64,000 bases of DNA from NCBI RefSeq assembly GCF_003812745.1, contig NZ_CP033831.1, positions 1,922,001 to 1,986,000 of the forward strand, written 5' to 3'. Below are positions 1 to 64,000 of the stretch, in pieces. Every line of letters begins with the position of its first letter. The stretch's first letter is position 1. Under the pieces are notes generated by a model, which saw nothing but the letters and a program-made list of their open reading frames with translations, did no database searches and was not told the origin of the DNA. The position numbers and the translations under genes are program-made. This DNA comes from Serratia sp. FDAARGOS_506 (GTDB taxonomy: Bacteria; Pseudomonadota; Gammaproteobacteria; Enterobacterales; Enterobacteriaceae).

Positions 1-597
1 GTGGTGGAAGCGCTGGCGCAGCGCTTTGAAGTCTTTATCTCGGTCGATACTTCGAAAGCCGGCGTGATCCGCGAATCTGCGCACGCCGGTGCTCATCTGA
101 TCAACGACATTCGTTCTCTGCAGGAGCCTGGCGCCCTGGCGGCGGCGGCGGAAAGCGGCCTGCCGGTCTGCCTGATGCACATGCAGGGGCAGCCGCGTAC
201 CATGCAACAGGCGCCGCACTACGACGATCTGATCGCCGACGTTCAGGCGTTTTTCGAACACCATATCCAGCGCTGTAACGAGGCGGGGATAACAAATCAG
301 AAATTGCTGCTCGACCCAGGCTTCGGTTTCGGTAAAAATTTGTCGCACAACTATCAGCTTCTGGCCCGGTTGTCGGAGTTTCATCGTTTTGGTTTGCCGC
401 TGTTGGTCGGCATGTCGCGCAAATCGATGATCGGACAACTGCTGAACGTGCCGCCGGATCAACGGGTTATCGGCAGTGTGGCCTGCGCGGTGATCGCGGC
501 GATGCAGGGCGCACAGATTGTCAGAGTGCATGACGTTAAAGAAACCGTCGAGGCGATGCGTGTCGTCGAGGCAACACTTTCAGCTAAGGGACAGTAG
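1..597 (+). CDS. folP: Dihydropteroate synthase, 5'-truncated by window edge
   Basis: Condenses 6-hydroxymethyl-dihydropterin pyrophosphate with p-aminobenzoate to give dihydropteroate, the folate-pathway step blocked by sulfonamides; cytoplasmic. The reading frame is open at base 1 and 198 residues remain of a protein normally near 280, so about 80 N-terminal residues lie outside the window. Visible TIM-barrel motifs are SVDTSK, NDIRS, the [11 protein letters not shown] loop and GMSRKS, all typical of FolP. It ends four bases before glmM, so the two are probably co-transcribed, as in other enterobacteria. Identity is firm; the start cannot be seen. Confidence 0.96.
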
Positions 598-601
598 AGA
601 C

Positions 602-1939
602 ATGAGCGAGCGCAAATATTTTGGCACCGACGGCATCCGTGGCAAGGTCGGGGACAGCCCCATCACGCCGGACTTCGTGCTGAAGCTGGGCTGGGCGGCG
701 GGTAAAGTGCTGGCGCGTCACGGTTCGCGCAAAATCATCATCGGTAAGGACACGCGCATCTCCGGCTATATGCTGGAGTCCGCTCTGGAAGCCGGCCTGG
801 CGGCCGCAGGGTTGTCCGCCTCTTTCACCGGGCCGATGCCAACTCCGGCGGTGGCTTATCTGACGCGCACCTTCCGCGCCGAAGCGGGTATCGTCATCTC
901 CGCGTCGCATAACCCGTTCTATGACAACGGCATCAAGTTCTTCTCGATCGACGGCGCCAAGCTGCCGGACAACGTCGAAGAAGCGATCGAAGCCGAGATG
1001 GAAAAGCCGCTGACCTGCGTGGAGTCCGCCGAGCTGGGTAAAGCCAGCCGCATCATCGACGCCGCCGGCCGCTACATCGAATTCTGCAAAGGCACCTTCC
1101 CGAGCGAGCTGAGCCTGAAGGGGCTGAAAATCGTGGTCGACTGCGCCAACGGGGCGACTTACCACATCGCGCCGAGCGTGCTGCGCGAACTGGGCGCCAC
1201 GGTGATCGCCATCGGCGTTGAGCCGGATGGCATGAACATCAACGAAAAATGCGGCGCCACTGACGTGCGTCAGCTGCAAGAGCGCGTACTGAAGGAAAAA
1301 GCGCACGTTGGCCTGGCGTTCGACGGCGACGGCGATCGCGTGATGATGGTGGACCACCTGGGCAACAAGGTGGACGGCGATCAGATCCTGTACATTATCG
1401 CCCGTGAAGGCCTGCGTCAGGGCCAGTTGCGCGGCGGTGCGGTCGGCACCCTGATGAGCAATATGGGCCTGGAACTGGCGTTGAAACAGCTGGGCATTCC
1501 GTTCGCTCGCGCCAAAGTGGGCGACCGCTACGTGCTGGAGAAGCTGCAGGAACTGGGCTGGCGCATCGGTGCGGAAAACTCCGGTCATGTGATCCTGCTG
1601 GACAAAACCACCACCGGCGACGGCATCGTGGCCGGGCTGCAGGTGCTGACCGCCATGGTGCGCAATCACATGAGCCTGCATGACCTGTGCAGCGGCATGA
1701 AGCTGCTGCCGCAGATCCTGGTCAACGTGCGCTTCGCCGGCGATCACAATCCGCTGGAGTCCGACGCGGTGCGTAAAATCACCGAGCAGGTGGAAGCCGA
1801 GCTGGCAGGCCGCGGCCGGGTGCTGCTGCGCAAATCGGGCACCGAACCGCTGATCCGCGTGATGGTGGAAGGCGAGGACGAACAGCAGGTGAGCGCGCTG
1901 GCGCATCGCATCGCCGACGCGGTGAAATCCGCAGGTTAA
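602..1939 (+). CDS. glmM: Phosphoglucosamine mutase
   Basis: Interconverts glucosamine-6-phosphate and glucosamine-1-phosphate, feeding UDP-GlcNAc synthesis for peptidoglycan and LPS. The ATG at 602 gives 445 residues, the usual length; an in-frame upstream start at 518 would only add residues overlapping folP and is rejected. The N-terminal substrate motif FGTDGIRG, the catalytic serine Ser102 in SASHNP, the metal-binding loop DGDGDR and the C-terminal phosphate loop [12 protein letters not shown] are all intact. It follows folP by four bases. A strong hairpin follows the stop codon. Confidence 0.98.
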
Positions 1940-1956
1940 AACAGACAGTTAGCTGC

Positions 1957-1979
1957 CGGGCTCGGCGAAGCTGAGCCCG
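1957..1979 (+). terminator. Hairpin after glmM (possible terminator)
   Basis: A stem with arms 1957-1966 and 1970-1979 (CGGGCTC outer arm, GGC/GCT inner pairs, GAA loop) follows the glmM stop by 17 bases. The nearest T run starts about 20 bases further on, so this may be an inefficient terminator or a processing signal rather than a classical intrinsic terminator. Confidence 0.45.
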
Positions 1980-2159
1980 AGCAGGCGATTGTTGGCGTTT
2001 TTTTCCGCAAACGCGCCGGCGGCTGCAAATTGCCCTTGCGCGGGTTGGCGGCTTTGGTTAGTATTCACACCCGCTTCAGTAGGCAGTTTATAAAAACGCC
2101 TGCTTGATGAGTGTGAAGCATTTGGCATGCGGTTAGGCCGCAAGGATACGGGTACTACT

Positions 2160-2495
2160 ATGTACGAAGCTCTTCTGGTAATTTTCCTGCTGATCTCAAT
2201 CGGGCTGGTTGCTCTGATTATGCTGCAGCAAGGTAAAGGCGCTGATATGGGAGCCTCTTTCGGAGCAGGTGCATCAGGCACATTGTTCGGTTCGAGTGGT
2301 TCCGGTAACTTTATGACCCGCATGACTGCTGTGCTGGCGACGCTGTTCTTCGTCATCAGCCTGATTCTGGGCAACCTCAGCAGCAACCAAAGCAAGAAAG
2401 GCAGCGAGTGGGAAAACCTGGGTCAGCCAGTGAAAACTGAGCAGACAACCGCGCCGGCAGCACCTGCCAAGCCGAGCAGCGATATCCCGCAGTAA
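2160..2495 (+). CDS. secG: Preprotein translocase subunit SecG
   Basis: Small inner-membrane subunit of the SecYEG channel that stimulates SecA-driven export. The ATG at 2160 yields 111 residues, matching the family; the longer in-frame reading from 2127 is less likely. Two hydrophobic helices flank the conserved LMLQQGKGADMGASFG segment and a glycine/serine-rich loop (GSSGSGNF), and the tail is polar and proline-rich. It is followed on the same strand by tRNA-Leu and initiator tRNA, the arrangement known from E. coli. Confidence 0.97.
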   Translation: MYEALLVIFLLISIGLVALIMLQQGKGADMGASFGAGASGTLFGSSGSGNFMTRMTAVLATLFFVISLILGNLSSNQSKKGSEWENLGQPVKTEQTTAPAAPAKPSSDIPQ

Positions 2496-2565
2496 GCCGC
2501 AACAAAGTTTGAAAACGGTGGTTGTGAACTCGAAAGAACAACGGCCGTTAGCAGTAAGAATCAGT

Positions 2566-2652
2566 ACCGAGGTGGTGGAATTGGTAGACACGCTACCTTG
2601 AGGTGGTAGTGCCCTAACGGGCTTGTGGGTTCGAGTCCCATCCTCGGTACCA
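2566..2652 (+). tRNA. leuU: tRNA-Leu(GAG)
   Basis: An 87-nt class II tRNA with acceptor arms ACCGAGG/CCTCGGT, a long variable arm (TGCCCTAACGGGCT), TTCGAGTCC T-arm, and anticodon loop TTGAGGT giving anticodon GAG. The CCA end is encoded. It lies 70 bases after secG, as in E. coli, and is likely processed from the secG transcript or its own precursor. Confidence 0.97.
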
Positions 2653-2712
2653 AATCCCAGAGATAACTTGCAATTTTGCAATTATCGGCGTAGTATTTGC
2701 CACGTTTTCGGA

Positions 2713-2789
<77 letters not shown>

Positions 2790-2920
2790 CTTTCCTTTAA
2801 GTGTTTATTTTCAAATACACTTTTCGATTGAAACCCGCTTTTCTCGATCAACATTTGAAAATGACACTTGCTCGAAAGTTGTACCGAGGCCGCCTAGCGG
2901 CAAACAGGGTCCAGTTGCAT

Positions 2921-2946
2921 AAAGCCCCGATTTTTCGGGGTTTTTT
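2921..2946 (+). terminator. First metY terminator
   Basis: Stem CCCCGA (2925-2930) / TCGGGG (2935-2940) with a T-rich loop, followed by six T residues and preceded by AAA. It is a canonical intrinsic terminator between metY and rimP. Because rimP-nusA-infB lies downstream, read-through or antitermination is expected; the equivalent E. coli metY leader also has terminators before rimP. Confidence 0.85.
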
Positions 2947-2968
2947 GTTATTTGGCAACAGAATCACT

Positions 2969-2990
2969 GGGCTATTTAGCCCTTTTTTTA
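2969..2990 (+). terminator. Second, tandem metY/rimP leader terminator
   Basis: Stem GGGCT (2969-2973) / AGCCC (2978-2982) with an ATTT loop, then seven T residues, ending 17 bases before the rimP start. It is a second weak intrinsic terminator in tandem with the one at 2921. Together they set how much metY transcription enters the operon. Confidence 0.75.
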
Positions 2991-3006
2991 TGTCTTGGGG
3001 GTGGGC

Positions 3007-3459
3007 TTGTCCACATTAGAGCAACAGTTAACAGAGATGCTTTCGGCACCGGTAGAAGCGTTGGGCTTTGAGCTTGTAGGCATCGAATTCATTCGTGCGC
3101 GCCAATCGACGCTCCGCATCTATATTGATAGTGATAACGGCATCAATGTTGATGATTGCGCTGATGTCAGCCACCAGGTCAGCGCTGTATTGGACGTCGA
3201 AGATCCAATCACGGTCGCTTACAACTTGGAAGTCTCCTCTCCTGGCCTTGATCGCCCGATGTTCACCGCAGAGCACTATACGCGTTTCCTCGGTGAAGAA
3301 GTCAGCCTGGTCCTGCGCATGGCGGTACAGAACCGTCGCAAGTGGCAGGGTATTATCAAGTCTGTCGAAGGCGAGATGATCACGGTTACTGTGGAAGGGA
3401 AAGATGAAGTGTTCGCGCTGAGCAACATCCAGAAAGCGAACCTGGTACCCCACTTTTAA
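3007..3459 (+). CDS. rimP: Ribosome maturation factor RimP
   Basis: Needed for late maturation of the 30S subunit. TTG at 3007 is chosen because it gives 150 residues beginning [10 protein letters not shown], the length and N-terminus of E. coli RimP; TTG at 2995 would add four unconserved residues. Conserved blocks include [15 protein letters not shown], the [11 protein letters not shown] motif and the C-terminal [12 protein letters not shown]. First protein gene of the rimP-nusA-infB-rbfA-truB operon; the rare TTG start may keep expression low. Confidence 0.96.
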
Positions 3460-3480
3460 AGTTTGGAAGAGGCAACTAGG

Positions 3481-4989
3481 ATGAACAAAGAGATTCTGGC
3501 TGTTGTTGAAGCAGTTTCCAATGAAAAATCCCTTCCGCGCGAGAAGATTTTCGAAGCGCTGGAAACTGCATTAGCCACCGCAACCAAGAAAAAATATGAG
3601 CAGGAAATCGACGTGCGCGTCAGCATTGACCGCAGAACCGGCGATTTCGATACCTTCCGCCGTTGGGTCGCCGTAGACGAAGTGACTCAGCCAACGCGTG
3701 AAATCACGCTGGAAGCCGCTCAGTTTGAAGATCCGAGCATCGAGCTCGGCGGATACGTCGAAGATCAGATCGAATCCGTGACCTTCGACCGTATCACCAC
3801 CCAAACCGCCAAGCAGGTTATCGTGCAGAAAGTGCGCGAAGCCGAGCGTGCGATGGTGGTTGACGCTTTCCGTGAGCACGAAGGTGAGATCGTCACCGGC
3901 GTGGTGAAGAAAGTGAACCGTGACAGCATCGCGCTGGATCTGGGCAACAATGCCGAAGCGGTGATTGGCCGTGAAGACATGCTGCCGCGCGAAAACTTCC
4001 GTCCGGGCGACCGCATTCGCGGCGTACTATACGCCGTGCGTCCTGAAGCTCGCGGTGCGCAGCTGTTCGTCAGCCGTTCCAGTTCGGAAATGCTGAAAGA
4101 ACTGTTCCGCATCGAAGTGCCGGAAATCGGCGAAGAAGTGATCGAGATTAAAGCGGCAGCCCGCGATCCTGGCTCCCGCGCGAAAATTGCAGTGAAAACC
4201 AACGACAAGCGCATCGATCCGGTCGGCGCCTGCGTAGGTATGCGCGGTGCGCGCGTTCAGGCCGTGTCGAGCGAGCTCGGCGGCGAACGTATCGACATCA
4301 TCCTGTGGGATGACAACCCAGCGCAATTCGTCATCAACGCCATGGCGCCGGCCGACGTCGCGTCGATCGTGGTAGACGAAGATAACTGCACCATGGATAT
4401 CGCCGTTGAAGCCAGCAACCTGGCGCAGGCGATCGGCCGTAACGGCCAAAACGTGCGTTTGGCTTCCCAGCTGCTGAAACAACACCGCGGCGACGATCGT
4501 TGGGAACTGAACGTGATGACGGCGGACGACCTGCAGGCCAAGCACCAGGCCGAGGCTCATGCCGCTATTGATACCTTCACCAAGTATCTTGATATCGACG
4601 AAGATTTCGCCACCGTACTGGTTGAAGAAGGCTTCTCCACGCTGGAAGAGCTGGCCTACGTGCCGATCAAAGAGCTGTTGGAAATCGACGGTCTGGATGA
4701 AGATACGGTTGAAGCATTGCGCGAACGCGCCAAAGCTGCATTGACCACGCTGGCCCTGGCACAAGAAGAAAGCCTGGGCGACAACAAACCGGCCGACGAT
4801 TTGCTCAACCTGCCGGGTCTTGAGCGCAGCATGGCCTTTAAATTGGCCGCGCGTGGGGTTTGTACGCTGGAAGATCTTGCCGAGCAGGGTGTTGACGATC
4901 TGGCTGATATTGAAGGGCTTAGCGACGAGCAAGCCGGTGAGCTGATCATGGCTGCACGCAATATCTGTTGGTTTGGCGACAACGCGTAA
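3481..4989 (+). CDS. nusA: Transcription termination/antitermination factor NusA
   Basis: Binds RNA polymerase and nascent RNA, promoting pausing, termination and rRNA antitermination. The ATG at 3481 gives 502 residues starting [16 protein letters not shown]; the ORF extends 18 bases upstream without conservation. The order is the RNAP-binding N-terminal domain, an S1 domain near residues 135-200 ([13 protein letters not shown]), two KH domains ([13 protein letters not shown] and [13 protein letters not shown] loops), then two acidic-repeat helix-hairpin-helix modules ending in [12 protein letters not shown]. It follows rimP by 21 bases. Confidence 0.98.
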
Positions 4990-5012
4990 TAACTGTAGCA
5001 GGAAGGAACAGC

Positions 5013-7700
5013 ATGACGACAGATGTAACCGTAAAATCGCTGGCAGCAGAGATTCAGACTCCGGTTGATCGCCTGGTACAGCAGTTTGCTGATGCAGGGA
5101 TCAACAAGTCCGAGTCGGACTCTGTTACCCAGCAAGAAAAAGAAACATTGCTGGCGCACCTGAACCGTGAACACGGCAGCGCGCCGGGTAAACTCACTTT
5201 GCAGCGCAAAACGCGCAGCACCTTGAATATCCCGAGCACCGGCGGTAAAAGTAAATCGGTGCAAATTGAGGTCCGCAAGAAACGCACTTATGTAAATCGC
5301 GATACGCAGGAAGCCCAGTTGGCTGAAGCGGCAGAGCAGGCACAGCGTGAAGCGGAAGAGCAGGCACGGCGCGAAGCGGAAGAGCTCGCAAAACGCGAAG
5401 CGGAAGCGAAGCGCGCTGCCGAAGAGCAAGCCAAACGTGAGGCCGCGGAGATTGCTAAGCGTAATTCAGCGGAAAAAGAAAAAGTGACCAATCAACATAC
5501 CGACGAAATGACCAAGCCAGCTCAGGCGGAAAAAGCACGCCGTGAAGCCGAAGCCGCTGAACTGAAACGCAAAGCGGAAGAGGAAGTGCGCCGCAAGGTT
5601 GAAGAGGAAGCCAAGCGCGTGGCGGAAGAAGCCCGTCGCATGGCCGAAGAGAACGGCGAGAAGTGGGCCGAAGCCGACGCGGCAAGCGCCGCGGTTGAAA
5701 GTGCCGACTATCACGTGACCACCTCTCAGCACGCCCGTGCCGCAGAAGACGAGAACGACGCCAAGGTTGAAGGCGATCGTCGCAGCCGCACCCGCGGCGG
5801 CAAAGCCACCAAGCAGAAGAAAGGCAACAAGCTGTCCGAGTCCAAAGCGGACCGCGAAGAAGCGCGTGCCGTTACCCGTGGCGGTAAAGGCAAACGCAAG
5901 CCTAGCGCTCTGCAGCAGGGCTTCAACAAGCCGGCGCAGGTGGTTAACCGTGACGTAGTGATCGGCGAAACCATCACCGTGGCCGAGCTGGCCAACAAGA
6001 TGGCGGTAAAAGGTTCTCAGGTCATCAAAGTGATGATGAAGCTGGGCGCCATGGCCACCATCAACCAGGTTATCGACCAGGAAACCGCACAGCTGGTTGC
6101 CGAAGAGATGGGCCACAAAGTTATCCTGCGTCGTGAAAACGAGCTGGAAGAAGCGCTGATGAGCGACCGTGATACGGGCGCTGCGGCCGAGCCGCGTGCG
6201 CCGGTCGTGACCATCATGGGTCACGTTGACCACGGTAAAACCTCTCTGCTGGACTACATCCGCTCCACCAAAGTGGCGGCGGGCGAAGCCGGCGGCATTA
6301 CCCAGCACATCGGTGCCTACCACGTAGAAACCGAGAACGGCATGATCACTTTCCTGGATACCCCAGGCCACGCCGCGTTTACCTCGATGCGTGCTCGCGG
6401 TGCTCAGGCGACTGACATCGTGGTTCTGGTGGTGGCAGCCGACGACGGCGTGATGCCACAGACCATCGAAGCTATCCAGCACGCGAAAGCGGCGCAGGTG
6501 CCGTTGGTGGTTGCGGTGAACAAAATCGACAAGCCGGAAGCCGATCCGGACCGCGTTAAGCAGGAGCTGTCTCAGTATGGCGTTATGCCGGAAGAGTGGG
6601 GCGGCGAAGCGCAGTTCGTCCATGTGTCCGCAAAAGCCGGTACCGGTATCGACGAGCTGCTGCAGGCTATCCTGCTGCAGGCCGAAGTACTGGAACTGAA
6701 AGCGGTTCGCAGCGGCATGGCGAGCGGCGTGGTGATCGAGTCCTTCCTGGATAAAGGCCGTGGCCCGGTTGCCACCGTGCTGGTTCAGGAAGGTACGCTG
6801 AACAAGGGCGACATCGTCCTGTGCGGCTTCGAATACGGCCGTGTGCGTGCGATGCGCGACGAGCTGGGCCGTGAAGTGACCTCCGCCGGTCCGTCTATCC
6901 CTGTGGAAATCCTGGGTCTGTCCAGCGTGCCTGCAGCGGGTGACGAAGCGACCGTGGTGCGTGACGAGAAGAAAGCGCGTGAAGTGGCGCTGTACCGTCA
7001 GGGCAAATTCCGCGAAGTCAAACTGGCGCGTCAGCAGAAGTCCAAGCTGGAAAACATGTTCGCCAACATGACCGACGGCGAAGTGTCCGAGCTGAACATC
7101 GTACTGAAGTCCGACGTACAGGGTTCTTGCGAAGCGATTAGCGACTCGCTGCTGAAACTCTCCACCGACGAAGTGAAGGTGAAGATTGTCGGCTCCGGCG
7201 TAGGTGGGATCACCGAAACCGACGCGACGCTGGCTGCGGCTTCCAACGCCATCATCCTGGGCTTCAACGTGCGTGCCGACGCTTCTGCGCGCCGCGTGAT
7301 CGAAGCGGAAAGCCTGGATCTGCGTTACTACTCCGTGATCTATAACCTGATCGACGAAGTGAAGCAGGCGATGAGCGGTATGCTGGCGCCGGAATACAAG
7401 CAGCAGATCATCGGCCTGGCCGAAGTGCGTGACGTGTTCAAATCGCCTAAGTTCGGCGCTATCGCCGGCTGTATGGTTACCGAAGGGACCATCAAGCGTC
7501 ACAACCCAATCCGCGTACTGCGCGACAACGTGGTTATCTATGAAGGCGAGCTGGAATCCCTGCGTCGCTTCAAAGATGACGTTAACGAAGTCCGTAACGG
7601 CATGGAATGTGGTATCGGCGTTAAGAACTATAACGACGTGCGCGTCGGCGACATGATCGAAGTGTTCGAAATCATTGAGATCCAACGCACCATCGCTTAA
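5013..7700 (+). CDS. infB: Translation initiation factor IF-2
   Basis: GTPase that delivers fMet-tRNA to the 30S subunit and promotes subunit joining. The ATG at 5013, behind GGAAGGAACA, gives 895 residues. The N-terminus has a compact domain and then a long Ala/Arg/Glu/Lys-rich coiled region (roughly residues 105-230). The G domain carries [14 protein letters not shown] and NKID motifs, followed by domain II and the C-terminal fMet-tRNA-binding domains. In-frame GTG at 5484 (Val158) matches the known internal IF2-beta start of E. coli, and ATG at 5508 could give a third form. It lies 23 bases after nusA. Confidence 0.98.
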
Positions 7701-7728
7701 CGATTGCACATCTGCTTATATCTGTTTA

Positions 7729-7750
7729 CGGGGGGCCTTTGTGCCCCCCG
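7729..7750 (+). terminator. Strong hairpin between infB and rbfA
   Basis: A perfect 8-bp stem, CGGGGGGC (7729-7736) with GCCCCCCG (7743-7750) and a six-base loop, sits between the infB stop and the rbfA ribosome-binding site. Only a weak T stretch follows (ATTTGTCT), so partial termination or a processing/stability element is more likely than a full stop, since rbfA-truB belong to the same operon in relatives. Confidence 0.55.
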
Positions 7751-7770
7751 ATTTGTCTGGAGAATCCAAA

Positions 7771-8181
7771 ATGGCAAAAGAATTCAGCCGCGGTCAACGC
7801 GTGGCGCAAGAGATGCAGAAAGAGATTGCGATCATTCTGCAGCGTGAAGTGAAAGATCCGCGCGTCGGCATGGCGACCGTTTCCGGTGTGGAAGTGTCCC
7901 GTGACCTGGCGTATGCCAAGGTTTACGTCACCTTCCTGAACGTGCTGACCGAGAACCACGATCCGGATCTGGTCACCAACGGCATTAAAGCGTTGCAGGA
8001 CGCTTCCGGCTACATCCGCACCCTGCTGGGCAAAGCGATGCGCCTGCGCGTGGTGCCGGAGCTGACCTTCGCCTACGACAACTCCCTGGTGGAAGGCATG
8101 CGCATGTCCAACCTGGTGACCAACGTGGTGAAGAACGACGCCGAGCGTCGTTCCGCCTCAGGCGATGACAAGGAGGATTAA
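7771..8181 (+). CDS. rbfA: 30S ribosome-binding factor RbfA
   Basis: Cold-shock factor that binds free 30S subunits and helps 16S rRNA 5'-end maturation. The ATG at 7771 behind CTGGAGAATCC gives 136 residues beginning [16 protein letters not shown]. The type II KH-fold core includes EVKDPRVG, the [14 protein letters not shown] strand and [11 protein letters not shown]. The stop codon overlaps the truB start by one base (TAATG), indicating translational coupling. A longer frame from 7675 overlaps infB and is not credible. Confidence 0.97.
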
Positions 8182-9125
8182 TGAGTCGCCCTCGTCGCCG
8201 CGGCCGTGATATCCACGGCGTGCTGTTGCTGGACAAGCCGCAGGGCTTGTCGTCCAACGATGCGCTGCAAAAAGTAAAACGCCTGTACAACGCGAACCGG
8301 GCGGGCCATACCGGCGCGCTCGATCCGTTGGCGACCGGCATGCTGCCTATCTGCCTGGGCGAAGCGACCAAATTTTCGCAGTACCTGCTCGATTCCGATA
8401 AACGCTATCGGGTGATCGCCAAGCTGGGGCAGCGTACCGATACCTCCGACGCCGACGGTCAGATCGTGCAGGAGCGCCCGGTGAACTTCACCCAGGCGCA
8501 GCTCGACGCGGCGCTGGACACTTTCCGCGGTGATATCCAGCAGGTGCCGTCGATGTATTCGGCGCTGAAATACCAGGGCAAGAAACTCTACGAGTATGCG
8601 CGCCAGGGGATTGAAGTGCCGCGCGAAGCGCGCAGCATCACGGTGTACGAGCTGCAGTTTATCCGCTGGGAAGGGGATGAGCTGGAGCTGGAGATCCACT
8701 GCTCGAAAGGCACCTACATCCGCACCATCACCGACGATCTCGGCGAGCTGCTGGGCTGCGGCGCGCACGTGATCTATCTGCGCCGCCTGCAGGTGGCGAC
8801 CTATCCGATCGCGCGCATGGTGACGCTGGAACAGCTGAACGCCTTGCTGGCGCAGGCGCAGGAACAAGCGATCGCCCCCGGCGAGCTGCTCGATCCGCTG
8901 CTGATGCCGATGGACAGCCCGGTTGAGAACTATCCGGAAGTGAATTTGCTGCCGGTGGTGGCGGGCTACGTCAAGCAGGGGCAACCGGTGCAAGTGGCCG
9001 GCGCGCCGGCTTCCGGCATGGTGCGCATCACCGAGGGTGAAGAGCGAAAATTCATCGGCGTTGGCGACATCGCCGAAGATGGTCGCGTGGCGCCGCGCCG
9101 CCTGGTGGTCGAGCATTTCGACTGA
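8181..9125 (+). CDS. truB: tRNA pseudouridine(55) synthase TruB
   Basis: Makes pseudouridine 55 in the T-loop of tRNAs and acts as a tRNA-folding chaperone. 314 residues. The [15 protein letters not shown] motif carries the catalytic Asp; [15 protein letters not shown] and the C-terminal PUA-like domain are present. The ATG is coupled to rbfA by one-base overlap and preceded by AAGGAGGA. It ends 124 bases before rpsO, which has its own promoter. Confidence 0.98.
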
Positions 9126-9145
9126 CGGCGGGGCACTGCGTCGCC

Positions 9146-9174
9146 TTGCGATCGCACTGCGCTAAGAGTAGAAT
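9146..9174 (+). promoter_or_regulatory. Predicted sigma70 promoter for rpsO
   Basis: TTGCGA (9146-9151) and TAGAAT (9169-9174) are separated by exactly 17 bases, upstream of rpsO. This matches the expected independent rpsO-pnp promoter in the truB-rpsO gap. Prediction by inspection only. Confidence 0.6.
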
Positions 9175-9249
9175 GGCGCAGCTTATGCATTGGGTTGCTG
9201 AATTAGAGATCGGCGCCTGTTTTTATTATCTATAATCTGGAGTATTACA

Positions 9250-9519
9250 ATGTCTCTAAGTGTTGAAGCTAAAGCTCAAATCGTAGCTGATTTCGGTCGT
9301 GGTACTAACGACAGCGGTTCTACCGAAGTTCAGGTTGCCCTGCTGACTGCGCAGATCAACCATCTGCAAGGCCACTTCTCTGAGCACAAAAAAGATCACC
9401 ACAGCCGTCGTGGTCTGCTGCGTATGGTTTCTCAGCGTCGTAAGCTGCTGGACTACCTGAAGCGTAAAGATGTAGCACGTTACACCAGCCTGATCGAGCG
9501 TCTGGGTCTGCGTCGCTAA
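9250..9519 (+). CDS. rpsO: 30S ribosomal protein S15
   Basis: Primary-binding small-subunit protein that contacts 16S rRNA helices 20-22 and nucleates the platform; it also represses its own mRNA in E. coli. 89 residues, the exact family length, with [12 protein letters not shown]-like ([15 protein letters not shown]), [12 protein letters not shown] and [10 protein letters not shown] motifs. An intrinsic terminator follows, then the pnp leader. Confidence 0.98.
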
Positions 9520-9536
9520 TCTAGCAAGTTTCAGTG

Positions 9537-9566
9537 GAAAGGGGCCTATTTTGGCCCCTTTCTTCT
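9537..9566 (+). terminator. rpsO terminator
   Basis: Ten-pair stem GAAAGGGGCC (9537-9546) / GGCCCCTTTC (9553-9562) with loop TATTTT, followed by TTCT. It is positioned like the E. coli rpsO attenuator, which partly separates rpsO from pnp. Confidence 0.85.
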
Positions 9567-9637
9567 AGGAAGCATAAGCAAATCAGGTTAATGTATTACT
9601 GATGTTTCCAAACAGGTTCTTCCGTTACAGAGGTTCG

Positions 9638-9693
9638 CGCGGCTAATGAGAGGCTTTATCTCCCGCCTGAGATAAGGATTGTCATTAGTCGCG
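9638..9693 (+). promoter_or_regulatory. pnp leader RNase III stem (autoregulation)
   Basis: Long imperfect hairpin in the pnp 5' leader. The outer stem pairs CGCGGCTAATGA (9638-9649) with TCATTAGTCGCG (9682-9693), one G-T wobble. The inner hairpin pairs TTATCTC (9656-9662) with GAGATAA (9669-9675). In E. coli the corresponding duplex is cut by RNase III and PNPase then degrades the leader and represses its own translation. The same gap encodes the SraG sRNA in E. coli; I cannot confirm one here. Confidence 0.8.
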
Positions 9694-9775
9694 AGGATGT
9701 AGTGAGAAGGCAAATCGAGTCACAGGCGTGTCGAGTCGTCAATGCGATTGCGCGCCGCTAATCAAGGATATAATT

Positions 9776-11893
9776 TTGCTGACACCGATCATTCGCAAAT
9801 TCCAGTATGGCCAGCATACCGTCACCATCGAAACCGGTATGATGGCGCGTCAGGCCACCGCCGCCGTTATGGTGAGCATGGATGACACCGCCGTATTCGT
9901 TACCGTCGTTGGCCAGAAAAAAGCCAAGCCGGGCCAGAGTTTCTTCCCGCTGACCGTTAACTACCAAGAGCGTACCTACGCCGCCGGCCGTATCCCGGGC
10001 AGCTTCTTCCGTCGCGAAGGCCGTCCGAGCGAAGGCGAGACGCTGACTTCCCGTCTGATCGACCGTCCGATCCGTCCACTGTTCCCGGACAGCTTCCTGA
10101 ACGAAGTTCAGGTGATCGCGACCGTGGTTTCCGTTAACCCGCAGGTGAACCCGGACATCGTTGCGATGATCGGCGCTTCCGCAGCCCTGAGCCTGTCCGG
10201 TATTCCGTTCAACGGCCCAATCGGCGCAGCGCGCGTAGGTTACATCAACGACCAGTACGTGCTGAACCCGACGACTGACGAACTGAAAGAAAGCCGTCTG
10301 GATCTGGTGGTTGCCGGTACCGCGGGTGCGGTGCTGATGGTTGAATCCGAAGCGGACGTGCTGAGCGAAGACCAGATGCTGGGCGCCGTGGTATTCGGCC
10401 ACGACCAGCAGCAAGTGGTTATCGAAAACATCAATGCGCTGGTTGCTGAAGCCGGCAAACCGAAGTGGGATTGGCAGGCGCCTGCGGTCAACGAAGCGCT
10501 GCACGCGCGCGTGGCTGAACTGGCCGAAGCTCGCCTGGGCGACGCTTACCACATCACCGAGAAACAAGAGCGTTACGCTCAGGTAGACGCGATCAAAGAC
10601 AGCGTTGTTGAAACCCTGCTGGCGCAGGACGAGACTCTGGATGCCTCTGAAATTCAAGACATCCTGGGCAACGTTGAGAAAAACGTCGTGCGCAGCCGCG
10701 TACTGCGTGGCGAGCCGCGTATCGACGGCCGTGAAAAAGACATGATCCGTGGCCTGGACGTGCGCACCGGCGTACTGCCGCGTACCCACGGTTCCGCGCT
10801 GTTCACCCGTGGTGAAACTCAGGCGCTGGTTACCGCGACCCTGGGCACCGCGCGCGATGCGCAGAACCTGGACGAGCTGATGGGCGAGAAGACCGACAGC
10901 TTCCTGTTCCACTACAACTTCCCTCCATACTCCGTGGGCGAAACCGGCATGGTCGGTTCACCTAAGCGTCGTGAAATCGGTCACGGTCGCCTGGCAAAAC
11001 GCGGCGTATTGGCTATGATGCCTAAACCGGAAGATTTCCCGTACACGGTGCGTGTGGTTTCTGAAATCACCGAATCCAACGGTTCTTCTTCGATGGCCTC
11101 CGTGTGCGGCGCATCTCTGGCGCTGATGGACGCCGGTGTGCCAATCAAAGCCGCCGTTGCGGGTATCGCGATGGGCCTGGTGAAAGAAGCCGATAACTTT
11201 GTCGTTCTGTCTGACATTCTGGGTGACGAAGATCACCTGGGCGACATGGACTTCAAAGTGGCCGGTAGCCGCGACGGTATCACCGCGCTGCAGATGGACA
11301 TCAAAATCGAAGGCATCACCCGCGAAATCATGCAGGTGGCTCTGAACCAGGCCAAGGGCGCGCGTCTGCACATCCTGGGCGTGATGGAACAGGCTATCAG
11401 CACCCCGCGCGGCGATATCTCCGAATTCGCACCGCGTATTCATACTATCCGCATCAACCCGGATAAGATTAAAGACGTGATCGGTAAGGGCGGTTCCGTT
11501 ATCCGCGCGCTGACCGAAGAGACTGGCACTACCATCGAAATCGAAGATGATGGTACAGTTAAAATCGCTGCGACCGACGGTGAGAAGGCGAAATTCGCTA
11601 TCCGTCGTATCGAAGAGATCACGGCAGAGATCGAAGTGGGCCGTATCTACCAGGGTAAAGTGACCCGTATCGTTGATTTCGGCGCGTTCGTCGCCATCGG
11701 CGGTGGTAAAGAAGGTCTGGTACACATTTCTCAGATCGCCGACAAGCGCGTCGAGAAAGTGACCGACTATCTGCAGATGGGTCAGGAAGTGCCGGTTAAG
11801 GTACTGGAAGTTGACCGTCAGGGCCGCGTGCGTCTGAGCATCAAAGAAGCGATGGCGCCGGAAGCGGGTTCACCTGCGCCTGAAGCAGAATAA
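9776..11893 (+). CDS. pnp: Polyribonucleotide nucleotidyltransferase (PNPase)
   Basis: Trimeric phosphorolytic 3'-5' exoribonuclease of the RNA degradosome. TTG at 9776 is chosen: it gives [16 protein letters not shown], matching the E. coli TTG start, and follows AAGGA by seven bases; the GTG at 9728 would place a nonconserved extension in the regulatory leader. 705 residues with two RNase PH cores ([12 protein letters not shown] first, the catalytic DSSM-type region and GISMG-like segment second), a KH domain ([20 protein letters not shown]) and a C-terminal S1 domain ([18 protein letters not shown]). Confidence 0.97.
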
Positions 11894-11909
11894 CTGTATA
11901 GATAGTTTT

Positions 11910-11939
11910 ACAGCTCCCCGCCATGGGGTTGGGAGCTGT
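11910..11939 (+). terminator. Hairpin after pnp
   Basis: Nine-pair stem ACAGCTCCC (11910-11918) / GGGAGCTGT (11931-11939) just after the pnp stop. It lacks a T tract, so it may stabilise the pnp 3' end rather than terminate fully before nlpI. Confidence 0.5.
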
Positions 11940-12021
11940 TCGTATCGCGCGGGTAGGATGCCCGCGTATTAGCAAACGGAGGACAGGACGTTCATCCAAT
12001 GTTTGTCTTCGGGAGTGGGAA

Positions 12022-12906
12022 ATGAAGCCTTTCTTGCGCTGGTGTTACGTTGCGACAGCACTCATGCTGGCAGGATGCAGCAACCATGATTGGCGTAAAG
12101 ACGAAGTTTTGGCAATCCCGTTGCAGCCAACGTTGCAGCAGGAAGTGATCCTGGCGCGCATGGAACAAATTCTTGCCAGCCGGGCACTGACGGACGACGA
12201 ACGCGCACAGCTTTTATATGAGCGCGGTGTGCTGTATGATAGCCTCGGGTTACGTGCATTAGCGCGCAATGATTTCTCGCAGGCGCTGGCGATACGTCCC
12301 GACATGCCGGAAGTTTTCAACTACCTGGGCATTTACTTAACGCAGGCAGGCAATTTTGATGCTGCCTATGAAGCGTTTGATTCTGTACTAGAGCTTGATC
12401 CAACTTACAATTACGCGCGTTTAAACCGGGGCATCGCACTGTATTATGGCGGCCGCTTCCCGTTGGCGCAGGATGATCTGCAGGCGTTTTATCAAGACGA
12501 CCCAAACGATCCCTTCCGTTCGTTATGGCTGTATCTGGTGGAGCGAGAAATCGATCCCAAGAAGGCCGAGGTAGCGCTTCAGCAGCGCTATGACAAAGCG
12601 GACAGAGGGCAATGGGGATGGAATATTGTCGAATTCTACCTGGGCAAGATCAGCGAAAAAACGCTGATGGAACGCCTCAAGGCAGATGCAACGGATAACA
12701 CTTCGCTCGCTGAGCATCTCAGTGAAACTGACTTCTATTTGGGTAAACACTACCTGAGTCTGGGGGACAAGGACACCGCTTCGGCGCTGTTCAAACTGAC
12801 GGTGTCTAACAACGTTCACAACTTCGTTGAGCACCGCTATGCATTGTTGGAATTGGCGCTTTTGGGCCAAGAGCAAGACGACCTATCGGAATCGGACCAG
12901 CAATAG
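12022..12906 (+). CDS. nlpI: Lipoprotein NlpI (TPR adaptor)
   Basis: Outer-membrane lipoprotein adaptor that binds peptidoglycan hydrolases and, with protease Prc, controls MepS levels. The ATG at 12022 gives 294 residues, identical to E. coli; upstream in-frame codons are rejected because the signal peptide begins here. Lipobox LAGC puts the lipidated cysteine at residue 19. The mature part contains TPR helices (for example [20 protein letters not shown] and [20 protein letters not shown]). It sits between pnp and deaD as in E. coli. Confidence 0.97.
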
Positions 12907-12920
12907 CTGACGAACACCTC

Positions 12921-13044
12921 TACCCAATAGATTTTAAGTTGCGGCAAGGCGGCAATCGAACGAATCCCTGGGAGCTTAGTTCACTAAGTGACGAGGGTGA
13001 GGGAGAGCAGCCAACGCAGCGGCAGCTTGAAAGATGAAGGGTAA
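12921..13044 (+). repeat. ERIC element, copy 1
   Basis: A 124-base imperfect palindrome in the nlpI-yrbN gap with ERIC landmarks: CCTGGGAGCTTAG, CACTAAGTGACGAGGGTGAG, CAGCCAACGCAGC and a terminal CTTGAAAGATGAAGGGTA. It is in the forward consensus orientation and more diverged in its left half than the other two copies. It is non-coding and may form a cruciform or long RNA hairpin in an nlpI read-through transcript. Confidence 0.85.
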
Positions 13045-13146
13045 TCAGCCTGATGAACATTGGTTTTACACCAAAGTTATCGCCTTCACGGGCGAGGGCT
13101 TTTTTGTTCGTTTTATAATCTAATTTGAGCCGGTTCACACTTTTCA

Positions 13147-13227
13147 ATGAAAATGACTGAAAATTTTCTCGACGAGTTATGTAGACTGGCTGCCATTATT
13201 AATGAGGCACGTGTACATGACGACTGA
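13147..13227 (+). CDS. yrbN: YrbN small protein (26 aa) overlapping deaD
   Basis: An ATG at 13147 opens a 26-codon frame, beginning [16 protein letters not shown] and ending ARVHDD before TGA at 13225. It closely resembles the E. coli small protein YrbN, encoded in the same place. Its last 11 bases overlap the deaD start, so translation of yrbN and deaD is probably coupled. Function is unknown; conservation of sequence and position supports it as a real gene and possibly a leader that tunes the cold-shock helicase. Confidence 0.85.
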
Positions 13228-15139
13228 GTTTGAAACCTCTTTTGCTGATCTGGGGCTGTCTGCTCCAATCATTTCCGCCCTGAACGATCTGGGCTATGAA
13301 AAACCATCTCCGATCCAGGCTGAGTGTATTCCTCACCTGTTGAACGGCCGCGACGTGCTGGGTATGGCACAGACCGGTAGTGGTAAAACTGCAGCGTTCT
13401 CGCTGCCGCTGCTGCACAACCTGCAGGCAGACCTGAAAGCACCTCAGATCCTGGTGCTGGCACCGACCCGCGAACTGGCGGTTCAGGTTGCTGAAGCGAT
13501 GACCGATTTCTCCAAACACATGAACGGCGTCAACGTGGTAGCCCTGTACGGCGGCCAGCGTTACGACGTGCAGCTGCGCGCTCTGCGCCAGGGCCCGCAA
13601 ATCGTTGTGGGTACCCCAGGCCGCCTGCTGGACCACCTGAAGCGCGGCACCCTGAACCTCTCTAACCTGAGCGGTCTGGTGTTGGATGAAGCCGACGAAA
13701 TGCTGCGCATGGGCTTTATCGAAGACGTAGAAACCATCATGGCTGAGATCCCGGCTGAACATCAGACCGCGCTGTTCTCCGCCACCATGCCGGAAGCGAT
13801 CCGTCGCATCACCCGCCGCTTCATGAAAGAGCCGCAGGAAGTGCGCATCCAATCCAGCGTGACCACCCGTCCGGACATCAGCCAGAGCTACTGGTCGGTG
13901 TACGGCATGCGTAAAAACGAAGCGCTGGTGCGTTTCCTGGAAGCGGAAGACTTTGACGCGGCGATCATCTTCGTGCGTACCAAGAACGCGACCCTGGAAG
14001 TGGCCGAAGCGCTGGAGCGCAGCGGTTACAGCAGCGCCGCGCTGAACGGCGACATGAACCAGGCGTTGCGTGAGCAGACCCTGGAGCGCCTGAAAGACGG
14101 TCGTCTGGATATCCTGATCGCCACCGACGTTGCGGCCCGTGGCCTGGACGTTGAGCGCATCAGCCTGGTTGTCAACTACGACATCCCGATGGACTCCGAG
14201 TCTTACGTTCACCGTATCGGCCGTACCGGTCGTGCGGGCCGCGCCGGCCGCGCGCTGCTGTTCGTGGAAAACCGCGAACGCCGCCTGCTGCGCAACATTG
14301 AACGCACCATGAAGCTGACCATCCCTGAAGTGGAACTGCCGAACGCAGAACTGCTGGGCGAGCGTCGTCTGGCCAAGTTTGCCGCAAAAGTTCAGCAGCA
14401 GCTGGAAAGCAGCGATCTGGATCTGTACCGCGCACTGCTGACCAAACTGCAGCCGGAAGAAGAGCTGGATATGGAAACCCTGGCTGCAGCGCTGCTGAAA
14501 ATGGCACAGGGCGAACGTCCGCTGATCCTGCCGCCGGATCCGGTCTTCAAGCCGCGTCAGCGCCGCGAGTTCAACGACCGTGACGATCGTCGTGGCGACC
14601 GTCGCGACAGCCGCGATAGCCGTGACGGCGATCGTCCGCGTCGCGAACGTCGTGACGTTGGCGAAATGCAGCTGTACCGCATCGAAGTGGGCCGTGACGA
14701 TGGCGTAGAAGTGCGTCACATCGTTGGCGCTATCGCTAACGAAGGCGACATCAGCAGCCGTTACATCGGTAACATCAAGCTGTTCGCGTCCCACTCCACC
14801 ATCGAGCTGCCAAAAGGCATGCCGGGCGAGATCCTGAATCACTTCACTCGCACCCGCATCCTGAACAAGCCGATGAACATGCAACTGCTGGGCGATGCGC
14901 AGCCGTTCGAACGTCGCGAGCGTCGTGACGGTGGCAACGGCGGCGAGCGTCGTGGCAACGGTCGTCCGTTCAACGGCGAACGTCGCGAAGGCGGCCCACG
15001 TCGTTCCTTCGGCGAACGTCGTGAAGGCGGCAACGGCGGCGAGCGTCGTGGCGGTAACTACAACCGCGACGGCAAACCGGCCCCACGTCGTGATGACGGC
15101 GCACCGGCAGCACCACGTCGTCGTTTCGGCGACGCGTAA
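13217..15139 (+). CDS. deaD: Cold-shock DEAD-box RNA helicase DeaD/CsdA
   Basis: ATP-dependent RNA helicase for 50S assembly and mRNA decay at low temperature. The ATG at 13217 gives 640 residues starting [17 protein letters not shown]. Helicase motifs seen: [48 protein letters not shown] and [12 protein letters not shown] DbpA-like RNA-binding domain follows, then an Arg/Gly-rich tail with GERR/GGNGG repeats and PRRRFGDA. The start codon lies inside yrbN. A strong terminator follows. Confidence 0.97.
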
Positions 15140-15172
15140 TCGCTGATTTGCCGTTCGCGGTGAAGCGCTCTG

Positions 15173-15200
15173 AAAAACCAGCCTGCGGGCTGGTTTTTTT
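15173..15200 (+). terminator. deaD terminator
   Basis: Eleven-pair stem AAAAACCAGCC (15173-15183) / GGCTGGTTTTT (15188-15198) with TGCG loop and a continuing T run. Canonical intrinsic terminator for deaD. Confidence 0.95.
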
Positions 15201-15285
15201 ATGCCTGAAAGTTGCCGTCAAACGTCCCTGAATGGCGTATCATTCATAAGGTTTTTTCTTACGGATGATATGCACGGGAGATGCC

Positions 15286-16500
15286 ATGAGTTGGCAGCAG
15301 TTCAAATCTCAATACCTGGTGCGCTTTTGGGCGCCGCTGCCGGCGGTGGTCGCCGCCGGGATCCTTTCTACCTACTACTTCGGCATGACCGGCACCTTCT
15401 GGGCGGTGACCGGTGAGTTCACCCGCTGGGGCGGCCATGTGCTGCAGTGGTTCGGCCTGCACCCCGAGCAGTGGGGCTATTTCAAGGTTATCGGCCTGCA
15501 GGGCACGCCGCTGGAGCGCATCGACGGGCGCATGATCATCGGCATGTTTGCCGGCTGCATCGCCGCCGCGCTGTGGGCCAACAACATCAAGCTGCGCCAG
15601 CCGCAGCACCGCATTCGCATCGTGCAGGCGCTGCTGGGCGGCATCATCGCCGGCTTCGGTGCGCGCCTGGCGATGGGCTGCAACCTGGCGGCGTTCTTCA
15701 CCGGCATTCCGCAGTTTTCGCTGCACGCCTGGTTCTTCGCGCTGGCGACCGCCGCGGGTTCGTACTTCGGCGCCAAATTCACGCTGCTGCCGATGTTCCG
15801 CATCCCGGTCAAATTACAAAAGGTGAAGGCTGCCGCGCCGCTGACGCAGAACCCTGAGCAGGCGCGCCGCCGCTTCCGGTTGGGCATGGCGGTCTTCGGC
15901 CTGGCGGTGGCCTGGTCGCTGTGGACGCTGTTCGATGCGCCGAAGCTTGGCATCGCCATGCTGTTCGGCATCGGCTTCGGTCTGCTGATCGAGCGCGCAC
16001 AAATCTGCTTTACCTCGGCGTTCCGCGATCTGTGGATCACCGGCCGCACCCACATGGCGAAAGCCATCATCATCGGCATGGCGGTGAGTGCCATCGGTAT
16101 TTTCAGCTATGTGCAGCTCGGCGTGGCGCCGAAGATCATGTGGGCCGGCCCGAATGCGGTGCTGGGCGGCTTGCTGTTCGGCTTCGGCATCGTGCTGGCC
16201 GGCGGTTGCGAGACCGGCTGGATGTACCGCGCGGTGGAAGGGCAGGTGCACTACTGGTGGGTTGGGCTGGGCAACATCATCGGCGCCACGCTGTTGGCCT
16301 ATTACTGGGACGATCTGGCGCCGGCGCTGGCGACTGACTACGACAAGATCAACCTGCTCGACACCTTCGGCCCGATCGGTGGCCTGCTGGTGACCTACCT
16401 GCTGCTGGCGCTGGCCTTTGCCGCCATGCTGTGGTGGGAGAAACGCTTTTTCCGCGCCCGGCCTGAGGCGCAGGTGGTGAATTTGAGGAGCATGCCATGA
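15286..16500 (+). CDS. yedE: YedE, YeeE/YedE-family transporter
   Basis: Multi-pass inner-membrane protein of the YeeE/YedE family; relatives import thiosulfate, and YedE has been linked to selenium metabolism, so the substrate here is inferred only. The ATG at 15286 gives 404 residues beginning MSWQQFKSQYLVRFWAP. There are about ten hydrophobic segments and two repeats with conserved cysteines, RLAMGCNLAAFFTG and LAGGCETGWMYRAVEGQ. It overlaps yedF as ATGA, so the pair acts together. In E. coli the deaD neighbour here is mtr, and yedEF lies elsewhere. Confidence 0.92.
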   Translation: MSWQQFKSQYLVRFWAPLPAVVAAGILSTYYFGMTGTFWAVTGEFTRWGGHVLQWFGLHPEQWGYFKVIGLQGTPLERIDGRMIIGMFAGCIAAALWANNIKLRQPQHRIRIVQALLGGIIAGFGARLAMGCNLAAFFTGIPQFSLHAWFFALATAAGSYFGAKFTLLPMFRIPVKLQKVKAAAPLTQNPEQARRRFRLGMAVFGLAVAWSLWTLFDAPKLGIAMLFGIGFGLLIERAQICFTSAFRDLWITGRTHMAKAIIIGMAVSAIGIFSYVQLGVAPKIMWAGPNAVLGGLLFGFGIVLAGGCETGWMYRAVEGQVHYWWVGLGNIIGATLLAYYWDDLAPALATDYDKINLLDTFGPIGGLLVTYLLLALAFAAMLWWEKRFFRARPEAQVVNLRSMP

Positions 16501-16736
16501 AAGAGACCGCGATAGTGCCGGACTACCGGCTGGACATGCTGGGCGAGCCTTGCCCGTACCCGGCGGTGGCGACGCTGGAGGCGATGCCGCAGCTGAAGCC
16601 GGGGGAAATTCTGGAGGTGATCAGCGATTGCCCACAGTCGATCAACAACATTCCGCTCGACGCGCGCAACCATGGCTACAAGGTGCTGGATATCCAACAG
16701 GATGGGCCGACCATCCGCTATCTGATCCAGCGTTAA
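16497..16736 (+). CDS. yedF: YedF, TusA-family sulfur/selenium carrier
   Basis: 79-residue TusA/SirA-fold protein. The CPxP-type motif GEPCPYP places the reactive cysteine at residue 19, expected to carry persulfide or selenide. The C-terminal DARNHGYKVLDIQQDGPTI block matches E. coli YedF. The start overlaps the yedE stop by four bases (ATGA), implying translational coupling with a membrane transporter that hands over its substrate. Followed by a good terminator. Confidence 0.92.
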   Translation: MKETAIVPDYRLDMLGEPCPYPAVATLEAMPQLKPGEILEVISDCPQSINNIPLDARNHGYKVLDIQQDGPTIRYLIQR

Positions 16737-16742
16737 CGCCGA

Positions 16743-16767
16743 GGCGGTGGGGTTCCCACCGCCTTTT
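16743..16767 (+). terminator. yedEF terminator
   Basis: Stem GGCGGTGG (16743-16750) / CCACCGCC (16756-16763), five-base loop, then TTTT. It lies between convergent yedF and yhbW. Confidence 0.85.
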
Positions 16768-16773
16768 CGCGTT

Positions 16774-17787
16774 TTATCCCTTCACGACGTCGCCTTTCAC
16801 TCCGGCGACAATCTCGAACGAACGCAGCCGCGCCTGATGATCGAAGATCTGGCCGTTGACCATGATCTCGTCGGCATCGGTTTCACGCCGCAGCGTTTGC
16901 AGCCCGTGGCGCACGGTTTTTTCATCGCCGACGATCGACATCCGCAGCGCCTGCTCGACGCCGTATTGCTCACCGGCGGTCCACAGCGCGTGGATGTTCT
17001 CCACCGGCGGCGGCAGCGGGCCAGGCGAACCGCGGCGCAGATTGATGAACTGTTGCTGCATCGAGCTGAACAGGAAGCGCGCATCGTTATCGCTGTCGGC
17101 GGCGATCACGTTGACGCACACCATGGCGTGCGGCAGCGCCAGCTGTTTGGACGGTTTGAAGTTCTCGCGGTACAGCTGCAGCGCCTGGAACAGCATATCC
17201 GGGGCGAAGTGTGAAGCGAAGGCGAACGGCAGGCCGAGCTGCGCCGCCAACTGAGCGCTGTAGAGGCTGGAGCCGAGCAGCCAGAGCGGCACGTGCAGCC
17301 CTTGGCCGGGCACCGCCTGCACCGGTTGGCCGGGCTGCGCGTCGCAGAAATAGTTTTGCAGCTCCTGCACGTCGCGCGGGAAGGTATCCACATCGCCGGA
17401 CAGGTGGCGGCGCAACGCCATCATGGTGCGCTGATCGGTGCCGGGCGCGCGGCCCAGCCCCAGATCGATGCGGCCGGGATAGAGCGATTCCAGCGTGCCG
17501 AACTGCTCGGCGATCACCAGCGGCGCATGGTTCGGCAACATCACGCCGCCGGAGCCGAGGCGAATGCTCTGGGTGCCGGCGGCCAAATAGCCCAGCAGCA
17601 CCGAGGTGGCGGCGCTGCCGATGCCGGTCATGTTGTGGTGCTCGGCCAGCCAGTAACGCTGGTAGCCCCAGCGTTCGGCATGCTGCGCCAAATCCAGCGA
17701 ACAGTGGAAAGCGTCGCGCGCTTTGGCCCCTTGCGGGATTGGCGATAAATCCAGTACCGACAGCGGTACGGCAGTGTTTTCAGTCAT
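16774..17787 (-). CDS. yhbW: YhbW, luciferase-like monooxygenase family protein
   Basis: Flavin-dependent LLM-family (bacterial luciferase fold) protein of unknown substrate. The ATG at 17787 is preferred: it gives 337 residues beginning [18 protein letters not shown], near the E. coli length, with GGA about ten bases upstream; codons up to 17802 have no Shine-Dalgarno. Conserved segments are [26 protein letters not shown] and [15 protein letters not shown]. It converges with yedF and is divergent from the HlyD operon. Confidence 0.93.
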
Positions 17788-17859
17788 GACATCGTCCATC
17801 AAAGAGTGGATCGCTTAAAGGGCGATTGCAGGAATCTGCATACCAAAAAGCCGAAAATG

Positions 17860-17882
17860 ATGCTTTTTAGTGTTAAAAGCAT
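17860..17882. promoter_or_regulatory. Inverted repeat between yhbW and the HlyD operon
   Basis: ATGCTTTT (17860-17867) and AAAAGCAT (17875-17882) form perfect 8-bp arms with a seven-base centre, in an AT-rich divergent promoter region. It could be an operator for either direction. The binding protein is unknown. Confidence 0.4.
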
Positions 17883-17967
17883 AATCCAATTTATAGTTAT
17901 AAAAGAGGAGATATGTGCTTGTGATATCCTCATGAGTGCAATGGTGTTTTTTGGAGCAATTTGAGAC

Positions 17968-18018
17968 ATGGAAATGATGATCCCCGCCCGCCGCTTACCG
18001 TTCCGGGAGCCGATATAA
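17968..18018 (+). CDS. Putative 16-aa leader ORF coupled to HlyD-family gene
   Basis: ATG at 17968 reads MEMMIPARRLPFREPI and stops at TAA 18016-18018, whose last A is the first base of the downstream ATG (TAATG). That overlap suggests translational coupling with the adaptor gene, with the GGGAG used by the downstream gene inside the small ORF. No known peptide is recognised and the upstream GGAG spacing is long (about 12), so it may be fortuitous. Confidence 0.35.
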   Translation: MEMMIPARRLPFREPI

Positions 18019-18989
18019 TGAAAAAAAAGACGTTGTTTACCCTGTTGCTGATGATGGTGGCGATCGCATTGGCGATCCTGTTCCGCGCGCACAATCAGGA
18101 TCTGTTATTGCAGGGTGAAGTGGATGCCCCCGAAGTGATCGTCGCTTCCAAAGCGAAAGGCCGGGTGGTTGAACGCCTGATCGAACGTGGCGACGACGTG
18201 AAAAGCGGCCAGCTGATTATCCAGCTCGACAGCCCCGAACTGATGGCGCAGTTGCGCTCCGCGCAGGCGACGCGCGACGAGGCCAAGGCGCAGCTCGAAC
18301 TGTCGCTGCACGGTACCCGTGAAGAAAGCATCCGCAACCTGCGCGCTAATCTGGCGCAGGCCGAGGCGCAGTACCGCAACGCGCAAAACGATTACAACCG
18401 CAACCTGAGCGTGGCAGGCAAAGGCTATATCTCGAAGTCCGAGCTGGACGCTTCGCGCCGGGCACGCGACACCGCCTTCCAGCAGGTGCAGGCGGCCAAG
18501 GCCAACCTGGATGAAGGCATCAACGGCGACCGCGTCGAGCAACGGCAACAATACGCGGCGGCGCTGCGGGCGGCGGAAGAGAACCTGCTGCAGATCCAGG
18601 CGCAGAGCGACGATCTGCAGGTGAAAGCGCCGGTGGATGGCGAAGTGGGGCCGATTCCGGCCGAAGTGGGCGAGCTGCTGAACGCCGGCAGCCCGCTGGT
18701 GACGCTGATCCGGGTGCCGGACGCCTACTTCGTGTTTAACCTGCGCGAAGACATCCTGGCCCACGTGCGCAAAGGCGACAAGGTCAAGCTGCGGGTGCCG
18801 GCGCTGAAGGACAAAATGATCGACACCGAGGTGCGCTACATCGCGCCGCTGGGGGATTACGCCACCAAACGCGCCACCCGCGCCACCGGCGACTTCGACC
18901 TGAAAACCTTCGAAGTGCGCCTGTATCCGTCACAGCCGGTGGACGGCCTGCGTCCGGGGATGAGCACCTTATGGCAATGGAAAGAGTAA
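18018..18989 (+). CDS. HlyD-family periplasmic adaptor (membrane fusion protein)
   Basis: 323 residues from ATG 18018, behind CCGGGAGCC. One N-terminal membrane anchor (about residues 4-24), a biotinyl-lipoyl-like half domain (ASKAKGRVVERLIERGDDVKSG), a long Ala/Gln/Glu-rich coiled coil (about 75-195), the second lipoyl half (VKAPVDGEVGPIPAEVGELLNAGSP) and a beta-barrel domain. It would bridge an inner-membrane permease to the outer membrane. It overlaps the next gene by 19 bases. Closest layout is YhiI/YbhG-type efflux; substrate unknown. Confidence 0.9.
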   Translation: MKKKTLFTLLLMMVAIALAILFRAHNQDLLLQGEVDAPEVIVASKAKGRVVERLIERGDDVKSGQLIIQLDSPELMAQLRSAQATRDEAKAQLELSLHGTREESIRNLRANLAQAEAQYRNAQNDYNRNLSVAGKGYISKSELDASRRARDTAFQQVQAAKANLDEGINGDRVEQRQQYAAALRAAEENLLQIQAQSDDLQVKAPVDGEVGPIPAEVGELLNAGSPLVTLIRVPDAYFVFNLREDILAHVRKGDKVKLRVPALKDKMIDTEVRYIAPLGDYATKRATRATGDFDLKTFEVRLYPSQPVDGLRPGMSTLWQWKE

Positions 18990-20125
18990 GGGCCGGTTGG
19001 CGCTGCTTCAGTCACGCGTTCGACAAAGAGTGTCGCGTCGCCTTTCGCAGCCCGGTGGTGCACTGGCTGAGCTGGATCTTTCCGCTGATCCTGTTTGGGC
19101 TGATCAGTAGCAACTTCTCCGAAGGTACGCTGCTCGATCTGCCGGTCTCGGTGGTGGACAGCGATCACAGCCCGCTGTCCAAGTCGCTGACGCGGCGGTT
19201 GGACGCCGGGTCGCACGCCCACGTCGAGGCTTATGGCGGCGGGCTGCCGGAATCGCTGAACCGCCTGCGCAGCGCGCAGGATTATGCGCTGCTGTACATC
19301 CCGCCGGACTTTGAGGCCAACGTGCTGTCGGGCAAGCAGCCGAGCGTGGTGATGTACTACAACGCGCTGTTCTACGGCGCCGGGCTGTACTCCACCCAGG
19401 ACTTCGGCGGCCTGATGAATGAAATCAACGCCAGCACCCGCAGCATCATCGCCACCGAGATGGGCAAATCGCTGCCGCCGCTGGCGGATGTGACGCTCTC
19501 TTACGGCAGCCTGTTCAACGCCAGCGGCAGCTATATCTATTACCAGCAGTTCGCCGCCACCATTCACCTGCTGCAGCTGTTCGTGGTGACCTGCATGATC
19601 TACGTGTTGGCGCGCAGCAAATCGCTGCTGCAGGCCAAGCCGTTCAGCCTGGCGCTGCTCGGCAAGCTGGCGCCCTACACGCTGTGTTTCACCACCCTGC
19701 TGATGGTGGAGATCGCAGCGCTGGTGGGCATTTTTGACGCCCGCGTCAGCGGCAACCCGCTGTTTATGTTGATGATAGGCCTGTTTTACGTGATGGCGGC
19801 GCAGAGCATCGGCCTGCTGCTGTACACCTTTACCGGCAGCACCATCACCGCTTACAGCCTGATTGGTATTTTGGTCAGTATCGCGATGACCTTCTCCGGC
19901 ATGGCGGTGCCAGAGCTGTCGATGCCGCTGCCGGCGCGCATCATTTCCAACATCGAACCGCTGACCCACGCGCTGTACGCGATGTTCGACGTGTTCCTGC
20001 GGCAGGTGCACGCCAGTGCCATCTTCAGCGTGTGTGCGCTGCTGGCGGTCTACCCGCTGGTGGCCGCGCTGCTGGTGCGTAATCGCCTGCCGGTGCGGCT
20101 GGAAAAGGAGGGGAATGCCGGATGA
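18971..20125 (+). CDS. ABC-2 type permease, first of a pair
   Basis: 384 residues with one N-terminal transmembrane segment (around WLSWIFPLILFGLIS), a large extracytoplasmic region, then five to six C-terminal membrane helices; the ABC-2 export permease plan (YhhJ/YbhS-like). The ATG at 18971 overlaps the adaptor gene by 19 bases; a second ATG six bases later is also possible. Its stop overlaps the next permease (ATGA). No ATP-binding subunit is encoded in this operon, so energy coupling is unexplained. Confidence 0.88.
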   Translation: MAMERVRAGWRCFSHAFDKECRVAFRSPVVHWLSWIFPLILFGLISSNFSEGTLLDLPVSVVDSDHSPLSKSLTRRLDAGSHAHVEAYGGGLPESLNRLRSAQDYALLYIPPDFEANVLSGKQPSVVMYYNALFYGAGLYSTQDFGGLMNEINASTRSIIATEMGKSLPPLADVTLSYGSLFNASGSYIYYQQFAATIHLLQLFVVTCMIYVLARSKSLLQAKPFSLALLGKLAPYTLCFTTLLMVEIAALVGIFDARVSGNPLFMLMIGLFYVMAAQSIGLLLYTFTGSTITAYSLIGILVSIAMTFSGMAVPELSMPLPARIISNIEPLTHALYAMFDVFLRQVHASAIFSVCALLAVYPLVAALLVRNRLPVRLEKEGNAG

Positions 20126-21264
20126 AGCTCTATTGGCAAACCTTCGTTAAAGTGCTGCTCGGCATGCTCGAGCGGCCGGTATGGCTGATGCTGATCCTGT
20201 CGCTGTGCATCATGAGCATGGTGTACGCCAACCGCACGGTATGGGATCTGCCGGTGGGGGTGGTCGATCAGGATCACAGCACCGCCAGCCGCCAGCTGAT
20301 CCGCCAGCTGGACGCCACCTCCAAGATCGCGATTGAAACCTACGACAGCCTGGAACAGGCGCAGCGCGATCTCAGCTGGCGCAAGCTGTTTGCGGTGATC
20401 ATCATGCCGGTGGATCTGGAGAAGAAGATCCTCAGCGGGCAAAACATCGTGGTGCCGGTATACGGCGACGCCACCAACCGCCTGGCCAACGGCCAGATCC
20501 AACAGGACGTAGTGGCGGCCTATCAGCAGCTGCTGACGGAGTACAACAACGGGCTGCTGCTGCGCAGCGGCTTCAGCGAACGGCAGGCGCAGATACTGCT
20601 GACGCCGATACTGGGGCAAACGCTGGACGTGTTTAACCCCGGCATCAGCTTCGCGGCGATCATCTTCCCCGGCCTGCTGGTGATGCTGTTGCAGCACTCG
20701 CTGCTGATCGCCTGTATCCGCGTCAATATCGCCATGAAGAGTATGCCCGGCGGTAAAGCGCCGCTGGCGGCGCACCTCGGCGGGCTGACGGCGCTGCTGC
20801 CGATCTGGCTGTTCCTGTCGATCGTGCTGTTCGTGCTGTGGCCGTGGGTATTGGGCTATAGGCAGACAGCGAACATCGCCGAACTGCTGCTGCTGACTTT
20901 CCCGTTCCTGCTGGCGGTACTGGGGCTGGGCAAGCTGGTGACCGAGTGCCTGCGCAGCGTCGAGATGATCTACCTGACGTTGGCATTCATCACCACGCCG
21001 ATCTTCTACCTGTCCGGCACCATCTGGCCGCTGCAGTCGATGCCGGCCTGGGTGCGCGCCATCTCGTACAGCATTCCCTCCACCTGGGGCACCAAGGCGA
21101 TCGCCGGCGTCAACCAGATGGGGCTGTCGCTGAACGAAGTGTGGGGCGACGTGATGATGATGCTGGTGCTCGGCGTGGTCTACACCCTGCTGGGCTTCGG
21201 CGTCGGCTTCTTGCGCAACAGCGTGGCGCTGCGCGGGATGTTCAGGAAGCGGCGGGCGAGTTGA
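20122..21264 (+). CDS. ABC-2 type permease, second of a pair
   Basis: 380 residues, same plan as its upstream partner: N-terminal helix (VWLMLILSLCIMSMVY), an extracytoplasmic domain with VVDQDHS resembling VVDSDHS of the partner, and a C-terminal helix bundle including TTPIFYLSGTIWPLQSMPAW, a typical ABC-2 signature. The shared motif suggests the two are paralogues forming a heterodimer. The start overlaps the upstream stop by four bases. The operon ends at a terminator shared with ubiV. Confidence 0.88.
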   Translation: MKLYWQTFVKVLLGMLERPVWLMLILSLCIMSMVYANRTVWDLPVGVVDQDHSTASRQLIRQLDATSKIAIETYDSLEQAQRDLSWRKLFAVIIMPVDLEKKILSGQNIVVPVYGDATNRLANGQIQQDVVAAYQQLLTEYNNGLLLRSGFSERQAQILLTPILGQTLDVFNPGISFAAIIFPGLLVMLLQHSLLIACIRVNIAMKSMPGGKAPLAAHLGGLTALLPIWLFLSIVLFVLWPWVLGYRQTANIAELLLLTFPFLLAVLGLGKLVTECLRSVEMIYLTLAFITTPIFYLSGTIWPLQSMPAWVRAISYSIPSTWGTKAIAGVNQMGLSLNEVWGDVMMMLVLGVVYTLLGFGVGFLRNSVALRGMFRKRRAS

Positions 21265-21265
21265 T

Positions 21266-21293
21266 TAAAAACTCCCCTCCGTAAGGAGGGGAG
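21266..21293 (-). terminator. Terminator between permease operon and ubiV
   Basis: Stem CTCCCCTCC (21272-21280) / GGAGGGGAG (21285-21293), GTAA loop. Read on the minus strand it is followed by five T residues, so it is best for ubiUV; convergent position suggests it also stops the permease operon. Confidence 0.85.
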
Positions 21294-21299
21294 CGAGGA

Positions 21300-22178
21300 T
21301 CACCCCACCAACGCCAACCCCGCCACGCGGCGCCAGTAGCCGTTGCAGTCGGCGTGATTGGTCAAGGCCAGCGGCTGCTCGCCGCGTTCGTTGGCGCGGA
21401 AGGCGTCGATTTGCGCCAGCGTCTCGGCGCCCTGCGGTGATAACCGCACGATGTCTACCAGCCCCTGCATGCTCGGCAGCTCGTTACCGAGGTTGTAGCA
21501 GTAGCCGCTCATGGTCTGGATGCCGTTGAGCACGAACACCTGCTGCTGTTCCTGCGAACGCATCATGCGGCCCTGCGGATACTTGATGCAGCAGGTTTCG
21601 CACTCGTCCTTGCCGCGGTTTTCCGAGCGGGCGGTGAAGCAGCGCGCCGAATAGGCCAGCGGCAGGTGGCCGTAGCTCAGCACCTCCACCTCGAAATCGT
21701 GGCGGAAGCCCAGCTCTTCGCACTGCGTCAGCAGGTGGGCCAGCCAGTCGCGCGACAGCTCGACCGGCATGCACCAGCGCATCATGCCCTGGCGGCGCAG
21801 CAGGCGCAGGGTATAGGCGTTGTAGCAGTTCAGCGCATGGCCTGCGACGAACGGCAGACCGCGTTCCGCCGCCATGTTCACCGCGCCCAGATCGTTGGCT
21901 TCAAACAGGAACTCGCCGTTCTCCACATAGCGTTTCAGCTCATTCAGCTCGGACGGCGCCTGCAGCAGCGCCAACGTGGAGATCACCACCTGCTTGCCGC
22001 TGCGGGCGATTTCGCGCGCCAGCGCCAGCCAATCGCCGACCTTCATCTCGCGGCGCTTGGCGCAGACGCTCTCGCCGAGATAAATGATGTCGGCGCTGCT
22101 GTCCGCCGCCTGTTGATAGAACGTTGCGATGTCGTTTTTCGGCCAGTAGTAGAGTACCGGCCCCAGTGCGTATTTCAT
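21300..22178 (-). CDS. ubiV: UbiV, O2-independent ubiquinone hydroxylation protein
   Basis: Peptidase-U32-fold [4Fe-4S] protein that, with UbiU and UbiT, carries out the oxygen-independent hydroxylations of ubiquinone synthesis (formerly YhbV). The ATG at 22178 behind GGAGGAAAT gives 292 residues, same as E. coli. Four cluster cysteines are in place: Cys39 in ESVCAKRR and Cys180, Cys193 and Cys197 in CFTARS...DECETCC. It lies 11 bases after ubiU in the same operon. Confidence 0.96.
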   Translation of the reverse strand: MKYALGPVLYYWPKNDIATFYQQAADSSADIIYLGESVCAKRREMKVGDWLALAREIARSGKQVVISTLALLQAPSELNELKRYVENGEFLFEANDLGAVNMAAERGLPFVAGHALNCYNAYTLRLLRRQGMMRWCMPVELSRDWLAHLLTQCEELGFRHDFEVEVLSYGHLPLAYSARCFTARSENRGKDECETCCIKYPQGRMMRSQEQQQVFVLNGIQTMSGYCYNLGNELPSMQGLVDIVRLSPQGAETLAQIDAFRANERGEQPLALTNHADCNGYWRRVAGLALVG

Positions 22179-22189
22179 ATTTCCTCCGG

Positions 22190-23185
22190 CTACTGCCATT
22201 TGCGGTGATAGGCGCCCAGCGTGGTCTGGGTGCCTTCGGACATCGCGCCCAGCGTCTCCATCCAGGCGGCGTCGGCACGGTAGGCGGCCGGATCGGCCTG
22301 GCAACGGTCGATCGCCTGGCGCCAGACGCGCGCCACCTGGCTGACGTAAGCCGGACTGCGCTGGCGGCCTTCGATCTTCACCGAGGCGATGTTGGCGGCC
22401 AGCAGCTCCGGCAGCAGCTCCAGCGTATTGAGGCTGGTGGGCTCTTCCAGCGCGTGGTAGCGCACGTCGTCCACCAGATAGCGGCCCTTGCACAGCGTCG
22501 GGTAACCGGCGTTTTCATGATCCTGATAGCGGTCGATCAGCACGTCGTTCAGACGCGACTCCATGCCCTGCGGGGTTTGCTGCCAGCGTACGAACCGCGC
22601 CGGTGAACAGGCGCCGACGGTGTTCGGCGACTCGCCGGTCAGGTAGGAAGAGAGATAGCAACGCCCCTCGGCCATGATGCACAGGCTGCCGAAGGCGAAC
22701 ACTTCCAGCGGTACCGGGCTGGTGCGCGCCAGCTGTTTCACCTGATGCATCGACAGCACGCGCGGCAGCACCACCCGGCTCACCTCGAAGTTGCGCTGGT
22801 AGAAACGGATCGCCTCTTCGTTGGTGGCGGAGGCCTGCACAGAAACGTGGCGCTCCAGCTGCGGGTAGCGCTGAGCGGCGTATTCCAGCATCGCGAGATC
22901 CGCCAGAATCAGCGCGTCGGCGCCCAGTTGGGCCGCCATATCCACCGCGCGCTGCCAGCGGGCGTAGCCGTCGGGATGGGCGAAGGTGTTGATGGCGATA
23001 TGCAGTTTGCGGCCGTGACGATGCACGTAATCGACCGCTTCCTGCAGCTTTTTCTCGGTGAAGTTGAGGCCGGCGAAGTGGCGCGCGTTGGTATCGTCTT
23101 TCAGGCCGATGTAAACGGCGTCGGCGCCGTTATCCACTGCGGCCTTCAGGGCCGGCAGGTTGCCGGCGGGGCAAAGCAGCTCCAT
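22190..23185 (-). CDS. ubiU: UbiU, O2-independent ubiquinone hydroxylation protein
   Basis: Partner of UbiV (formerly YhbU), also U32-fold with a [4Fe-4S] cluster; the UbiUV heterodimer hydroxylates the ring using prephenate rather than O2. The ATG at 23185 gives 331 residues beginning MELLCPAGNLPALKAAVDNG; codons up to 23266 are unconserved. Cysteines in CIMAEGRCYLSSYLTG and VGACSPARF have the spacing (7 and 17) of the known ligands. First gene of the minus-strand pair, divergent from ubiT. Confidence 0.96.
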   Translation of the reverse strand: MELLCPAGNLPALKAAVDNGADAVYIGLKDDTNARHFAGLNFTEKKLQEAVDYVHRHGRKLHIAINTFAHPDGYARWQRAVDMAAQLGADALILADLAMLEYAAQRYPQLERHVSVQASATNEEAIRFYQRNFEVSRVVLPRVLSMHQVKQLARTSPVPLEVFAFGSLCIMAEGRCYLSSYLTGESPNTVGACSPARFVRWQQTPQGMESRLNDVLIDRYQDHENAGYPTLCKGRYLVDDVRYHALEEPTSLNTLELLPELLAANIASVKIEGRQRSPAYVSQVARVWRQAIDRCQADPAAYRADAAWMETLGAMSEGTQTTLGAYHRKWQ

Positions 23186-23337
23186 AGATTTATCCTGGCT
23201 TAGCCGTGCGCCCGGCCGGGCGCACGCTGTCTTTAAAGGTTGCCGACGGCGGTGTTCCGCCGGCAAACGCGAATCGGGGAGGCCATTTTAGGCAAAGGGG
23301 CGCACACAGGTTTTGATTTGGGGCAGCTTATGGCGTA

Positions 23338-23351
23338 TTGATAAACATGGC
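23338..23351. promoter_or_regulatory. Weak FNR-like site in the ubiU/ubiT divergent region
   Basis: TTGATAAACATGGC matches TTGATnnnnATCAA at 7 of 10 defined positions; another TTGAT half-site occurs at 23370. UbiUV genes are anaerobically induced through Fnr in E. coli, so an FNR site is expected in this 252-base gap, but this match is weak. Confidence 0.3.
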
Positions 23352-23437
23352 GGTGAAATGCACTATTTGTTGATATAGACCGCTGAAGCCGCGCGCCAGT
23401 GTGGCAAAATAGCGGTAGTCCGTATTGAAAGGAGTGG

Positions 23438-23965
23438 ATGACCGTGTTGGAACAACTACGAGCACGCCTTGTGCGCCAGGGGCCGTCGCTGCTGCGCATC
23501 CCGCTGAAATTCACGCCGTTCGTTCTGCAGCGTCAGTTGCTGCAACAGGTGCTGAGCTGGCAGTTTCGCCAGGCGTTGGCGGATGGCGATCTGGAATTTC
23601 TCGAATCGCGCTGGTTGAAGATCGAAGTTCGCGATCTGGCGCTACAATGGTTTATGACGGTAGAAAACGACAAACTGGTGGTCAGCCAGCACGCCGAAGC
23701 GGACGTCAGCTTCAGCGGCGATGCCAACGATCTGATCCTGATCGCGGCGCGCAAGCAAGATCCGGATACGCTGTTCTTTCAGCGTCGGCTGCAGATTGAA
23801 GGGGATACCGAATTGGGCCTGTATGTGAAAAATTTGATGGACGCCATCGAGCTGGAAAGCATGCCTGCGCCGCTGCGCATGGGGCTGTTGCAGTTGGCTG
23901 ATTTTGTCGAAGCAGGGTTGCAGGAGGGCACGGCGTCGGCTTCCCGTGTGCCGGTATCATGCTGA
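23438..23965 (+). CDS. ubiT: UbiT, SCP2-domain ubiquinone biosynthesis accessory factor
   Basis: Lipid-binding SCP2-fold protein (formerly YhbT), required for anaerobic ubiquinone synthesis, probably presenting the hydrophobic intermediate. 175 residues from ATG 23438, with LSWQFRQALADGDLEFLE, the RKQDPDTLFFQRRLQIEGDTELGLYVKN core (read in pieces) and LQLADFVEAGL. Divergent from ubiUV, overlapping yhbS by seven bases. Confidence 0.95.
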   Translation: MTVLEQLRARLVRQGPSLLRIPLKFTPFVLQRQLLQQVLSWQFRQALADGDLEFLESRWLKIEVRDLALQWFMTVENDKLVVSQHAEADVSFSGDANDLILIAARKQDPDTLFFQRRLQIEGDTELGLYVKNLMDAIELESMPAPLRMGLLQLADFVEAGLQEGTASASRVPVSC

Positions 23966-24462
23966 TCCGCGTAGAGATCCCGGTAGACGCGGCGGGCATC
24001 GACGCCTTGCTGCGCCGCGCCTTTGGCCGCGACGACGAAGCCGATCTGGTGCAGCAGCTGCGCGAAGACGGCCTGCTGACGCTGGGTGTGGTCGCCACTG
24101 ACGACGAAGGCGGGGTAGTGGGTTACGCCGCGTTCAGCCCGGTAGACGTGGCTGGCGAAGACCGCCAATGGGTGGCGCTGGCGCCGCTGGCGGTAGATGA
24201 AAGCCTGCGCCGCCAGGGGCTGGCTGAAAAGCTGGTGTACGAAGGCTTGGATTCGCTGAACGAATTCAGCTACGCCGCGGTGGTGGTGCTGGGCGAGCCG
24301 GCCTACTACGGCCGCTTCGGCTTTAAACCGGCCGCCGCCTATGGCCTGCACTGCCGCTGGCCGGACACGGAAAGCGCGTTCCAGGTCTACCCGCTGGCGG
24401 AAGACGCCCTGAATGGCGTCAGCGGCGAAGTGGCTTTTTCGGCGCCGTTTAATCGCTTTTAA
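23959..24462 (+). CDS. yhbS: GNAT-family N-acetyltransferase YhbS
   Basis: 167-residue GNAT acyl-CoA transferase of unknown substrate. The acetyl-CoA loop appears as [11 protein letters not shown] (Q/R-x-x-G-x-A type), followed by [18 protein letters not shown], conserved in YhbS. The start overlaps the ubiT stop by seven bases. The 3' end overlaps convergent yhbQ by 14 bases. Confidence 0.92.
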
Positions 24463-24757
24463 CGACGACGGGTAATAGATACTCCAACGACAGCGGCGGG
24501 TGACTCACCAGCCGCTCTTTTTGTATTTTGCTCAGCTGTTTGACGCGGTATTCCAGCTTCAGCGCCGTTGAGCGATCCCCCACCTGGCAGTGAAACGCCA
24601 GCGTCAATTCCCCTTTGCCGCGCAGCGCCTTGGCGCCTTTGCCGGCCTGATGCTGCGCCAGGCGGCGCGCCACGTCGGTGGTGATTCCGGTATACAGCAT
24701 GCCGCTCGGTAAACGCAGCATGTAGAGGTGCCAGAGAGTGGGGGAAGTGTCGGTCAT
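24449..24757 (-). CDS. yhbQ: GIY-YIG nuclease-fold protein YhbQ
   Basis: 102 residues with a single GIY-YIG domain: the motif reads [18 protein letters not shown] with downstream [17 protein letters not shown] and the conserved [14 protein letters not shown]. coli YhbQ is reported to have DNA cleavage activity; its physiological role is unclear. Convergent with yhbS, ends overlapping. Confidence 0.93.
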
Positions 24758-24772
24758 CGTACGCCGTTTCGG

Positions 24773-24827
24773 TGGCCAGGGTCGGCGTATGATGGCATGT
24801 TCGCCATCACAATCCCATCCCTGGCCG
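24773..24827 (-). terminator. Composite hairpin downstream of potE
   Basis: GGCCAGGG (about 24774-24781) pairs with CCCTGGCC (about 24818-24825), enclosing a second hairpin GATGGC/GCCATC (24791-24808). It lies between the potE stop and yhbQ and may end the speF-potE transcript. No long T tract follows on the minus strand. Confidence 0.4.
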
Positions 24828-24843
24828 CCGGAGCCCTACCGCT

Positions 24844-26160
24844 TTACCCCTTTTTTCCCGCCAGCTCGAAGCGCGGTGAGACGATGCCGTACAGCGTCCA
24901 GCCGAGGAAGGTGGCGATGGCGCCCCACATCATCGCTTCCTCACCGGAGCTGTAGAGCGCGTAGAAGCTGTACAGCGCGCCGATGCCGGCGATGATATTG
25001 GCGATGCGCGCCTTGTTGTCCGGCACCTTCGCCACTTTCTGAATAATGACCAGCGCCGCCATCGACAGGATGTAAGGGATGATGTTGGTCACCACCGCCA
25101 GGTTCACCAGCACGTTGAACTGCTTGTTCAGCGACGGGCTGATAGTCATCAGCGACAGGCCGCTCTGGATGACGACGATGGTCAGCATGCCTTTAACCGG
25201 CGCGTCGGCCTTGCTCAGCTTGGAGAAGATTTTCGGGAAGAAGCCGCTGTCGGCGGAGGATTTGAACACCTGAGCGATGGTGAACTGCCAGCCGAGCAGC
25301 GAGCCGACGCAGGACATGACCATCAGCGCCATGATGATCTTGCCGACCGTCGGGTTGAACATGTGGGAGAACGCCAGCCCGAATGGGGCGGTGGAGTTGG
25401 CCAGATCCATGTTCGGCACGATGCCGGCGATCACGTTGGTCGAAACGATATAGATCACCGCCGCGCTGAGGGTACCGCCCAGTACGGCGATCGGCACGTT
25501 GCGCTCCGGGTTTTCCACCACGTCGGTGTTGGCGCAGGCGGATTCCAGCCCCAGGAAAGCCCACAGGGTCATCGAGATCGAGGCGCCGATGGCTTCGAAG
25601 GTCGGCACCTGATGCGGGTTCCAGGCGGCGACGTAGGCGCTGCCGCTGAACCAGTACCAGCCGATGACCGAGATGCCCACCACCGGGATGATCACGCCCC
25701 AGACGGTGATGCCGCTGATTTTGCCGGTGATGCGCGCACCGCCGAAGTTGGCGACGGTCGCAAGCCACAGTACGCCGATGGTGGCGATACAGATCCCGAG
25801 CGGACTGAGCGTAGCGCCAAACAGCTCGGTGCCGTAGCCGACGGCGGAAATGGCGATGGCGATGTTGGCGATCAGCAGCGAAACGCCGTAGGTGTAGTTC
25901 GCCATAAAGTTGCCTGATTTGCCGAAGGCGTATTCGGCGTAGCCGCCCATGCCGCCGGATTTACGGCTGAACATGCCGCATTTGGCGAACGCGTAGGCCA
26001 GCGCCATCGAGCCGACGGCGGTCACCAGCCAGGAAACGATCGAAATCGTGCCCACTTCGGCCAGCTTGGTTGGCAGCATAATTATGCCGGAACCCATCAT
26101 ATTCACGGCGGTCAGGATCGTTAATTGCACGACCCCCATTTTATTATTGGACTTACTCAT
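24844..26160 (-). CDS. potE: Putrescine-ornithine antiporter PotE
   Basis: APC-superfamily inner-membrane exchanger that swaps external ornithine for internal putrescine, giving acid resistance with SpeF. The ATG at 26160 gives 438 residues starting MSKSNNKMGVVQLTILTAVN; two codons upstream (26166) is an alternative. About twelve membrane segments; the N-terminal NMMGSGIIMLPTKLAEVG and FLGLESACANTDVVENPERN are family hallmarks. It follows speF by 62 bases on the same strand, as in E. coli, and is absent from this chromosomal location there. Confidence 0.97.
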   Translation of the reverse strand: MSKSNNKMGVVQLTILTAVNMMGSGIIMLPTKLAEVGTISIVSWLVTAVGSMALAYAFAKCGMFSRKSGGMGGYAEYAFGKSGNFMANYTYGVSLLIANIAIAISAVGYGTELFGATLSPLGICIATIGVLWLATVANFGGARITGKISGITVWGVIIPVVGISVIGWYWFSGSAYVAAWNPHQVPTFEAIGASISMTLWAFLGLESACANTDVVENPERNVPIAVLGGTLSAAVIYIVSTNVIAGIVPNMDLANSTAPFGLAFSHMFNPTVGKIIMALMVMSCVGSLLGWQFTIAQVFKSSADSGFFPKIFSKLSKADAPVKGMLTIVVIQSGLSLMTISPSLNKQFNVLVNLAVVTNIIPYILSMAALVIIQKVAKVPDNKARIANIIAGIGALYSFYALYSSGEEAMMWGAIATFLGWTLYGIVSPRFELAGKKG

Positions 26161-26222
26161 GATCATTTTCTCTTTTAGGATGCGATCCGGGCGGCGAAAA
26201 TAATCGCCGCCCCGTAAGGTGA

Positions 26223-28385
26223 TTAATTTTTCATGACGTAGCCGTAAGCGCGGTTCCAGCCATCCTCATCCTGTTGGATATAAACGCCCTGCAATTCCGG
26301 AGCGAATCCAGGCAATAAGTTGATGCCTTCTTCCAGTGCCAGGAAATAACGCTGCGCGGCGCCGCCCCAAATTTCACCGGGCACCACGCACAGCACGCCA
26401 GGCGGGTAAGGCAGGGCGCCTTCGGCGGCGATGCGGCCCTCGGCTTTAGCCAGCGAGACCAATTCCACATTGCCGCGCACGAACTCGGTATTGGCGTCCT
26501 GCGGATTCATCACCACGCGCGGGAAATAACTTTTGCGGAACATCTCTTTTTGCAGCTCTTTAACGTCGTAGCTGACGTAAAGGTCGTGCATTTCCTGGCA
26601 CAGCTGGCGGATGGTGTAGTTTTTGTAGCGCTGCTGGTGGTTTTTATAGACCGCAGGCAGCACCTCGCTGAGCAGGGAGTTCTGCTCGATGTGCTTCTCG
26701 AAGCGGGCGATCAGGGCCACCAGATGCTGCATCTTGGCGATGTCTTCCGCCGGCGTCAGCAGGAACAGGATCGAGTTGAGATCGCATTTTTCCGGCACGA
26801 TGCCGTTTTCACGCAGGTAGTTGGCCAGAATGGTCGCCGGGATACCGAACTCGCTGTAGCTGCCGGTGGCGGTATCGATGCCCGGCGTGGTAAGCAGCAG
26901 TTTGCACGGATCGACGAAGTACTGCGATTCGGCATAACCCTCAAAGGCGTGCCATTTTTCGCCGGGCACGAAGTTGAAGAAGCGCAGATCGTTGGCCATC
27001 GTCGCGGTGTCATAGGCCTGCCACGGCTTTCCGTCGATCTGATCCGGCACGAACGGTTTGATCATCGTGCAGGTGTCCAGCAGCATTTTGCGCGCTTCGA
27101 TCCCCACGCGCACGCACTCCTGCCACAGGCGCTGGCCGCTTTTGCCTTCGTGCATCTTGGCATTGACGTCCAGCGCGGCGAACAGCGGATAGAACGGGCT
27201 GGTGGAGGCGTGTAGCATAAAGGCGTTGTTGAAGCGCTTGTGGTTGCAGTAGCGGCTCTGGCCCTTGATGTGCTTGTCTTTTTTGTGGATCTGCGAGGTT
27301 TGCGAGAAGCCGGCCTGCTGTTTGTGCACCGACTGGGTGACGATGATGCCGGGATCGTTTTCGTTCAGTTCCAGCAGCAGCGGCGAGCAGTCTTTCATCA
27401 TCGGAATGAACTGCTCATAGCCCACCCAGGCGGAGTCGAACAGGATGTAGTCGCACAGGTGGCCAATTTTGTCGACCACCTGGCGGGCGTTGTAGATGGT
27501 GCCGTCGTAGGTGCCGAGCTGGATGATCGCCAGGCGGAACGGGCGGGCTTCGTTGGCGCGTTCCGGCGCCACTTCGCGGATCTGTTGGCGCAGGTAGCGT
27601 TCGTCGAAGCAGTGCGCGTCGATGCCGCCGATAAAGCCGAACGGGTTGCGGGCGGTTTCCAGGTAAACCGGCGTGGCACCGGCCTGGATCAACGCGCCGT
27701 GGTGGTTGGATTTATGGTTGTTGCGGTCGAACAACACCAGATCGCCGCGCGTCAGCAGGGCGTTGGTCGCCACCTTGTTCGAGGCCGAGGTGCCGTTGAG
27801 CACGAAGTAGGTCTTGTCGGCGTTGAACACCTTGGCAGCGTGCTGCTGCGCGGCGCAAGGCGCGCCTTCGTGGATCAACAGGTCGCCCAGTTTGACGTCG
27901 GCGTTGCACATGTCGGAGCGGAAAAGCGTTTCGCCGTAGAAGTCGAAGAACTGGCGGCCCGCCGGGTGTTTGCGGAAGAACTCGCCGCCCTGGTGGCCGG
28001 GGCAGGCGAAGGTGGCGTTGCCCATTTCCACGTACTGCGTCAGCGTGTTGAAGAACGGTGGCAGCAGTTCGCTCTCATATTTGGCGGCGGCGGCCTCCAG
28101 CTGTTTGCCGTAGAACTGGGTATTCTTGCCGCACAGCTCAAACACGCCGTGCAGCGCCGGCAATATGGCGTTATCCAGCTCTTCTTCGCAGCAGACGGCG
28201 ACGAACAGCGGAATGTTCAGGCCGTGCTCTTCGATGCGCGCCACCATGCCTTGCGTGACGTCGTCTACCGACAGCACGATGGCGGCGACGTCATTAAAAT
28301 CGCTGTGATGCACATCGACGATGTCGCGTTCAGTTTCAAAGCAGCCGAGGGTTTGGGTGTTGGCGGCAATTTTTAATTTTTTCAT
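26223..28385 (-). CDS. speF: Inducible ornithine decarboxylase SpeF
   Basis: PLP enzyme converting ornithine to putrescine and CO2, consuming a proton. The ATG at 28385 gives 720 residues beginning MKKLKIAAN. An N-terminal response-regulator-like wing domain precedes the fold-type I core; the PLP lysine is Lys355 in SVHKQQAG, with FDSAWVGYEQF and CPGHQGGEFFRKHPAG also seen. The choice of SpeF over constitutive SpeC rests on linkage to potE and to the speFL leader. Expression is expected to need ornithine arrest of SpeFL. Confidence 0.96.
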   Translation of the reverse strand: MKKLKIAANTQTLGCFETERDIVDVHHSDFNDVAAIVLSVDDVTQGMVARIEEHGLNIPLFVAVCCEEELDNAILPALHGVFELCGKNTQFYGKQLEAAAAKYESELLPPFFNTLTQYVEMGNATFACPGHQGGEFFRKHPAGRQFFDFYGETLFRSDMCNADVKLGDLLIHEGAPCAAQQHAAKVFNADKTYFVLNGTSASNKVATNALLTRGDLVLFDRNNHKSNHHGALIQAGATPVYLETARNPFGFIGGIDAHCFDERYLRQQIREVAPERANEARPFRLAIIQLGTYDGTIYNARQVVDKIGHLCDYILFDSAWVGYEQFIPMMKDCSPLLLELNENDPGIIVTQSVHKQQAGFSQTSQIHKKDKHIKGQSRYCNHKRFNNAFMLHASTSPFYPLFAALDVNAKMHEGKSGQRLWQECVRVGIEARKMLLDTCTMIKPFVPDQIDGKPWQAYDTATMANDLRFFNFVPGEKWHAFEGYAESQYFVDPCKLLLTTPGIDTATGSYSEFGIPATILANYLRENGIVPEKCDLNSILFLLTPAEDIAKMQHLVALIARFEKHIEQNSLLSEVLPAVYKNHQQRYKNYTIRQLCQEMHDLYVSYDVKELQKEMFRKSYFPRVVMNPQDANTEFVRGNVELVSLAKAEGRIAAEGALPYPPGVLCVVPGEIWGGAAQRYFLALEEGINLLPGFAPELQGVYIQQDEDGWNRAYGYVMKN

Positions 28386-28624
28386 TTTTCTCATTCTTCA
28401 GGCAAAGGCAGTCCGTCGGCAAATAATTCCATTTGCCGTTAACGCCTTCACGAAAATAAAGGTGTGCGAGAACCCAGCGATGCCGAAGGCATTAACTGTG
28501 TTCGCTGTTTTATTTAGCTTGGATGCGCTTGGCCGAAATTAAAAATGAATTGCGTGTCCTTCCCGGTTAGCGAGAAAGCGATATTATCACCGGCGTGCGG
28601 AGAATAAATAAAAACGCAATGACA

Positions 28625-28645
28625 CTCTTATCAACGGCGTAAGAG
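28625..28645 (-). promoter_or_regulatory. Hairpin and C-rich tract after speFL
   Basis: CTCTTA (28625-28630) pairs with TAAGAG (28640-28645). On the minus strand a very C-rich, G-poor run (28646-28658) lies just before this, immediately after the speFL stop. C-rich RNA exposed behind a released ribosome is the expected Rho-loading situation, in line with the Rho-dependent control of speF known from E. coli and Salmonella. Confidence 0.5.
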
Positions 28646-28658
28646 CGAGGGGGGAGGG

Positions 28659-28763
28659 TTATCTGTAGTTGAAGAATGCGAAGCTAAAGCAGCTGCGATG
28701 AGCCATCATCATAATATGGGTTGTGCGCCTGATATGCGCCATTTTTCGGTTATTGTTTTCCAT
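28659..28763 (-). CDS. speFL: SpeFL ornithine-sensing arrest peptide (34 aa)
   Basis: A 34-codon frame upstream of speF, ATG at 28763, stop at 28659. It has the same length as E. coli SpeFL and retains MENN, HIRRTTHIM (residues 10-18), AHR (21-23), F26, F28, FFN (30-32) and R34. In E. coli, ornithine captured in the exit tunnel arrests the ribosome on SpeFL and this prevents Rho termination before speF. Variants here are Met20 for Phe20 and Ala29 for His29. Stop to speF start is 273 bases. Confidence 0.93.
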   Translation of the reverse strand: MENNNRKMAHIRRTTHIMMMAHRSCFSFAFFNYR

Positions 28764-29196
28764 TTTCTAATCCACCTTGCTGAGTGAAAAGATGGCGCTA
28801 TTTTAACGCAAGGTGGGCTAAAAATCGTGATGAAAGTCACATAAATGCCGGTATTTATAAATAACTATTCACCTGTTATGCAATGAGTTGCATAAACAGC
28901 GTTAAGGTGGGCCAACGGGCATGTAAACGAATTGCTAATCGGTGCCGGGGCGATGCGCTAATTTTGCATCCCGTCAGGATAGGAAAAATAAAATCGCGCG
29001 ATTAACCGGTTGCATAACGATCAAATAAATCCGTCTTGTATTTTTTATGTTATAAGCCCGCTTCGGGCTTAAATTAATAAAGATGCATTTATTGTGTATT
29101 TATATTCACTTTGGGTTTTTGATGATTATCGTTATTTGTGACTCGCCTCAACAACGCAGGGTAAGATGAAGTGAGTGAACAGGGAGGCGAGTAACC
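28764..29196. promoter_or_regulatory. 433-base regulatory region between speFL and yhbP
   Basis: AT-rich and non-coding. On the minus strand TTGCAT (28878-28883) and TATAAA (28854-28859), 18 bases apart, form a plausible speFL promoter. A CRP-like CGTGA-N6-TCACA lies at 28826-28841, just downstream of its predicted start. Inverted repeats: CCACCTTGC/GCAAGGTGG (28772-28780, 28808-28816) and TTATGCAA/TTGCATAA (28876-28883, 28888-28895). A hairpin TAAGCCCG/CGGGCTTA lies at 29053-29071. None is proven; the density suggests complex acid or carbon control. Confidence 0.45.
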
Positions 29197-29637
29197 TTGA
29201 ATACCCCAGAACAACGGCAGCAGATTGCGGATTTCATCGGCAAACAACACGTCTTGACGCTGTGCGCCGGCGACGGCCTCGACATGTGGTGCGCCAACTG
29301 TTTTTACGTGTTCGATGCTACGACGATGGCGCTGTGGCTGATGACCGAACCGCACACCCGCCACGGCGGGCTGATGCTGAACAACGGCCGGGTGGTTGGC
29401 ACCATCGCGCCGAAGCCGAAAAGCATCGCGCTGATCCGCGGCGTGCAGTACCGCGCCGAGGCGGTGCTGCTGAGCGGCGAAGAAGCCGAGGCGGCGCGCG
29501 CGCGTTACTGCAAGCGCTTCCCGATCGCCAGGGCGATGAAGGCCTCGGTTTGGCGGCTGGATCTGCACGAGGTGAAGATGACCGACAACACCCTCGGCTT
29601 CGGCAAGAAGCTGCATTGGGCGCGGTCTATACTTTAA
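29197..29637 (+). CDS. yhbP: YhbP, FMN-binding split-barrel family protein
   Basis: 146-residue protein of the pyridoxamine-phosphate-oxidase-like split barrel fold, UPF0306 family; substrate unknown. TTG at 29197 behind GGGAGG (nine-base spacing) gives the E. coli length. Recognisable segments: [25 protein letters not shown], of which [10 protein letters not shown] is most conserved, [13 protein letters not shown] and the end [15 protein letters not shown]. In E. coli yhbP adjoins yhbQ; here speFL-speF-potE separates them. Confidence 0.9.
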
Positions 29638-29667
29638 GTCGACGTATTGATTACAACGGGAGATTGC

Positions 29668-30300
29668 ATGGCGCGAGCACTGTTAGTCGGCGCAACCGGG
29701 CTGGTGGGGCGCGAGTTGCTACAGCGGTTGCAAAGCGATCCGCAGATAACGGCCATTGTGGCGCCGACGCGCACGCCGCTGCCGCCGCACGGCAAGCTGA
29801 CCAACCCGGTCGGCGATGCGCTGTTCGAACTGCTGAGTAGCCTGCAGCAGCCGGTCGATCTGGTGTTTTGCTGCCTGGGCACCACCCGCCGGGCGGCGGG
29901 CAGCGCCGATGCCTTCCGCTACGTCGATTATCAACTGGTGGTGGAGAGCGCGCTGACCGGCCGCCGCTTGGGGGCGCAGCACTGTCTGGTGGTGAGCGCG
30001 TTGGGCGCCAACGCGGATTCCACCTTCCTGTATAACCGCACCAAAGGCGAGATGGAGCAGGCGCTGCGCGAACAGCACTGGCCGCGCCTGACGCTGGTGC
30101 GGCCTTCCATGCTGGTGGGGGATCGCCCCGCGCCGCGCCTGATGGAGCGCCTCACGCTGCCGCTGTTCAGGCTGCTGCCCGGCAAATGGCGCGCCGTCTC
30201 CGCCAAAGACGTGGCGCAAACGCTGCTGCAGCAGGCGTTCACGCCGGGCGAAGGGGTCAGGGTGCTGGAGTCGGATCGGCTGCACTGCTACCGAGGCTGA
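29668..30300 (+). CDS. yraR: YraR, NAD(P)-binding Rossmann-fold protein
   Basis: 210 residues from ATG 29668 behind GGGAGATTGC. The atypical short-chain dehydrogenase fold opens with LLVGATGLVGRELLQRL (nucleotide-binding GATGLVG), then VFCCLGTTRRAAGSADAF, VVSALGANADSTFLYNRTKGEME with the YxxxK-type pair, and RPSMLVGDR. Function unknown; resembles HTATIP2-like proteins. Its last 44 bases overlap convergent phnP. Confidence 0.92.
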   Translation: MARALLVGATGLVGRELLQRLQSDPQITAIVAPTRTPLPPHGKLTNPVGDALFELLSSLQQPVDLVFCCLGTTRRAAGSADAFRYVDYQLVVESALTGRRLGAQHCLVVSALGANADSTFLYNRTKGEMEQALREQHWPRLTLVRPSMLVGDRPAPRLMERLTLPLFRLLPGKWRAVSAKDVAQTLLQQAFTPGEGVRVLESDRLHCYRG

Positions 30301-31039
30301 CGCTGAGGTGATCGAACGCCAGCTCTAGCCCGGCGGGCAGTTCGTTGTCCAGCAGCCACAGATCGAGATGATGGCTGATGTGCGTCAGCAGCGTGCGTTT
30401 GGGCTGCAGCAACCGCTGCGTCTCCTGCGCGCGGGTCAGGTCATTGTGGTTGCGCGGCGCCTGCGGCTGCGGCGGCAGGCTGCAATCGAGCACCAGCAGA
30501 TCCAGCGCCACGTTTTGCAGATAGTCGGCGGTGGCCGGCGGCAGGCCGACGGTGTCGGTCAGGTAGGCCAGCGAAGCGCCCGCCGCCTGGATCAGATAGC
30601 CGTGGGTCAGTTTGGAGTGTTGCAGCGGCAGCGGGGTGATGCGCATGCCGCCCAGCTTGACGGTGGCAAAGGGCGCCAGCGGCGGCTGAAACGCCAGAAT
30701 GCCGGGGTGTTTGAACAGGTCGTCGCAGCCCTGTTCATCCGGCGGGCCATACACCGGAATGGAATTTCCGCACCCCCAACGCAAAGGAAATAACCCCTGA
30801 ACGTGATCCATGTGGTAATGTGTCAGTAAAAAACGTTGAATTTGCCCCGCCGAAAACCGCCGCTCCAAAGCTGGCAATCCCGCATCCAATAAGGTCGTTT
30901 CCCCCTGATAGTTAAGCATGGCGCTGCACGCTCGCCGCCGAAATGCCGGCTCGCGCCGCGCCCGTTGGCAGATCAGGCAGTCGCAGCCGAACACCGGCAC
31001 CTGCTGTGCGCCGCCGGTGCCGAGAAAGGTCAGTTGCAT
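30257..31039 (-). CDS. phnP: PhnP, phosphoribosyl cyclic phosphate phosphodiesterase
   Basis: Opens 5-phospho-ribose 1,2-cyclic phosphate, the C-P lyase product, to ribose 1,5-bisphosphate. Metallo-beta-lactamase fold, 260 residues, with metal motif LTHYHMDHVQG, later HSKLTHGY, and the family zinc-binding cysteines at CDCLICQRARR. The ATG at 31039 is directly preceded by GGAGGGGAGCG. Last gene of the phn cluster, 12 bases after the hexapeptide transferase. Confidence 0.96.
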   Translation of the reverse strand: MQLTFLGTGGAQQVPVFGCDCLICQRARREPAFRRRACSAMLNYQGETTLLDAGLPALERRFSAGQIQRFLLTHYHMDHVQGLFPLRWGCGNSIPVYGPPDEQGCDDLFKHPGILAFQPPLAPFATVKLGGMRITPLPLQHSKLTHGYLIQAAGASLAYLTDTVGLPPATADYLQNVALDLLVLDCSLPPQPQAPRNHNDLTRAQETQRLLQPKRTLLTHISHHLDLWLLDNELPAGLELAFDHLSVSLGSSAADPTPAP

Positions 31040-31051
31040 CGCTCCCCTCCG

Positions 31052-31654
31052 TTAAAGGTACTTCTGGGCAAAGCGGTTGATGTCGCGAAAATCCGCCAGC
31101 CGCGCCTGCAGCGTGGCGTGATCCCAGTGCCACCACTGGCTGCGTTCGATGCGTTCTATCAGCGCGTCGTCAAAGCGCATGCCGATCTTTTTAGCCGCCA
31201 CGCCGGCGACGATGCTGTAGGGCTCCACGTCCTTGGTGACCACCGCCGCGCTGCCGATCACCGCGCCGTTGCCGACGCTGACGCCCGGCATCAGGATGGC
31301 GTTATGGCCGATCCACACGTCGTGGCCGACGGTGACGTGGTGCTCGCGCCGCCAGTCGAAGAACGCCGCGTCGTCTTCTCCCAGACCGTATTCAGAGGCG
31401 CGGTAGGTAAAGTGGTGCTGTGCGATGCGCTGGTAGGTCGGGTGGTTGCCGGGATTGATGCGCGCATAGGAGGCGATGGAGACGAACTTGCCGATAGTGG
31501 CGTAAAAGATCTGGTTGTGCCCGGCGGTGTAGGAGTAGTCCCCCATCTCCACCTCTTCCAGGATCGCATCGTCGGCCAGATGCACATATTGGCCGAGCCG
31601 GGTGCGGTTAAGGGTCACGTTGTCGCCGATTTTCGGCTGGGCAAAGTCGGTCAT
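31052..31654 (-). CDS. Hexapeptide-repeat transferase of phn cluster
   Basis: 200 residues, left-handed beta-helix acyltransferase type: repeated I/V-G-x-x-x units (KIGDNVTL, TIGKFVSIAS, TVGHDVWIGHNAILMPGVSVGNGAVIGSAAVVTKDV), closest to the phosphonate-associated transferase family (DapH/DapD/GlmU-related). The ATG at 31654 overlaps the phnN stop as ATGA. It occupies the place of phnO of E. coli, which is a GNAT enzyme, so it may do an analogous N-acetylation of aminophosphonates; this is inference. Confidence 0.88.
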   Translation of the reverse strand: MTDFAQPKIGDNVTLNRTRLGQYVHLADDAILEEVEMGDYSYTAGHNQIFYATIGKFVSIASYARINPGNHPTYQRIAQHHFTYRASEYGLGEDDAAFFDWRREHHVTVGHDVWIGHNAILMPGVSVGNGAVIGSAAVVTKDVEPYSIVAGVAAKKIGMRFDDALIERIERSQWWHWDHATLQARLADFRDINRFAQKYL

Positions 31655-32220
31655 GGCGTCGCGTCCTGAGCTTGTCGAGTGGCGGTAGGCAGCAGCGCCA
31701 GCAGCGCCGCCAGGGTGTCGTCGAGTGGGCCATCGTTGTGCAGCACTCGGCAGCCGGCGGGCAGACTCTGCTGATATTCCGCCGCCCGCGCCAGCCGCAG
31801 CTCGATCTGTTCGGCGCTTTCTCGCCCGCGATCCTGCAGGCGCCGGCGCAGGATCGCGGCGTTGACCTGCAGGCATACCGGCAGCAGCTGCGCACCATAG
31901 CGCTGCTGCGCCTGCGGCAGGTGGGCGCGCGAACCGTTGACCGCCACGTCGATCCCCTGCAGCAGCCAAAGATCCACCTCGATCCCGAACGCGTAGCGCT
32001 GCTGGTGGGCCTGCCAGTCGAGCGCGAACAGCCCCTTGGCGCGGCGGCGCAGAAATTCGGGTTCGCTCAGCGCGATATGATTCTCGCAGCCGGCGTCCGC
32101 CGGCCGGGTGATGTAACGGTGCGCCACCATCGGCGCGCGGTCGGTGTCGGCCCGCAGCGCGGTCAGCAGGCTGTCCTTGCCTGCGCCGGAAGGCCCCATC
32201 AGGTAGATGAGCCGCGCCAT
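31651..32220 (-). CDS. phnN: PhnN, ribose 1,5-bisphosphokinase
   Basis: Phosphorylates ribose 1,5-bisphosphate to PRPP, returning the C-P lyase ribosyl carrier to metabolism. The ATG at 32220 gives 189 residues beginning MARLIYLMGPSGAGKDS with the P-loop at residues 9-16 (guanylate-kinase-like fold). The start overlaps the phnM stop (TGATG) and the end overlaps the transferase gene (ATGA). Confidence 0.95.
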   Translation of the reverse strand: MARLIYLMGPSGAGKDSLLTALRADTDRAPMVAHRYITRPADAGCENHIALSEPEFLRRRAKGLFALDWQAHQQRYAFGIEVDLWLLQGIDVAVNGSRAHLPQAQQRYGAQLLPVCLQVNAAILRRRLQDRGRESAEQIELRLARAAEYQQSLPAGCRVLHNDGPLDDTLAALLALLPTATRQAQDATP

Positions 32221-33356
32221 CAGAACACCTGCCTGCCCTGGCGCCATACGTTCTGCACATAAACGTGCTCGCCGTGCGGCCGCGCCAGCACCAGATCCGC
32301 CCGCAATCCTTCAGCGAGGGTACCGCGATCCTGCAGATCCAGCGCCCGCGCCGGGTTGCGGGTGATCATGCGCACTGCCTGGGGCAGGTCGTAGGCGTTG
32401 CGCTCGTCCGCCGCGAGGCGAAACGCCGCGTCCAGCAGGCTGGCCGGGTAATAATCGGAAGAGAGGATATCCAGCACCCCCAGCGCCGCCAGGTGGTGCG
32501 CCGCCACGTTGCCGGAGTGGGAACCGCCGCGCACGATGTTCGGCGCGCCCATCAGCACCTGCAGGCCCTGCTGGTGCGAGGCGCGGGCGGCTGCCTCGGT
32601 GGTGGGGAACTCGGCGATGGCGCTGCCCAGCGCGCAGGATTCGGCCACGTGCGCGGCGGTGGCGTCGTCATGGCTGGCCAGCGAGATGCGGCGCGCGCGG
32701 CAGTGGGCGGCGATCGCCTCGCGGTTCGGCGCGGCCCAGCGGGCGGACAGGGCGACCTGCTCCTCCTCGTACTCACTCATCTGCTGGTCGTTGAGGTGGT
32801 ATTTGCCCTGATAGTATTCGCGGTATTTTTCGCGCGAGGCGAACTGGCGCTGGCCCGGCGAGTGGTCCATCAGCGACACCAGCGACACGCCCGGCTTGTC
32901 CATCAGCTGTTCGAACAGCGGCAGGGTGCTCTCGTGCGGCAGCTCGCAGCGCAGGTGCAGCCGGTGCTCGGCGCGGTTCACCCCGGCGCGCTGGCTGTGG
33001 ATCACCGCGTCGATCATCTTCTGCAGGTTTTCCAGCCGGTGGCCGCCGTCGCGCACGTCGCCGATCGCCACCGCATCCAATACCGTGGTGATGCCGTTGG
33101 CCACCATCAGCGCGTCGTGGCTGCTCATCGCCGAATGGGCCGGCCAGTCGACGTTCGGGCGCGGAGTGAAGAACTTGTCCAGGTTGTCGGTATGCAGCTC
33201 GATCAGCCCCGGCAGCAGCCAGCCGCCGTCGCCGTCCAGCGCCTGCGGCAGCCGGCTCGGGCCGTCGGCGAAGCTGCGGATCACGCCGTCCTGCATCTCC
33301 AGCGAGCCTTGCACCACCTGGTCATCCAGCACCAGCTTAACGTTATTGACGATCAT
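32220..33356 (-). CDS. phnM: PhnM, ribosyl triphosphonate diphosphatase
   Basis: Amidohydrolase-superfamily enzyme releasing pyrophosphate from alpha-D-ribose 1-methylphosphonate 5-triphosphate. 378 residues. Metal-site motifs include LLPGLIELHTDNLDK (HxD-type strand 1), SLMDHSPGQRQF, RISLASHDDAT and LSSDYYPASLL. It overlaps phnN by one base and phnL by one base, tightly coupled. Confidence 0.96.
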   Translation of the reverse strand: MIVNNVKLVLDDQVVQGSLEMQDGVIRSFADGPSRLPQALDGDGGWLLPGLIELHTDNLDKFFTPRPNVDWPAHSAMSSHDALMVANGITTVLDAVAIGDVRDGGHRLENLQKMIDAVIHSQRAGVNRAEHRLHLRCELPHESTLPLFEQLMDKPGVSLVSLMDHSPGQRQFASREKYREYYQGKYHLNDQQMSEYEEEQVALSARWAAPNREAIAAHCRARRISLASHDDATAAHVAESCALGSAIAEFPTTEAAARASHQQGLQVLMGAPNIVRGGSHSGNVAAHHLAALGVLDILSSDYYPASLLDAAFRLAADERNAYDLPQAVRMITRNPARALDLQDRGTLAEGLRADLVLARPHGEHVYVQNVWRQGRQVF

Positions 33357-34060
33357 CAGAGGGCCTCCAGCGCCTGCGGCGCCTGCATATCATAAAGCCG
33401 GTCGGCGACCTGTTGGCGGACACCTTCATCGTGAAAAATGCCGACGATCGCCGCGCCGCGCGCCTTGGCGCGTTCGATAAGCTGCACCACCGCCGCGCTG
33501 TTGCGGCTGTCGAGCGAGGCGGTCGGTTCGTCCAGCAACAGAATGGGGTAATCGACGATAAAGCCGCGCGCGATGTTCACCCGCTGCTGCTCGCCGCCGG
33601 AGAAGGTGGACGGCGCCAGCGGCCACAGGCGCTGCGGTACGTTGAGCGCAGCGAGCAGCGCTTCGGCGCGTTCACGGCACTCAGCGCGTTCGACGCCCTG
33701 TTCCAGCAGCGGCTGCATCACCACCTCCAGCGCGCTGATGCGCGGGATCACCCGCAGGAACTGGCTGACCCAGCCCAGCGTATGGCGGCGCACCGCCAGA
33801 ATTTGGCGCGCGTCGGCGCTGACCATGTCCAGCCAGTCGCCCTGGTGGTTGATCCAGATATGGCCGCTGTCCGGCAGGTAGTTGGCGTACAGCGAGCGCA
33901 GCAGGGTGGATTTGCCGCTGCCGGAGTGGCCGTGCAGCACCACGCATTCGCCGCCGTGGACCGTCAGGTTGGCGTCGTGCAGCACCGGCAGGCGGGTGCC
34001 GTACTGCTGGTGCAGCACAAAGGTTTTACTGAGATGTTCAACTCGGATTTGCATAGTCAT
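33356..34060 (-). CDS. phnL: PhnL, ABC-type ATPase of the C-P lyase complex
   Basis: 234-residue nucleotide-binding protein associated with the PhnGHI-catalysed triphosphonate-forming step, not a transporter ATPase. Walker [11 protein letters not shown]-loop [13 protein letters not shown], signature [13 protein letters not shown] and Walker [14 protein letters not shown] are intact. Its start lies 16 bases from phnK. Confidence 0.95.
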
Positions 34061-34076
34061 CTGTTATCGCCTTGGG

Positions 34077-34865
34077 TTACGACAGCACCGAAGAAACCAG
34101 CAGCTGGGTGTAGGGATGGTGCGGATCGTCCAGCACCCGGTCGGTCAGGCCGCTCTCCACCACTTCGCCCTGTTTCATCACCAGCAGGCGGTGGGCCAGC
34201 AGCCGCGCCACGCCGAGATCGTGGGTGACGATCACTGCCGCCAGCTGCATTTCCACCACCAGGTTGCGCAGCAGATCGAGCAGGCGCGCCTGCACCGATA
34301 CGTCCAGCCCGCCGGTCGGCTCATCCATAAACACCAGCTTGGGGTGGGTGACCAGATTGCGGGCGATCTGCAGCCGCTGCTGCATGCCGCCGGAGAAGGT
34401 GGTCGGCAGATCGTCGAGGCGCGACAGCGGGATTTCGACGTCTTCCAGCCACTGGCCGGCCTGGCGGCGAATGTCGCCATAGTGGCGCTGGCCGATGGCC
34501 ATCAGCCGCTCGCCGATGTTGCCGCCGGCGGAGACCTGCGGTCGCAGCCCGTCGAGCGGGTGCTGGTGCACCACGCCCCAGTCGGTGCGCAGCAGGCGGC
34601 GGCGATCGCTCTCCGCCATGGCGTACAGATCCTGTTCCTGGCCCGCCTGCGGGCGGTAAAGGATCTGCCCGCGCTGCGGCGCCAGCCGCGCCGAGATCGA
34701 CTTCAGCAGCGTGGTTTTGCCGGAGCCGGATTCGCCGACGATGCCCAGCACTTCGCCGGGATAGATGTCGAACGACACGTCGCTGAAGCCCTTGCCGGGG
34801 GCGTACAGGTGGGTGAGCCGGTTCACCGACAGCAGCGGAGTGGTGCTCAAAGGGGTGGAAGTCAT
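34077..34865 (-). CDS. phnK: PhnK, ABC-type ATPase of the C-P lyase complex
   Basis: Binds the PhnGHIJ core over PhnJ as a homodimer in E. coli. The ATG at 34865 gives 262 residues; the frame extends to 35015 inside phnJ without conservation. Walker A GESGSGKTT, signature FSGGMQQRLQIARNL, Walker B KLVFMDEPTGGLD, H-loop VTHDLGVARLL. The start overlaps the phnJ stop by one base. Confidence 0.95.
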   Translation of the reverse strand: MTSTPLSTTPLLSVNRLTHLYAPGKGFSDVSFDIYPGEVLGIVGESGSGKTTLLKSISARLAPQRGQILYRPQAGQEQDLYAMAESDRRRLLRTDWGVVHQHPLDGLRPQVSAGGNIGERLMAIGQRHYGDIRRQAGQWLEDVEIPLSRLDDLPTTFSGGMQQRLQIARNLVTHPKLVFMDEPTGGLDVSVQARLLDLLRNLVVEMQLAAVIVTHDLGVARLLAHRLLVMKQGEVVESGLTDRVLDDPHHPYTQLLVSSVLS

Positions 34866-35725
34866 CAGTGCTGCGCCTCTTGCGAAGATTGCGCCAGCTG
34901 CTGCCGGCAGTAGTCGGTGTCCGAACAGACGAACATGCGGTTGCCCCGATCGTCGAGCACCACCTCGTCCAGGTAGCTGTGGCGCGAGCCGCACAGCGCG
35001 CAGGGTTCGTCCCACTGTTGCACGCTGAACGGATGGTCGTCGAAGTCCAGGCTCTCCACCTTGGTGAACGGCGGCAGGGCGTAGATGCGTTTCTCGCGCC
35101 CGGCGCCGAACAGCTGCAGCGCCGGCATCATGTGCATTTTCGGGTTGTCGAATTTCGGGATCGGCGACGGATCCATCACGTAGCGATCGTTGACCTTCAC
35201 CGGGTAGGCGTAGGTGGTGGCGATATGGCCGTAGCGCGCGATGTCTTCATACAGCTTCACCTGCATCACGCCGTACTCCTCCAGCGCGTGCATCTTGCGG
35301 GTCTCGGTTTCGCGCGGTTCGATAAAGCGCAGCGGCTCCGGGATCGGCACCTGATAGATCAGGATCTGGTCTTCGCGCAGCGCGGTTTCCGGAATGCGGT
35401 GACGGGTTTGGATCAGCGTGGCCTCCGGCGTGCGTTCGGTGGTTTCCACCCCGGCGACGCGCTGGAAGAAGCGGCGGATCGACACCGCGTTGGTGGTGTC
35501 GTCGGCGCCCTGGTCGATCACCTTCAGCACGTCGGCGCGGCCGATAACGCTGGCGGTGAGCTGAATGCCGCCGGTGCCCCAGCCGTAGGGCATCGGCATC
35601 TCGCGGCCGCCGAACGGTACCTGATAGCCGGGGATCGCTACCGCCTTCAGGATGGCGCGGCGGATCATGCGCTTGGTCTGTTCGTCCAGATAGCCGAGGT
35701 TATAGCCGGTCAATACTTCACTCAT
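34865..35725 (-). CDS. phnJ: PhnJ, carbon-phosphorus lyase (radical SAM)
   Basis: Cleaves the C-P bond of ribosyl alkylphosphonates to release the alkane and a cyclic phosphate. 286 residues. The four conserved cysteines are Cys242, Cys245, Cys267 and Cys273 (CALC and CSDTDYC), and the glycine of IPGYQVPFGG is Gly33; all are shifted by one from E. coli (241, 244, 266, 272, Gly32). It therefore appears catalytically complete. The start overlaps the phnI end by eight bases. Confidence 0.97.
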   Translation of the reverse strand: MSEVLTGYNLGYLDEQTKRMIRRAILKAVAIPGYQVPFGGREMPMPYGWGTGGIQLTASVIGRADVLKVIDQGADDTTNAVSIRRFFQRVAGVETTERTPEATLIQTRHRIPETALREDQILIYQVPIPEPLRFIEPRETETRKMHALEEYGVMQVKLYEDIARYGHIATTYAYPVKVNDRYVMDPSPIPKFDNPKMHMMPALQLFGAGREKRIYALPPFTKVESLDFDDHPFSVQQWDEPCALCGSRHSYLDEVVLDDRGNRMFVCSDTDYCRQQLAQSSQEAQH

Positions 35726-36803
35726 CGCGGGCCTCCTGATGCTCGCTGTATTCCTGTCGCAGCCGCTTGAGCAGCTCCAGTTCGGCCTGGAAGTCGACGT
35801 AGTGCGGCAGCTTGAGATGGGAGACGAAGCCGGCGGCCTCGACGTTGTCGGCGTGGGCTAGCACGAACTCTTCGTCCTGCGCCGGGCCGGCGACGCCTTC
35901 GCCGTAGTCGGGGCTTTGCAATGCGCGATCTACCAGCGCCATCGCCATCGCCTTGCGTTCGGCGCGGCCGAACACCAGCCCGTAACCGCGGGTGAAGTGC
36001 GGTGGGTGGTCCTTTGGATCGACGAAGCCGTTGACCATTTCGCACTCGGTTAGCAGAATTTCGCCGATATCGATGGCGAAACCGAGCTCTTCAGGCACGA
36101 TCTCCACCGAAACGTGGCCGGTGCGGATCTCGCCGGCGAACGGGTGGTTGCGGCCGTAGCCGCGCTGGGTGGCGTAGCCGAGCGCCAGCAGAAAACCTTC
36201 GTCGCCGCGCACCAGCTGCTGCAGGCGCGCCGAGCGTGAGCAGGGGTAAACCGGCGGGTTGCGGGTAATGTCGTCCGGCGTACTGCCGTCGTCCTGTTCC
36301 TCCCGCGCCAGCTGTTGGCGACACAACAGATCGAACACGTGGCTGCAGTTGTCCGGCAGCGGTTCGTCGGCCTGCGGCGCACGCGGCGCCTCGCCTTCCG
36401 CCAGCAGCGCGAAGTCCAGCAGCCGGTGGGTGTAGTCGTAGGTCGGCCCCAGCACCTGCCCGCCGGGCAAGTCCTTGTAAACCGCCGAAATGCGTCGCTC
36501 CAGCCGCATGTTTTCGCTGGCCAGCGGCTCGCTGACCGCCAGGCGCGGCAGGGTGGTGCGATAGGCGCGCAGCAGGAAGATCGCCTCCACCAGATCGCCG
36601 CTGGCTTGTTTGATCGCCAGAGCCGCCAGCTCGCGATCGTAGATGCCGCCTTCGGTCATCACCCGATCCACCGCCAGCCCCAGCTGCTGTTCGATTTGTT
36701 CCGCGCCGATCGCCGGCAGCGCGTCGTCGCCGCGCCGCAGCTGTTCCTGCAGCTGATGGGCGGCCTCAATGGCTTTTTCGCCCCCTTTTACCGCTACGTA
36801 CAT
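35718..36803 (-). CDS. phnI: PhnI, C-P lyase core nucleosidase subunit
   Basis: Subunit of the PhnGHIJ core; with PhnG, H and L it exchanges adenine of ATP for the phosphonate. The ATG at 36803 gives 361 residues beginning MYVAVKGGEKAIEAAH; GTG at 36809 is an alternative. Conserved blocks: VTRPMVSP-like region replaced here by RLAVSEPLASENMRLERR, KDLPGGQVLGPTYDYTHRLLDF and the ATQRGYGRNHPFAGEIR segment. It overlaps both neighbours, phnH by one base and phnJ by eight. Confidence 0.96.
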   Translation of the reverse strand: MYVAVKGGEKAIEAAHQLQEQLRRGDDALPAIGAEQIEQQLGLAVDRVMTEGGIYDRELAALAIKQASGDLVEAIFLLRAYRTTLPRLAVSEPLASENMRLERRISAVYKDLPGGQVLGPTYDYTHRLLDFALLAEGEAPRAPQADEPLPDNCSHVFDLLCRQQLAREEQDDGSTPDDITRNPPVYPCSRSARLQQLVRGDEGFLLALGYATQRGYGRNHPFAGEIRTGHVSVEIVPEELGFAIDIGEILLTECEMVNGFVDPKDHPPHFTRGYGLVFGRAERKAMAMALVDRALQSPDYGEGVAGPAQDEEFVLAHADNVEAAGFVSHLKLPHYVDFQAELELLKRLRQEYSEHQEARDE

Positions 36804-37384
36804 CAGCACACCTCCACGCGGGTGGTCCGCGGGATCGCCAGCAGGCGATCGCCGCAGGTCAGCAAAATATCCAGCCCCAGCGGGAAGCGCTGCGGGCGGT
36901 TGACCAGATAATCCAGCAGCGCCGGCGGCAGGCGCGGCGCAATCAGGCGTTGGCTCTCGATGCCGGGGCCGGTCAGGCGCAGCGCGGCGCCGTTCTCCAG
37001 CTCGGCGAGCTGCACGATGACCGTGGCGCCGAACTCCGGCGAGATTTCCGTGCCGTGCGGCAACGCCTGCAGATCGGCGGCTTGCAGCTGCTCATCGAAC
37101 AGGGCAAAACAGACCCCCTGCGCCGTGGCGGCCAGCGGCGCACCGCTGTGAAAACGAATGTTTGTTAGCACTTGCTCACTTTTGAGCGCAGCGCACAGCT
37201 GCAGCGGCGTTTCCTGATCGGCCAGCGTCAGCAGCACGGCGGTGCTGGCGGCGTTCAGCGGCGCCCAGGCCGGGCCGTTCGGCAGCGTCACCCGATGGCC
37301 CGGTTCGCTCAACGCTTTAAGAATCAAACGGAAAGCGTGCTGCGATTGGTCTATCGGTTGCTCAAAACCGGTCAATAAACTCAT
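36803..37384 (-). CDS. phnH: PhnH, C-P lyase core subunit
   Basis: Structural subunit of the PhnGHIJ complex, distantly related to PLP transferase folds but without cofactor. 193 residues, starting MSLLTGFEQPIDQSQHAFR, with LKALSEPGHRV and PRGIDLLLT-like PLGLDILLTCGDRLLAIPRTT. It lies three bases after phnG and overlaps phnI by one base. Confidence 0.95.
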   Translation of the reverse strand: MSLLTGFEQPIDQSQHAFRLILKALSEPGHRVTLPNGPAWAPLNAASTAVLLTLADQETPLQLCAALKSEQVLTNIRFHSGAPLAATAQGVCFALFDEQLQAADLQALPHGTEISPEFGATVIVQLAELENGAALRLTGPGIESQRLIAPRLPPALLDYLVNRPQRFPLGLDILLTCGDRLLAIPRTTRVEVC

Positions 37385-37387
37385 GGC

Positions 37388-37831
37388 TTAATCCCCTCGC
37401 ACCAGCGTAAAGAAATCCACCCGGCTGGCGGCGATCGCCCGGGCGCGCAGCTGGCGCTGCTCGTGCTGCAGCGCGGCCAGCGGCGCGATCAGCTGTTGTT
37501 GCAGGCGCTCGCCGTGTTCCGGCTGTTGCAGCAGCGCATCGGCCAGCGCGCACAGCTCGGCGTGCGCCTTGTCGCGCCCGGCGATATAGCTGTAGCCGTA
37601 GCCGCCGTTGTCCAGCTGCACCACCGCGCGGGTGACCGTCATGTCCCCCAGCACGAAGCGGCGGCCGGTGGCGCCCATGCGCCCCTGCAGCTGGGCCAGG
37701 CCGATCTCCGGCGCGCGGATGCTGCGGTAGCCCGGGCTGAGGTTCAGCGCCTGCCAGTGGCTGCGCAGCTGCTCGGGCCGGCTGTGCGCCAGCACCGACA
37801 TCCAGCGTTGTCTCGACTCTAAGGCTTGCAT
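37388..37831 (-). CDS. phnG: PhnG, C-P lyase core subunit
   Basis: Small subunit of the PhnGHIJ core, 147 residues. It shows RQRWMSVLAHS at the N-terminus, the RAPEIGLAQLQGRMGATGRRF region and FVLGDMTVTRAVVQL, and ends in RVDFFTLVRGD. The phnF stop abuts its ATG with no spacer, so phnF and phnG are translationally coupled. Confidence 0.95.
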   Translation of the reverse strand: MQALESRQRWMSVLAHSRPEQLRSHWQALNLSPGYRSIRAPEIGLAQLQGRMGATGRRFVLGDMTVTRAVVQLDNGGYGYSYIAGRDKAHAELCALADALLQQPEHGERLQQQLIAPLAALQHEQRQLRARAIAASRVDFFTLVRGD

Positions 37832-38560
37832 TCAGTGCTCCATCGTCAGTTCAATCATGTCGGCGCGGGCCAGGCTGACGGAGTATTCCGCCACGTCTTC
37901 GCCGCCGCTGCGGACGTTAAGGGTGCGCACGCACAGCAGCGGCGCGTGGGTGGCGATCTCCAGCAGCCGGCTCTCTTTGGCCTGCGCGCGGCGCGCGCTG
38001 ATGCGCGTCTGGCGGCGGGTCAGCGGCTGCTGGAGGTGCTGTTCGATAAACTGGTGCAGCGAACCGCTGTGGAACTGCTGCAGCGCCGGCCACCAGTCCA
38101 GATCGGGCAGATAGTGGTCGATCACGCTCATCGGCACGCCGTTGACCCGGCGCAGGGTGCGCAGGTGGATCACCATTTCGCCTTCTTCACGCGAAAGTGC
38201 GCTGGCGACATGCCCATTGCACGGGCGCAAGACAGCGAGTAAGCGCTCACTGGTGGGGTGGCTGCCCTGCTCGAACAGGTTCTGACTGAAGCGGGTATTG
38301 GCGTGCAGCGGGTAGTCGTAAGGCCGCATCAGCACCAGAATGCCGACGCCGTGGCGGCGCTGCAGCCAGCCGCGCTCCACCAGTTGATCCACCGCGCGGC
38401 GCAGGGTGTGGCGATTGACCTGATAACGCTCGGCCAGCTGCTGTTCCGAAGGCAGGTAGTCGCCGCAGCGGTACTGCGTGCGCAGCTCCTGTTCCAGCTG
38501 CGCGGCGATCTGCTGATAGCGGGTGGGGTAAGTGGTCGGATGTCTAGATAACTCCATCAT
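37832..38560 (-). CDS. phnF: PhnF, GntR/HutC-family regulator of phosphonate genes
   Basis: 242 residues: N-terminal winged helix (LPSEQQLAERYQVNRHTLRRAVDQLVERGWLQRRHG) and C-terminal UTRA ligand domain. The ATG at 38560 is preferred to 38557 because GAGG lies eight bases upstream. It heads the eleven-gene cluster, so it probably autoregulates; the ligand is likely a phosphonate or intermediate (inference). No phnCDE transporter lies upstream. Confidence 0.95.
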   Translation of the reverse strand: MMELSRHPTTYPTRYQQIAAQLEQELRTQYRCGDYLPSEQQLAERYQVNRHTLRRAVDQLVERGWLQRRHGVGILVLMRPYDYPLHANTRFSQNLFEQGSHPTSERLLAVLRPCNGHVASALSREEGEMVIHLRTLRRVNGVPMSVIDHYLPDLDWWPALQQFHSGSLHQFIEQHLQQPLTRRQTRISARRAQAKESRLLEIATHAPLLCVRTLNVRSGGEDVAEYSVSLARADMIELTMEH

Positions 38561-38590
38561 AATAAAAACCTCGTCATACCGATGGCTGTG

Positions 38591-38620
38591 CGATGAAGGC
38601 GGAAGCGGTGCGTTTCATCG
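38591..38620. promoter_or_regulatory. Inverted repeat upstream of phnF (possible operator)
   Basis: CGATGAA (38591-38597) and TTCATCG (38614-38620) form perfect 7-bp arms with a 16-base centre, about 30 bases upstream of the phnF start. It could be a PhnF operator or an mRNA hairpin. No convincing Pho box was found in the 227-base gap. Confidence 0.35.
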
Positions 38621-38787
38621 TGCGTCTACCCTGTGGTTTTCACGTTGGCATCATGGTGACGGGCGCAGATGACAATCGCGTTACGCCTCGGTGGCGAACA
38701 GATGAACTATTTAGGACAGCCCGGGCGTGCACGGGCGGCGGCGGCGCGCTATGCTGGCGCCTCTGTTGACTGACTCTGGCCGCTACC

Positions 38788-39843
38788 ATGCCGCAACCTC
38801 TGAACGCCCCTGAACATGCCCCACGCGCCTGGCCGCTGTGGAAACCGATCCTGTTTCTGCTGGTGGTGGCCGTCGGCCTCTACTACGTCAAATGGCAGCC
38901 GTACTACGGCAAGGCCTTCGTGGCGGCGGACAGCCACTCGATCGGCAAATCGATCCTGGCCGACGGCGCCGCGAGCCCTTGGCTGGCGGCCTGGCAGTAC
39001 GCGCTGGTCTACTTCACCGCAGTGTGGAAGGCGGCGCTGCTCGGGGTGCTGTTAGGTTCGCTGGTGCAGGTGCTGATCCCGCGCGACTGGCTGGCGCGCA
39101 CGCTCGGCCACCGGCGTTTTTCCGGCACCGTGCTGGGCGCGCTGATCGCGCTGCCGGGCATGATGTGCACCTGCTGTGCCGCACCGGTTGCCGCCGGCAT
39201 GCGCCGCCAGTCGGTGTCCAGCGGCGCCGCGCTGGCCTTTTGGCTCGCCAACCCGGTATTGAACCCGGCGACGCTGGTGTTCATGGGATTTGTGCTCGGT
39301 TGGCCGTTCGCCGCCATCCGTCTGGTGGCGGGCGTGGTGATGGTGCTGGGCATCGCCTGGCTGGTGCAGCGCGTGACCGCCAACGATCCGCAGCCTGCCG
39401 CGCCGCAGCCGCCGGTGATGACGGCGCAGAGCGACGAACGGCCGTTCCTTGCTCGCTGGGGCAAAGCGCTGTGGGCGCTGTTTTGGTCAACCATTCCGAT
39501 CTACGTGCTGGCGGTGCTGGCGCTGGGCGCGGCGCGGGTCTGGCTGTTCCCGCACGCCGACGGCGCCGTCGACAATAGCCTGCTGTGGATCGTTGCTCTG
39601 GCGATCGTCGGCTGCCTGTTCGTTATCCCCACCGCGGCGGAAATCCCGATCGTGCAGACCATGATGCTGGCGGGCATGGGCGCAGGCCCGGCGCTGGCGC
39701 TGCTGATGACCCTGCCGGCGGTCAGCCTGCCTTCGCTGCTGATGCTCAACAAGGCCTTCTCCACCCGGGCGCTGTGCCTGACGGCGGCGCTGGTGGCGCT
39801 GTGCGGCGCACTGACCGGCGTGGTGGGGATGGGGTTGGTGTAA
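38788..39843 (+). CDS. yraQ: YraQ, DUF318-family permease
   Basis: 351-residue inner-membrane protein of the ArsP/DUF318 permease family; about eight to ten helices. Conserved features: QVLIPRDWLARTLG, PGMMCTCCAAPVAAGMRRQ with the CTCC cysteines, FWLANPVLNPATLVFMGF and IPTAAEIPIVQTMMLAGMG. Related ArsP proteins export organoarsenicals; the YraQ substrate is unknown. Divergent from the phn cluster, which separates it from yraR. Confidence 0.93.
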   Translation: MPQPLNAPEHAPRAWPLWKPILFLLVVAVGLYYVKWQPYYGKAFVAADSHSIGKSILADGAASPWLAAWQYALVYFTAVWKAALLGVLLGSLVQVLIPRDWLARTLGHRRFSGTVLGALIALPGMMCTCCAAPVAAGMRRQSVSSGAALAFWLANPVLNPATLVFMGFVLGWPFAAIRLVAGVVMVLGIAWLVQRVTANDPQPAAPQPPVMTAQSDERPFLARWGKALWALFWSTIPIYVLAVLALGAARVWLFPHADGAVDNSLLWIVALAIVGCLFVIPTAAEIPIVQTMMLAGMGAGPALALLMTLPAVSLPSLLMLNKAFSTRALCLTAALVALCGALTGVVGMGLV

Positions 39844-40186
39844 CTTACCGTTGCTGATGAGTGGCCCGATGCTGTCTCAAGGGAGGAGATGGCACCTTTG
39901 AGCGTTTATGCACCGGCATAGCGTTTTATCTAAGCCATTTGGAGGCAGAAAAATGGATGGCTATATTTAAAGCGAAAATCCGGGTGCGTTATCGAGGAGG
40001 GGGTTGAGGGGGATTCGTTCTGGGCTGGCAGTGTCTACATATAGAACTGCCAGGCGGCTCTGAGCAGGGAGAATACGTGAATTTCTCATTGGCGCACAAG
40101 TCACACTAGAGGTATCTTCTTAATAAGAAGAGTGATATTTGACGGTTTATTTAGTGATATTCAGTTAGGTTTAAAAAGGAGTTTTT
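39844..40186. other. Non-coding junction upstream of nuclease-like gene
   Basis: 343 bases without a convincing gene, falling in GC toward the next gene. Two palindromes: CTGGCAGT/ACTGCCAG (40025-40032, 40046-40053) and TCTTCTTA-A-TAAGAAGA (40115-40131). The second lies about 55 bases before the gene start and directly upstream of a TTGACG hexamer (40139-40144), so it may be an operator. No tRNA fragment or long direct repeat was seen. Confidence 0.5.
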
Positions 40187-41188
40187 GTGGCATTATATAA
40201 CATTTCCAACAAAATATTGACACCTTTAGAGAGAACCTCGTTTTCTATTGAGGGATTGCAAGAGCGTTATGATTTGCAAACGGCAATTAAAAATAACATC
40301 ACCATATTGGCACCCGATTGTCTTGTCATCGCCGAAGAATTTTCTGACTGGGAAGATAGTCGGAGAAGGATTGATATATTAGCCATTGATAAACAGGCAA
40401 ACCTTGTAGTAATAGAATTAAAACGTGATGAGTTTGGTGCTCATATGGAACTCCAAGCATTAAGGTATGCGGCGATGATATCTACTATGAGTTTTTCTAA
40501 AGCATGTGAGTATTATCAGGACTACCTTTCTAAGAATAATGTTGATATTGATGCTAAAGAAAAAATACTAGACTTTGTTGAGATTCAAGATACGGAGCTT
40601 GTCGACTTTGGTAAAGATATAAGAGTTATATTGGCATCGGCTGGGTTTAGTAAGGAACTTACTACTACGGCGATTTGGTTAAGAGATAAAGGTGTTGATA
40701 TTAGCTGCGTGAAAATCACACCTTATAGTTTTAAAGGTGAGGTTCTAATTAATGCTGAGCAGATAATACCGGTCCCAGAGCTGAACGAATACCAAGTTAG
40801 ATTTAGAGAGAAGCGTATAGAGCAGATTGCCAACTCTAAAAAATCAGAAAAGGATTACTCAAGTTATAGATACAAAGGACTTGTCCTAAATAAAAGGAAT
40901 CTTGCTTTGGAGATCTTTACTGATTGGATAGAGAAGAATAATCCTGCTAACTTCGATGAACTGAGGGAAAAATTATTTGGAGTCATAAAAAATCGTACGA
41001 TAGCTTTAGCTGAATGTATTAGTGATGAGAGAAAGAATAGATACCATATGAATGATGATGATCTTATTGAGCTCGAATCAGGTGAAATAATAGTCATATC
41101 CAATCAATGGGGTATAGGTAACATTGAACGAGTTTTGGATTTTTTCCGCAAAGATGGCTTTGTTGTCGAAAAAGTTGAGGTTGAATAG
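40187..41188 (+). CDS. PD-(D/E)XK nuclease-like protein, AT-rich, probably acquired
   Basis: 333 residues from GTG 40187 behind AAAAAGGAG. Residues about 45-95 have a RecB/NucS-type nuclease core: Glu50/51, Asp63 in RRIDILAID, Glu77-x-Lys79 in VVIELKRD, and Gln90-xxx-Tyr94 in QALRY. Residues about 115-200 form a second domain (LASAGFSKELTTTAIWLRDKG, VLINAEQIIPVPE), and the C-terminal 100 residues look like a separate basic/winged-helix region. Composition is strongly AT-rich with codons unlike the GC-rich neighbours. A role in DNA defence or repair is only inferred. Confidence 0.75.
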   Translation: MALYNISNKILTPLERTSFSIEGLQERYDLQTAIKNNITILAPDCLVIAEEFSDWEDSRRRIDILAIDKQANLVVIELKRDEFGAHMELQALRYAAMISTMSFSKACEYYQDYLSKNNVDIDAKEKILDFVEIQDTELVDFGKDIRVILASAGFSKELTTTAIWLRDKGVDISCVKITPYSFKGEVLINAEQIIPVPELNEYQVRFREKRIEQIANSKKSEKDYSSYRYKGLVLNKRNLALEIFTDWIEKNNPANFDELREKLFGVIKNRTIALAECISDERKNRYHMNDDDLIELESGEIIVISNQWGIGNIERVLDFFRKDGFVVEKVEVE

Positions 41189-41242
41189 AAATAACAACTC
41201 TTTTATTTTTTTATAAAGCTCTGGGAGCTGTTCTACCCTACA

Positions 41243-41313
41243 TTATTAACGCACCACAGTGTTAATAACGTCTGCTTTTGGCACAGATCCGCCCATCAGA
41301 TTGGCTCTGTGCC
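41243..41313. repeat. Pair of hairpins downstream of nuclease-like gene
   Basis: TTATTAAC (41243-41250)/GTTAATAA (41261-41268) and GGCACAGA (41280-41287)/TCTGTGCC (41306-41313), both perfect 8-bp arms, lie between the AT-rich gene and nrdG. Neither has a T tract. They may be transcript ends or remnants of an integrated element. Confidence 0.5.
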
Positions 41314-41368
41314 CTAGCTGCGCGAAGTCAAGCTAGAGCTAACACATGTCGAGATACGTACTGCTAGC

Positions 41369-41833
41369 TCATCGCAACCTATGCACCACCTGGTTGCTGC
41401 TGCCGCGCCAAATCAGCGCCGGGTCTTTCAAATCCTGCACGAACTTGCCGTCGATCAGCACGTTGATCCTGTCCACCACCTGCATTTGCTGCTCGTCCAG
41501 CTCCGCAAGCCGGTAGCCGGTCCACAGCCAGATATCCTTGCCGGGGCATTCGGTGCGCACCCGTTTCACCAGCTTTAAGATGCTCGGGACGTTGGCCGGG
41601 TGCAGCGGATCGCCGCCGGAGAGCGACAGCCCCTGGCGCGGCACGCGCGTATCGTTCAGATCGGTGATGATGCGCTCTTCCAACTCCGGGGTAAACGGCT
41701 GGCCGGAGTTGAGCCGCCAGGTGCTCTTGTTGTAGCAACCGGGGCACTGGTGCACGCAGCCGGCGACAAACAGCGTGCAGCGGGTGCCGGGGCCGTTGAC
41801 GACGTCGATCGGATAATACTGGTGATAATTCAT
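41369..41833 (-). CDS. nrdG: Anaerobic RNR-activating protein NrdG
   Basis: Radical SAM activase that generates the glycyl radical on NrdD. The ATG at 41833 gives 154 residues, the E. coli length, beginning MNYHQYYPIDVVNGPG. The cluster motif is CVHQCPGC (Cx3Cx2C), followed by LSLSGGDPLHP. It lies 167 bases after nrdD; that gap contains palindromes rather than a tight coupling. Confidence 0.97.
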   Translation of the reverse strand: MNYHQYYPIDVVNGPGTRCTLFVAGCVHQCPGCYNKSTWRLNSGQPFTPELEERIITDLNDTRVPRQGLSLSGGDPLHPANVPSILKLVKRVRTECPGKDIWLWTGYRLAELDEQQMQVVDRINVLIDGKFVQDLKDPALIWRGSSNQVVHRLR

Positions 41834-42000
41834 GTGAGGCCCGCCCATCAGGCTATTTTACTGGCCATTTTGCCTCCGGGCAGTGCTCCCAATCCTCACG
41901 TACTGCGTGTACGCTCCGGTTTGTGCGCGCTGGCGAAGGCAAACTGGCTGCGACAACCACGCCTGATAAACAGGCTTCTGCATAGGCTGCGCGGCGTTTC
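41834..42000. repeat. Palindrome-rich intergenic element between nrdD and nrdG
   Basis: 167 bases containing CGTAC/GTACG arms within a CCTCACGTACTGCGTGTACG segment and a GCCTG-ATAAA-CAGGC hairpin. The first segment resembles short dispersed palindromes I recall from Serratia and Yersinia intergenic regions; only one copy is visible here, so repeat status rests on memory. Confidence 0.4.
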
Positions 42001-44139
42001 TCAGCCGAGCTGCCCATTGCCGAGGTGTTTCACCCGGCGTTTCACCTCTTCCTGCTTGCCGGCGTTGAACGGCCGGGCATCGGGGCTACCGAGATAGCCG
42101 CACACCCGGCGGGTGACCGAGACCTTGGCCGAGTCGTGGTTGCCGCATTTCGGGCAGGTGAAGCCTTTGCTGGTGCAGGAGAATTCACCGGTGAAGCCGC
42201 ATTCGTAGCACTCGTCGATCGGCGTGTTGGTGCCGTAGTAAGGCACCCGGCTGTAGCTGTAGTCCCACACGTCTTCCAGCGCCTTCAGGTTATGCTGCAG
42301 GTTCGGGTATTCGCCGTAGCAGATGAAGCCGCCGCTGGCCAACGGCGGGTAGGGCGCCTCGAAGTCCAGCTTGTCATATGGGTTAACTTTCTTCTCCACG
42401 TCGAGGTGGAAGCTGTTGGTGTAATAGCCCTTATCGGTGACGCCCGGCACCACGCCGAAATCGGCGGTGTCCAGCCGGCAGAAGCGATCGCACAGGTTTT
42501 CGCTCGGCGTGCTGTAGAGGCTGAAGCCGTAGCCGGTCTCGTCCTTCCAGGCGTCGACGGCGGCGCGCAGCCGCGCGACGATCGCCACCGCTTTGGCGCG
42601 CAGCGCCTCGTCGTCATACACGTGATTTTCGCCGCCGAACAGCGCGTTGATGGTCTCGTGCAGGCCGATGTAGCCCAGCGAAATCGAGGCGCGACCGTTC
42701 TTGAAGATGTCGGCGATGTTGTCGTCGGCCTTGAGCCGCACGCCGCAGGCGCCTTCCATGTACAAGATTGGCGCCACCCGCGCCTTGATGCCTTCCAGCC
42801 GGGCGATGCGCGTCATCAGGGCCTTTTTCGCCAGCTGCAGGCGCTGATCCAGCAGCGCCCAGAAGCGCGACTCGTCGCCCATCGCCTCCAGCGCGATGCG
42901 CGGCAGGTTGAGGCTGATGACGCCGATGTTATTGCGGCCGTCGTGCACCAGCTCGCCGTCCTGCTCGTAGGTGCCGAGGAAGCTGCGGCAGCCCATCGGC
43001 GTTTTGAACGAGCCGGTGACCTTTACTACCTGATCGTAGTTGAGGATGTCCGGGTACATGCGCTTGCTGGCGCACTCCAGCGCCAGCTGTTTGATGTCAT
43101 AGTTCGGATCGCCGTACTGGTGGTTGAGGCCGTCGCGGATGGCGAACACCAGTTTGGGGAACACGGCGGTCTTGCGGTTTTTGCCCAGCCCGGCGATGCG
43201 GTTTTTCAGGATCGAGCGCTGGATCAGGCGCGATTCCCAGCTGGTGCCGAGGCCGAAGCCGAAGGTGACGAACGGCGTCTGGCCGTTGGCGGTGTGCAGG
43301 GTGTTGACCTCGTACTCCAGCGACTGGAAGGCGTCGTAACACTCTTTCTCGGTGCGCGCCATGGCATAGCCTTTGGCGTCCGGGATCTGCCACTCTTCCG
43401 CCACCTGCAGGTGTTTGCGGAAACTCTCGTCGACGAACGGCGCCAGGATTTCATCGATGCGGTTGATGGTGGTGCCGCCATAGATATGGCTGGCGACCTG
43501 GGCGATGATCTGCGCGGTCACGGCGGTGGCGGTGGAGATCGACTTCGGCGGCTCGATTTCGGCGTTGCCCATCTTGAAGCCGTTGGTCAGCATGCCTTTC
43601 AGATCGATCAGCATGCAGTTGAACATCGGGAAGAACGGCGAGTAGTCGAGATCGTGGTAGTGAATTTCGCCGCGTTCATGGGCCAGCACCACGTCGCGCG
43701 GCAGGATGTGCTGCTTGGCGTAGTGTTTGGCGACGATGCCCGCCAGCAGGTCGCGCTGGGTGGGGATCACCTTGCTGTCCTTGTTGGCGTTCTCGTTCAG
43801 CAGCGCGCGGTTGCTCTGCTCGACCAGGCCGCGAATTTCCTGGTTCAGGCGGCCGCGCAGCTCGCGCGCCACGTCGCGATCGTGGCGGTATTCGATATAG
43901 GCGCGCGCCAGCTGTTTGTACTCGCCGGCCATCAGCTGGTTTTCCACCGCCTGCTGGATTTCGTGGATATCGACGCGCGGCTGCTGCTCCATGCGCTGAG
44001 CGACCACGCGGGCGACGGTGGCGCAGTAGTCGGCGTCGACCACGCCCACCGCCAGCGCGGCGCGCTCGATGGCCTGCGCGATGCGCGCTTCGTCAAAAGG
44101 TACCTGGCAACCGTCCCGCTTAATCACTACTGGTTTCAC
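42001..44139 (-). CDS. nrdD: Anaerobic ribonucleoside-triphosphate reductase NrdD
   Basis: Class III glycyl-radical reductase that makes dNTPs without oxygen. GTG at 44139 is chosen: AAGGAG lies six bases upstream and the product is 712 residues, the E. coli length, beginning MKPVVIKRDGCQVPF; the frame to 44172 adds unconserved residues. N-terminal ATP-cone domain, barrel core (GFGLGTSWESRL), zinc cysteines CYECGF and CPKCGN, and Gly681 in RVCGYLGSP as the radical site. The FNR/NrdR-type promoter lies upstream. Confidence 0.98.
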   Translation of the reverse strand: MKPVVIKRDGCQVPFDEARIAQAIERAALAVGVVDADYCATVARVVAQRMEQQPRVDIHEIQQAVENQLMAGEYKQLARAYIEYRHDRDVARELRGRLNQEIRGLVEQSNRALLNENANKDSKVIPTQRDLLAGIVAKHYAKQHILPRDVVLAHERGEIHYHDLDYSPFFPMFNCMLIDLKGMLTNGFKMGNAEIEPPKSISTATAVTAQIIAQVASHIYGGTTINRIDEILAPFVDESFRKHLQVAEEWQIPDAKGYAMARTEKECYDAFQSLEYEVNTLHTANGQTPFVTFGFGLGTSWESRLIQRSILKNRIAGLGKNRKTAVFPKLVFAIRDGLNHQYGDPNYDIKQLALECASKRMYPDILNYDQVVKVTGSFKTPMGCRSFLGTYEQDGELVHDGRNNIGVISLNLPRIALEAMGDESRFWALLDQRLQLAKKALMTRIARLEGIKARVAPILYMEGACGVRLKADDNIADIFKNGRASISLGYIGLHETINALFGGENHVYDDEALRAKAVAIVARLRAAVDAWKDETGYGFSLYSTPSENLCDRFCRLDTADFGVVPGVTDKGYYTNSFHLDVEKKVNPYDKLDFEAPYPPLASGGFICYGEYPNLQHNLKALEDVWDYSYSRVPYYGTNTPIDECYECGFTGEFSCTSKGFTCPKCGNHDSAKVSVTRRVCGYLGSPDARPFNAGKQEEVKRRVKHLGNGQLG

Positions 44140-44274
44140 GTTGTACTCCTTGTTCCCCGAGGGAGCGTTCATACCCGCCTGGCGTGGCGAGCAACCGTCA
44201 AATTTCGCTTATCCACAGGGCAAAGCCGCAGCGCGCAAGGGCTGTGGCGGCGTGTGGATGATTTTGTGGATAAC

Positions 44275-44320
44275 TACTATATATAGGTGTTCGCAATTCT
44301 TAATGCACTATATATAGATA
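44275..44320 (-). promoter_or_regulatory. Two NrdR boxes and -10 element of nrdDG
   Basis: Two copies of CTATATATAG (44277-44286 and 44308-44317), 31 bases apart centre to centre, within longer matches to the NrdR box (ACACTATATATWGTGT type). A 31-base spacing, three helical turns, is typical of paired NrdR boxes. The upstream box contains TATAGT (44312-44307), a good -10 hexamer, so bound NrdR would block the promoter. Confidence 0.85.
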
Positions 44321-44334
44321 TTGGCGAGATTCTT

Positions 44335-44348
44335 TTGATGTAGAACAA
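44335..44348 (-). promoter_or_regulatory. FNR box of nrdDG
   Basis: TTGATGTAGAACAA (plus strand) matches TTGATnnnnATCAA at 9 of 10 defined positions. With the -10 TATAGT at 44312-44307 the start would be about 44300, which centres this box at -41.5, the classic class II FNR activation position. Confidence 0.8.
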
Positions 44349-44383
44349 GGAAAACGGAAGAGCGTGCGCTAGCTGAACAGTCG

Positions 44384-45298
44384 TCAATCGCCCGTCGGCC
44401 GATCGCGAAAATGCGCCAGCAGAAAATCGACCCAGACGCGCACCCGCGGCGGCAGATCCGCCGAGGCGTAATAGAGCCACAGCTGCACCGGGCGCGGCCA
44501 GCATTCCGCCAGCACCGGCCGCAGCGTGCCCTGTTCGAAGTGCTTTTCGAGGTACCAGCGCGCCAGGTTGACGATGCCCAACCCGGCCAGCGCCGCATCC
44601 AGCAACATTTCCGGGCGGCTCACCACCAATCGGCCGTTCAGATCCAGCGCCAGCGTTTCGCCCTGATGGCGCAGCTGCCATTTGACGTGGCGGCCGTTGC
44701 CGGGGTTGCGGTGCAGCAGGCAGTCGTGCCGCAGCAGATCGTGCGGCGTTTGCGGTTCACCGCGCCGCGCCAGATAGTCGGGCGACGCCGCCAGCGCCAT
44801 GTGCATCGGGTAGAGCGGGCGCGCCACCAGCCGGCTGTCGGGATCGACCCGGCTGCCGATGCCGACGTCGAAGCCTTCGCCCACCAGATTCACCACCCGG
44901 GCGTCCAGCGACAGATCGAGATCGATCTGCGGGTAGCGCGCCAGAAATTGCGGGATCAACGGCATCAGCATCTGGCGGCCGAAGCCGGGGATCATGCTGA
45001 CGCGCACCACCCCGGCCGGCGCCTGCCGCTCGCCGCCGGCGCTTTCCAGCGTCGCCGCCAACGCCTGCCACAGCGGCGCCACCTGCGCCAGCAGCGCTTT
45101 GCCTTCGTCGGTCAGCAGCACGTTATGGGTGTTGCGCTGAAACAGCCGCAGCGCCAGCTTCTCTTCCAGCGCGCGGATATTTTTGCTGACCGCCGCCGGC
45201 GTGACGCCCAGCTGGCGGGCCGCGGCGGAGAAATTTTGCGCCTGCGCGGCGGCGAGGAAGGCCGGCAGCAGGCGGTGCACGTCAAAGGGCAGCGACAT
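44384..45298 (-). CDS. LysR-family transcriptional regulator
   Basis: 304 residues from ATG 45298 (MSLPFDVHRLLPAFLAAAQ); upstream extension to 45460 is unconserved. Winged helix around residues 5-65 (FSAAARQLGVTPAAVSKNIRALEEKL) and a C-terminal periplasmic-binding-like effector domain (GFDVGIGSRVDPDSRLVARPL). Divergent from the flavodoxin-like oxidoreductase gene 106 bases away, its probable target. The CrgA/DsdC-like subgroup often controls such reductases; ligand unknown. Confidence 0.92.
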   Translation of the reverse strand: MSLPFDVHRLLPAFLAAAQAQNFSAAARQLGVTPAAVSKNIRALEEKLALRLFQRNTHNVLLTDEGKALLAQVAPLWQALAATLESAGGERQAPAGVVRVSMIPGFGRQMLMPLIPQFLARYPQIDLDLSLDARVVNLVGEGFDVGIGSRVDPDSRLVARPLYPMHMALAASPDYLARRGEPQTPHDLLRHDCLLHRNPGNGRHVKWQLRHQGETLALDLNGRLVVSRPEMLLDAALAGLGIVNLARWYLEKHFEQGTLRPVLAECWPRPVQLWLYYASADLPPRVRVWVDFLLAHFRDRPTGD

Positions 45299-45404
45299 AG
45301 TGGTTGATACTTTCGGTTGAAATTGAAGTGACCTTGAACAGCCTACACCCGAAGCGGCAGAAATGGAAAAATGCCTCATCTTCTTTACGTTCAAGGAATC
45401 CTTT

Positions 45405-45929
45405 ATGTCACGCATTTTAGTGTTAACCGCCCACCGCACCCCCGACGAGTCACGCATCAACCAGGCGCTGATCGAGGCCGTGCGCCCGCTGCCTAACGTG
45501 ACCGTGCACGAACTGATCCGCGCTTACCCGGATTACCGCATCGACGTGGCGCGCGAACAGGCACTGCTGGAAAGCCACGATGCGGTGGTGATGATGTTCC
45601 CGTTTTTCTGGTACAGCTCGCCGGCGATCCTGCGTGAATGGCAGGACGCGGTATTAACCTATGGTTTCGCCTACGGCAGCGAGGGCACCAAACTGCACGG
45701 CAAGCCGCTGCAATTGGTGGTGAGCACCGGCGGAAACGCGCAGGCCTACACGCCGGCAGGCTACAACCGCTATCCGGTGCAGGATCTGCTGCTGCCGTTC
45801 CACGCGCTGGCTAACCTGACCGGCATGGATTATCTGCCGCCGCATCTGGTGCAGGGCGTGAGCGACATGAGCGATGAGCAGTTGGCGCAAGCGGCCGCCG
45901 GGGTGGTGGCGCTGATGGGGACATTGTAG
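45405..45929 (+). CDS. NAD(P)H-dependent quinone reductase, flavodoxin-like fold
   Basis: 174 residues from ATG 45405 behind AAGGAATCC. It resembles the KefF/YwrO/MdaB family: N-terminal MSRILVLTAHRTPDESRINQ forms the FMN phosphate site, FPFFWYSSPAILREWQD the flavin loop, and STGGNAQAYTPAGYN the second flavin contact. Likely two-electron reduction of quinones or electrophiles in the cytoplasm. Paired with the divergent LysR regulator; no Kef antiporter adjacent, so it is not called kefF. Confidence 0.87.
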   Translation: MSRILVLTAHRTPDESRINQALIEAVRPLPNVTVHELIRAYPDYRIDVAREQALLESHDAVVMMFPFFWYSSPAILREWQDAVLTYGFAYGSEGTKLHGKPLQLVVSTGGNAQAYTPAGYNRYPVQDLLLPFHALANLTGMDYLPPHLVQGVSDMSDEQLAQAAAGVVALMGTL

Positions 45930-45951
45930 GGCGCAGCGCTCGCCGCGCCCT
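45928..45951. terminator. Hairpin between quinone reductase and treC
   Basis: AGGGCGC (45928-45934) pairs with GCGCCCT (45945-45951) across a ten-base loop, overlapping the reductase stop and just before the convergent treC stop. No T tract; possible bidirectional transcript end. Confidence 0.4.
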
Positions 45952-45957
45952 GTGGGG

Positions 45958-47622
45958 TCAGTCTTCGAGCAGCCACCACACCGCTTCGAACGGCCGCAGC
46001 GTCAGCGCCTGCGGCTGATCCGCCGAGTCGCTGTAGTTGCTCATCAGCGGGCGCCATTGGGCGGAGGCTTCCACGCCCTCCGCCGCCCAGGCCAGCGGTT
46101 CGCGGCTCAGGTTGGCTACCACCAGCAGGCGCTGGCCGTTCCAGCTGCGCTGATAGCACCACAGCGCCGGGTGATCCGGCGCCAGATCCTGATAGTCGCC
46201 GTGGGTCAGCAGCGGATACTGCTTGCGCAGGATGATCAGCTGGCGGTAGGCGTAAAACACCGAGTCGAGATCGGCCAGCGCCGCGTCGGCGTTGATCTGC
46301 GGGTAGTTCTCGGCGCAGCCGATCCACGGCGTGCCGGTGGTGAAACCGGCGTGCGGCGCGGCGCTCCACTGCATCGGCGTGCGGCCGTTGTCGCGCGATT
46401 TGTCGGCCAGGATCGCCAGCAGTTCGGCGTCGCTGCGGCCCTGGGCGCTCAGTTCGGCGTACATGTTCAGGCTTTCCACGTCGCGGTACTGCTCGATGGC
46501 GCGGAAGCCGGGGTTGGTCATACCGATCTCTTCACCCTGATAGATATAAGGCGTGCCCTGCATGCCGTGCAGCACCATCGCCAGCATTTTGGCGGCCGGC
46601 ACCCGCAGTGCGCCTTCATCGCCGAAGCGCGACACGATGCGCGGCTGATCGTGGTTACACCAGAACAGTGCGTTCCAGGCGCGGTTATGCATCCCTTGCT
46701 GCCAGTGGCGGAAGATCTGCTTTAACTCCACGTAATCCGGCGCCGCCCGCGTCCATTTTTCACCGCCGGCGTAGTCTACCTTCAGGTGGTGGAAGTTGAA
46801 GGTCATCGACAGTTCTTCACCGCTTTGCGCCGCGTACTGCCGGCAATGCTCAAGCGTGGTGGAAGACATCTCGCCCACCGTCATCAGGCCGCGGGGCTGA
46901 AACACGTCGCGGCTCATCTCCTGCAGGAACTCGTGAATGCGCGGGCCGTCGGTGTAGAAGCGGCGGCCATCGCCCTGGCTGTCGGACGGGAAGTTCTGCT
47001 GTTTGGACACCAGGTTGATCACGTCGAGGCGCAGGCCGTCGACACCTTTATCCGCCCAGAACTGACACACTTTCTTCAGCTCTTCGCGCACCGGCGGGTG
47101 TTCCCAGTTGAGATCCGCCTGCTCGACGGCGAACAGGTGCAGATAGTACTGGCCGCTGTCGGCGTGCCACTGCCAGGCGTTGCCGCCGAATTTGGAACGC
47201 CAGTTGTTCGGCGGCGTTTCACCGTCGCCGTCGCGCCAGACGTAGAACTGGCGATACGGGCTGTGGCGATCCTGCGCGGCCTTGAACCACGGGTGCTCGG
47301 TCGAGGTGTGGTTGAACACCATGTCCATCACGATGCGGATGCCGCGCCGGTGGGCAGCGGCGACCAGCTGCTCGAAGTCCGCCATCGTGCCGTAAGCCGG
47401 ATCGATGGCGCAGTAGTCCGCCACGTCATAGCCGTTGTCCACCTGCGGCGATACGTAGACCGGCGTCAGCCAGATGGCGTCGACGCCCAGCTCCTGCAGA
47501 TAGTCCAGCCGCCGGGTCACGCCGGCCAAATCGCCGTAGCCGTTGCCGGTGCTGTCCTGAAAACTCTTCGGATAAATTTGGTAGATGACGCCGTTCTGCC
47601 ACCAGGGGGTTGGGTTGCTCAT
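45958..47622 (-). CDS. treC: Trehalose-6-phosphate hydrolase TreC
   Basis: Cytoplasmic GH13 enzyme splitting trehalose-6-phosphate into glucose and glucose-6-phosphate. The ATG at 47622 gives 554 residues beginning MSNPTPWWQNGVIYQIYPKS. Catalytic motifs: GLRLDVINL (nucleophile Asp), VGEMSSTT (acid/base Glu) and NHDQPR (third Asp). It follows treB, but an ERIC element separates them, unlike the tight E. coli arrangement. Confidence 0.97.
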   Translation of the reverse strand: MSNPTPWWQNGVIYQIYPKSFQDSTGNGYGDLAGVTRRLDYLQELGVDAIWLTPVYVSPQVDNGYDVADYCAIDPAYGTMADFEQLVAAAHRRGIRIVMDMVFNHTSTEHPWFKAAQDRHSPYRQFYVWRDGDGETPPNNWRSKFGGNAWQWHADSGQYYLHLFAVEQADLNWEHPPVREELKKVCQFWADKGVDGLRLDVINLVSKQQNFPSDSQGDGRRFYTDGPRIHEFLQEMSRDVFQPRGLMTVGEMSSTTLEHCRQYAAQSGEELSMTFNFHHLKVDYAGGEKWTRAAPDYVELKQIFRHWQQGMHNRAWNALFWCNHDQPRIVSRFGDEGALRVPAAKMLAMVLHGMQGTPYIYQGEEIGMTNPGFRAIEQYRDVESLNMYAELSAQGRSDAELLAILADKSRDNGRTPMQWSAAPHAGFTTGTPWIGCAENYPQINADAALADLDSVFYAYRQLIILRKQYPLLTHGDYQDLAPDHPALWCYQRSWNGQRLLVVANLSREPLAWAAEGVEASAQWRPLMSNYSDSADQPQALTLRPFEAVWWLLED

Positions 47623-47656
47623 AGCTGTATACCTTTGAATCGTGACAACGGGCCCG

Positions 47657-47780
47657 TACCCTTCATCTTTCAAACTGCAGCGTTGTTGGCTGCCGGCGCT
47701 GCACCCCAGTCACTTACTTGAGTAAGCTCCTGGGGATTTGCACCCTTGCCGCCTAGCTGCAGCTCGAAAGCTATAGGGTA
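47657..47780 (-). repeat. ERIC element, copy 2, inside the treBC operon
   Basis: 124 bases, reverse orientation relative to copy 1, with the near-consensus core CCCCAGTCACTTACTTGAG followed by TAAGCTCCTGGGG. Ends read TACCCTTCATCTTTCAA and CGAAAGCTATAGGGTA. It is transcribed between treB and treC and can fold into a long hairpin, so it may change the TreB:TreC ratio or be a processing site. Confidence 0.95.
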
Positions 47781-47819
47781 TTTCCAGCCCCTACATTCAT
47801 GTTGCGTATTTTGCGTCAA

Positions 47820-49235
47820 TTAAACCGGCAGCTCGCCGCGGGCGGCCTTGCGTTTGTAGACCATGATGGTCAGCACCAGCGGGATGACGATCGCCACCAG
47901 AATCGCCAGCGAGTAAATCAGCCAGAACTGCGGCTTGATAGACAGGATGCCCGGCAGGCCGCCGACGCCGATGCCGTTGGCCATCACGCCGTCCAGGCCG
48001 CAGATCAGGCCTGCGATCGCGGAGCCGATCATCGCGCACAGCATCGGGAAGCGGTATTTGAGGTTGATGCCGTACATCGCCGGTTCGGTCACGCCGAGGT
48101 AGGCGGAGATCGCCGCCGGCACCGAAATTTCACGCTCGTTGGCCTTGCGGCTGATGATGATGATGCCGAGCACCGCCGAGGCCTGCGCGATGTTGGACAG
48201 CGCAATCAGCGGCCATACCGGGGTGCCACCCATGCTCTGGATCATCTGCATGTCGATGGCTAGCGTGGTCTGGTGCACGCCGGTGATCACCAGCGGCGCA
48301 TACAGGAAGCCGAACAGCGCGGCGCCCACCGGGGCGAAGCTGCCGGTCATCACCGCTTTCACCGCCCAGGCAACCCCATCGCCGATCATGCGGCCGAACG
48401 GCCCGATCAGCGCGTGCGCCAGGAACACCGCCAGCAGCAGCGAAACCACCGGCACCACCACCAGATAGAGATAGTCGGGAACGATCTTTTTCAGACGGGT
48501 TTCGATCCAGCCCAGCGCCATGCCTGCCAGGATCGACGGGATCACCTGCGCCTGATAGCCGACTTTCTGGATCACGAACCAGCCGAAGTTCCACACTTCC
48601 GGCGTTTGCTGGCCGAGCAGGTAGGAGTTCATCAGCTGCGGCGACACCAGGGTGACGCCCAGCACGATGCCGAGCACCGGCGTGCCGCCCATCTTTTTCA
48701 CCGTCGACCAGCAGATGGCCACCGGCAGGAACATGAAGATCGCTTCACCGAGAAGCCACAGGAAGTCGTAAACGGTTTTCCACGCCGGGTGCATCTGCGC
48801 CAGCGTTTGGCCGCCGGACATCGGGATGTCGCCGATCACGTTGCGGAAGCCGAGGATCAGACCGCCGCTGATCAGCGCCGGCAGCAGCGGGAAGAAGATC
48901 TCGGCGAAGTGGGAGATGGTGCGCTCGGTCCAGGTCATGTTCTGGCGCGCGGCGACCTTGGCCTGTTCCTTGTCGGCTTCGTTGACGCCGGTGCTGGCGA
49001 TCAGCGCCTGATAGTAGTCGCCGACGTCGGTGCCGATCACCACCTGGAACTGCCCGGCGTTGGTGAAGCAACCTTTGACCATCGGCAGCTCTTCGATTTC
49101 TTTGGGGCTGGCCTTGCTGGGGTCATTGAGGACGAAACGCAGCCGGGTAATGCAATGGCTGACGGTGGCGATGTTCTCGCGGCCGCCGACCAAAACAATC
49201 AGGCGATCAATATCCTGCTGTTTTACTTTGCTCAT
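47820..49235 (-). CDS. treB: PTS trehalose-specific EIIBC component TreB
   Basis: Inner-membrane permease that imports and phosphorylates trehalose, using EIIA-Glc. 471 residues: EIIB domain with phosphocysteine Cys28 in SHCITRLRF, then an EIIC domain of about ten helices including GLDGVMANGIGVGGLPG near the C-terminus. The start is 138 bases from the treR stop, with the TreR palindrome between. Confidence 0.97.
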   Translation of the reverse strand: MSKVKQQDIDRLIVLVGGRENIATVSHCITRLRFVLNDPSKASPKEIEELPMVKGCFTNAGQFQVVIGTDVGDYYQALIASTGVNEADKEQAKVAARQNMTWTERTISHFAEIFFPLLPALISGGLILGFRNVIGDIPMSGGQTLAQMHPAWKTVYDFLWLLGEAIFMFLPVAICWSTVKKMGGTPVLGIVLGVTLVSPQLMNSYLLGQQTPEVWNFGWFVIQKVGYQAQVIPSILAGMALGWIETRLKKIVPDYLYLVVVPVVSLLLAVFLAHALIGPFGRMIGDGVAWAVKAVMTGSFAPVGAALFGFLYAPLVITGVHQTTLAIDMQMIQSMGGTPVWPLIALSNIAQASAVLGIIIISRKANEREISVPAAISAYLGVTEPAMYGINLKYRFPMLCAMIGSAIAGLICGLDGVMANGIGVGGLPGILSIKPQFWLIYSLAILVAIVIPLVLTIMVYKRKAARGELPV

Positions 49236-49305
49236 TATGGGATACCTGCAGAGGTGTTGACTGAGTAATGATCAAAGCTTAGCCACTCGGCTTTTTGAAT
49301 GAAAT

Positions 49306-49317
49306 GGGAACGTTCCC
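49306..49317 (-). promoter_or_regulatory. TreR operator upstream of treB
   Basis: Perfect palindrome GGGAACGTTCCC in the treR-treB gap, 71 bases from the treB start. It has the dyad expected for LacI-family TreR and resembles the E. coli tre operator as I recall it. Confidence 0.75.
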
Positions 49318-49372
49318 GGTTTGGGGCGAGGATCACAAAATGACAAAAAATGGTCAAATTCCAAGCAGATCG

Positions 49373-50320
49373 TCAGGAAAGTTTGCTGGGCACCACCAGG
49401 CGGCGGATCCCCTGTTCTCCGCTGAGCTGCGCCAGCAGCTGCTGTGCCGCCAGCAGGCCGGCGCTGCCGTAGCCGAACTCGACCGACAGGGTATCGGGGA
49501 ACAGGAAGCTGAGCAGCGGGGTGTTGCCGATGGCGCACACCTGAATGGCGCGCGCCGGCTGCTGCTGCAGGTATTTGATCGCCCCCAGGGCGATGCTGTC
49601 GGAGGCGCAGATCAGCGCGCTGGTGTGCGAGTCGATCACCTCGGCGGCGTGCTGGAAACCGCTCTGGTAGCTCAGCTCGCCCAGCGTGGCGCGCGGCGTG
49701 AGCTTGAGGCGTTCACAGGCGTCGAGGTAGGCCTGATAGCGGCGCTGGCCGGTGGTGGCGTCGCTGAGCTGCACCCCCAGATAGCCGATATGCCGGTGCC
49801 CCTGCCGGTACAGGCGATCCATCAGCAGGTTCACCGCGCCGGCGTCGTCGTAGCAGACGGACGAGAAGCCGTCGTATTCGCGCACCATTACCACCATTTT
49901 TTCCTGCCACGGTTTGAGCATCGCCGCGGTCAGGCCGGTGAAGCCGAACAGTATCACCCCGTCGACGTTGCGCTGGCGCAGCACGTGCAGGTGCTCCTGT
50001 ACCAGGCGGGTTTCGAACTGGCTCTCCATCACGATCGGGTCGAAGCCTTGCTGATACAGCAGCGGCAGCATGGTGCGCACCGCCTGGTTTTCCGACGGCG
50101 AATCGAGACGGGAAACGATGATGCCCACCACCTTGTCGCTCTGGCCGCGCATGGCGCGCGCCGACTTGGAGGGGGTAAACCCCTGCTGACGGATCACCGC
50201 TTCCACCCGTTCGCGGGTTTGCGGGCTCACGCTGCCTTCATTGTTCAGCACGCGTGAGACGGTGGATTTGCCTACGCCGCTCAGGCGTGCGATGTCCTTG
50301 ATGGTCAGCCGGTTTTGCAT
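49373..50320 (-). CDS. treR: Trehalose operon repressor TreR
   Basis: LacI/GalR-family repressor, 315 residues: N-terminal HTH (TIKDIARLSGVGKSTVSRVLN) with hinge helix SKSARAMRGQ, then a periplasmic-binding-like effector domain that senses trehalose-6-phosphate in E. coli. Same strand as treBC but with its own unit; divergent from mgtA, whose PhoP box starts one base beyond the treR start codon. Confidence 0.96.
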   Translation of the reverse strand: MQNRLTIKDIARLSGVGKSTVSRVLNNEGSVSPQTRERVEAVIRQQGFTPSKSARAMRGQSDKVVGIIVSRLDSPSENQAVRTMLPLLYQQGFDPIVMESQFETRLVQEHLHVLRQRNVDGVILFGFTGLTAAMLKPWQEKMVVMVREYDGFSSVCYDDAGAVNLLMDRLYRQGHRHIGYLGVQLSDATTGQRRYQAYLDACERLKLTPRATLGELSYQSGFQHAAEVIDSHTSALICASDSIALGAIKYLQQQPARAIQVCAIGNTPLLSFLFPDTLSVEFGYGSAGLLAAQQLLAQLSGEQGIRRLVVPSKLS

Positions 50321-50355
50321 GGTTTACTTGTCGTTTAGGTTGTAAGGCGTAAATT
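50321..50355 (+). promoter_or_regulatory. PhoP box and -10 of mgtA
   Basis: GGTTTA-CTTGT-CGTTTA (50321-50337) matches the PhoP direct repeat (T/G)GTTTA-N5-(T/G)GTTTA at 11 of 12 positions. Twelve bases later is TAAATT (50350-50355), the -10 spacing seen in PhoP-activated mgtA promoters. Predicted transcript start is near 50362, giving an untranslated leader of about 380 bases. Confidence 0.8.
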
Positions 50356-50490
50356 GACGGCCAATAATGAATGCCCGTCAGCATAGCTCATTTTCCGACG
50401 CGGATCTTGATGCAAAACGGGATTGTGACATTGCGATGAACGGCCGCTCCTGCCGCTCTGTTTTTCCCTTTACCGGAGGTTATACCCCAT

Positions 50491-50538
50491 ATGGACCCCG
50501 ACCCGACTGCTTTAGACACTCACTCGGTTCACCGGTAA
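50491..50538 (+). CDS. mgtL: MgtL-like leader peptide (15 aa)
   Basis: ATG 50491 to TAA 50538, behind GGAGG, reads MDPDPTALDTHSVHR. The M(D/E)PDPT start is shared with E. coli MgtL; the basic second half of that peptide is not conserved. In E. coli the Asp/Glu-Pro run destabilises translating ribosomes at low magnesium and so exposes or hides leader structures. The stop codon lies inside the first arm of the leader stem. Confidence 0.8.
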   Translation: MDPDPTALDTHSVHR

Positions 50539-50574
50539 AACCTCTCCGCCTGGCGCTGCTGTTTTACCGGTGAA
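50528..50574 (+). promoter_or_regulatory. mgtA leader stem-loop
   Basis: Perfect 14-bp inverted repeat, TTCACCGGTAAAAC (50528-50541) with GTTTTACCGGTGAA (50561-50574), loop of 19 bases. The first arm includes the last codons and stop of mgtL, so ribosome position on the leader decides whether the stem forms. This fits the leader-controlled entry of transcription into mgtA. Confidence 0.85.
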
Positions 50575-50743
50575 GTACATCACGGTAACCGGTGGCGCGC
50601 GCTTCGTCGTTCGCTCCTGCTGCTGAAAAAAAGAATAAGGATCTGCGTTGGCAGAGGCTGTTTGGCGTGCCCGCCATCCGCCCGGCCGATGACGATCCCC
50701 GTTTACCCGCTGCCGTGAGGCACCGGGCGACGAGGTGCGAACC

Positions 50744-53452
50744 ATGAAACTGAAAAAACTCCCCCGTCAGCTGCTGGGTCTGTTCGCCCGCGGCCTTCCG
50801 CGCCGTTTGGTGCACCGCGACAGCCTGCTGGACAGCGTCGGCGGCGCCGTGCGCGATATGCCGGCCGGCCTGGCACAGCAGCGGCTGGAATGCGCCGCCG
50901 CAGAGACGATGCAGCTGTTTGAGCGTTTCCACAGCCACCCGGAAGGCATCACTGCTCATGAGGCGGAACAGGTGCGCCAGCGCTGCGGCGAGAACGTCAT
51001 CGACGATCAGCAGAAAGAGGCCTGGTGGCAACACCTCTGGCACTGTTACCGCAACCCGTTCAACCTGCTGCTGACCGCGCTCGGCATGATCTCTTACGCC
51101 ACCGAGGATCTGACCGGCGCCTTGGTGATCGCGCTGATGGTGCTGATCTCCACGCTGCTGAACTTCATCCAGGAGGCGCGCTCCAACCGGGCGGCCGATG
51201 CGCTGAAGGCCATGGTGAGCAACACCGCCACGGTGATCCGCAGCGATGCGCTCACCGGCAAGAGCGAGCACGTGGAGCTGCCGATCGCGCAGCTGGTGCC
51301 GGGCGATATCATCAAGCTGGCGGCCGGTGACATGATCCCGGCGGATCTGCGCGTGCTGTCGGCCAAGGATCTGTTCATCAGCCAGGCGGCGCTGACCGGC
51401 GAATCGCTGCCGGTAGAAAAATCCGCGGCGCCGCAGGCATTGGCGGCCGATCCGCTCGACTGCCAGAACCTGTGCTTCATGGGCACCAACGTGGTCAGCG
51501 GCACCGCGCTGGCGATGGTGATCGGCACCGGCGGCGGCACCTATTTCGGCCAGCTGGCGCAGCGCGTCACCAGCCAGGATGAGCAGCCGAACGCCTTCCA
51601 AAGCGGTATCAGCAAGGTCAGCTGGTTGCTGATCCGCTTTATGCTGGTGATGACGCCGATCGTGCTGCTGATCAACGGCTACACCAAGGGCGACTGGTGG
51701 GAGGCGGCGCTGTTTGCGCTGTCGGTGGCGGTCGGGCTGACGCCGGAAATGCTGCCGATGATCGTCACCTCGACGCTGGCCAAAGGGGCGGTGAAACTGT
51801 CGCGCCAGAAGGTGATCGTCAAACGCCTGGACGCCATCCAGAACTTCGGCGCCATGGATATTCTGTGCACCGACAAGACCGGCACCCTGACCCAGGACAA
51901 GATCGTGCTGGAGCGCCACACCGACGTGTTCGGCGCCAGCAGCGAGCGGGTGCTGCGCTACGCCTGGCTGAACAGCTTCTACCAGACCGGGCTGAAAAAC
52001 CTGCTCGACGTGGCGGTGCTGAGCTGCGCGGAGCAAAATCAGCAGCCGGAGGCGCTGCAGCACTACCGCAAGGTGGATGAGATCCCGTTCGACTTTGTGC
52101 GCCGCCGCATGTCGGTGGTGGTGGCCAAGGACAACGAGTATCACGAGCTGGTGTGCAAGGGCGCGCTGGAAGAGATGCTGGCGATTTGCAGCCACGTGCG
52201 CCACGAAGACGAGGTGATCCCGCTCAGCGAGGCGCTGCTGGCGCGCATTCGCCGCATCACCGACGATCTCAACCAGCAGGGGCTGCGGGTGGTGGCGGTG
52301 GCCAACAAGGTCTTGCCGGCGCAAACCCACGAATACGGCGTGGCGGACGAGTCGGATCTGATCCTCGAAGGCTACGTCGCCTTCCTCGATCCGCCGAAGG
52401 AGAGCACCGCACCGGCGCTGGCGGCGCTGAAACAGAACGGCGTCACGGTGAAGATCCTCACCGGCGACAACGAGCTGGTGGCTGCCAAAGTGTGCCGGGA
52501 CGTCGGGCTGGCGGCCGAGCACCTGCTGCGCGGCAGCGAGATCGAGCAGATGGACGACGAGCAGCTGGCGCAGGCGGCGGCGCGCACCACGGTGTTCGCC
52601 AAGCTGACGCCGCTGCACAAGGAGCGCATCGTCAAACTGCTGCGCCGCCAGGGGCACGTGGTGGGCTTTATGGGCGACGGCATCAACGACGCGCCGGCGC
52701 TGCGCGCGGCCGATATCGGCATCTCCGTCGATTCGGCGGTGGACATCGCCAAGGAAGCGGCGGACATCATCCTGCTGGAAAAAAGCCTGATGGTGCTGGA
52801 GCAGGGGGTGATCGAAGGGCGCCGCACCTTCGCCAACATGCTGAAATACATCAAGATGACCGCCAGCTCCAACTTCGGTAACGTGTTCAGCGTGCTGATC
52901 GCCAGCGCCTTCCTGCCATTCCTGCCGATGCTGCCGCTGCACCTGTTGATTCAGAACCTGATGTACGATATCTCGCAGATCGCCATCCCGTTCGATAACG
53001 TCGACGACGATCAGATTACCCAACCGCAGCGCTGGAACTCCGGCGATCTGGGGCGGTTTATGGTGTTCTTTGGGCCGATCAGCTCGATCTTCGACGTGCT
53101 GACCTTCAGCCTGATGTGGTGGGTATTCAAGGCCAATACGCCGGAAATGCAGACGCTGTTCCAGTCCGGCTGGTTCGTGGAAGGGCTGCTGTCGCAAACG
53201 CTGATCGTGCACATGATCCGCACGCGCAAAATTCCGTTTATCCAGAGCCGCCCGTCCTGGCCACTGTGCATCATGACGCTGGCGGTGATCGCCACCGGCA
53301 TCGGCCTGGTGTTCTCGCCGCTGGCCGGCTTCCTGCAGCTACAGGCGCTGCCGCTCGACTACTTCCCGTGGCTGGTGCTGATCCTCGCCGGTTACATGGT
53401 GCTGACCCAGTGCGTGAAAGGCTGGTTCGTGCGCCGCTACGGCTGGCAATAA
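50744..53452 (+). CDS. mgtA: Magnesium-importing P-type ATPase MgtA
   Basis: P3B-type ATPase that imports Mg2+ at low external magnesium. The ATG at 50744 behind GAGG gives 902 residues; GTG at 50735 is unlikely. Motifs: actuator TGES, phosphorylation DKTGTLTQD, nucleotide-binding region near KGALEEM, and hinge GDGINDAPAL; about ten helices. Synteny (treR-mgtA-...-ridA) favours mgtA over the related mgtB. Controlled by the PhoP box and MgtL-type leader described above. Confidence 0.96.
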   Translation: MKLKKLPRQLLGLFARGLPRRLVHRDSLLDSVGGAVRDMPAGLAQQRLECAAAETMQLFERFHSHPEGITAHEAEQVRQRCGENVIDDQQKEAWWQHLWHCYRNPFNLLLTALGMISYATEDLTGALVIALMVLISTLLNFIQEARSNRAADALKAMVSNTATVIRSDALTGKSEHVELPIAQLVPGDIIKLAAGDMIPADLRVLSAKDLFISQAALTGESLPVEKSAAPQALAADPLDCQNLCFMGTNVVSGTALAMVIGTGGGTYFGQLAQRVTSQDEQPNAFQSGISKVSWLLIRFMLVMTPIVLLINGYTKGDWWEAALFALSVAVGLTPEMLPMIVTSTLAKGAVKLSRQKVIVKRLDAIQNFGAMDILCTDKTGTLTQDKIVLERHTDVFGASSERVLRYAWLNSFYQTGLKNLLDVAVLSCAEQNQQPEALQHYRKVDEIPFDFVRRRMSVVVAKDNEYHELVCKGALEEMLAICSHVRHEDEVIPLSEALLARIRRITDDLNQQGLRVVAVANKVLPAQTHEYGVADESDLILEGYVAFLDPPKESTAPALAALKQNGVTVKILTGDNELVAAKVCRDVGLAAEHLLRGSEIEQMDDEQLAQAAARTTVFAKLTPLHKERIVKLLRRQGHVVGFMGDGINDAPALRAADIGISVDSAVDIAKEAADIILLEKSLMVLEQGVIEGRRTFANMLKYIKMTASSNFGNVFSVLIASAFLPFLPMLPLHLLIQNLMYDISQIAIPFDNVDDDQITQPQRWNSGDLGRFMVFFGPISSIFDVLTFSLMWWVFKANTPEMQTLFQSGWFVEGLLSQTLIVHMIRTRKIPFIQSRPSWPLCIMTLAVIATGIGLVFSPLAGFLQLQALPLDYFPWLVLILAGYMVLTQCVKGWFVRRYGWQ

Positions 53453-53459
53453 CCCGCTC

Positions 53460-53482
53460 GCCCCCTCCGGCCGGGAGGGGGC
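53460..53482 (+). terminator. Hairpin after mgtA
   Basis: GCCCCCTCC (53460-53468) pairs with GGAGGGGGC (53474-53482) just after the mgtA stop. GC-rich with a five-base loop but no T tract. Confidence 0.5.
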
Positions 53483-53595
53483 AACTGTGATCCCGTCCGC
53501 TTTTTCACCGCAAGGGTTGGACATCTGTTCTGTGCTGCGTCTTTATCTACAGCGTTGGCTGTTTTTATTGATGTTTTTCCTCTGAGGAATTTCCG

Positions 53596-55989
53596 ATGCA
53601 CAGACCTTTCCGTTATACGCTACTGGCTTCATCGCTATGGTTTTCTTATGGCGCGCTGGCGCAGCCGGCCGGCGATCTGCCGCTGATGCCCTGGCCGCAG
53701 CAGGTGGAGGTGACGCAACCGGCGGGCAAGCTGGTGCTGGATCACCGCTTGTCTCTGACGCTGCAGGGTGACGACTTGGGCGACGCGCTGCCGCGCTGGC
53801 GCCAGCGCATCGAACTGCAGACCGGCTGGACGCTGGCACCGGCGGGTGAAGCGAAGGGCGGCGCGGCGATCAAGGTGGTGATCAAGGACCGGGTGGCGGC
53901 GCAGCCGCTGCCGGGCAGCGACGAAAGTTACCGGCTGGCGGTCACGCCGCAGGGCGCCACGCTGACTGCCAACACCCGCTTCGGCGCGCTGCGCGGCATG
54001 GAGACCCTGCTGCAGCTGCTGCAGACCGATGGGCAAAACACCTTCCTGCCGCTGGTGGATATCCGCGATGTGCCACGCTTCCCGTGGCGCGGCGTCTTGT
54101 TGGATTCGGCGCGCCATTTCCTGCCGCTGCCGGACATTCTCCGCCAGCTCGACGGCATGGCGGCGGCCAAGCTTAACGTGTTCCACTGGCACCTGAGCGA
54201 CGATCAGGGCTGGCGCTTTGCCTCCGAGCATTACCCAAAACTGCAACAGCAGGCCAGCGACGGCCAGTTCTACACCCGCGAGCAGATGCGGCAGGTGGTG
54301 GCTTACGCCACGGCGCGCGGCATTCGCGTGGTGCCGGAGATCGACATGCCGGGACACGCCTCCAGCATCGCGGTGGCCTATCCCGAACTGATGAGCGCGC
54401 CGGGGCCGTATCGCATGGAGCGCGAGTGGGGTGTGCACAAGCCGACGCTCGATCCGACCCGTGACGAGGTGTATCAGTTTGTCGATACGATCGTCGGCGA
54501 GCTGGCGGCGATCTTCCCCGATCCTTATTTGCATATCGGCGGCGACGAAGTGGACGCCAGCCAGTGGCGGGCGTCGCCGTCGATTCAGGCGTTTATGCAG
54601 CAGAACGGGCTGGCGGATACCCATGCGCTGCAGGCCTACTTCAACCAGAAGCTGGAAAAGATCCTCGAGAAGCACCAGCGGCAGATGGTCGGCTGGGACG
54701 AGATCTATCATCCGTCGCTGCCGCGCTCGATCGTCATTCAATCCTGGCAGGGGCAAGACTCGCTGGGTGCCAGCGCGCAGGACGGCTATCAGGGCATCCT
54801 CTCCACCGGTTTCTACCTCGATCAGCCGCAAAGCACCGCCTATCACTACCGCAATGAAATTCTGCCGCAGCCGCTGGGGGTCGAGACGGCGGTGCAACCC
54901 GGCGAGCAGGCGCAAAGCTGGCGTTTCAGCATGCCGCGCCTGAAGGGCAGCGCGGTGGAGGGCAGCTTCACGCTGATCGAGGGCAAGCAGGGCTGGCGCG
55001 GCTTTATCGATTTCAACGGCAAATCGCGCCGCGCGGTACACGACATCGTCTGGCGCACGCCGCAGCAGGTGACGTTCCGCGTCGATACCTGGATGGGCGA
55101 CACGCGGCCGGTGTTCACGCTGCAGCAGGACAAGCTCAGCGGCTATACGCTGGTCGGCAACGTGCGTTACCCCACCCAGGGCGAGAAACTGGCGGCGGTG
55201 CCGGCGGGCAAGATGCCGGTGGTGCCGGACGAGAAAGGGCAGGCCAACATTCTCGGCGGCGAAGCGGCGCTGTGGGCGGAAAACGTGCGCGCGCCGCTTC
55301 TCGATCTCAAGCTGTGGCCGCGCGCCTTCGCGGTGGCGGAGCGGCTGTGGTCGGCGCAGGACGTCACCGATGAGAACAACATGTCCCGGCGGCTGGCGGC
55401 GATCGACGCCTGGTCGGTGGTGTCGGTCGGCCTGCAGCAGCACGCGGAAACGGCGCACGAATTCACCCGGCTGAGCAACAGCGTGCAGATCCTGCCGCTG
55501 CAGATCCTGGCCGAGGCGGTGGAACCGGCGCAGTATTACACCCGCCAGCACCTGAAGTTCCAGGCCGGCAACTATCACCAGTTCGAACCGCTGAACCGCT
55601 TTGCCGATGCGCTGCCGCCGGAGAGCGGCGCGGTGCGCGAAATGAATTCCCAGGTCACGGCCTTGTTGAAGGATAAGCGCGATAAGGCGGCGGCGCAGGC
55701 GCTGCGCGAACGGCTGCAGCGCTGGCAGGCGAACGGCGCGGCACTGCAGACGGCGATCGCGGGCAACCGCACGCTGCGCGATCTGGCGCCGGTGGCGCAG
55801 GACGTCGAGGCTTTGGCCACGCTGGGTTTAACGCTGCTGGATCGCCATCAGCAGGGCAAACCGCTGAGCCGGGCCGAGGCCGAGCAAGCGCAGCGCCGGC
55901 TGGATGCGGCGGCGCAGACGCGTGACGAAGTGGTGATTGCGGCGGTGTACCCGCTGGAGGCGCTGCTGCGCGGGCTTAAAACGGAGTGA
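53596..55989 (+). CDS. Family 20 beta-N-acetylhexosaminidase
   Basis: 797 residues with a signal peptide (residues 1-22, cut near ALAQP). Removes terminal beta-GlcNAc/GalNAc, for example from chitobiose or peptidoglycan fragments. N-terminal GH20b domain, then the TIM barrel with FHWHLSDDQGWR, PEIDMPGH and HIGGDEVD, where Asp317-Glu318 are the catalytic pair. About 125 residues (roughly 425-550) with no barrel motifs interrupt the barrel before ILGGEAALWAEN. Shorter than the 885-residue S. marcescens chitobiase, so it is probably a different enzyme. Not between mgtA and ridA in E. coli. Confidence 0.92.
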   Translation: MHRPFRYTLLASSLWFSYGALAQPAGDLPLMPWPQQVEVTQPAGKLVLDHRLSLTLQGDDLGDALPRWRQRIELQTGWTLAPAGEAKGGAAIKVVIKDRVAAQPLPGSDESYRLAVTPQGATLTANTRFGALRGMETLLQLLQTDGQNTFLPLVDIRDVPRFPWRGVLLDSARHFLPLPDILRQLDGMAAAKLNVFHWHLSDDQGWRFASEHYPKLQQQASDGQFYTREQMRQVVAYATARGIRVVPEIDMPGHASSIAVAYPELMSAPGPYRMEREWGVHKPTLDPTRDEVYQFVDTIVGELAAIFPDPYLHIGGDEVDASQWRASPSIQAFMQQNGLADTHALQAYFNQKLEKILEKHQRQMVGWDEIYHPSLPRSIVIQSWQGQDSLGASAQDGYQGILSTGFYLDQPQSTAYHYRNEILPQPLGVETAVQPGEQAQSWRFSMPRLKGSAVEGSFTLIEGKQGWRGFIDFNGKSRRAVHDIVWRTPQQVTFRVDTWMGDTRPVFTLQQDKLSGYTLVGNVRYPTQGEKLAAVPAGKMPVVPDEKGQANILGGEAALWAENVRAPLLDLKLWPRAFAVAERLWSAQDVTDENNMSRRLAAIDAWSVVSVGLQQHAETAHEFTRLSNSVQILPLQILAEAVEPAQYYTRQHLKFQAGNYHQFEPLNRFADALPPESGAVREMNSQVTALLKDKRDKAAAQALRERLQRWQANGAALQTAIAGNRTLRDLAPVAQDVEALATLGLTLLDRHQQGKPLSRAEAEQAQRRLDAAAQTRDEVVIAAVYPLEALLRGLKTE

Positions 55990-55996
55990 GGGGACA

Positions 55997-56025
55997 AATA
56001 AAAACGGCCAGTCTGCACTGGCCGT
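55997..56025 (-). terminator. ridA terminator (minus strand)
   Basis: ACGGCCAGT (56004-56012)/ACTGGCCGT (56017-56025), CTGC loop. On the minus strand it is followed by TTTTATTTG, a good intrinsic terminator for ridA; it also lies between convergent genes. Confidence 0.9.
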
Positions 56026-56043
56026 GATTCGCTTGCGTGTCGA

Positions 56044-56430
56044 TTAACGACGCACGGCGATGGCTTCGATTTCGATCTTCACGTCTTTCGGCAGACGCGC
56101 CACTTCCACGCAGGAGCGGGCCGGGAACGGCGCGCTGTGCTCGGTGAAGAAGGCTTCGTACGCGGCGTTGACGGTGGCGAAGTCGTTCAGGTCTTTCACG
56201 AACACGGTGGTTTTCACGATGTCGGCAACGATCAGACCGGCGGCTTCGACGATCGCTTTGACGTTTTCCAGCGACTGGCGCGCCTGAGCGGCCACGTCGT
56301 CGGCGACGGCGCCGGTTTTCGGATCGACCGGGATCTGGCCGGAAGTGATGATCATGCTGCCCAGATCAACGCCCTGCACGTAAGGACCAATGGCTGCCGG
56401 GGCGAGTTCAGTGCTGATGTTACGTGACAT
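56044..56430 (-). CDS. ridA: Enamine/imine deaminase RidA
   Basis: YjgF/YER057c/UK114 family, 128 residues. Hydrolyses reactive 2-aminoacrylate and related enamines produced by PLP enzymes. Active-site features: GPYVQG, SGQIPVDP, the conserved Arg in PARSCVEVARLPKD and C-terminal EIEAIAV. Same strand as pyrBI, 158 bases downstream of pyrI, as in E. coli. Confidence 0.97.
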   Translation of the reverse strand: MSRNISTELAPAAIGPYVQGVDLGSMIITSGQIPVDPKTGAVADDVAAQARQSLENVKAIVEAAGLIVADIVKTTVFVKDLNDFATVNAAYEAFFTEHSAPFPARSCVEVARLPKDVKIEIEAIAVRR

Positions 56431-56588
56431 GTTTTCTCCTGATAGACCCGTTGTCTTTCACGCCGCCGCGCGATCGGCCGCAGCTTGAAATCCGGTGGGT
56501 AGCAACGTGGGTAGAGTAATTTTCAGAGGACCCATTATAGGGCGTCACCGGGAGAATAACAGCGCCATCTCCCGCGCCGATGCCGGGT

Positions 56589-57053
56589 TTAGTCCGCCTG
56601 CAGCACCACCTGATGCTCGAACTCTTTTTCGCAGTAGCGGCACTTCAGGTGCACTTCGCCGTCACGCGGCTTCACGCTGAAGCTCGACGCCACCGGCTCG
56701 CTGCGGCTGATGCAGTTGCCGTTCGGGCAGGTCAGTACGCCGTCGATGTGATCCGGCAGGCTAAGGGTCAGCTTGCGCACCACTTCATAATTGTCGATAC
56801 GGTTCACCGTGGCCTTCGGCGCGTACATCGCCAGCTGGTTGGCCTGCTGCTCGGTCAGGAAGGTGTTCTCGATCTTGATAAGATCCTTGCGGCCCAGCTC
56901 ATTGGAAGGCAGGTTCAGGCCGATGGTGATGCGCTGATCGGTGGCGGTCAGCTTGAACAGCGTCAACAGTTTGAAACCGATCTGCGCCGGAATGTGGTCG
57001 ATCACCGTGCCGCATTTGATCGCTTCGACCTGCAGTTTGTTGTCGTGAGTCAT
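56589..57053 (-). CDS. pyrI: Aspartate carbamoyltransferase regulatory chain
   Basis: 154-residue allosteric subunit binding CTP/ATP. N-terminal nucleotide domain ([19 protein letters not shown]), C-terminal zinc domain with four cysteines in CPNGNC and CRYCEKEF. It lies 12 bases after pyrB in the same operon. Confidence 0.98.
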
Positions 57054-57065
57054 GGCGGTTCCCCC

Positions 57066-58001
57066 TTAAAGAGCCAAATCTGCGTTGAGCACCAGCGCCA
57101 GCAGCGCCTGGCGGGCGAAGATGCCGTTGCCCGCCTGCTGGAAGTAGTAAGCGTACGGTGTTTTATCCACGTCGGTGGCGATCTCGTCGATGCGCGGCAG
57201 CGGGTGCAGCACCTTGAGGTTGGCGCGCGCGCCGGCCAGATCCGCGGCGCGCAGCACGAACTGCGCCTTCACATTGGCGTATTCGGAAGGATCGAGACGC
57301 TCTTTCTGCACCCGGGTCATGTAGAGAATATCCAGCTCCGGCACCACTTCTTCAATGCTGCTGTGCAGGCTGTACTCGATGCCTTTCTCTTCTAGCATTT
57401 TCAGGATGTAAGCCGGCATCGCCAGCGCGTCCGGGGCGATGAAGTAGAAGCGGTTGCCTTCGAACTTGGCCAGCGCCTGGGTGAGCGAGTGCACGGTGCG
57501 GCCGTACTTCAGGTCGCCGACCATGGCGATGCTGAGGTTGCTCAGGCGCCCCTGGGTTTCCTGGATGGTGAACAGATCCAGCAGGGTCTGGGTCGGGTGC
57601 TGGTTGGCGCCGTCGCCGGCGTTGAGCACCGGCACGTTGCCAGAGAACTCTGAGGCCATGCGCGCCGCACCTTCCTGCGGATGACGCATCACGATGGCGT
57701 CTACGTAGGTGCTGATCACCGAGATGGTGTCGGCCAGGGTTTCGCCTTTTTTGCCGAGCGAGGTGTTGCTGCCGTCGGCGAAACCGACCACCGAGGCGCC
57801 AAGGCGGTGCATCGAGGTTTCGAACGACAGGCGGGTACGGGTCGAGGCTTCGAAGAAGCAGCTGGCGATCACCTTGTGTTTCAACAGTTCCGGCTGCGGG
57901 TTGGCTTTCAGACCGGCGGCGGTGCGCAGCACCAGCTCCAGATCCTCGCGGCTGAGATCGTTAATAGAGATGATGTGTTTGTGATACAGCGGGTTGGCCA
58001 T
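57066..58001 (-). CDS. pyrB: Aspartate carbamoyltransferase catalytic chain
   Basis: Committed step of pyrimidine synthesis: carbamoyl phosphate plus aspartate to carbamoyl aspartate. 311 residues. Carbamoyl-phosphate motif [12 protein letters not shown], the KKGE loop (Lys/Glu of the 80s loop), [12 protein letters not shown] and HPLPRIDEI. Expression is set by UTP through the leader peptide and attenuator just upstream. Confidence 0.98.
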
Positions 58002-58048
58002 TTTTCACTCCTCCTCGACGCGTGCCCGTGGCGCGGGACTTTTTAAGG

Positions 58049-58076
58049 CAAAAAAAAGCCCCTCAATGAGGGGCTT
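58049..58076 (-). terminator. pyrBI attenuator
   Basis: On the minus strand AAGCCCCTC/GAGGGGCTT (58076-58068 and 58064-58056), three-base loop, followed by eight T residues. The pyrL stop codon (58065-58063) is inside the stem, so a ribosome following closely behind polymerase would disrupt it, the UTP-sensing arrangement of E. coli pyrBI. Confidence 0.95.
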
Positions 58077-58176
58077 GAAACGATCGGTTTAGCAACAGGA
58101 GAAACAACGGCAGCTGGCCGCCGATAGGCAGTCGGTTTTGTCGATTGCGGCTAACAAAACAAACGTCGTTTTTCAT
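58063..58176 (-). CDS. pyrL: PyrL, pyrBI operon leader peptide (37 aa)
   Basis: ATG at 58176, behind AGGAGAAAGC, opens a 37-codon frame starting [15 protein letters not shown] and ending RSFQAPH, with its TGA in the attenuator stem. Early codons are U-rich (GTTTGTTTTGTTAGC), suited to UTP-dependent pausing. The amino-acid sequence differs from E. coli PyrL (44 residues), consistent with selection on coupling rather than on the peptide. Confidence 0.85.
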
Positions 58177-58290
58177 GCTTTCTCCTGGCAAATTGTGGCG
58201 CATTATACTCGCGCTTTTCGCCACTGCAAGCGTTAAAACGCCGTTTTTGGCCGCCCCGCAATCGATTGGCCGGCGATGGCCGCCCGCCGG

Positions 58291-59859
58291 CTATTTGCTG
58301 ACGCGATCGTAGTAGACCATGTCGGCGTTCAGCCCCTGCTGGTAGCCCTTGACGTTGTCGCGCAGCACCACTTCGGTTTTGGCCTGATCGATAAACACAT
58401 ACGGCGAACTACGCTGCAGCTCCTGCTGCATGGCGGTGTACAGCGCGCGCCGCTTGGCCGGATCGGCTTCGGCCAGCGCCGCCAGCGTCTGCTGGTTCAA
58501 CTGCGGGATCTGCCAGCCGTTCAGCCCGGCCACCGTGCTGCTCTTGCCGTCGTTGTAGGCGAAGGCGCTGGCGTTGGAGTGGGCGTCGAAGTAATCCGGG
58601 ATCCACAGGCGGATCGCCGCCTGATGCTGTCTGGCGCGCACGCGGGAGTAAACCTGGCTGCCCGCGGCCGGCAGCAGCTCGACCTTCACGCCGGCGGCGG
58701 CGAAGCTGCCCTGCAGCGCCTGCGCGATGGTGATGAACGGCGGTTTGTTCTCTACGTCCAGCGTAAAGGCGGCATGGGTGATGCCCGCCTTGGCCAGGAT
58801 GGCTTTCGCCTTGACCGGATCGTAGCTGAACGGATTGGTCTCCAGCGCGCCCGGCAGCCCGACCGGCAGGAAGCTCTGGTGCACGAAGTATTGGCCCTTC
58901 AGCAGATCCTTGGTGATGCCCTGATAATCCACCAGGTAGCGCGCCGCTTCCCAGAAGGCCGGGTTGTTCAGCAGCGGATTGGCGCCGTTGCCGGTGTTGA
59001 ATACCAGGTAGTTTTGCTCGGCGGACGGGATCTCCAGCACCTTGACGCCCGGCTGGTTTTTCAGCGTGTCGGTCTGATCGGCGCCCAGTTCGCGGGCGAT
59101 ATCGGCGTCGCCCTGTTGGATTAGCAGGCGGCGGGTGGCCGGATCCGGCACGTTTTTAATGATGATGTTTTTCAGCTGTGGCTTATCGCCCGGCGTGGTG
59201 GGGTTGGCGTCCAGCACGATCGCCTGATGCGGCTGATAGACGCGCATCTTGAACGGGCCGCTGCCGGCGGAGTGCATTTTCAGCCAGGCGTTGCCGAAGT
59301 CGCCGTCTTTGACGTTGGCCAGCGCCGCCTTGCTGTCGATGATCGAGGCGATCGGCGTCGAGAGGATATTCAGCGCCACTGCCGGGCTGACGTCCGCCGT
59401 CCAGCGCAGCTGCACGGTATGTTCGTCGATCTTCTTCAGCTGCGCGTCGATGTTGTCCGGCTGCCAGCCGAGCACGTTGAGGATGAACGCCGGCGATTTG
59501 TTCATTTTGACCGCGCGGCTGTAGGAGAAGATCACGTCGTCGGCGTTCAGCGGGTTGCCGGAGGCGAACGCTGCCTGCGGCCGCAGTTTCACCGTCAGCG
59601 TTTTGGCCGCCGCATCGCCCTGCCAGCTTTCCGCCAGCACCGGCGCCACCTTGGCCGGATCGTCGCGATCAGCCTGCACCAATCGTTGATACAGGCTGGG
59701 CACCGTCTGGATGCTGGAGAGTTCGTTGGCTTCCGCCGGATCGAGGCTGACGATGTCATCCAGCGATTGCACCACCACCAGCGTATTCGGCGGCGTGGCG
59801 GCTAACGCGGCGGCGGGCAGGGCGGCGAGCAGGAACAGCGGCAAGAGTTTGGCTTTCAT
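58291..59859 (-). CDS. Periplasmic solute-binding protein, family 5 (DppA/OppA type)
   Basis: 522 residues with signal peptide (1-20, ALAATP cleavage). SBP_bac_5 fold: the N-terminal DIVSLDPAEANELSSIQTVPSLYQRLV, AESWQGDAAAKTLTVKLRPQAAFASG and NADDVIFSYSRAV blocks are typical for peptide, nickel or glutathione binders. No permease or ATPase genes adjoin it, so the transporter is elsewhere. It interrupts the pyrB-argI neighbourhood on the same strand. Ligand unknown. Confidence 0.9.
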   Translation of the reverse strand: MKAKLLPLFLLAALPAAALAATPPNTLVVVQSLDDIVSLDPAEANELSSIQTVPSLYQRLVQADRDDPAKVAPVLAESWQGDAAAKTLTVKLRPQAAFASGNPLNADDVIFSYSRAVKMNKSPAFILNVLGWQPDNIDAQLKKIDEHTVQLRWTADVSPAVALNILSTPIASIIDSKAALANVKDGDFGNAWLKMHSAGSGPFKMRVYQPHQAIVLDANPTTPGDKPQLKNIIIKNVPDPATRRLLIQQGDADIARELGADQTDTLKNQPGVKVLEIPSAEQNYLVFNTGNGANPLLNNPAFWEAARYLVDYQGITKDLLKGQYFVHQSFLPVGLPGALETNPFSYDPVKAKAILAKAGITHAAFTLDVENKPPFITIAQALQGSFAAAGVKVELLPAAGSQVYSRVRARQHQAAIRLWIPDYFDAHSNASAFAYNDGKSSTVAGLNGWQIPQLNQQTLAALAEADPAKRRALYTAMQQELQRSSPYVFIDQAKTEVVLRDNVKGYQQGLNADMVYYDRVSK

Positions 59860-60015
59860 CGATGTATATCCCCTGAAGGCGCCGCAAGGCGGCGCTGAGA
59901 ACGGTTTGTTATCGTTGGTTTTTACGGCGCGGGTGCCGTCGGCCTGTCACGGTAGAACCTTTGCCGGCGGCGGGCAAAGGTCAATCCGCTATTTGATATT
60001 CCAGGAATATATTAG

Positions 60016-60042
60016 CCGCCCTGGCCGGGGTCGCCAGGGCGG
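60016..60042 (-). terminator. Strong hairpin after argI
   Basis: Perfect ten-base arms CCGCCCTGGC (60016-60025)/GCCAGGGCGG (60033-60042), seven-base loop, 12 bases after the argI stop on the minus strand. No T tract; likely transcript end or stabiliser. Confidence 0.55.
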
Positions 60043-60054
60043 AGAGGAGGACAA

Positions 60055-61074
60055 TCAGAGGGTTTCGCTCAGCGTGGCGACCAGCACCGCCTTGATGGTG
60101 TGCAGTCGGTTTTCCGCCTGATCGAACACCACGCTGTGCGCCGATTCGAACACTTCGTCGGTCACTTCCATGCCGCCGTGCAGATCGTACTGCTGCGCCA
60201 TCTGCTTGCCGAGCGTGGTTTGATCGTCGTGGAACGCCGGCAGGCAGTGCAGGAACTTCACGTTCGGGTTGCCGGTCAGCTTCAGCATCGCCATGTTGAC
60301 CTGATACGGCCGCAGCAGCGCGATACGCTCGTGCCAGGTCTCTTTCGGTTCACCCATCGACACCCAGACGTCGGTGTAGAGGAAGTCGGCGTCTTGTACC
60401 CCTTCGGCGATGTCTTCGGTCAGGGTGAGTTTCGCGCCGGTTTGCTGCGCCAGCGCCTGGCACTCGGCCACCAGCTCCGGCTGCGGCCAGCAGGCCTTCG
60501 GCGCCACCAGCCGCAGATCCATGCCCGCCAGCGCGGCGGCTTCCAGCAGCGTGTTGCCCATGTTGTTGCGCGCGTCGCCGACGTACGCCAGTTTCACTTC
60601 GTTCAGTGCCTTGCCCGGCAGGTGCTCCTGCACGGTGAGCAGATCCGCCAGCAGTTGGGTGGGGTGGAACTCGTCGGTCAGGCCGTTCCATACCGGCACG
60701 CCGGCGTGTTCCGCCAGGGTTTCCACCAGCGCCTGGCCGTAGCCGCGATACTGAATACCGTCGTACAGGCGGCCCAGCACCCTGGCGGTGTCTTTCATCG
60801 ACTCTTTATGGCCGATCTGGCTGCCGCTCGGGCCGAGATAGGTCACCTGCGCGCCCTGATCGAATGCGGCAACTTCGAAAGAGCATCGCGTGCGGGTCGA
60901 GTCTTTTTCGAAGATGAGCGCAATGTTTTTGCCCTGCAGCCGGCGCTGTTCCTGCCCCTGCTTCTTGGCCTGCTTCAGATCGGCCGACAGCCGCAGCAGC
61001 GCCTGCAGCTCGTCGGGGGTGAAATCCATTAACCTCAGAAAGTGACGTTGGTAGAACGCATTGCCGGTGCTCAT
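60055..61074 (-). CDS. argI: Ornithine carbamoyltransferase
   Basis: Makes citrulline from ornithine and carbamoyl phosphate in arginine synthesis. The ATG at 61074 gives 339 residues beginning [18 protein letters not shown]; the frame up to 61140 runs through the ARG boxes and is rejected. Motifs: [25 protein letters not shown] and ornithine-site [10 protein letters not shown]. The synteny with rraB and pyrB matches E. coli argI. Confidence 0.97.
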
Positions 61075-61096
61075 AGTCCGATTCCCTGATTGTGTA

Positions 61097-61135
61097 ATTG
61101 AATTAAAATTCACTTTATATGTATGAATATTCAAT
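61097..61135 (-). promoter_or_regulatory. Pair of ARG boxes upstream of argI
   Basis: Two 18-bp boxes, 61097-61114 (core TTGAATTAAAATTCAC) and 61118-61135 (core TATGAATATTCAAT), separated by three bases, each matching AATGAATAATTATTCATT at 13 of 18 positions. Paired boxes with a three-base gap are the hallmark of ArgR operators, so argI is expected to be repressed by arginine. Confidence 0.9.
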
Positions 61136-61236
61136 TTCAACCCCGGCGAGGAAATCTTTCACGTTTATCGTGGAAGCAATGTCGGCGGTGTGTGAAAATA
61201 GAAGGAATGAAGGCCATTTGACTTGAGGATATAGGC

Positions 61237-61662
61237 ATGGCAAACCGTGAATTGCTGGAAGAACAACGTGAAGAGACCCGCCTGATCATCGAAGAACTGC
61301 TGGAAGACGGCAGCGATCCGGACGCGCTCTACACCATCGAGCACCATCTGTCCGCCGAGAAATTTGAGGTTCTGGAGCAGGCCGCCGTTGAAGCCTTCAA
61401 GCTGGGCTACGAAGTGACCGACGCCGAAGAGCTGGAAGTGGAAGACGGTTCGATGGTGATGTGCTGCGACGTGATCAGCGAAGTCGGCCTGAACGCCGAG
61501 CTGATCGACGCTCAGGTCGAGCAGCTGGTGGCGCTGGCGGAACGCTGCGGCGTCAATTACGACGGCTGGGGCACTTACTTCGAAGATCCGAACGGTGAAG
61601 ACGGTGAGGATGACGAAGACGGCGACTACATCGACGAAGACGACGACGGCAAACGCCACTGA
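61237..61662 (+). CDS. rraB: RNase E inhibitor RraB
   Basis: 141 residues. Binds the C-terminal scaffold of RNase E and modulates degradosome composition. Starts [20 protein letters not shown]; core [18 protein letters not shown] and [18 protein letters not shown]; ends in a strongly acidic Asp/Glu tail, then GKRH. Divergent from argI as in E. coli. Confidence 0.96.
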
Positions 61663-61682
61663 TTAACCCCGCTTATTCACAT

Positions 61683-61702
61683 GGGCCGGCTCTCGCCGGC
61701 CC
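61683..61702 (+). terminator. Hairpin after rraB
   Basis: GGGCCGGC (61683-61690)/GCCGGCCC (61695-61702), TCTC loop, 20 bases after the rraB stop and just before an ERIC element. No T run. Confidence 0.5.
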
Positions 61703-61708
61703 CTGATA

Positions 61709-61831
61709 TCCCCGTCGTCTTTCAAGCTGCAGCGTTGTTGGCTGCACTCTCTCACCCCAGTCACTTACCTGAGTAAGCTCCTGGGGATGAGTGAGCTGGC
61801 CGCCTAGCTGCAACTTGAAATACATAGGGCA
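61709..61831 (-). repeat. ERIC element, copy 3
   Basis: About 123 bases, same orientation as copy 2, with CACCCCAGTCACTTACCTGAG and TAAGCTCCTGGGGATGAGTG and ends CCCCGTCGTCTTTCAAG / CTTGAAATACATAGGGCA. It fills the rraB-miaE gap, ending nine bases before the miaE start, so miaE's ribosome-binding region is provided by or abuts the repeat. Confidence 0.95.
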
Positions 61832-61839
61832 ATGACGCC

Positions 61840-62604
61840 ATGACATACCAATCCCTGTTAGCCCCGATTTTAAGCTTCCTGCACTGTGAAACTCCCGATG
61901 CCTGGATCGACGCCGCGCGCCGTCCGGAAAACCTGCAGCTGTTGCTGACTGACCACCTGGTGTGCGAGCTGAAGGCCGCGCAGACCGGCATGTGGCTAAT
62001 CCGCCGCTATGTGGCGGACAAAGAGAGCGGCGACGCGCTGTTGGCGCTGCTGCGGCCCTACGAGGCGTTTCTGCACGAAGCGCAGGGCGCGCCGGATACG
62101 CTGTTCCGCCAGGGCCAGTTCACCCGCAAGATCCTGCCGAAAAACGGCTCGGCCTACGGCCAGGATCTGGCGGATCGCATGGTGCTGTTGATCAAGGAAG
62201 AGTTGCATCACTTCTCGCAGGTGCTGGAGATCATGCAGGCGCGCGGGATCCCGTATCGCAAGATCACCGCCAGCCGCTACGCCAAGGGCATGATCCGAGA
62301 GATCCGCACCCACGATCCGGCGACGCTGATCGACAAACTGATCTGCGGCGCCTACATCGAAGCGCGATCCTGCGAACGCTTCGCCAAACTGGCGCCGCAC
62401 CTGGACGACGAGCTGAACCGCTTTTACGTCTCGCTGCTGCGATCCGAAGCGCGGCACTATCAGGACTACCTGACGCTGGCCGAGCAGATCGCCGGCGGCG
62501 ACATCAGCGAACGGGTGGCGCATTTTGGCCGGCTCGAGGCTGAGCTGATCCTGTCGCCGGACAGCGAACTGCGCTTTCACAGCGGCGTGCCCACCGCCGC
62601 CTGA
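61840..62604 (+). CDS. miaE: tRNA 2-methylthio-N6-isopentenyladenosine hydroxylase MiaE
   Basis: Diiron monooxygenase that hydroxylates ms2i6A37 to ms2io6A37 in UNN-reading tRNAs, using O2. 254 residues, four-helix ferritin-like bundle with ligand motifs CELKAAQTG, EELHHFSQVLE, EARSCERF and SEARHYQDY. Present in Salmonella and Serratia but absent from E. coli. Its upstream region is an ERIC element. Confidence 0.95.
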   Translation: MTYQSLLAPILSFLHCETPDAWIDAARRPENLQLLLTDHLVCELKAAQTGMWLIRRYVADKESGDALLALLRPYEAFLHEAQGAPDTLFRQGQFTRKILPKNGSAYGQDLADRMVLLIKEELHHFSQVLEIMQARGIPYRKITASRYAKGMIREIRTHDPATLIDKLICGAYIEARSCERFAKLAPHLDDELNRFYVSLLRSEARHYQDYLTLAEQIAGGDISERVAHFGRLEAELILSPDSELRFHSGVPTAA

Positions 62605-62619
62605 GGTTGAGGCGCGCCC

Positions 62620-64000
62620 TTACTGCGGCGCGCCCAGCAGCAGATCCACTGCCTTTTCCGCCAGCATGATGGTCGGCGCATTGGTGTTGCCGCTGGTAAG
62701 CTGCGGCATCACCGAGCAGTCGATCACCCGCAGCTGTTCAAAACCGTGCACCCGCAGCTGCGGATCGGTCACCGCGTCCTGCGGCGACGGCCCCATACGG
62801 CAGCTGCCCACCGGGTGATACACCGTCTTGCAGAAGTTGCGCACGAACTCTTCCAGCTGCGCCTCGTCGCGCGTCCACTCCGGCTGCGGCATCAGCAGAT
62901 CTTTGATCAGCGGCTTCAGCGCCGCGGTTTGCAGGAAGCCCAGGCCGAACTTCACCGCGCGCACGCTGCCGGCCAGATCGTCCGGGTGGCCGAGGTAGTT
63001 GGCGTGCAGCTTGACCGGATCGCGCGGGTTGCTGCTGCGCAGCAGCACTTCGCCGCGCGCCTTCGGCTGCAGGTAGCCGACCTTGAGCGTGAAGCCGTGA
63101 ATGTTCGGCAGCGGCTCGCCGGGCACGTCGTCCCAGCTGTCCAGCAGCGGCAGGAAGTGGATCTGCACGTCCGGCCGGCCGTCGCCTTGGCTGTCGGTGA
63201 AGGCGGCGCCTTCCAGCACGTTGGACGAGAGCACGCCGCTGCGAAACGCCAGCCACTGCGCGCCGTGGCTCAGCGCCTGCAGGCCGCGATCGGCACCGAA
63301 CAGGCTGATCGGCTCGCGGGTGCTGACGTTGATCGACATGTGCAGGTGGTCGTGGAAGTTTTTGCCCACCGGCAGATCCGCCCGCACCTCGATGCCCAGC
63401 TGCTGCAGGTGGTCGCGCGGGCCGATGCCGGAGAGCATCAGCAGCTTCGGCGAACCGACCGCGCCGGCGCTGACAATCACCTCTTTGGTGGCGCGCGCGG
63501 TGACTTCCGCGCCGCCGTTCTGGCTGTAGACCACGCCAGTGGCGACGTTGCCCTCGAAGGTCAGCCGATGCGCCAGGGCATTCAGTTTCACCACCAGCCG
63601 CTGTTCGTCGCGCACCGCCTTCAGGTAGGTACGGGCGGTGCTGGCGCGTTCGCCGTTGTGGGTGGTGGTTTGGTAGAAACCGACGCCGTGCTGGCTGTCG
63701 CCGTTGAAGTCGTTGCGATAGGGCAGGTTCAGCTCCTGGCCGGCGCGGATAAACGCCATGCTGAGCGGGTGGCGGTAGCGGTTTTCGCTGACCGGCAGCA
63801 GCCCGTCGGCGCCGTGGTAGTCGTCGGACAGGCTTTCGTTGGCCTCGGCGCGTTTGAAATAGGGCAGCACCTCGCGGTAGCTCCAGCCGGTGCAGCCGTA
63901 GCGGTCGGCCCAGTCGTCGTAGTCCTGCGGCTGGCCGCGCAGGTAGATCATGCCGTTGACCGAACTGCTGCCGCCCAGCACCTTGCCCTGTGCGATCTGC
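62620..64000 (-). CDS. GMC-family oxidoreductase (choline dehydrogenase-like), 5' end cut by window
   Basis: 460 residues visible; the frame remains open to base 64000 and continues upstream (QIAQGKVLGGSSSVNGM), so about 70-80 N-terminal residues with the FAD dinucleotide fold are outside. GMC signatures: GGSSSVNGMIYLRG, then VIVSAGAVGSPKLLMLSGIG, and the catalytic-site region CKTVYHPVGSCRMG with the His, and SGNTNAPTIMLAEK at the end. BetA-like, but no betB or betI is visible, so the substrate (choline or another alcohol) is not assigned. Confidence 0.88.
   Translation of the reverse strand, partial: QIAQGKVLGGSSSVNGMIYLRGQPQDYDDWADRYGCTGWSYREVLPYFKRAEANESLSDDYHGADGLLPVSENRYRHPLSMAFIRAGQELNLPYRNDFNGDSQHGVGFYQTTTHNGERASTARTYLKAVRDEQRLVVKLNALAHRLTFEGNVATGVVYSQNGGAEVTARATKEVIVSAGAVGSPKLLMLSGIGPRDHLQQLGIEVRADLPVGKNFHDHLHMSINVSTREPISLFGADRGLQALSHGAQWLAFRSGVLSSNVLEGAAFTDSQGDGRPDVQIHFLPLLDSWDDVPGEPLPNIHGFTLKVGYLQPKARGEVLLRSSNPRDPVKLHANYLGHPDDLAGSVRAVKFGLGFLQTAALKPLIKDLLMPQPEWTRDEAQLEEFVRNFCKTVYHPVGSCRMGPSPQDAVTDPQLRVHGFEQLRVIDCSVMPQLTSGNTNAPTIMLAEKAVDLLLGAPQ

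Follow-up and report, generated by a model that had tools for sequence, protein, structure and literature searches.

A mobile PDC-S11 family gene at the variable yraQ-nrdG site of a Serratia chromosome: a candidate single-protein restriction-type nuclease

The gene studied here, found between yraQ and nrdG in a 64,000-nucleotide stretch of a Serratia chromosome (the window), belongs to PDC-S11, a catalogued single-gene defence candidate without described function. We consider it quite likely that the encoded protein is a defence nuclease of some kind. Our preferred explanation, which we hold to be probable, is a self-contained, horizontally moving defence gene encoding a single-protein restriction-type nuclease that would cleave DNA, recognise its target through a C-terminal module and protect the host against phages. 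The gene is a new example of a catalogued, uncharacterised defence candidate, and the wider result matters more. Sequence matches show that the C-terminal module of this protein also forms the N-terminus of McrB-type AAA+ proteins, a link that is new here and gives a concrete hypothesis of what PDC-S11 recognises.

An AT-rich gene for a predicted NucS-like nuclease

An earlier note on this DNA had placed a gene of odd composition at this position, and both observations stand. The open reading frame runs from a GTG at 40187 to a stop at 41186-41188 and comprises 333 codons, with a GC content of 0.36 and a GC3 of 0.32. The 48 other long ORFs in the window have a mean GC3 of 0.77 (sd 0.10, minimum 0.47), and the neighbouring yraQ, nrdG and nrdD reach 0.85-0.88. 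A foreign origin of the gene is supported. No mobilising element was identified, because promoter and terminator scans around the gene found no more than chance and repeat searches there found no terminal repeats. A separate intergenic repeat of about 110-130 bp lies between nrdG and nrdD (41844-41977); it is present in many copies across the genomes of the genus, at 74-86% identity, and is ERIC-like in size and distribution.

Assignment to PDC-S11 was decided by the PADLOC profile, which covers residues 1-318 of the 333 (profile positions 1-333 of 347) at E 4e-111 and thus gives full-length membership. Pfam, NCBIfam and PHROGs returned only sub-threshold matches to NucS, HSDR_N and Cas4. The AlphaFold model of the 333-residue protein (mean pLDDT 81) shows a nuclease domain at residues 25-188 and a C-terminal module at 222-333, joined by a linker (about 194-221) for which the prediction is poor. 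Compared with the NucS structure 2vld using VIA-align, the nuclease domain gave a Z of 11.9 and an rmsd of 2.1 Å over 108 residues, the next unrelated folds lying at Z 7-8. The earlier note had proposed a core of 110 residues followed by two further domains; the model replaces these by one extended nuclease domain and one C-terminal module. The core residues named at that time fared better. D63, E77, K79, Q90 and Y94 are kept in all 71 distinct homologues with NucS spacing in the profile alignment, and they align to their counterparts in P. abyssi NucS. Close homologues have therefore not lost the catalytic residues, and the predicted structure does contain a NucS-like fold.

The nearest solved structures, EndoMS and NucS, are DNA repair enzymes, and the protein matches the NCBIfam NucS family with 24.5 bits. 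The gene could on these grounds encode a mobile DNA-repair or mismatch endonuclease serving host genome maintenance. We judge this to be very unlikely, given that the NucS matches stay far under the curated cut-offs (24.5 against 216 bits in NCBIfam, 15.3 against 24 bits in Pfam), that the N-terminal domain of NucS is missing, that the family is patchy (37 of 395 genomes of the order) and that its members have swapped C-terminal modules and occur in plasmid, prophage-like and BREX contexts.

A search of phage records yielded one distant and partial match only. In the literature covered, no biochemical or plaque data for PDC-S11 were found. The DefensePredictor study reports the validation of 13 E. 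coli PD-(D/E)XK systems (PMC13092281), one of which may be a relative.

Table 1. Features of the gene and its site, in window positions
Feature	Position	Strand	Basis
Gene of the PDC-S11 family (333 aa, start codon GTG) for a NucS-like nuclease with C-terminal module	40187..41188	+	ORF; PADLOC E 4e-111; purifying selection
Probable ribosome binding site AAGGAG, 5 bases before GTG	40176..40181	+	sequence; same stretch ahead of G006 copy
Predicted PD-(D/E)XK nuclease domain, residues 25-188, NucS/EndoMS-like	40259..40750	+	AlphaFold; VIA-align to 2vld
D63 codon, aligns to P. abyssi NucS D160	40373..40375	+	71 homologues; 2vld alignment
E77-x-K79 codons, align to P. abyssi NucS E174, K176	40415..40423	+	71 homologues; 2vld alignment
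Q90-xxx-Y94 codons, align to P. abyssi NucS Q187, Y191	40454..40468	+	71 homologues; 2vld alignment
C-terminal module, residues 222-333, common to N-terminus of McrB-type AAA+ proteins	40850..41185	+	sequence matches; model
yraQ-like permease gene, left conserved flank	38788..39843	+	ORF; genus comparison of site
nrdG, right conserved flank	41369..41848	-	ORF
Variable yraQ-nrdG interval	39844..41368	.	cargo swaps between roughly 40008-40070 left, 41266-41311 right
Transferred unit, about 1.25 kb, 90% identical to G006 copy at another chromosomal site	40053..41300	.	comparison with G006

A variable site between yraQ and nrdG

Near-identical copies of the gene were found in only two of 30 genomes of the genus, namely G009 (98%), at the same site, and G006 (96%), beside the proBA genes. 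Between this genome and G006 the gene is 92% identical, whereas its yraQ neighbour is 81% identical. Vertical inheritance with normal codon use, which the earlier note had named as evidence against its reading, is not what we observe: the gene is patchy (3 of 30 species of the genus), occupies two sites and has abnormal codon use.

The gene is under strong purifying selection, with Ka 0.006 and Ks 0.078 against the G009 copy and Ka 0.020 and Ks 0.405 against the G006 copy (Ka/Ks 0.05-0.08). These values bear directly on the proposal, also made in the earlier note, that the gene might be the remnant of an island. A decaying remnant without function would agree with an AT-rich, isolated gene and with the IS elements or frameshifts that break some E. 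coli copies. This proposal is now largely refuted, since the gene is intact here, its Ka stays far under its Ks in both comparisons and the catalytic residues are invariant.

The gene had also been described as sitting at a synteny junction, and the comparison of 26 genomes of the genus bears this out: the yraQ-nrdG interval is variable among them (in G014, yraQ fell outside the 5 kb read). It is empty in 3 genomes (42-71 bp), holds a ParE-type toxin-antitoxin pair of about 680 bp in 10 and this gene in 2, and carries other cargo in the remaining 11. This other cargo includes a type I-B retron in G010 and G011 (E 3e-210 and 2e-102), GmrSD/HEC-06 with an Mrr-type nuclease in G012, PDC-S31 in G022 and a helicase partly like MkoA in G014. 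An acetyltransferase, a nitrilase-like protein and a monooxygenase-like protein are among the non-defence cargoes. The yraQ-nrdG interval, described here for the first time, is biased towards defence cargo; because several cargoes are not defence genes, we call it variable rather than purely defensive.

On other aspects of this site, the retron (loci L048 and L051, of G010 and G011) consists of a reverse transcriptase and an ATPase-TOPRIM protein. AT-rich cargo without a PADLOC or Pfam match was seen at L047 3238-4026 (G022), L053 3180-4721 (G024) and L055 1074-2147 (G001), and the proteins encoded there are candidates for uncharacterised defence genes.

The C-terminal module and its company

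The conserved positions of the C-terminal module include D223, G231, K236, R285, Q307 and W308. Residues 217-327 match large proteins of other genomes of the order at their N-termini (E 1.7e-10 and 2.3e-9), and in both of these a McrB-type AAA+ motor follows downstream, with L162 as a third case. Profile searches, including viral contigs, found the module in varied company. Its fusion partners include a further PD-(D/E)XK-like protein (L160), a membrane protein (L142), a KAP NTPase (L164, E 1.5e-37) and a protein (L161) whose similarity to a methyl-directed restriction enzyme is weak (E 9e-5). It also follows a ribbon-helix-helix-like segment in L140, L141 and L159 and an apparent helix-turn-helix, without Pfam confirmation, in L137. 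L149 and L150 are small stand-alone versions, encoded on viral contigs that measure 482 and 101 kb.

Modelled in isolation, the module reached a pLDDT of 90 and a pTM of 0.82. Foldseek returned nothing convincing for it, either against solved structures (best Z 4.6, which is no proof of a new fold) or against viral predicted structures (best E 0.045). Since solved structures gave no match, it is the company of other domains that points to a reader function. Searches of Pfam and NCBIfam gave no name for the domain, which merits being defined as a separate family.

The nuclease, in turn, is found with other modules. When the C-terminal parts of 71 family proteins were clustered, 44 had this module, either as such or in a more divergent version (hhalign probability between the two forms 96.7), 14 had DUF4268 (PF14088 at E 2e-39 for L091), 7 had an unnamed module and 4 had another one. 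The nuclease bears at least four alternative C-terminal modules, which is new here. DUF4268 has also been described on type IV restriction enzymes of the GmrSD kind (PMC4619093). That a single nuclease occurs with many modules, and a single module with many enzymes, is what one would expect of a nuclease whose recognition parts are exchangeable.

Distinct from the studied gene is a NucS-like nuclease from several genera of the order (L014, L016, L106 and relatives), which is about 360-370 aa long and has an unnamed C-terminal module. A PUA/EVE identity was considered for the seven-member module (L014, L096, L106); the likeness is by eye, Pfam does not support it and we do not claim it. At first, residue 228 of the CFT073 copy (H148) seemed to mark a domain swap; an IS630 insertion lies there, and the copy was dropped as evidence of swapping.

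In the mechanism that we favour, the NucS-type PD-(D/E)XK domain would cut DNA in a metal-dependent manner through D63, E77 and K79. The C-terminal module would recognise a feature of foreign DNA, like the specificity domains of type IV enzymes, and decide when or where cutting occurs. We hold it to be probable that the module is the recognition part. In this genome the nuclease would have to act alone or with core host factors. The likeliest feature to be recognised would be a base or backbone modification, with linear ends, ssDNA or branched DNA as alternatives. We place modified DNA first because the modules keep company with McrB, methyl-directed and GmrSD enzymes and because the genes lie near BREX and restriction-modification (RM) systems; as the actual target we advance it tentatively. 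Free ends, ssDNA and branched structures are substrates of NucS- and Shedu-type enzymes.

The same architecture could be read as a Shedu-like, sensor-controlled nuclease, in which the C-terminal module would sense a phage product or a DNA state (free ends, ssDNA) and unleash the nuclease, modified bases playing no part in recognition. The structural neighbours of the nuclease domain include SduA (Z 7.4-7.7), PADLOC gives a weak SduA match for one family member (E 0.004), and Shedu likewise pairs its nuclease with variable sensor domains, as cited in a recent survey (PMC12839542). Even so, the domain is nearer to NucS than to SduA (Z 11.9 against 7.7), Pfam gives no DUF4263 match, the variable modules lie at the C-terminus and not, as in Shedu, at the N-terminus, and the module is common to McrB-type proteins. 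Overall, we regard sensor control of this kind as unlikely.

Neighbourhoods of relatives and comparison with known systems

The earlier note described the gene as alone and without a recognisable partner. This is correct at yraQ-nrdG in this genome, where no brx genes lie beside it and the flanks are yraQ and nrdG. It does not extend to relatives, which have a natural neighbourhood: type I BREX for some and type I RM operons for the DUF4268 branch. A homologue of about 70% protein identity occurs in 552 of 5426 complete E. coli genomes. In the E. coli loci that were opened, it is divergent from and adjacent to the type I BREX gene brxA, and a gene for a phosphorothioate-DNA restriction endonuclease often flanks it on the other side. 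A joint query of brxA plus the gene was covered to at least 80% in 333 E. coli genomes and brxA alone in 345, all these E. coli figures being genome counts uncorrected for clonality. On a Klebsiella plasmid a relative adjoins brxA in the same arrangement, and in G008 and G010 DUF4268-type relatives have, judged by sequence and gene order, an hsdS-like gene on one side and an hsdR-like gene on the other. Type IV enzymes encoded by single genes at such locations are known to complement BREX or type I RM, as described for BrxU (PMC8565348) and TgvAB (PMC11411939). A 2026 survey found PD-(D/E)XK proteins to be the commonest auxiliary nucleases next to BREX, and its text does not name PDC-S11 (PMC12839542).

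With a near one-to-one linkage to brxA in E. coli (333/345) and DUF4268 relatives inside hsd operons, the protein could serve a larger system, BREX or type I RM, as an accessory effector that depends on a partner and is orphaned in this genome. We find this rather improbable, as no BREX or RM genes adjoin it at either site in the genus, nor in Pantoea or Photobacterium, and purifying selection is strong despite their absence. Purifying selection on a gene without adjoining BREX or RM genes favours a stand-alone function.

The E. coli PDC-S11 relatives are almost always next to type I BREX, yet the copy is broken in HS, the source of the six-gene BREX cluster used for mechanism studies (PMC11842806). 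In this strain (NC_009800.1; L166 4900-5307), truncation by IS1 and frameshifting have left a remnant of the gene beside brxA. The copies of EC958, CFT073, LA3 and F41 are also broken, some E. coli copies carrying IS elements or frameshifts. Some of the restriction observed with natural BREX islands could stem from this neighbour. Going further, we put forward a bolder and speculative proposal in two parts. The C-terminal module may be an unnamed, widely shared foreign-DNA recognition domain, interchangeable among McrB-type motors, NucS-like and other nucleases, a KAP NTPase and small virus-encoded proteins. The nuclease, for its part, may add a layer of restriction that has been overlooked; natural E. 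coli type I BREX loci would have it almost always, and the HS model cluster would lack it because its copy is broken.

Among known systems, the PDC-S11 entry resembles the studied protein in its full-length profile match and nuclease core, and differs by lumping several C-terminal modules. NucS/EndoMS (PF01939; PDB 2vld, 5gke) has the same predicted nuclease fold and the same D-E-K plus Q-Y pattern and spacing. In contrast to NucS, the studied protein has its nuclease at the N-terminus, bears an attached McrB-type module and scores below every curated cut-off; the N-terminal DNA-binding/dimerisation domain of NucS is absent, the nuclease starting at residue 25 and aligning to NucS residues 126-233. 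Shedu (SduA, DUF4263) is likewise a single-chain PD-(D/E)XK defence nuclease with variable extra domains. The studied protein differs from it by the lack of DUF4263 (none among Pfam matches at E up to 10), a weaker structural similarity and a variable module at the opposite end.

BrxU, GmrSD and TgvAB share the kind of neighbourhood seen in relatives, beside brx genes or inside hsd operons, and DUF4268 occurs on a sister branch of the family; the studied protein has a PD-(D/E)XK nuclease instead of DUF262/DUF1524. In McrBC type IV systems, some McrB-type AAA+ proteins bear a homologous module at their N-terminus. Unlike McrBC, the studied protein lacks the AAA+ GTPase (no Pfam AAA+ match) and a McrC partner (alongside are yraQ and nrdG), and its nuclease is in the same chain. 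The layout could be that of a type IV enzyme, with a nuclease identified by its model and the C-terminal module, common to the N-termini of McrB-type proteins, as a putative specificity domain.
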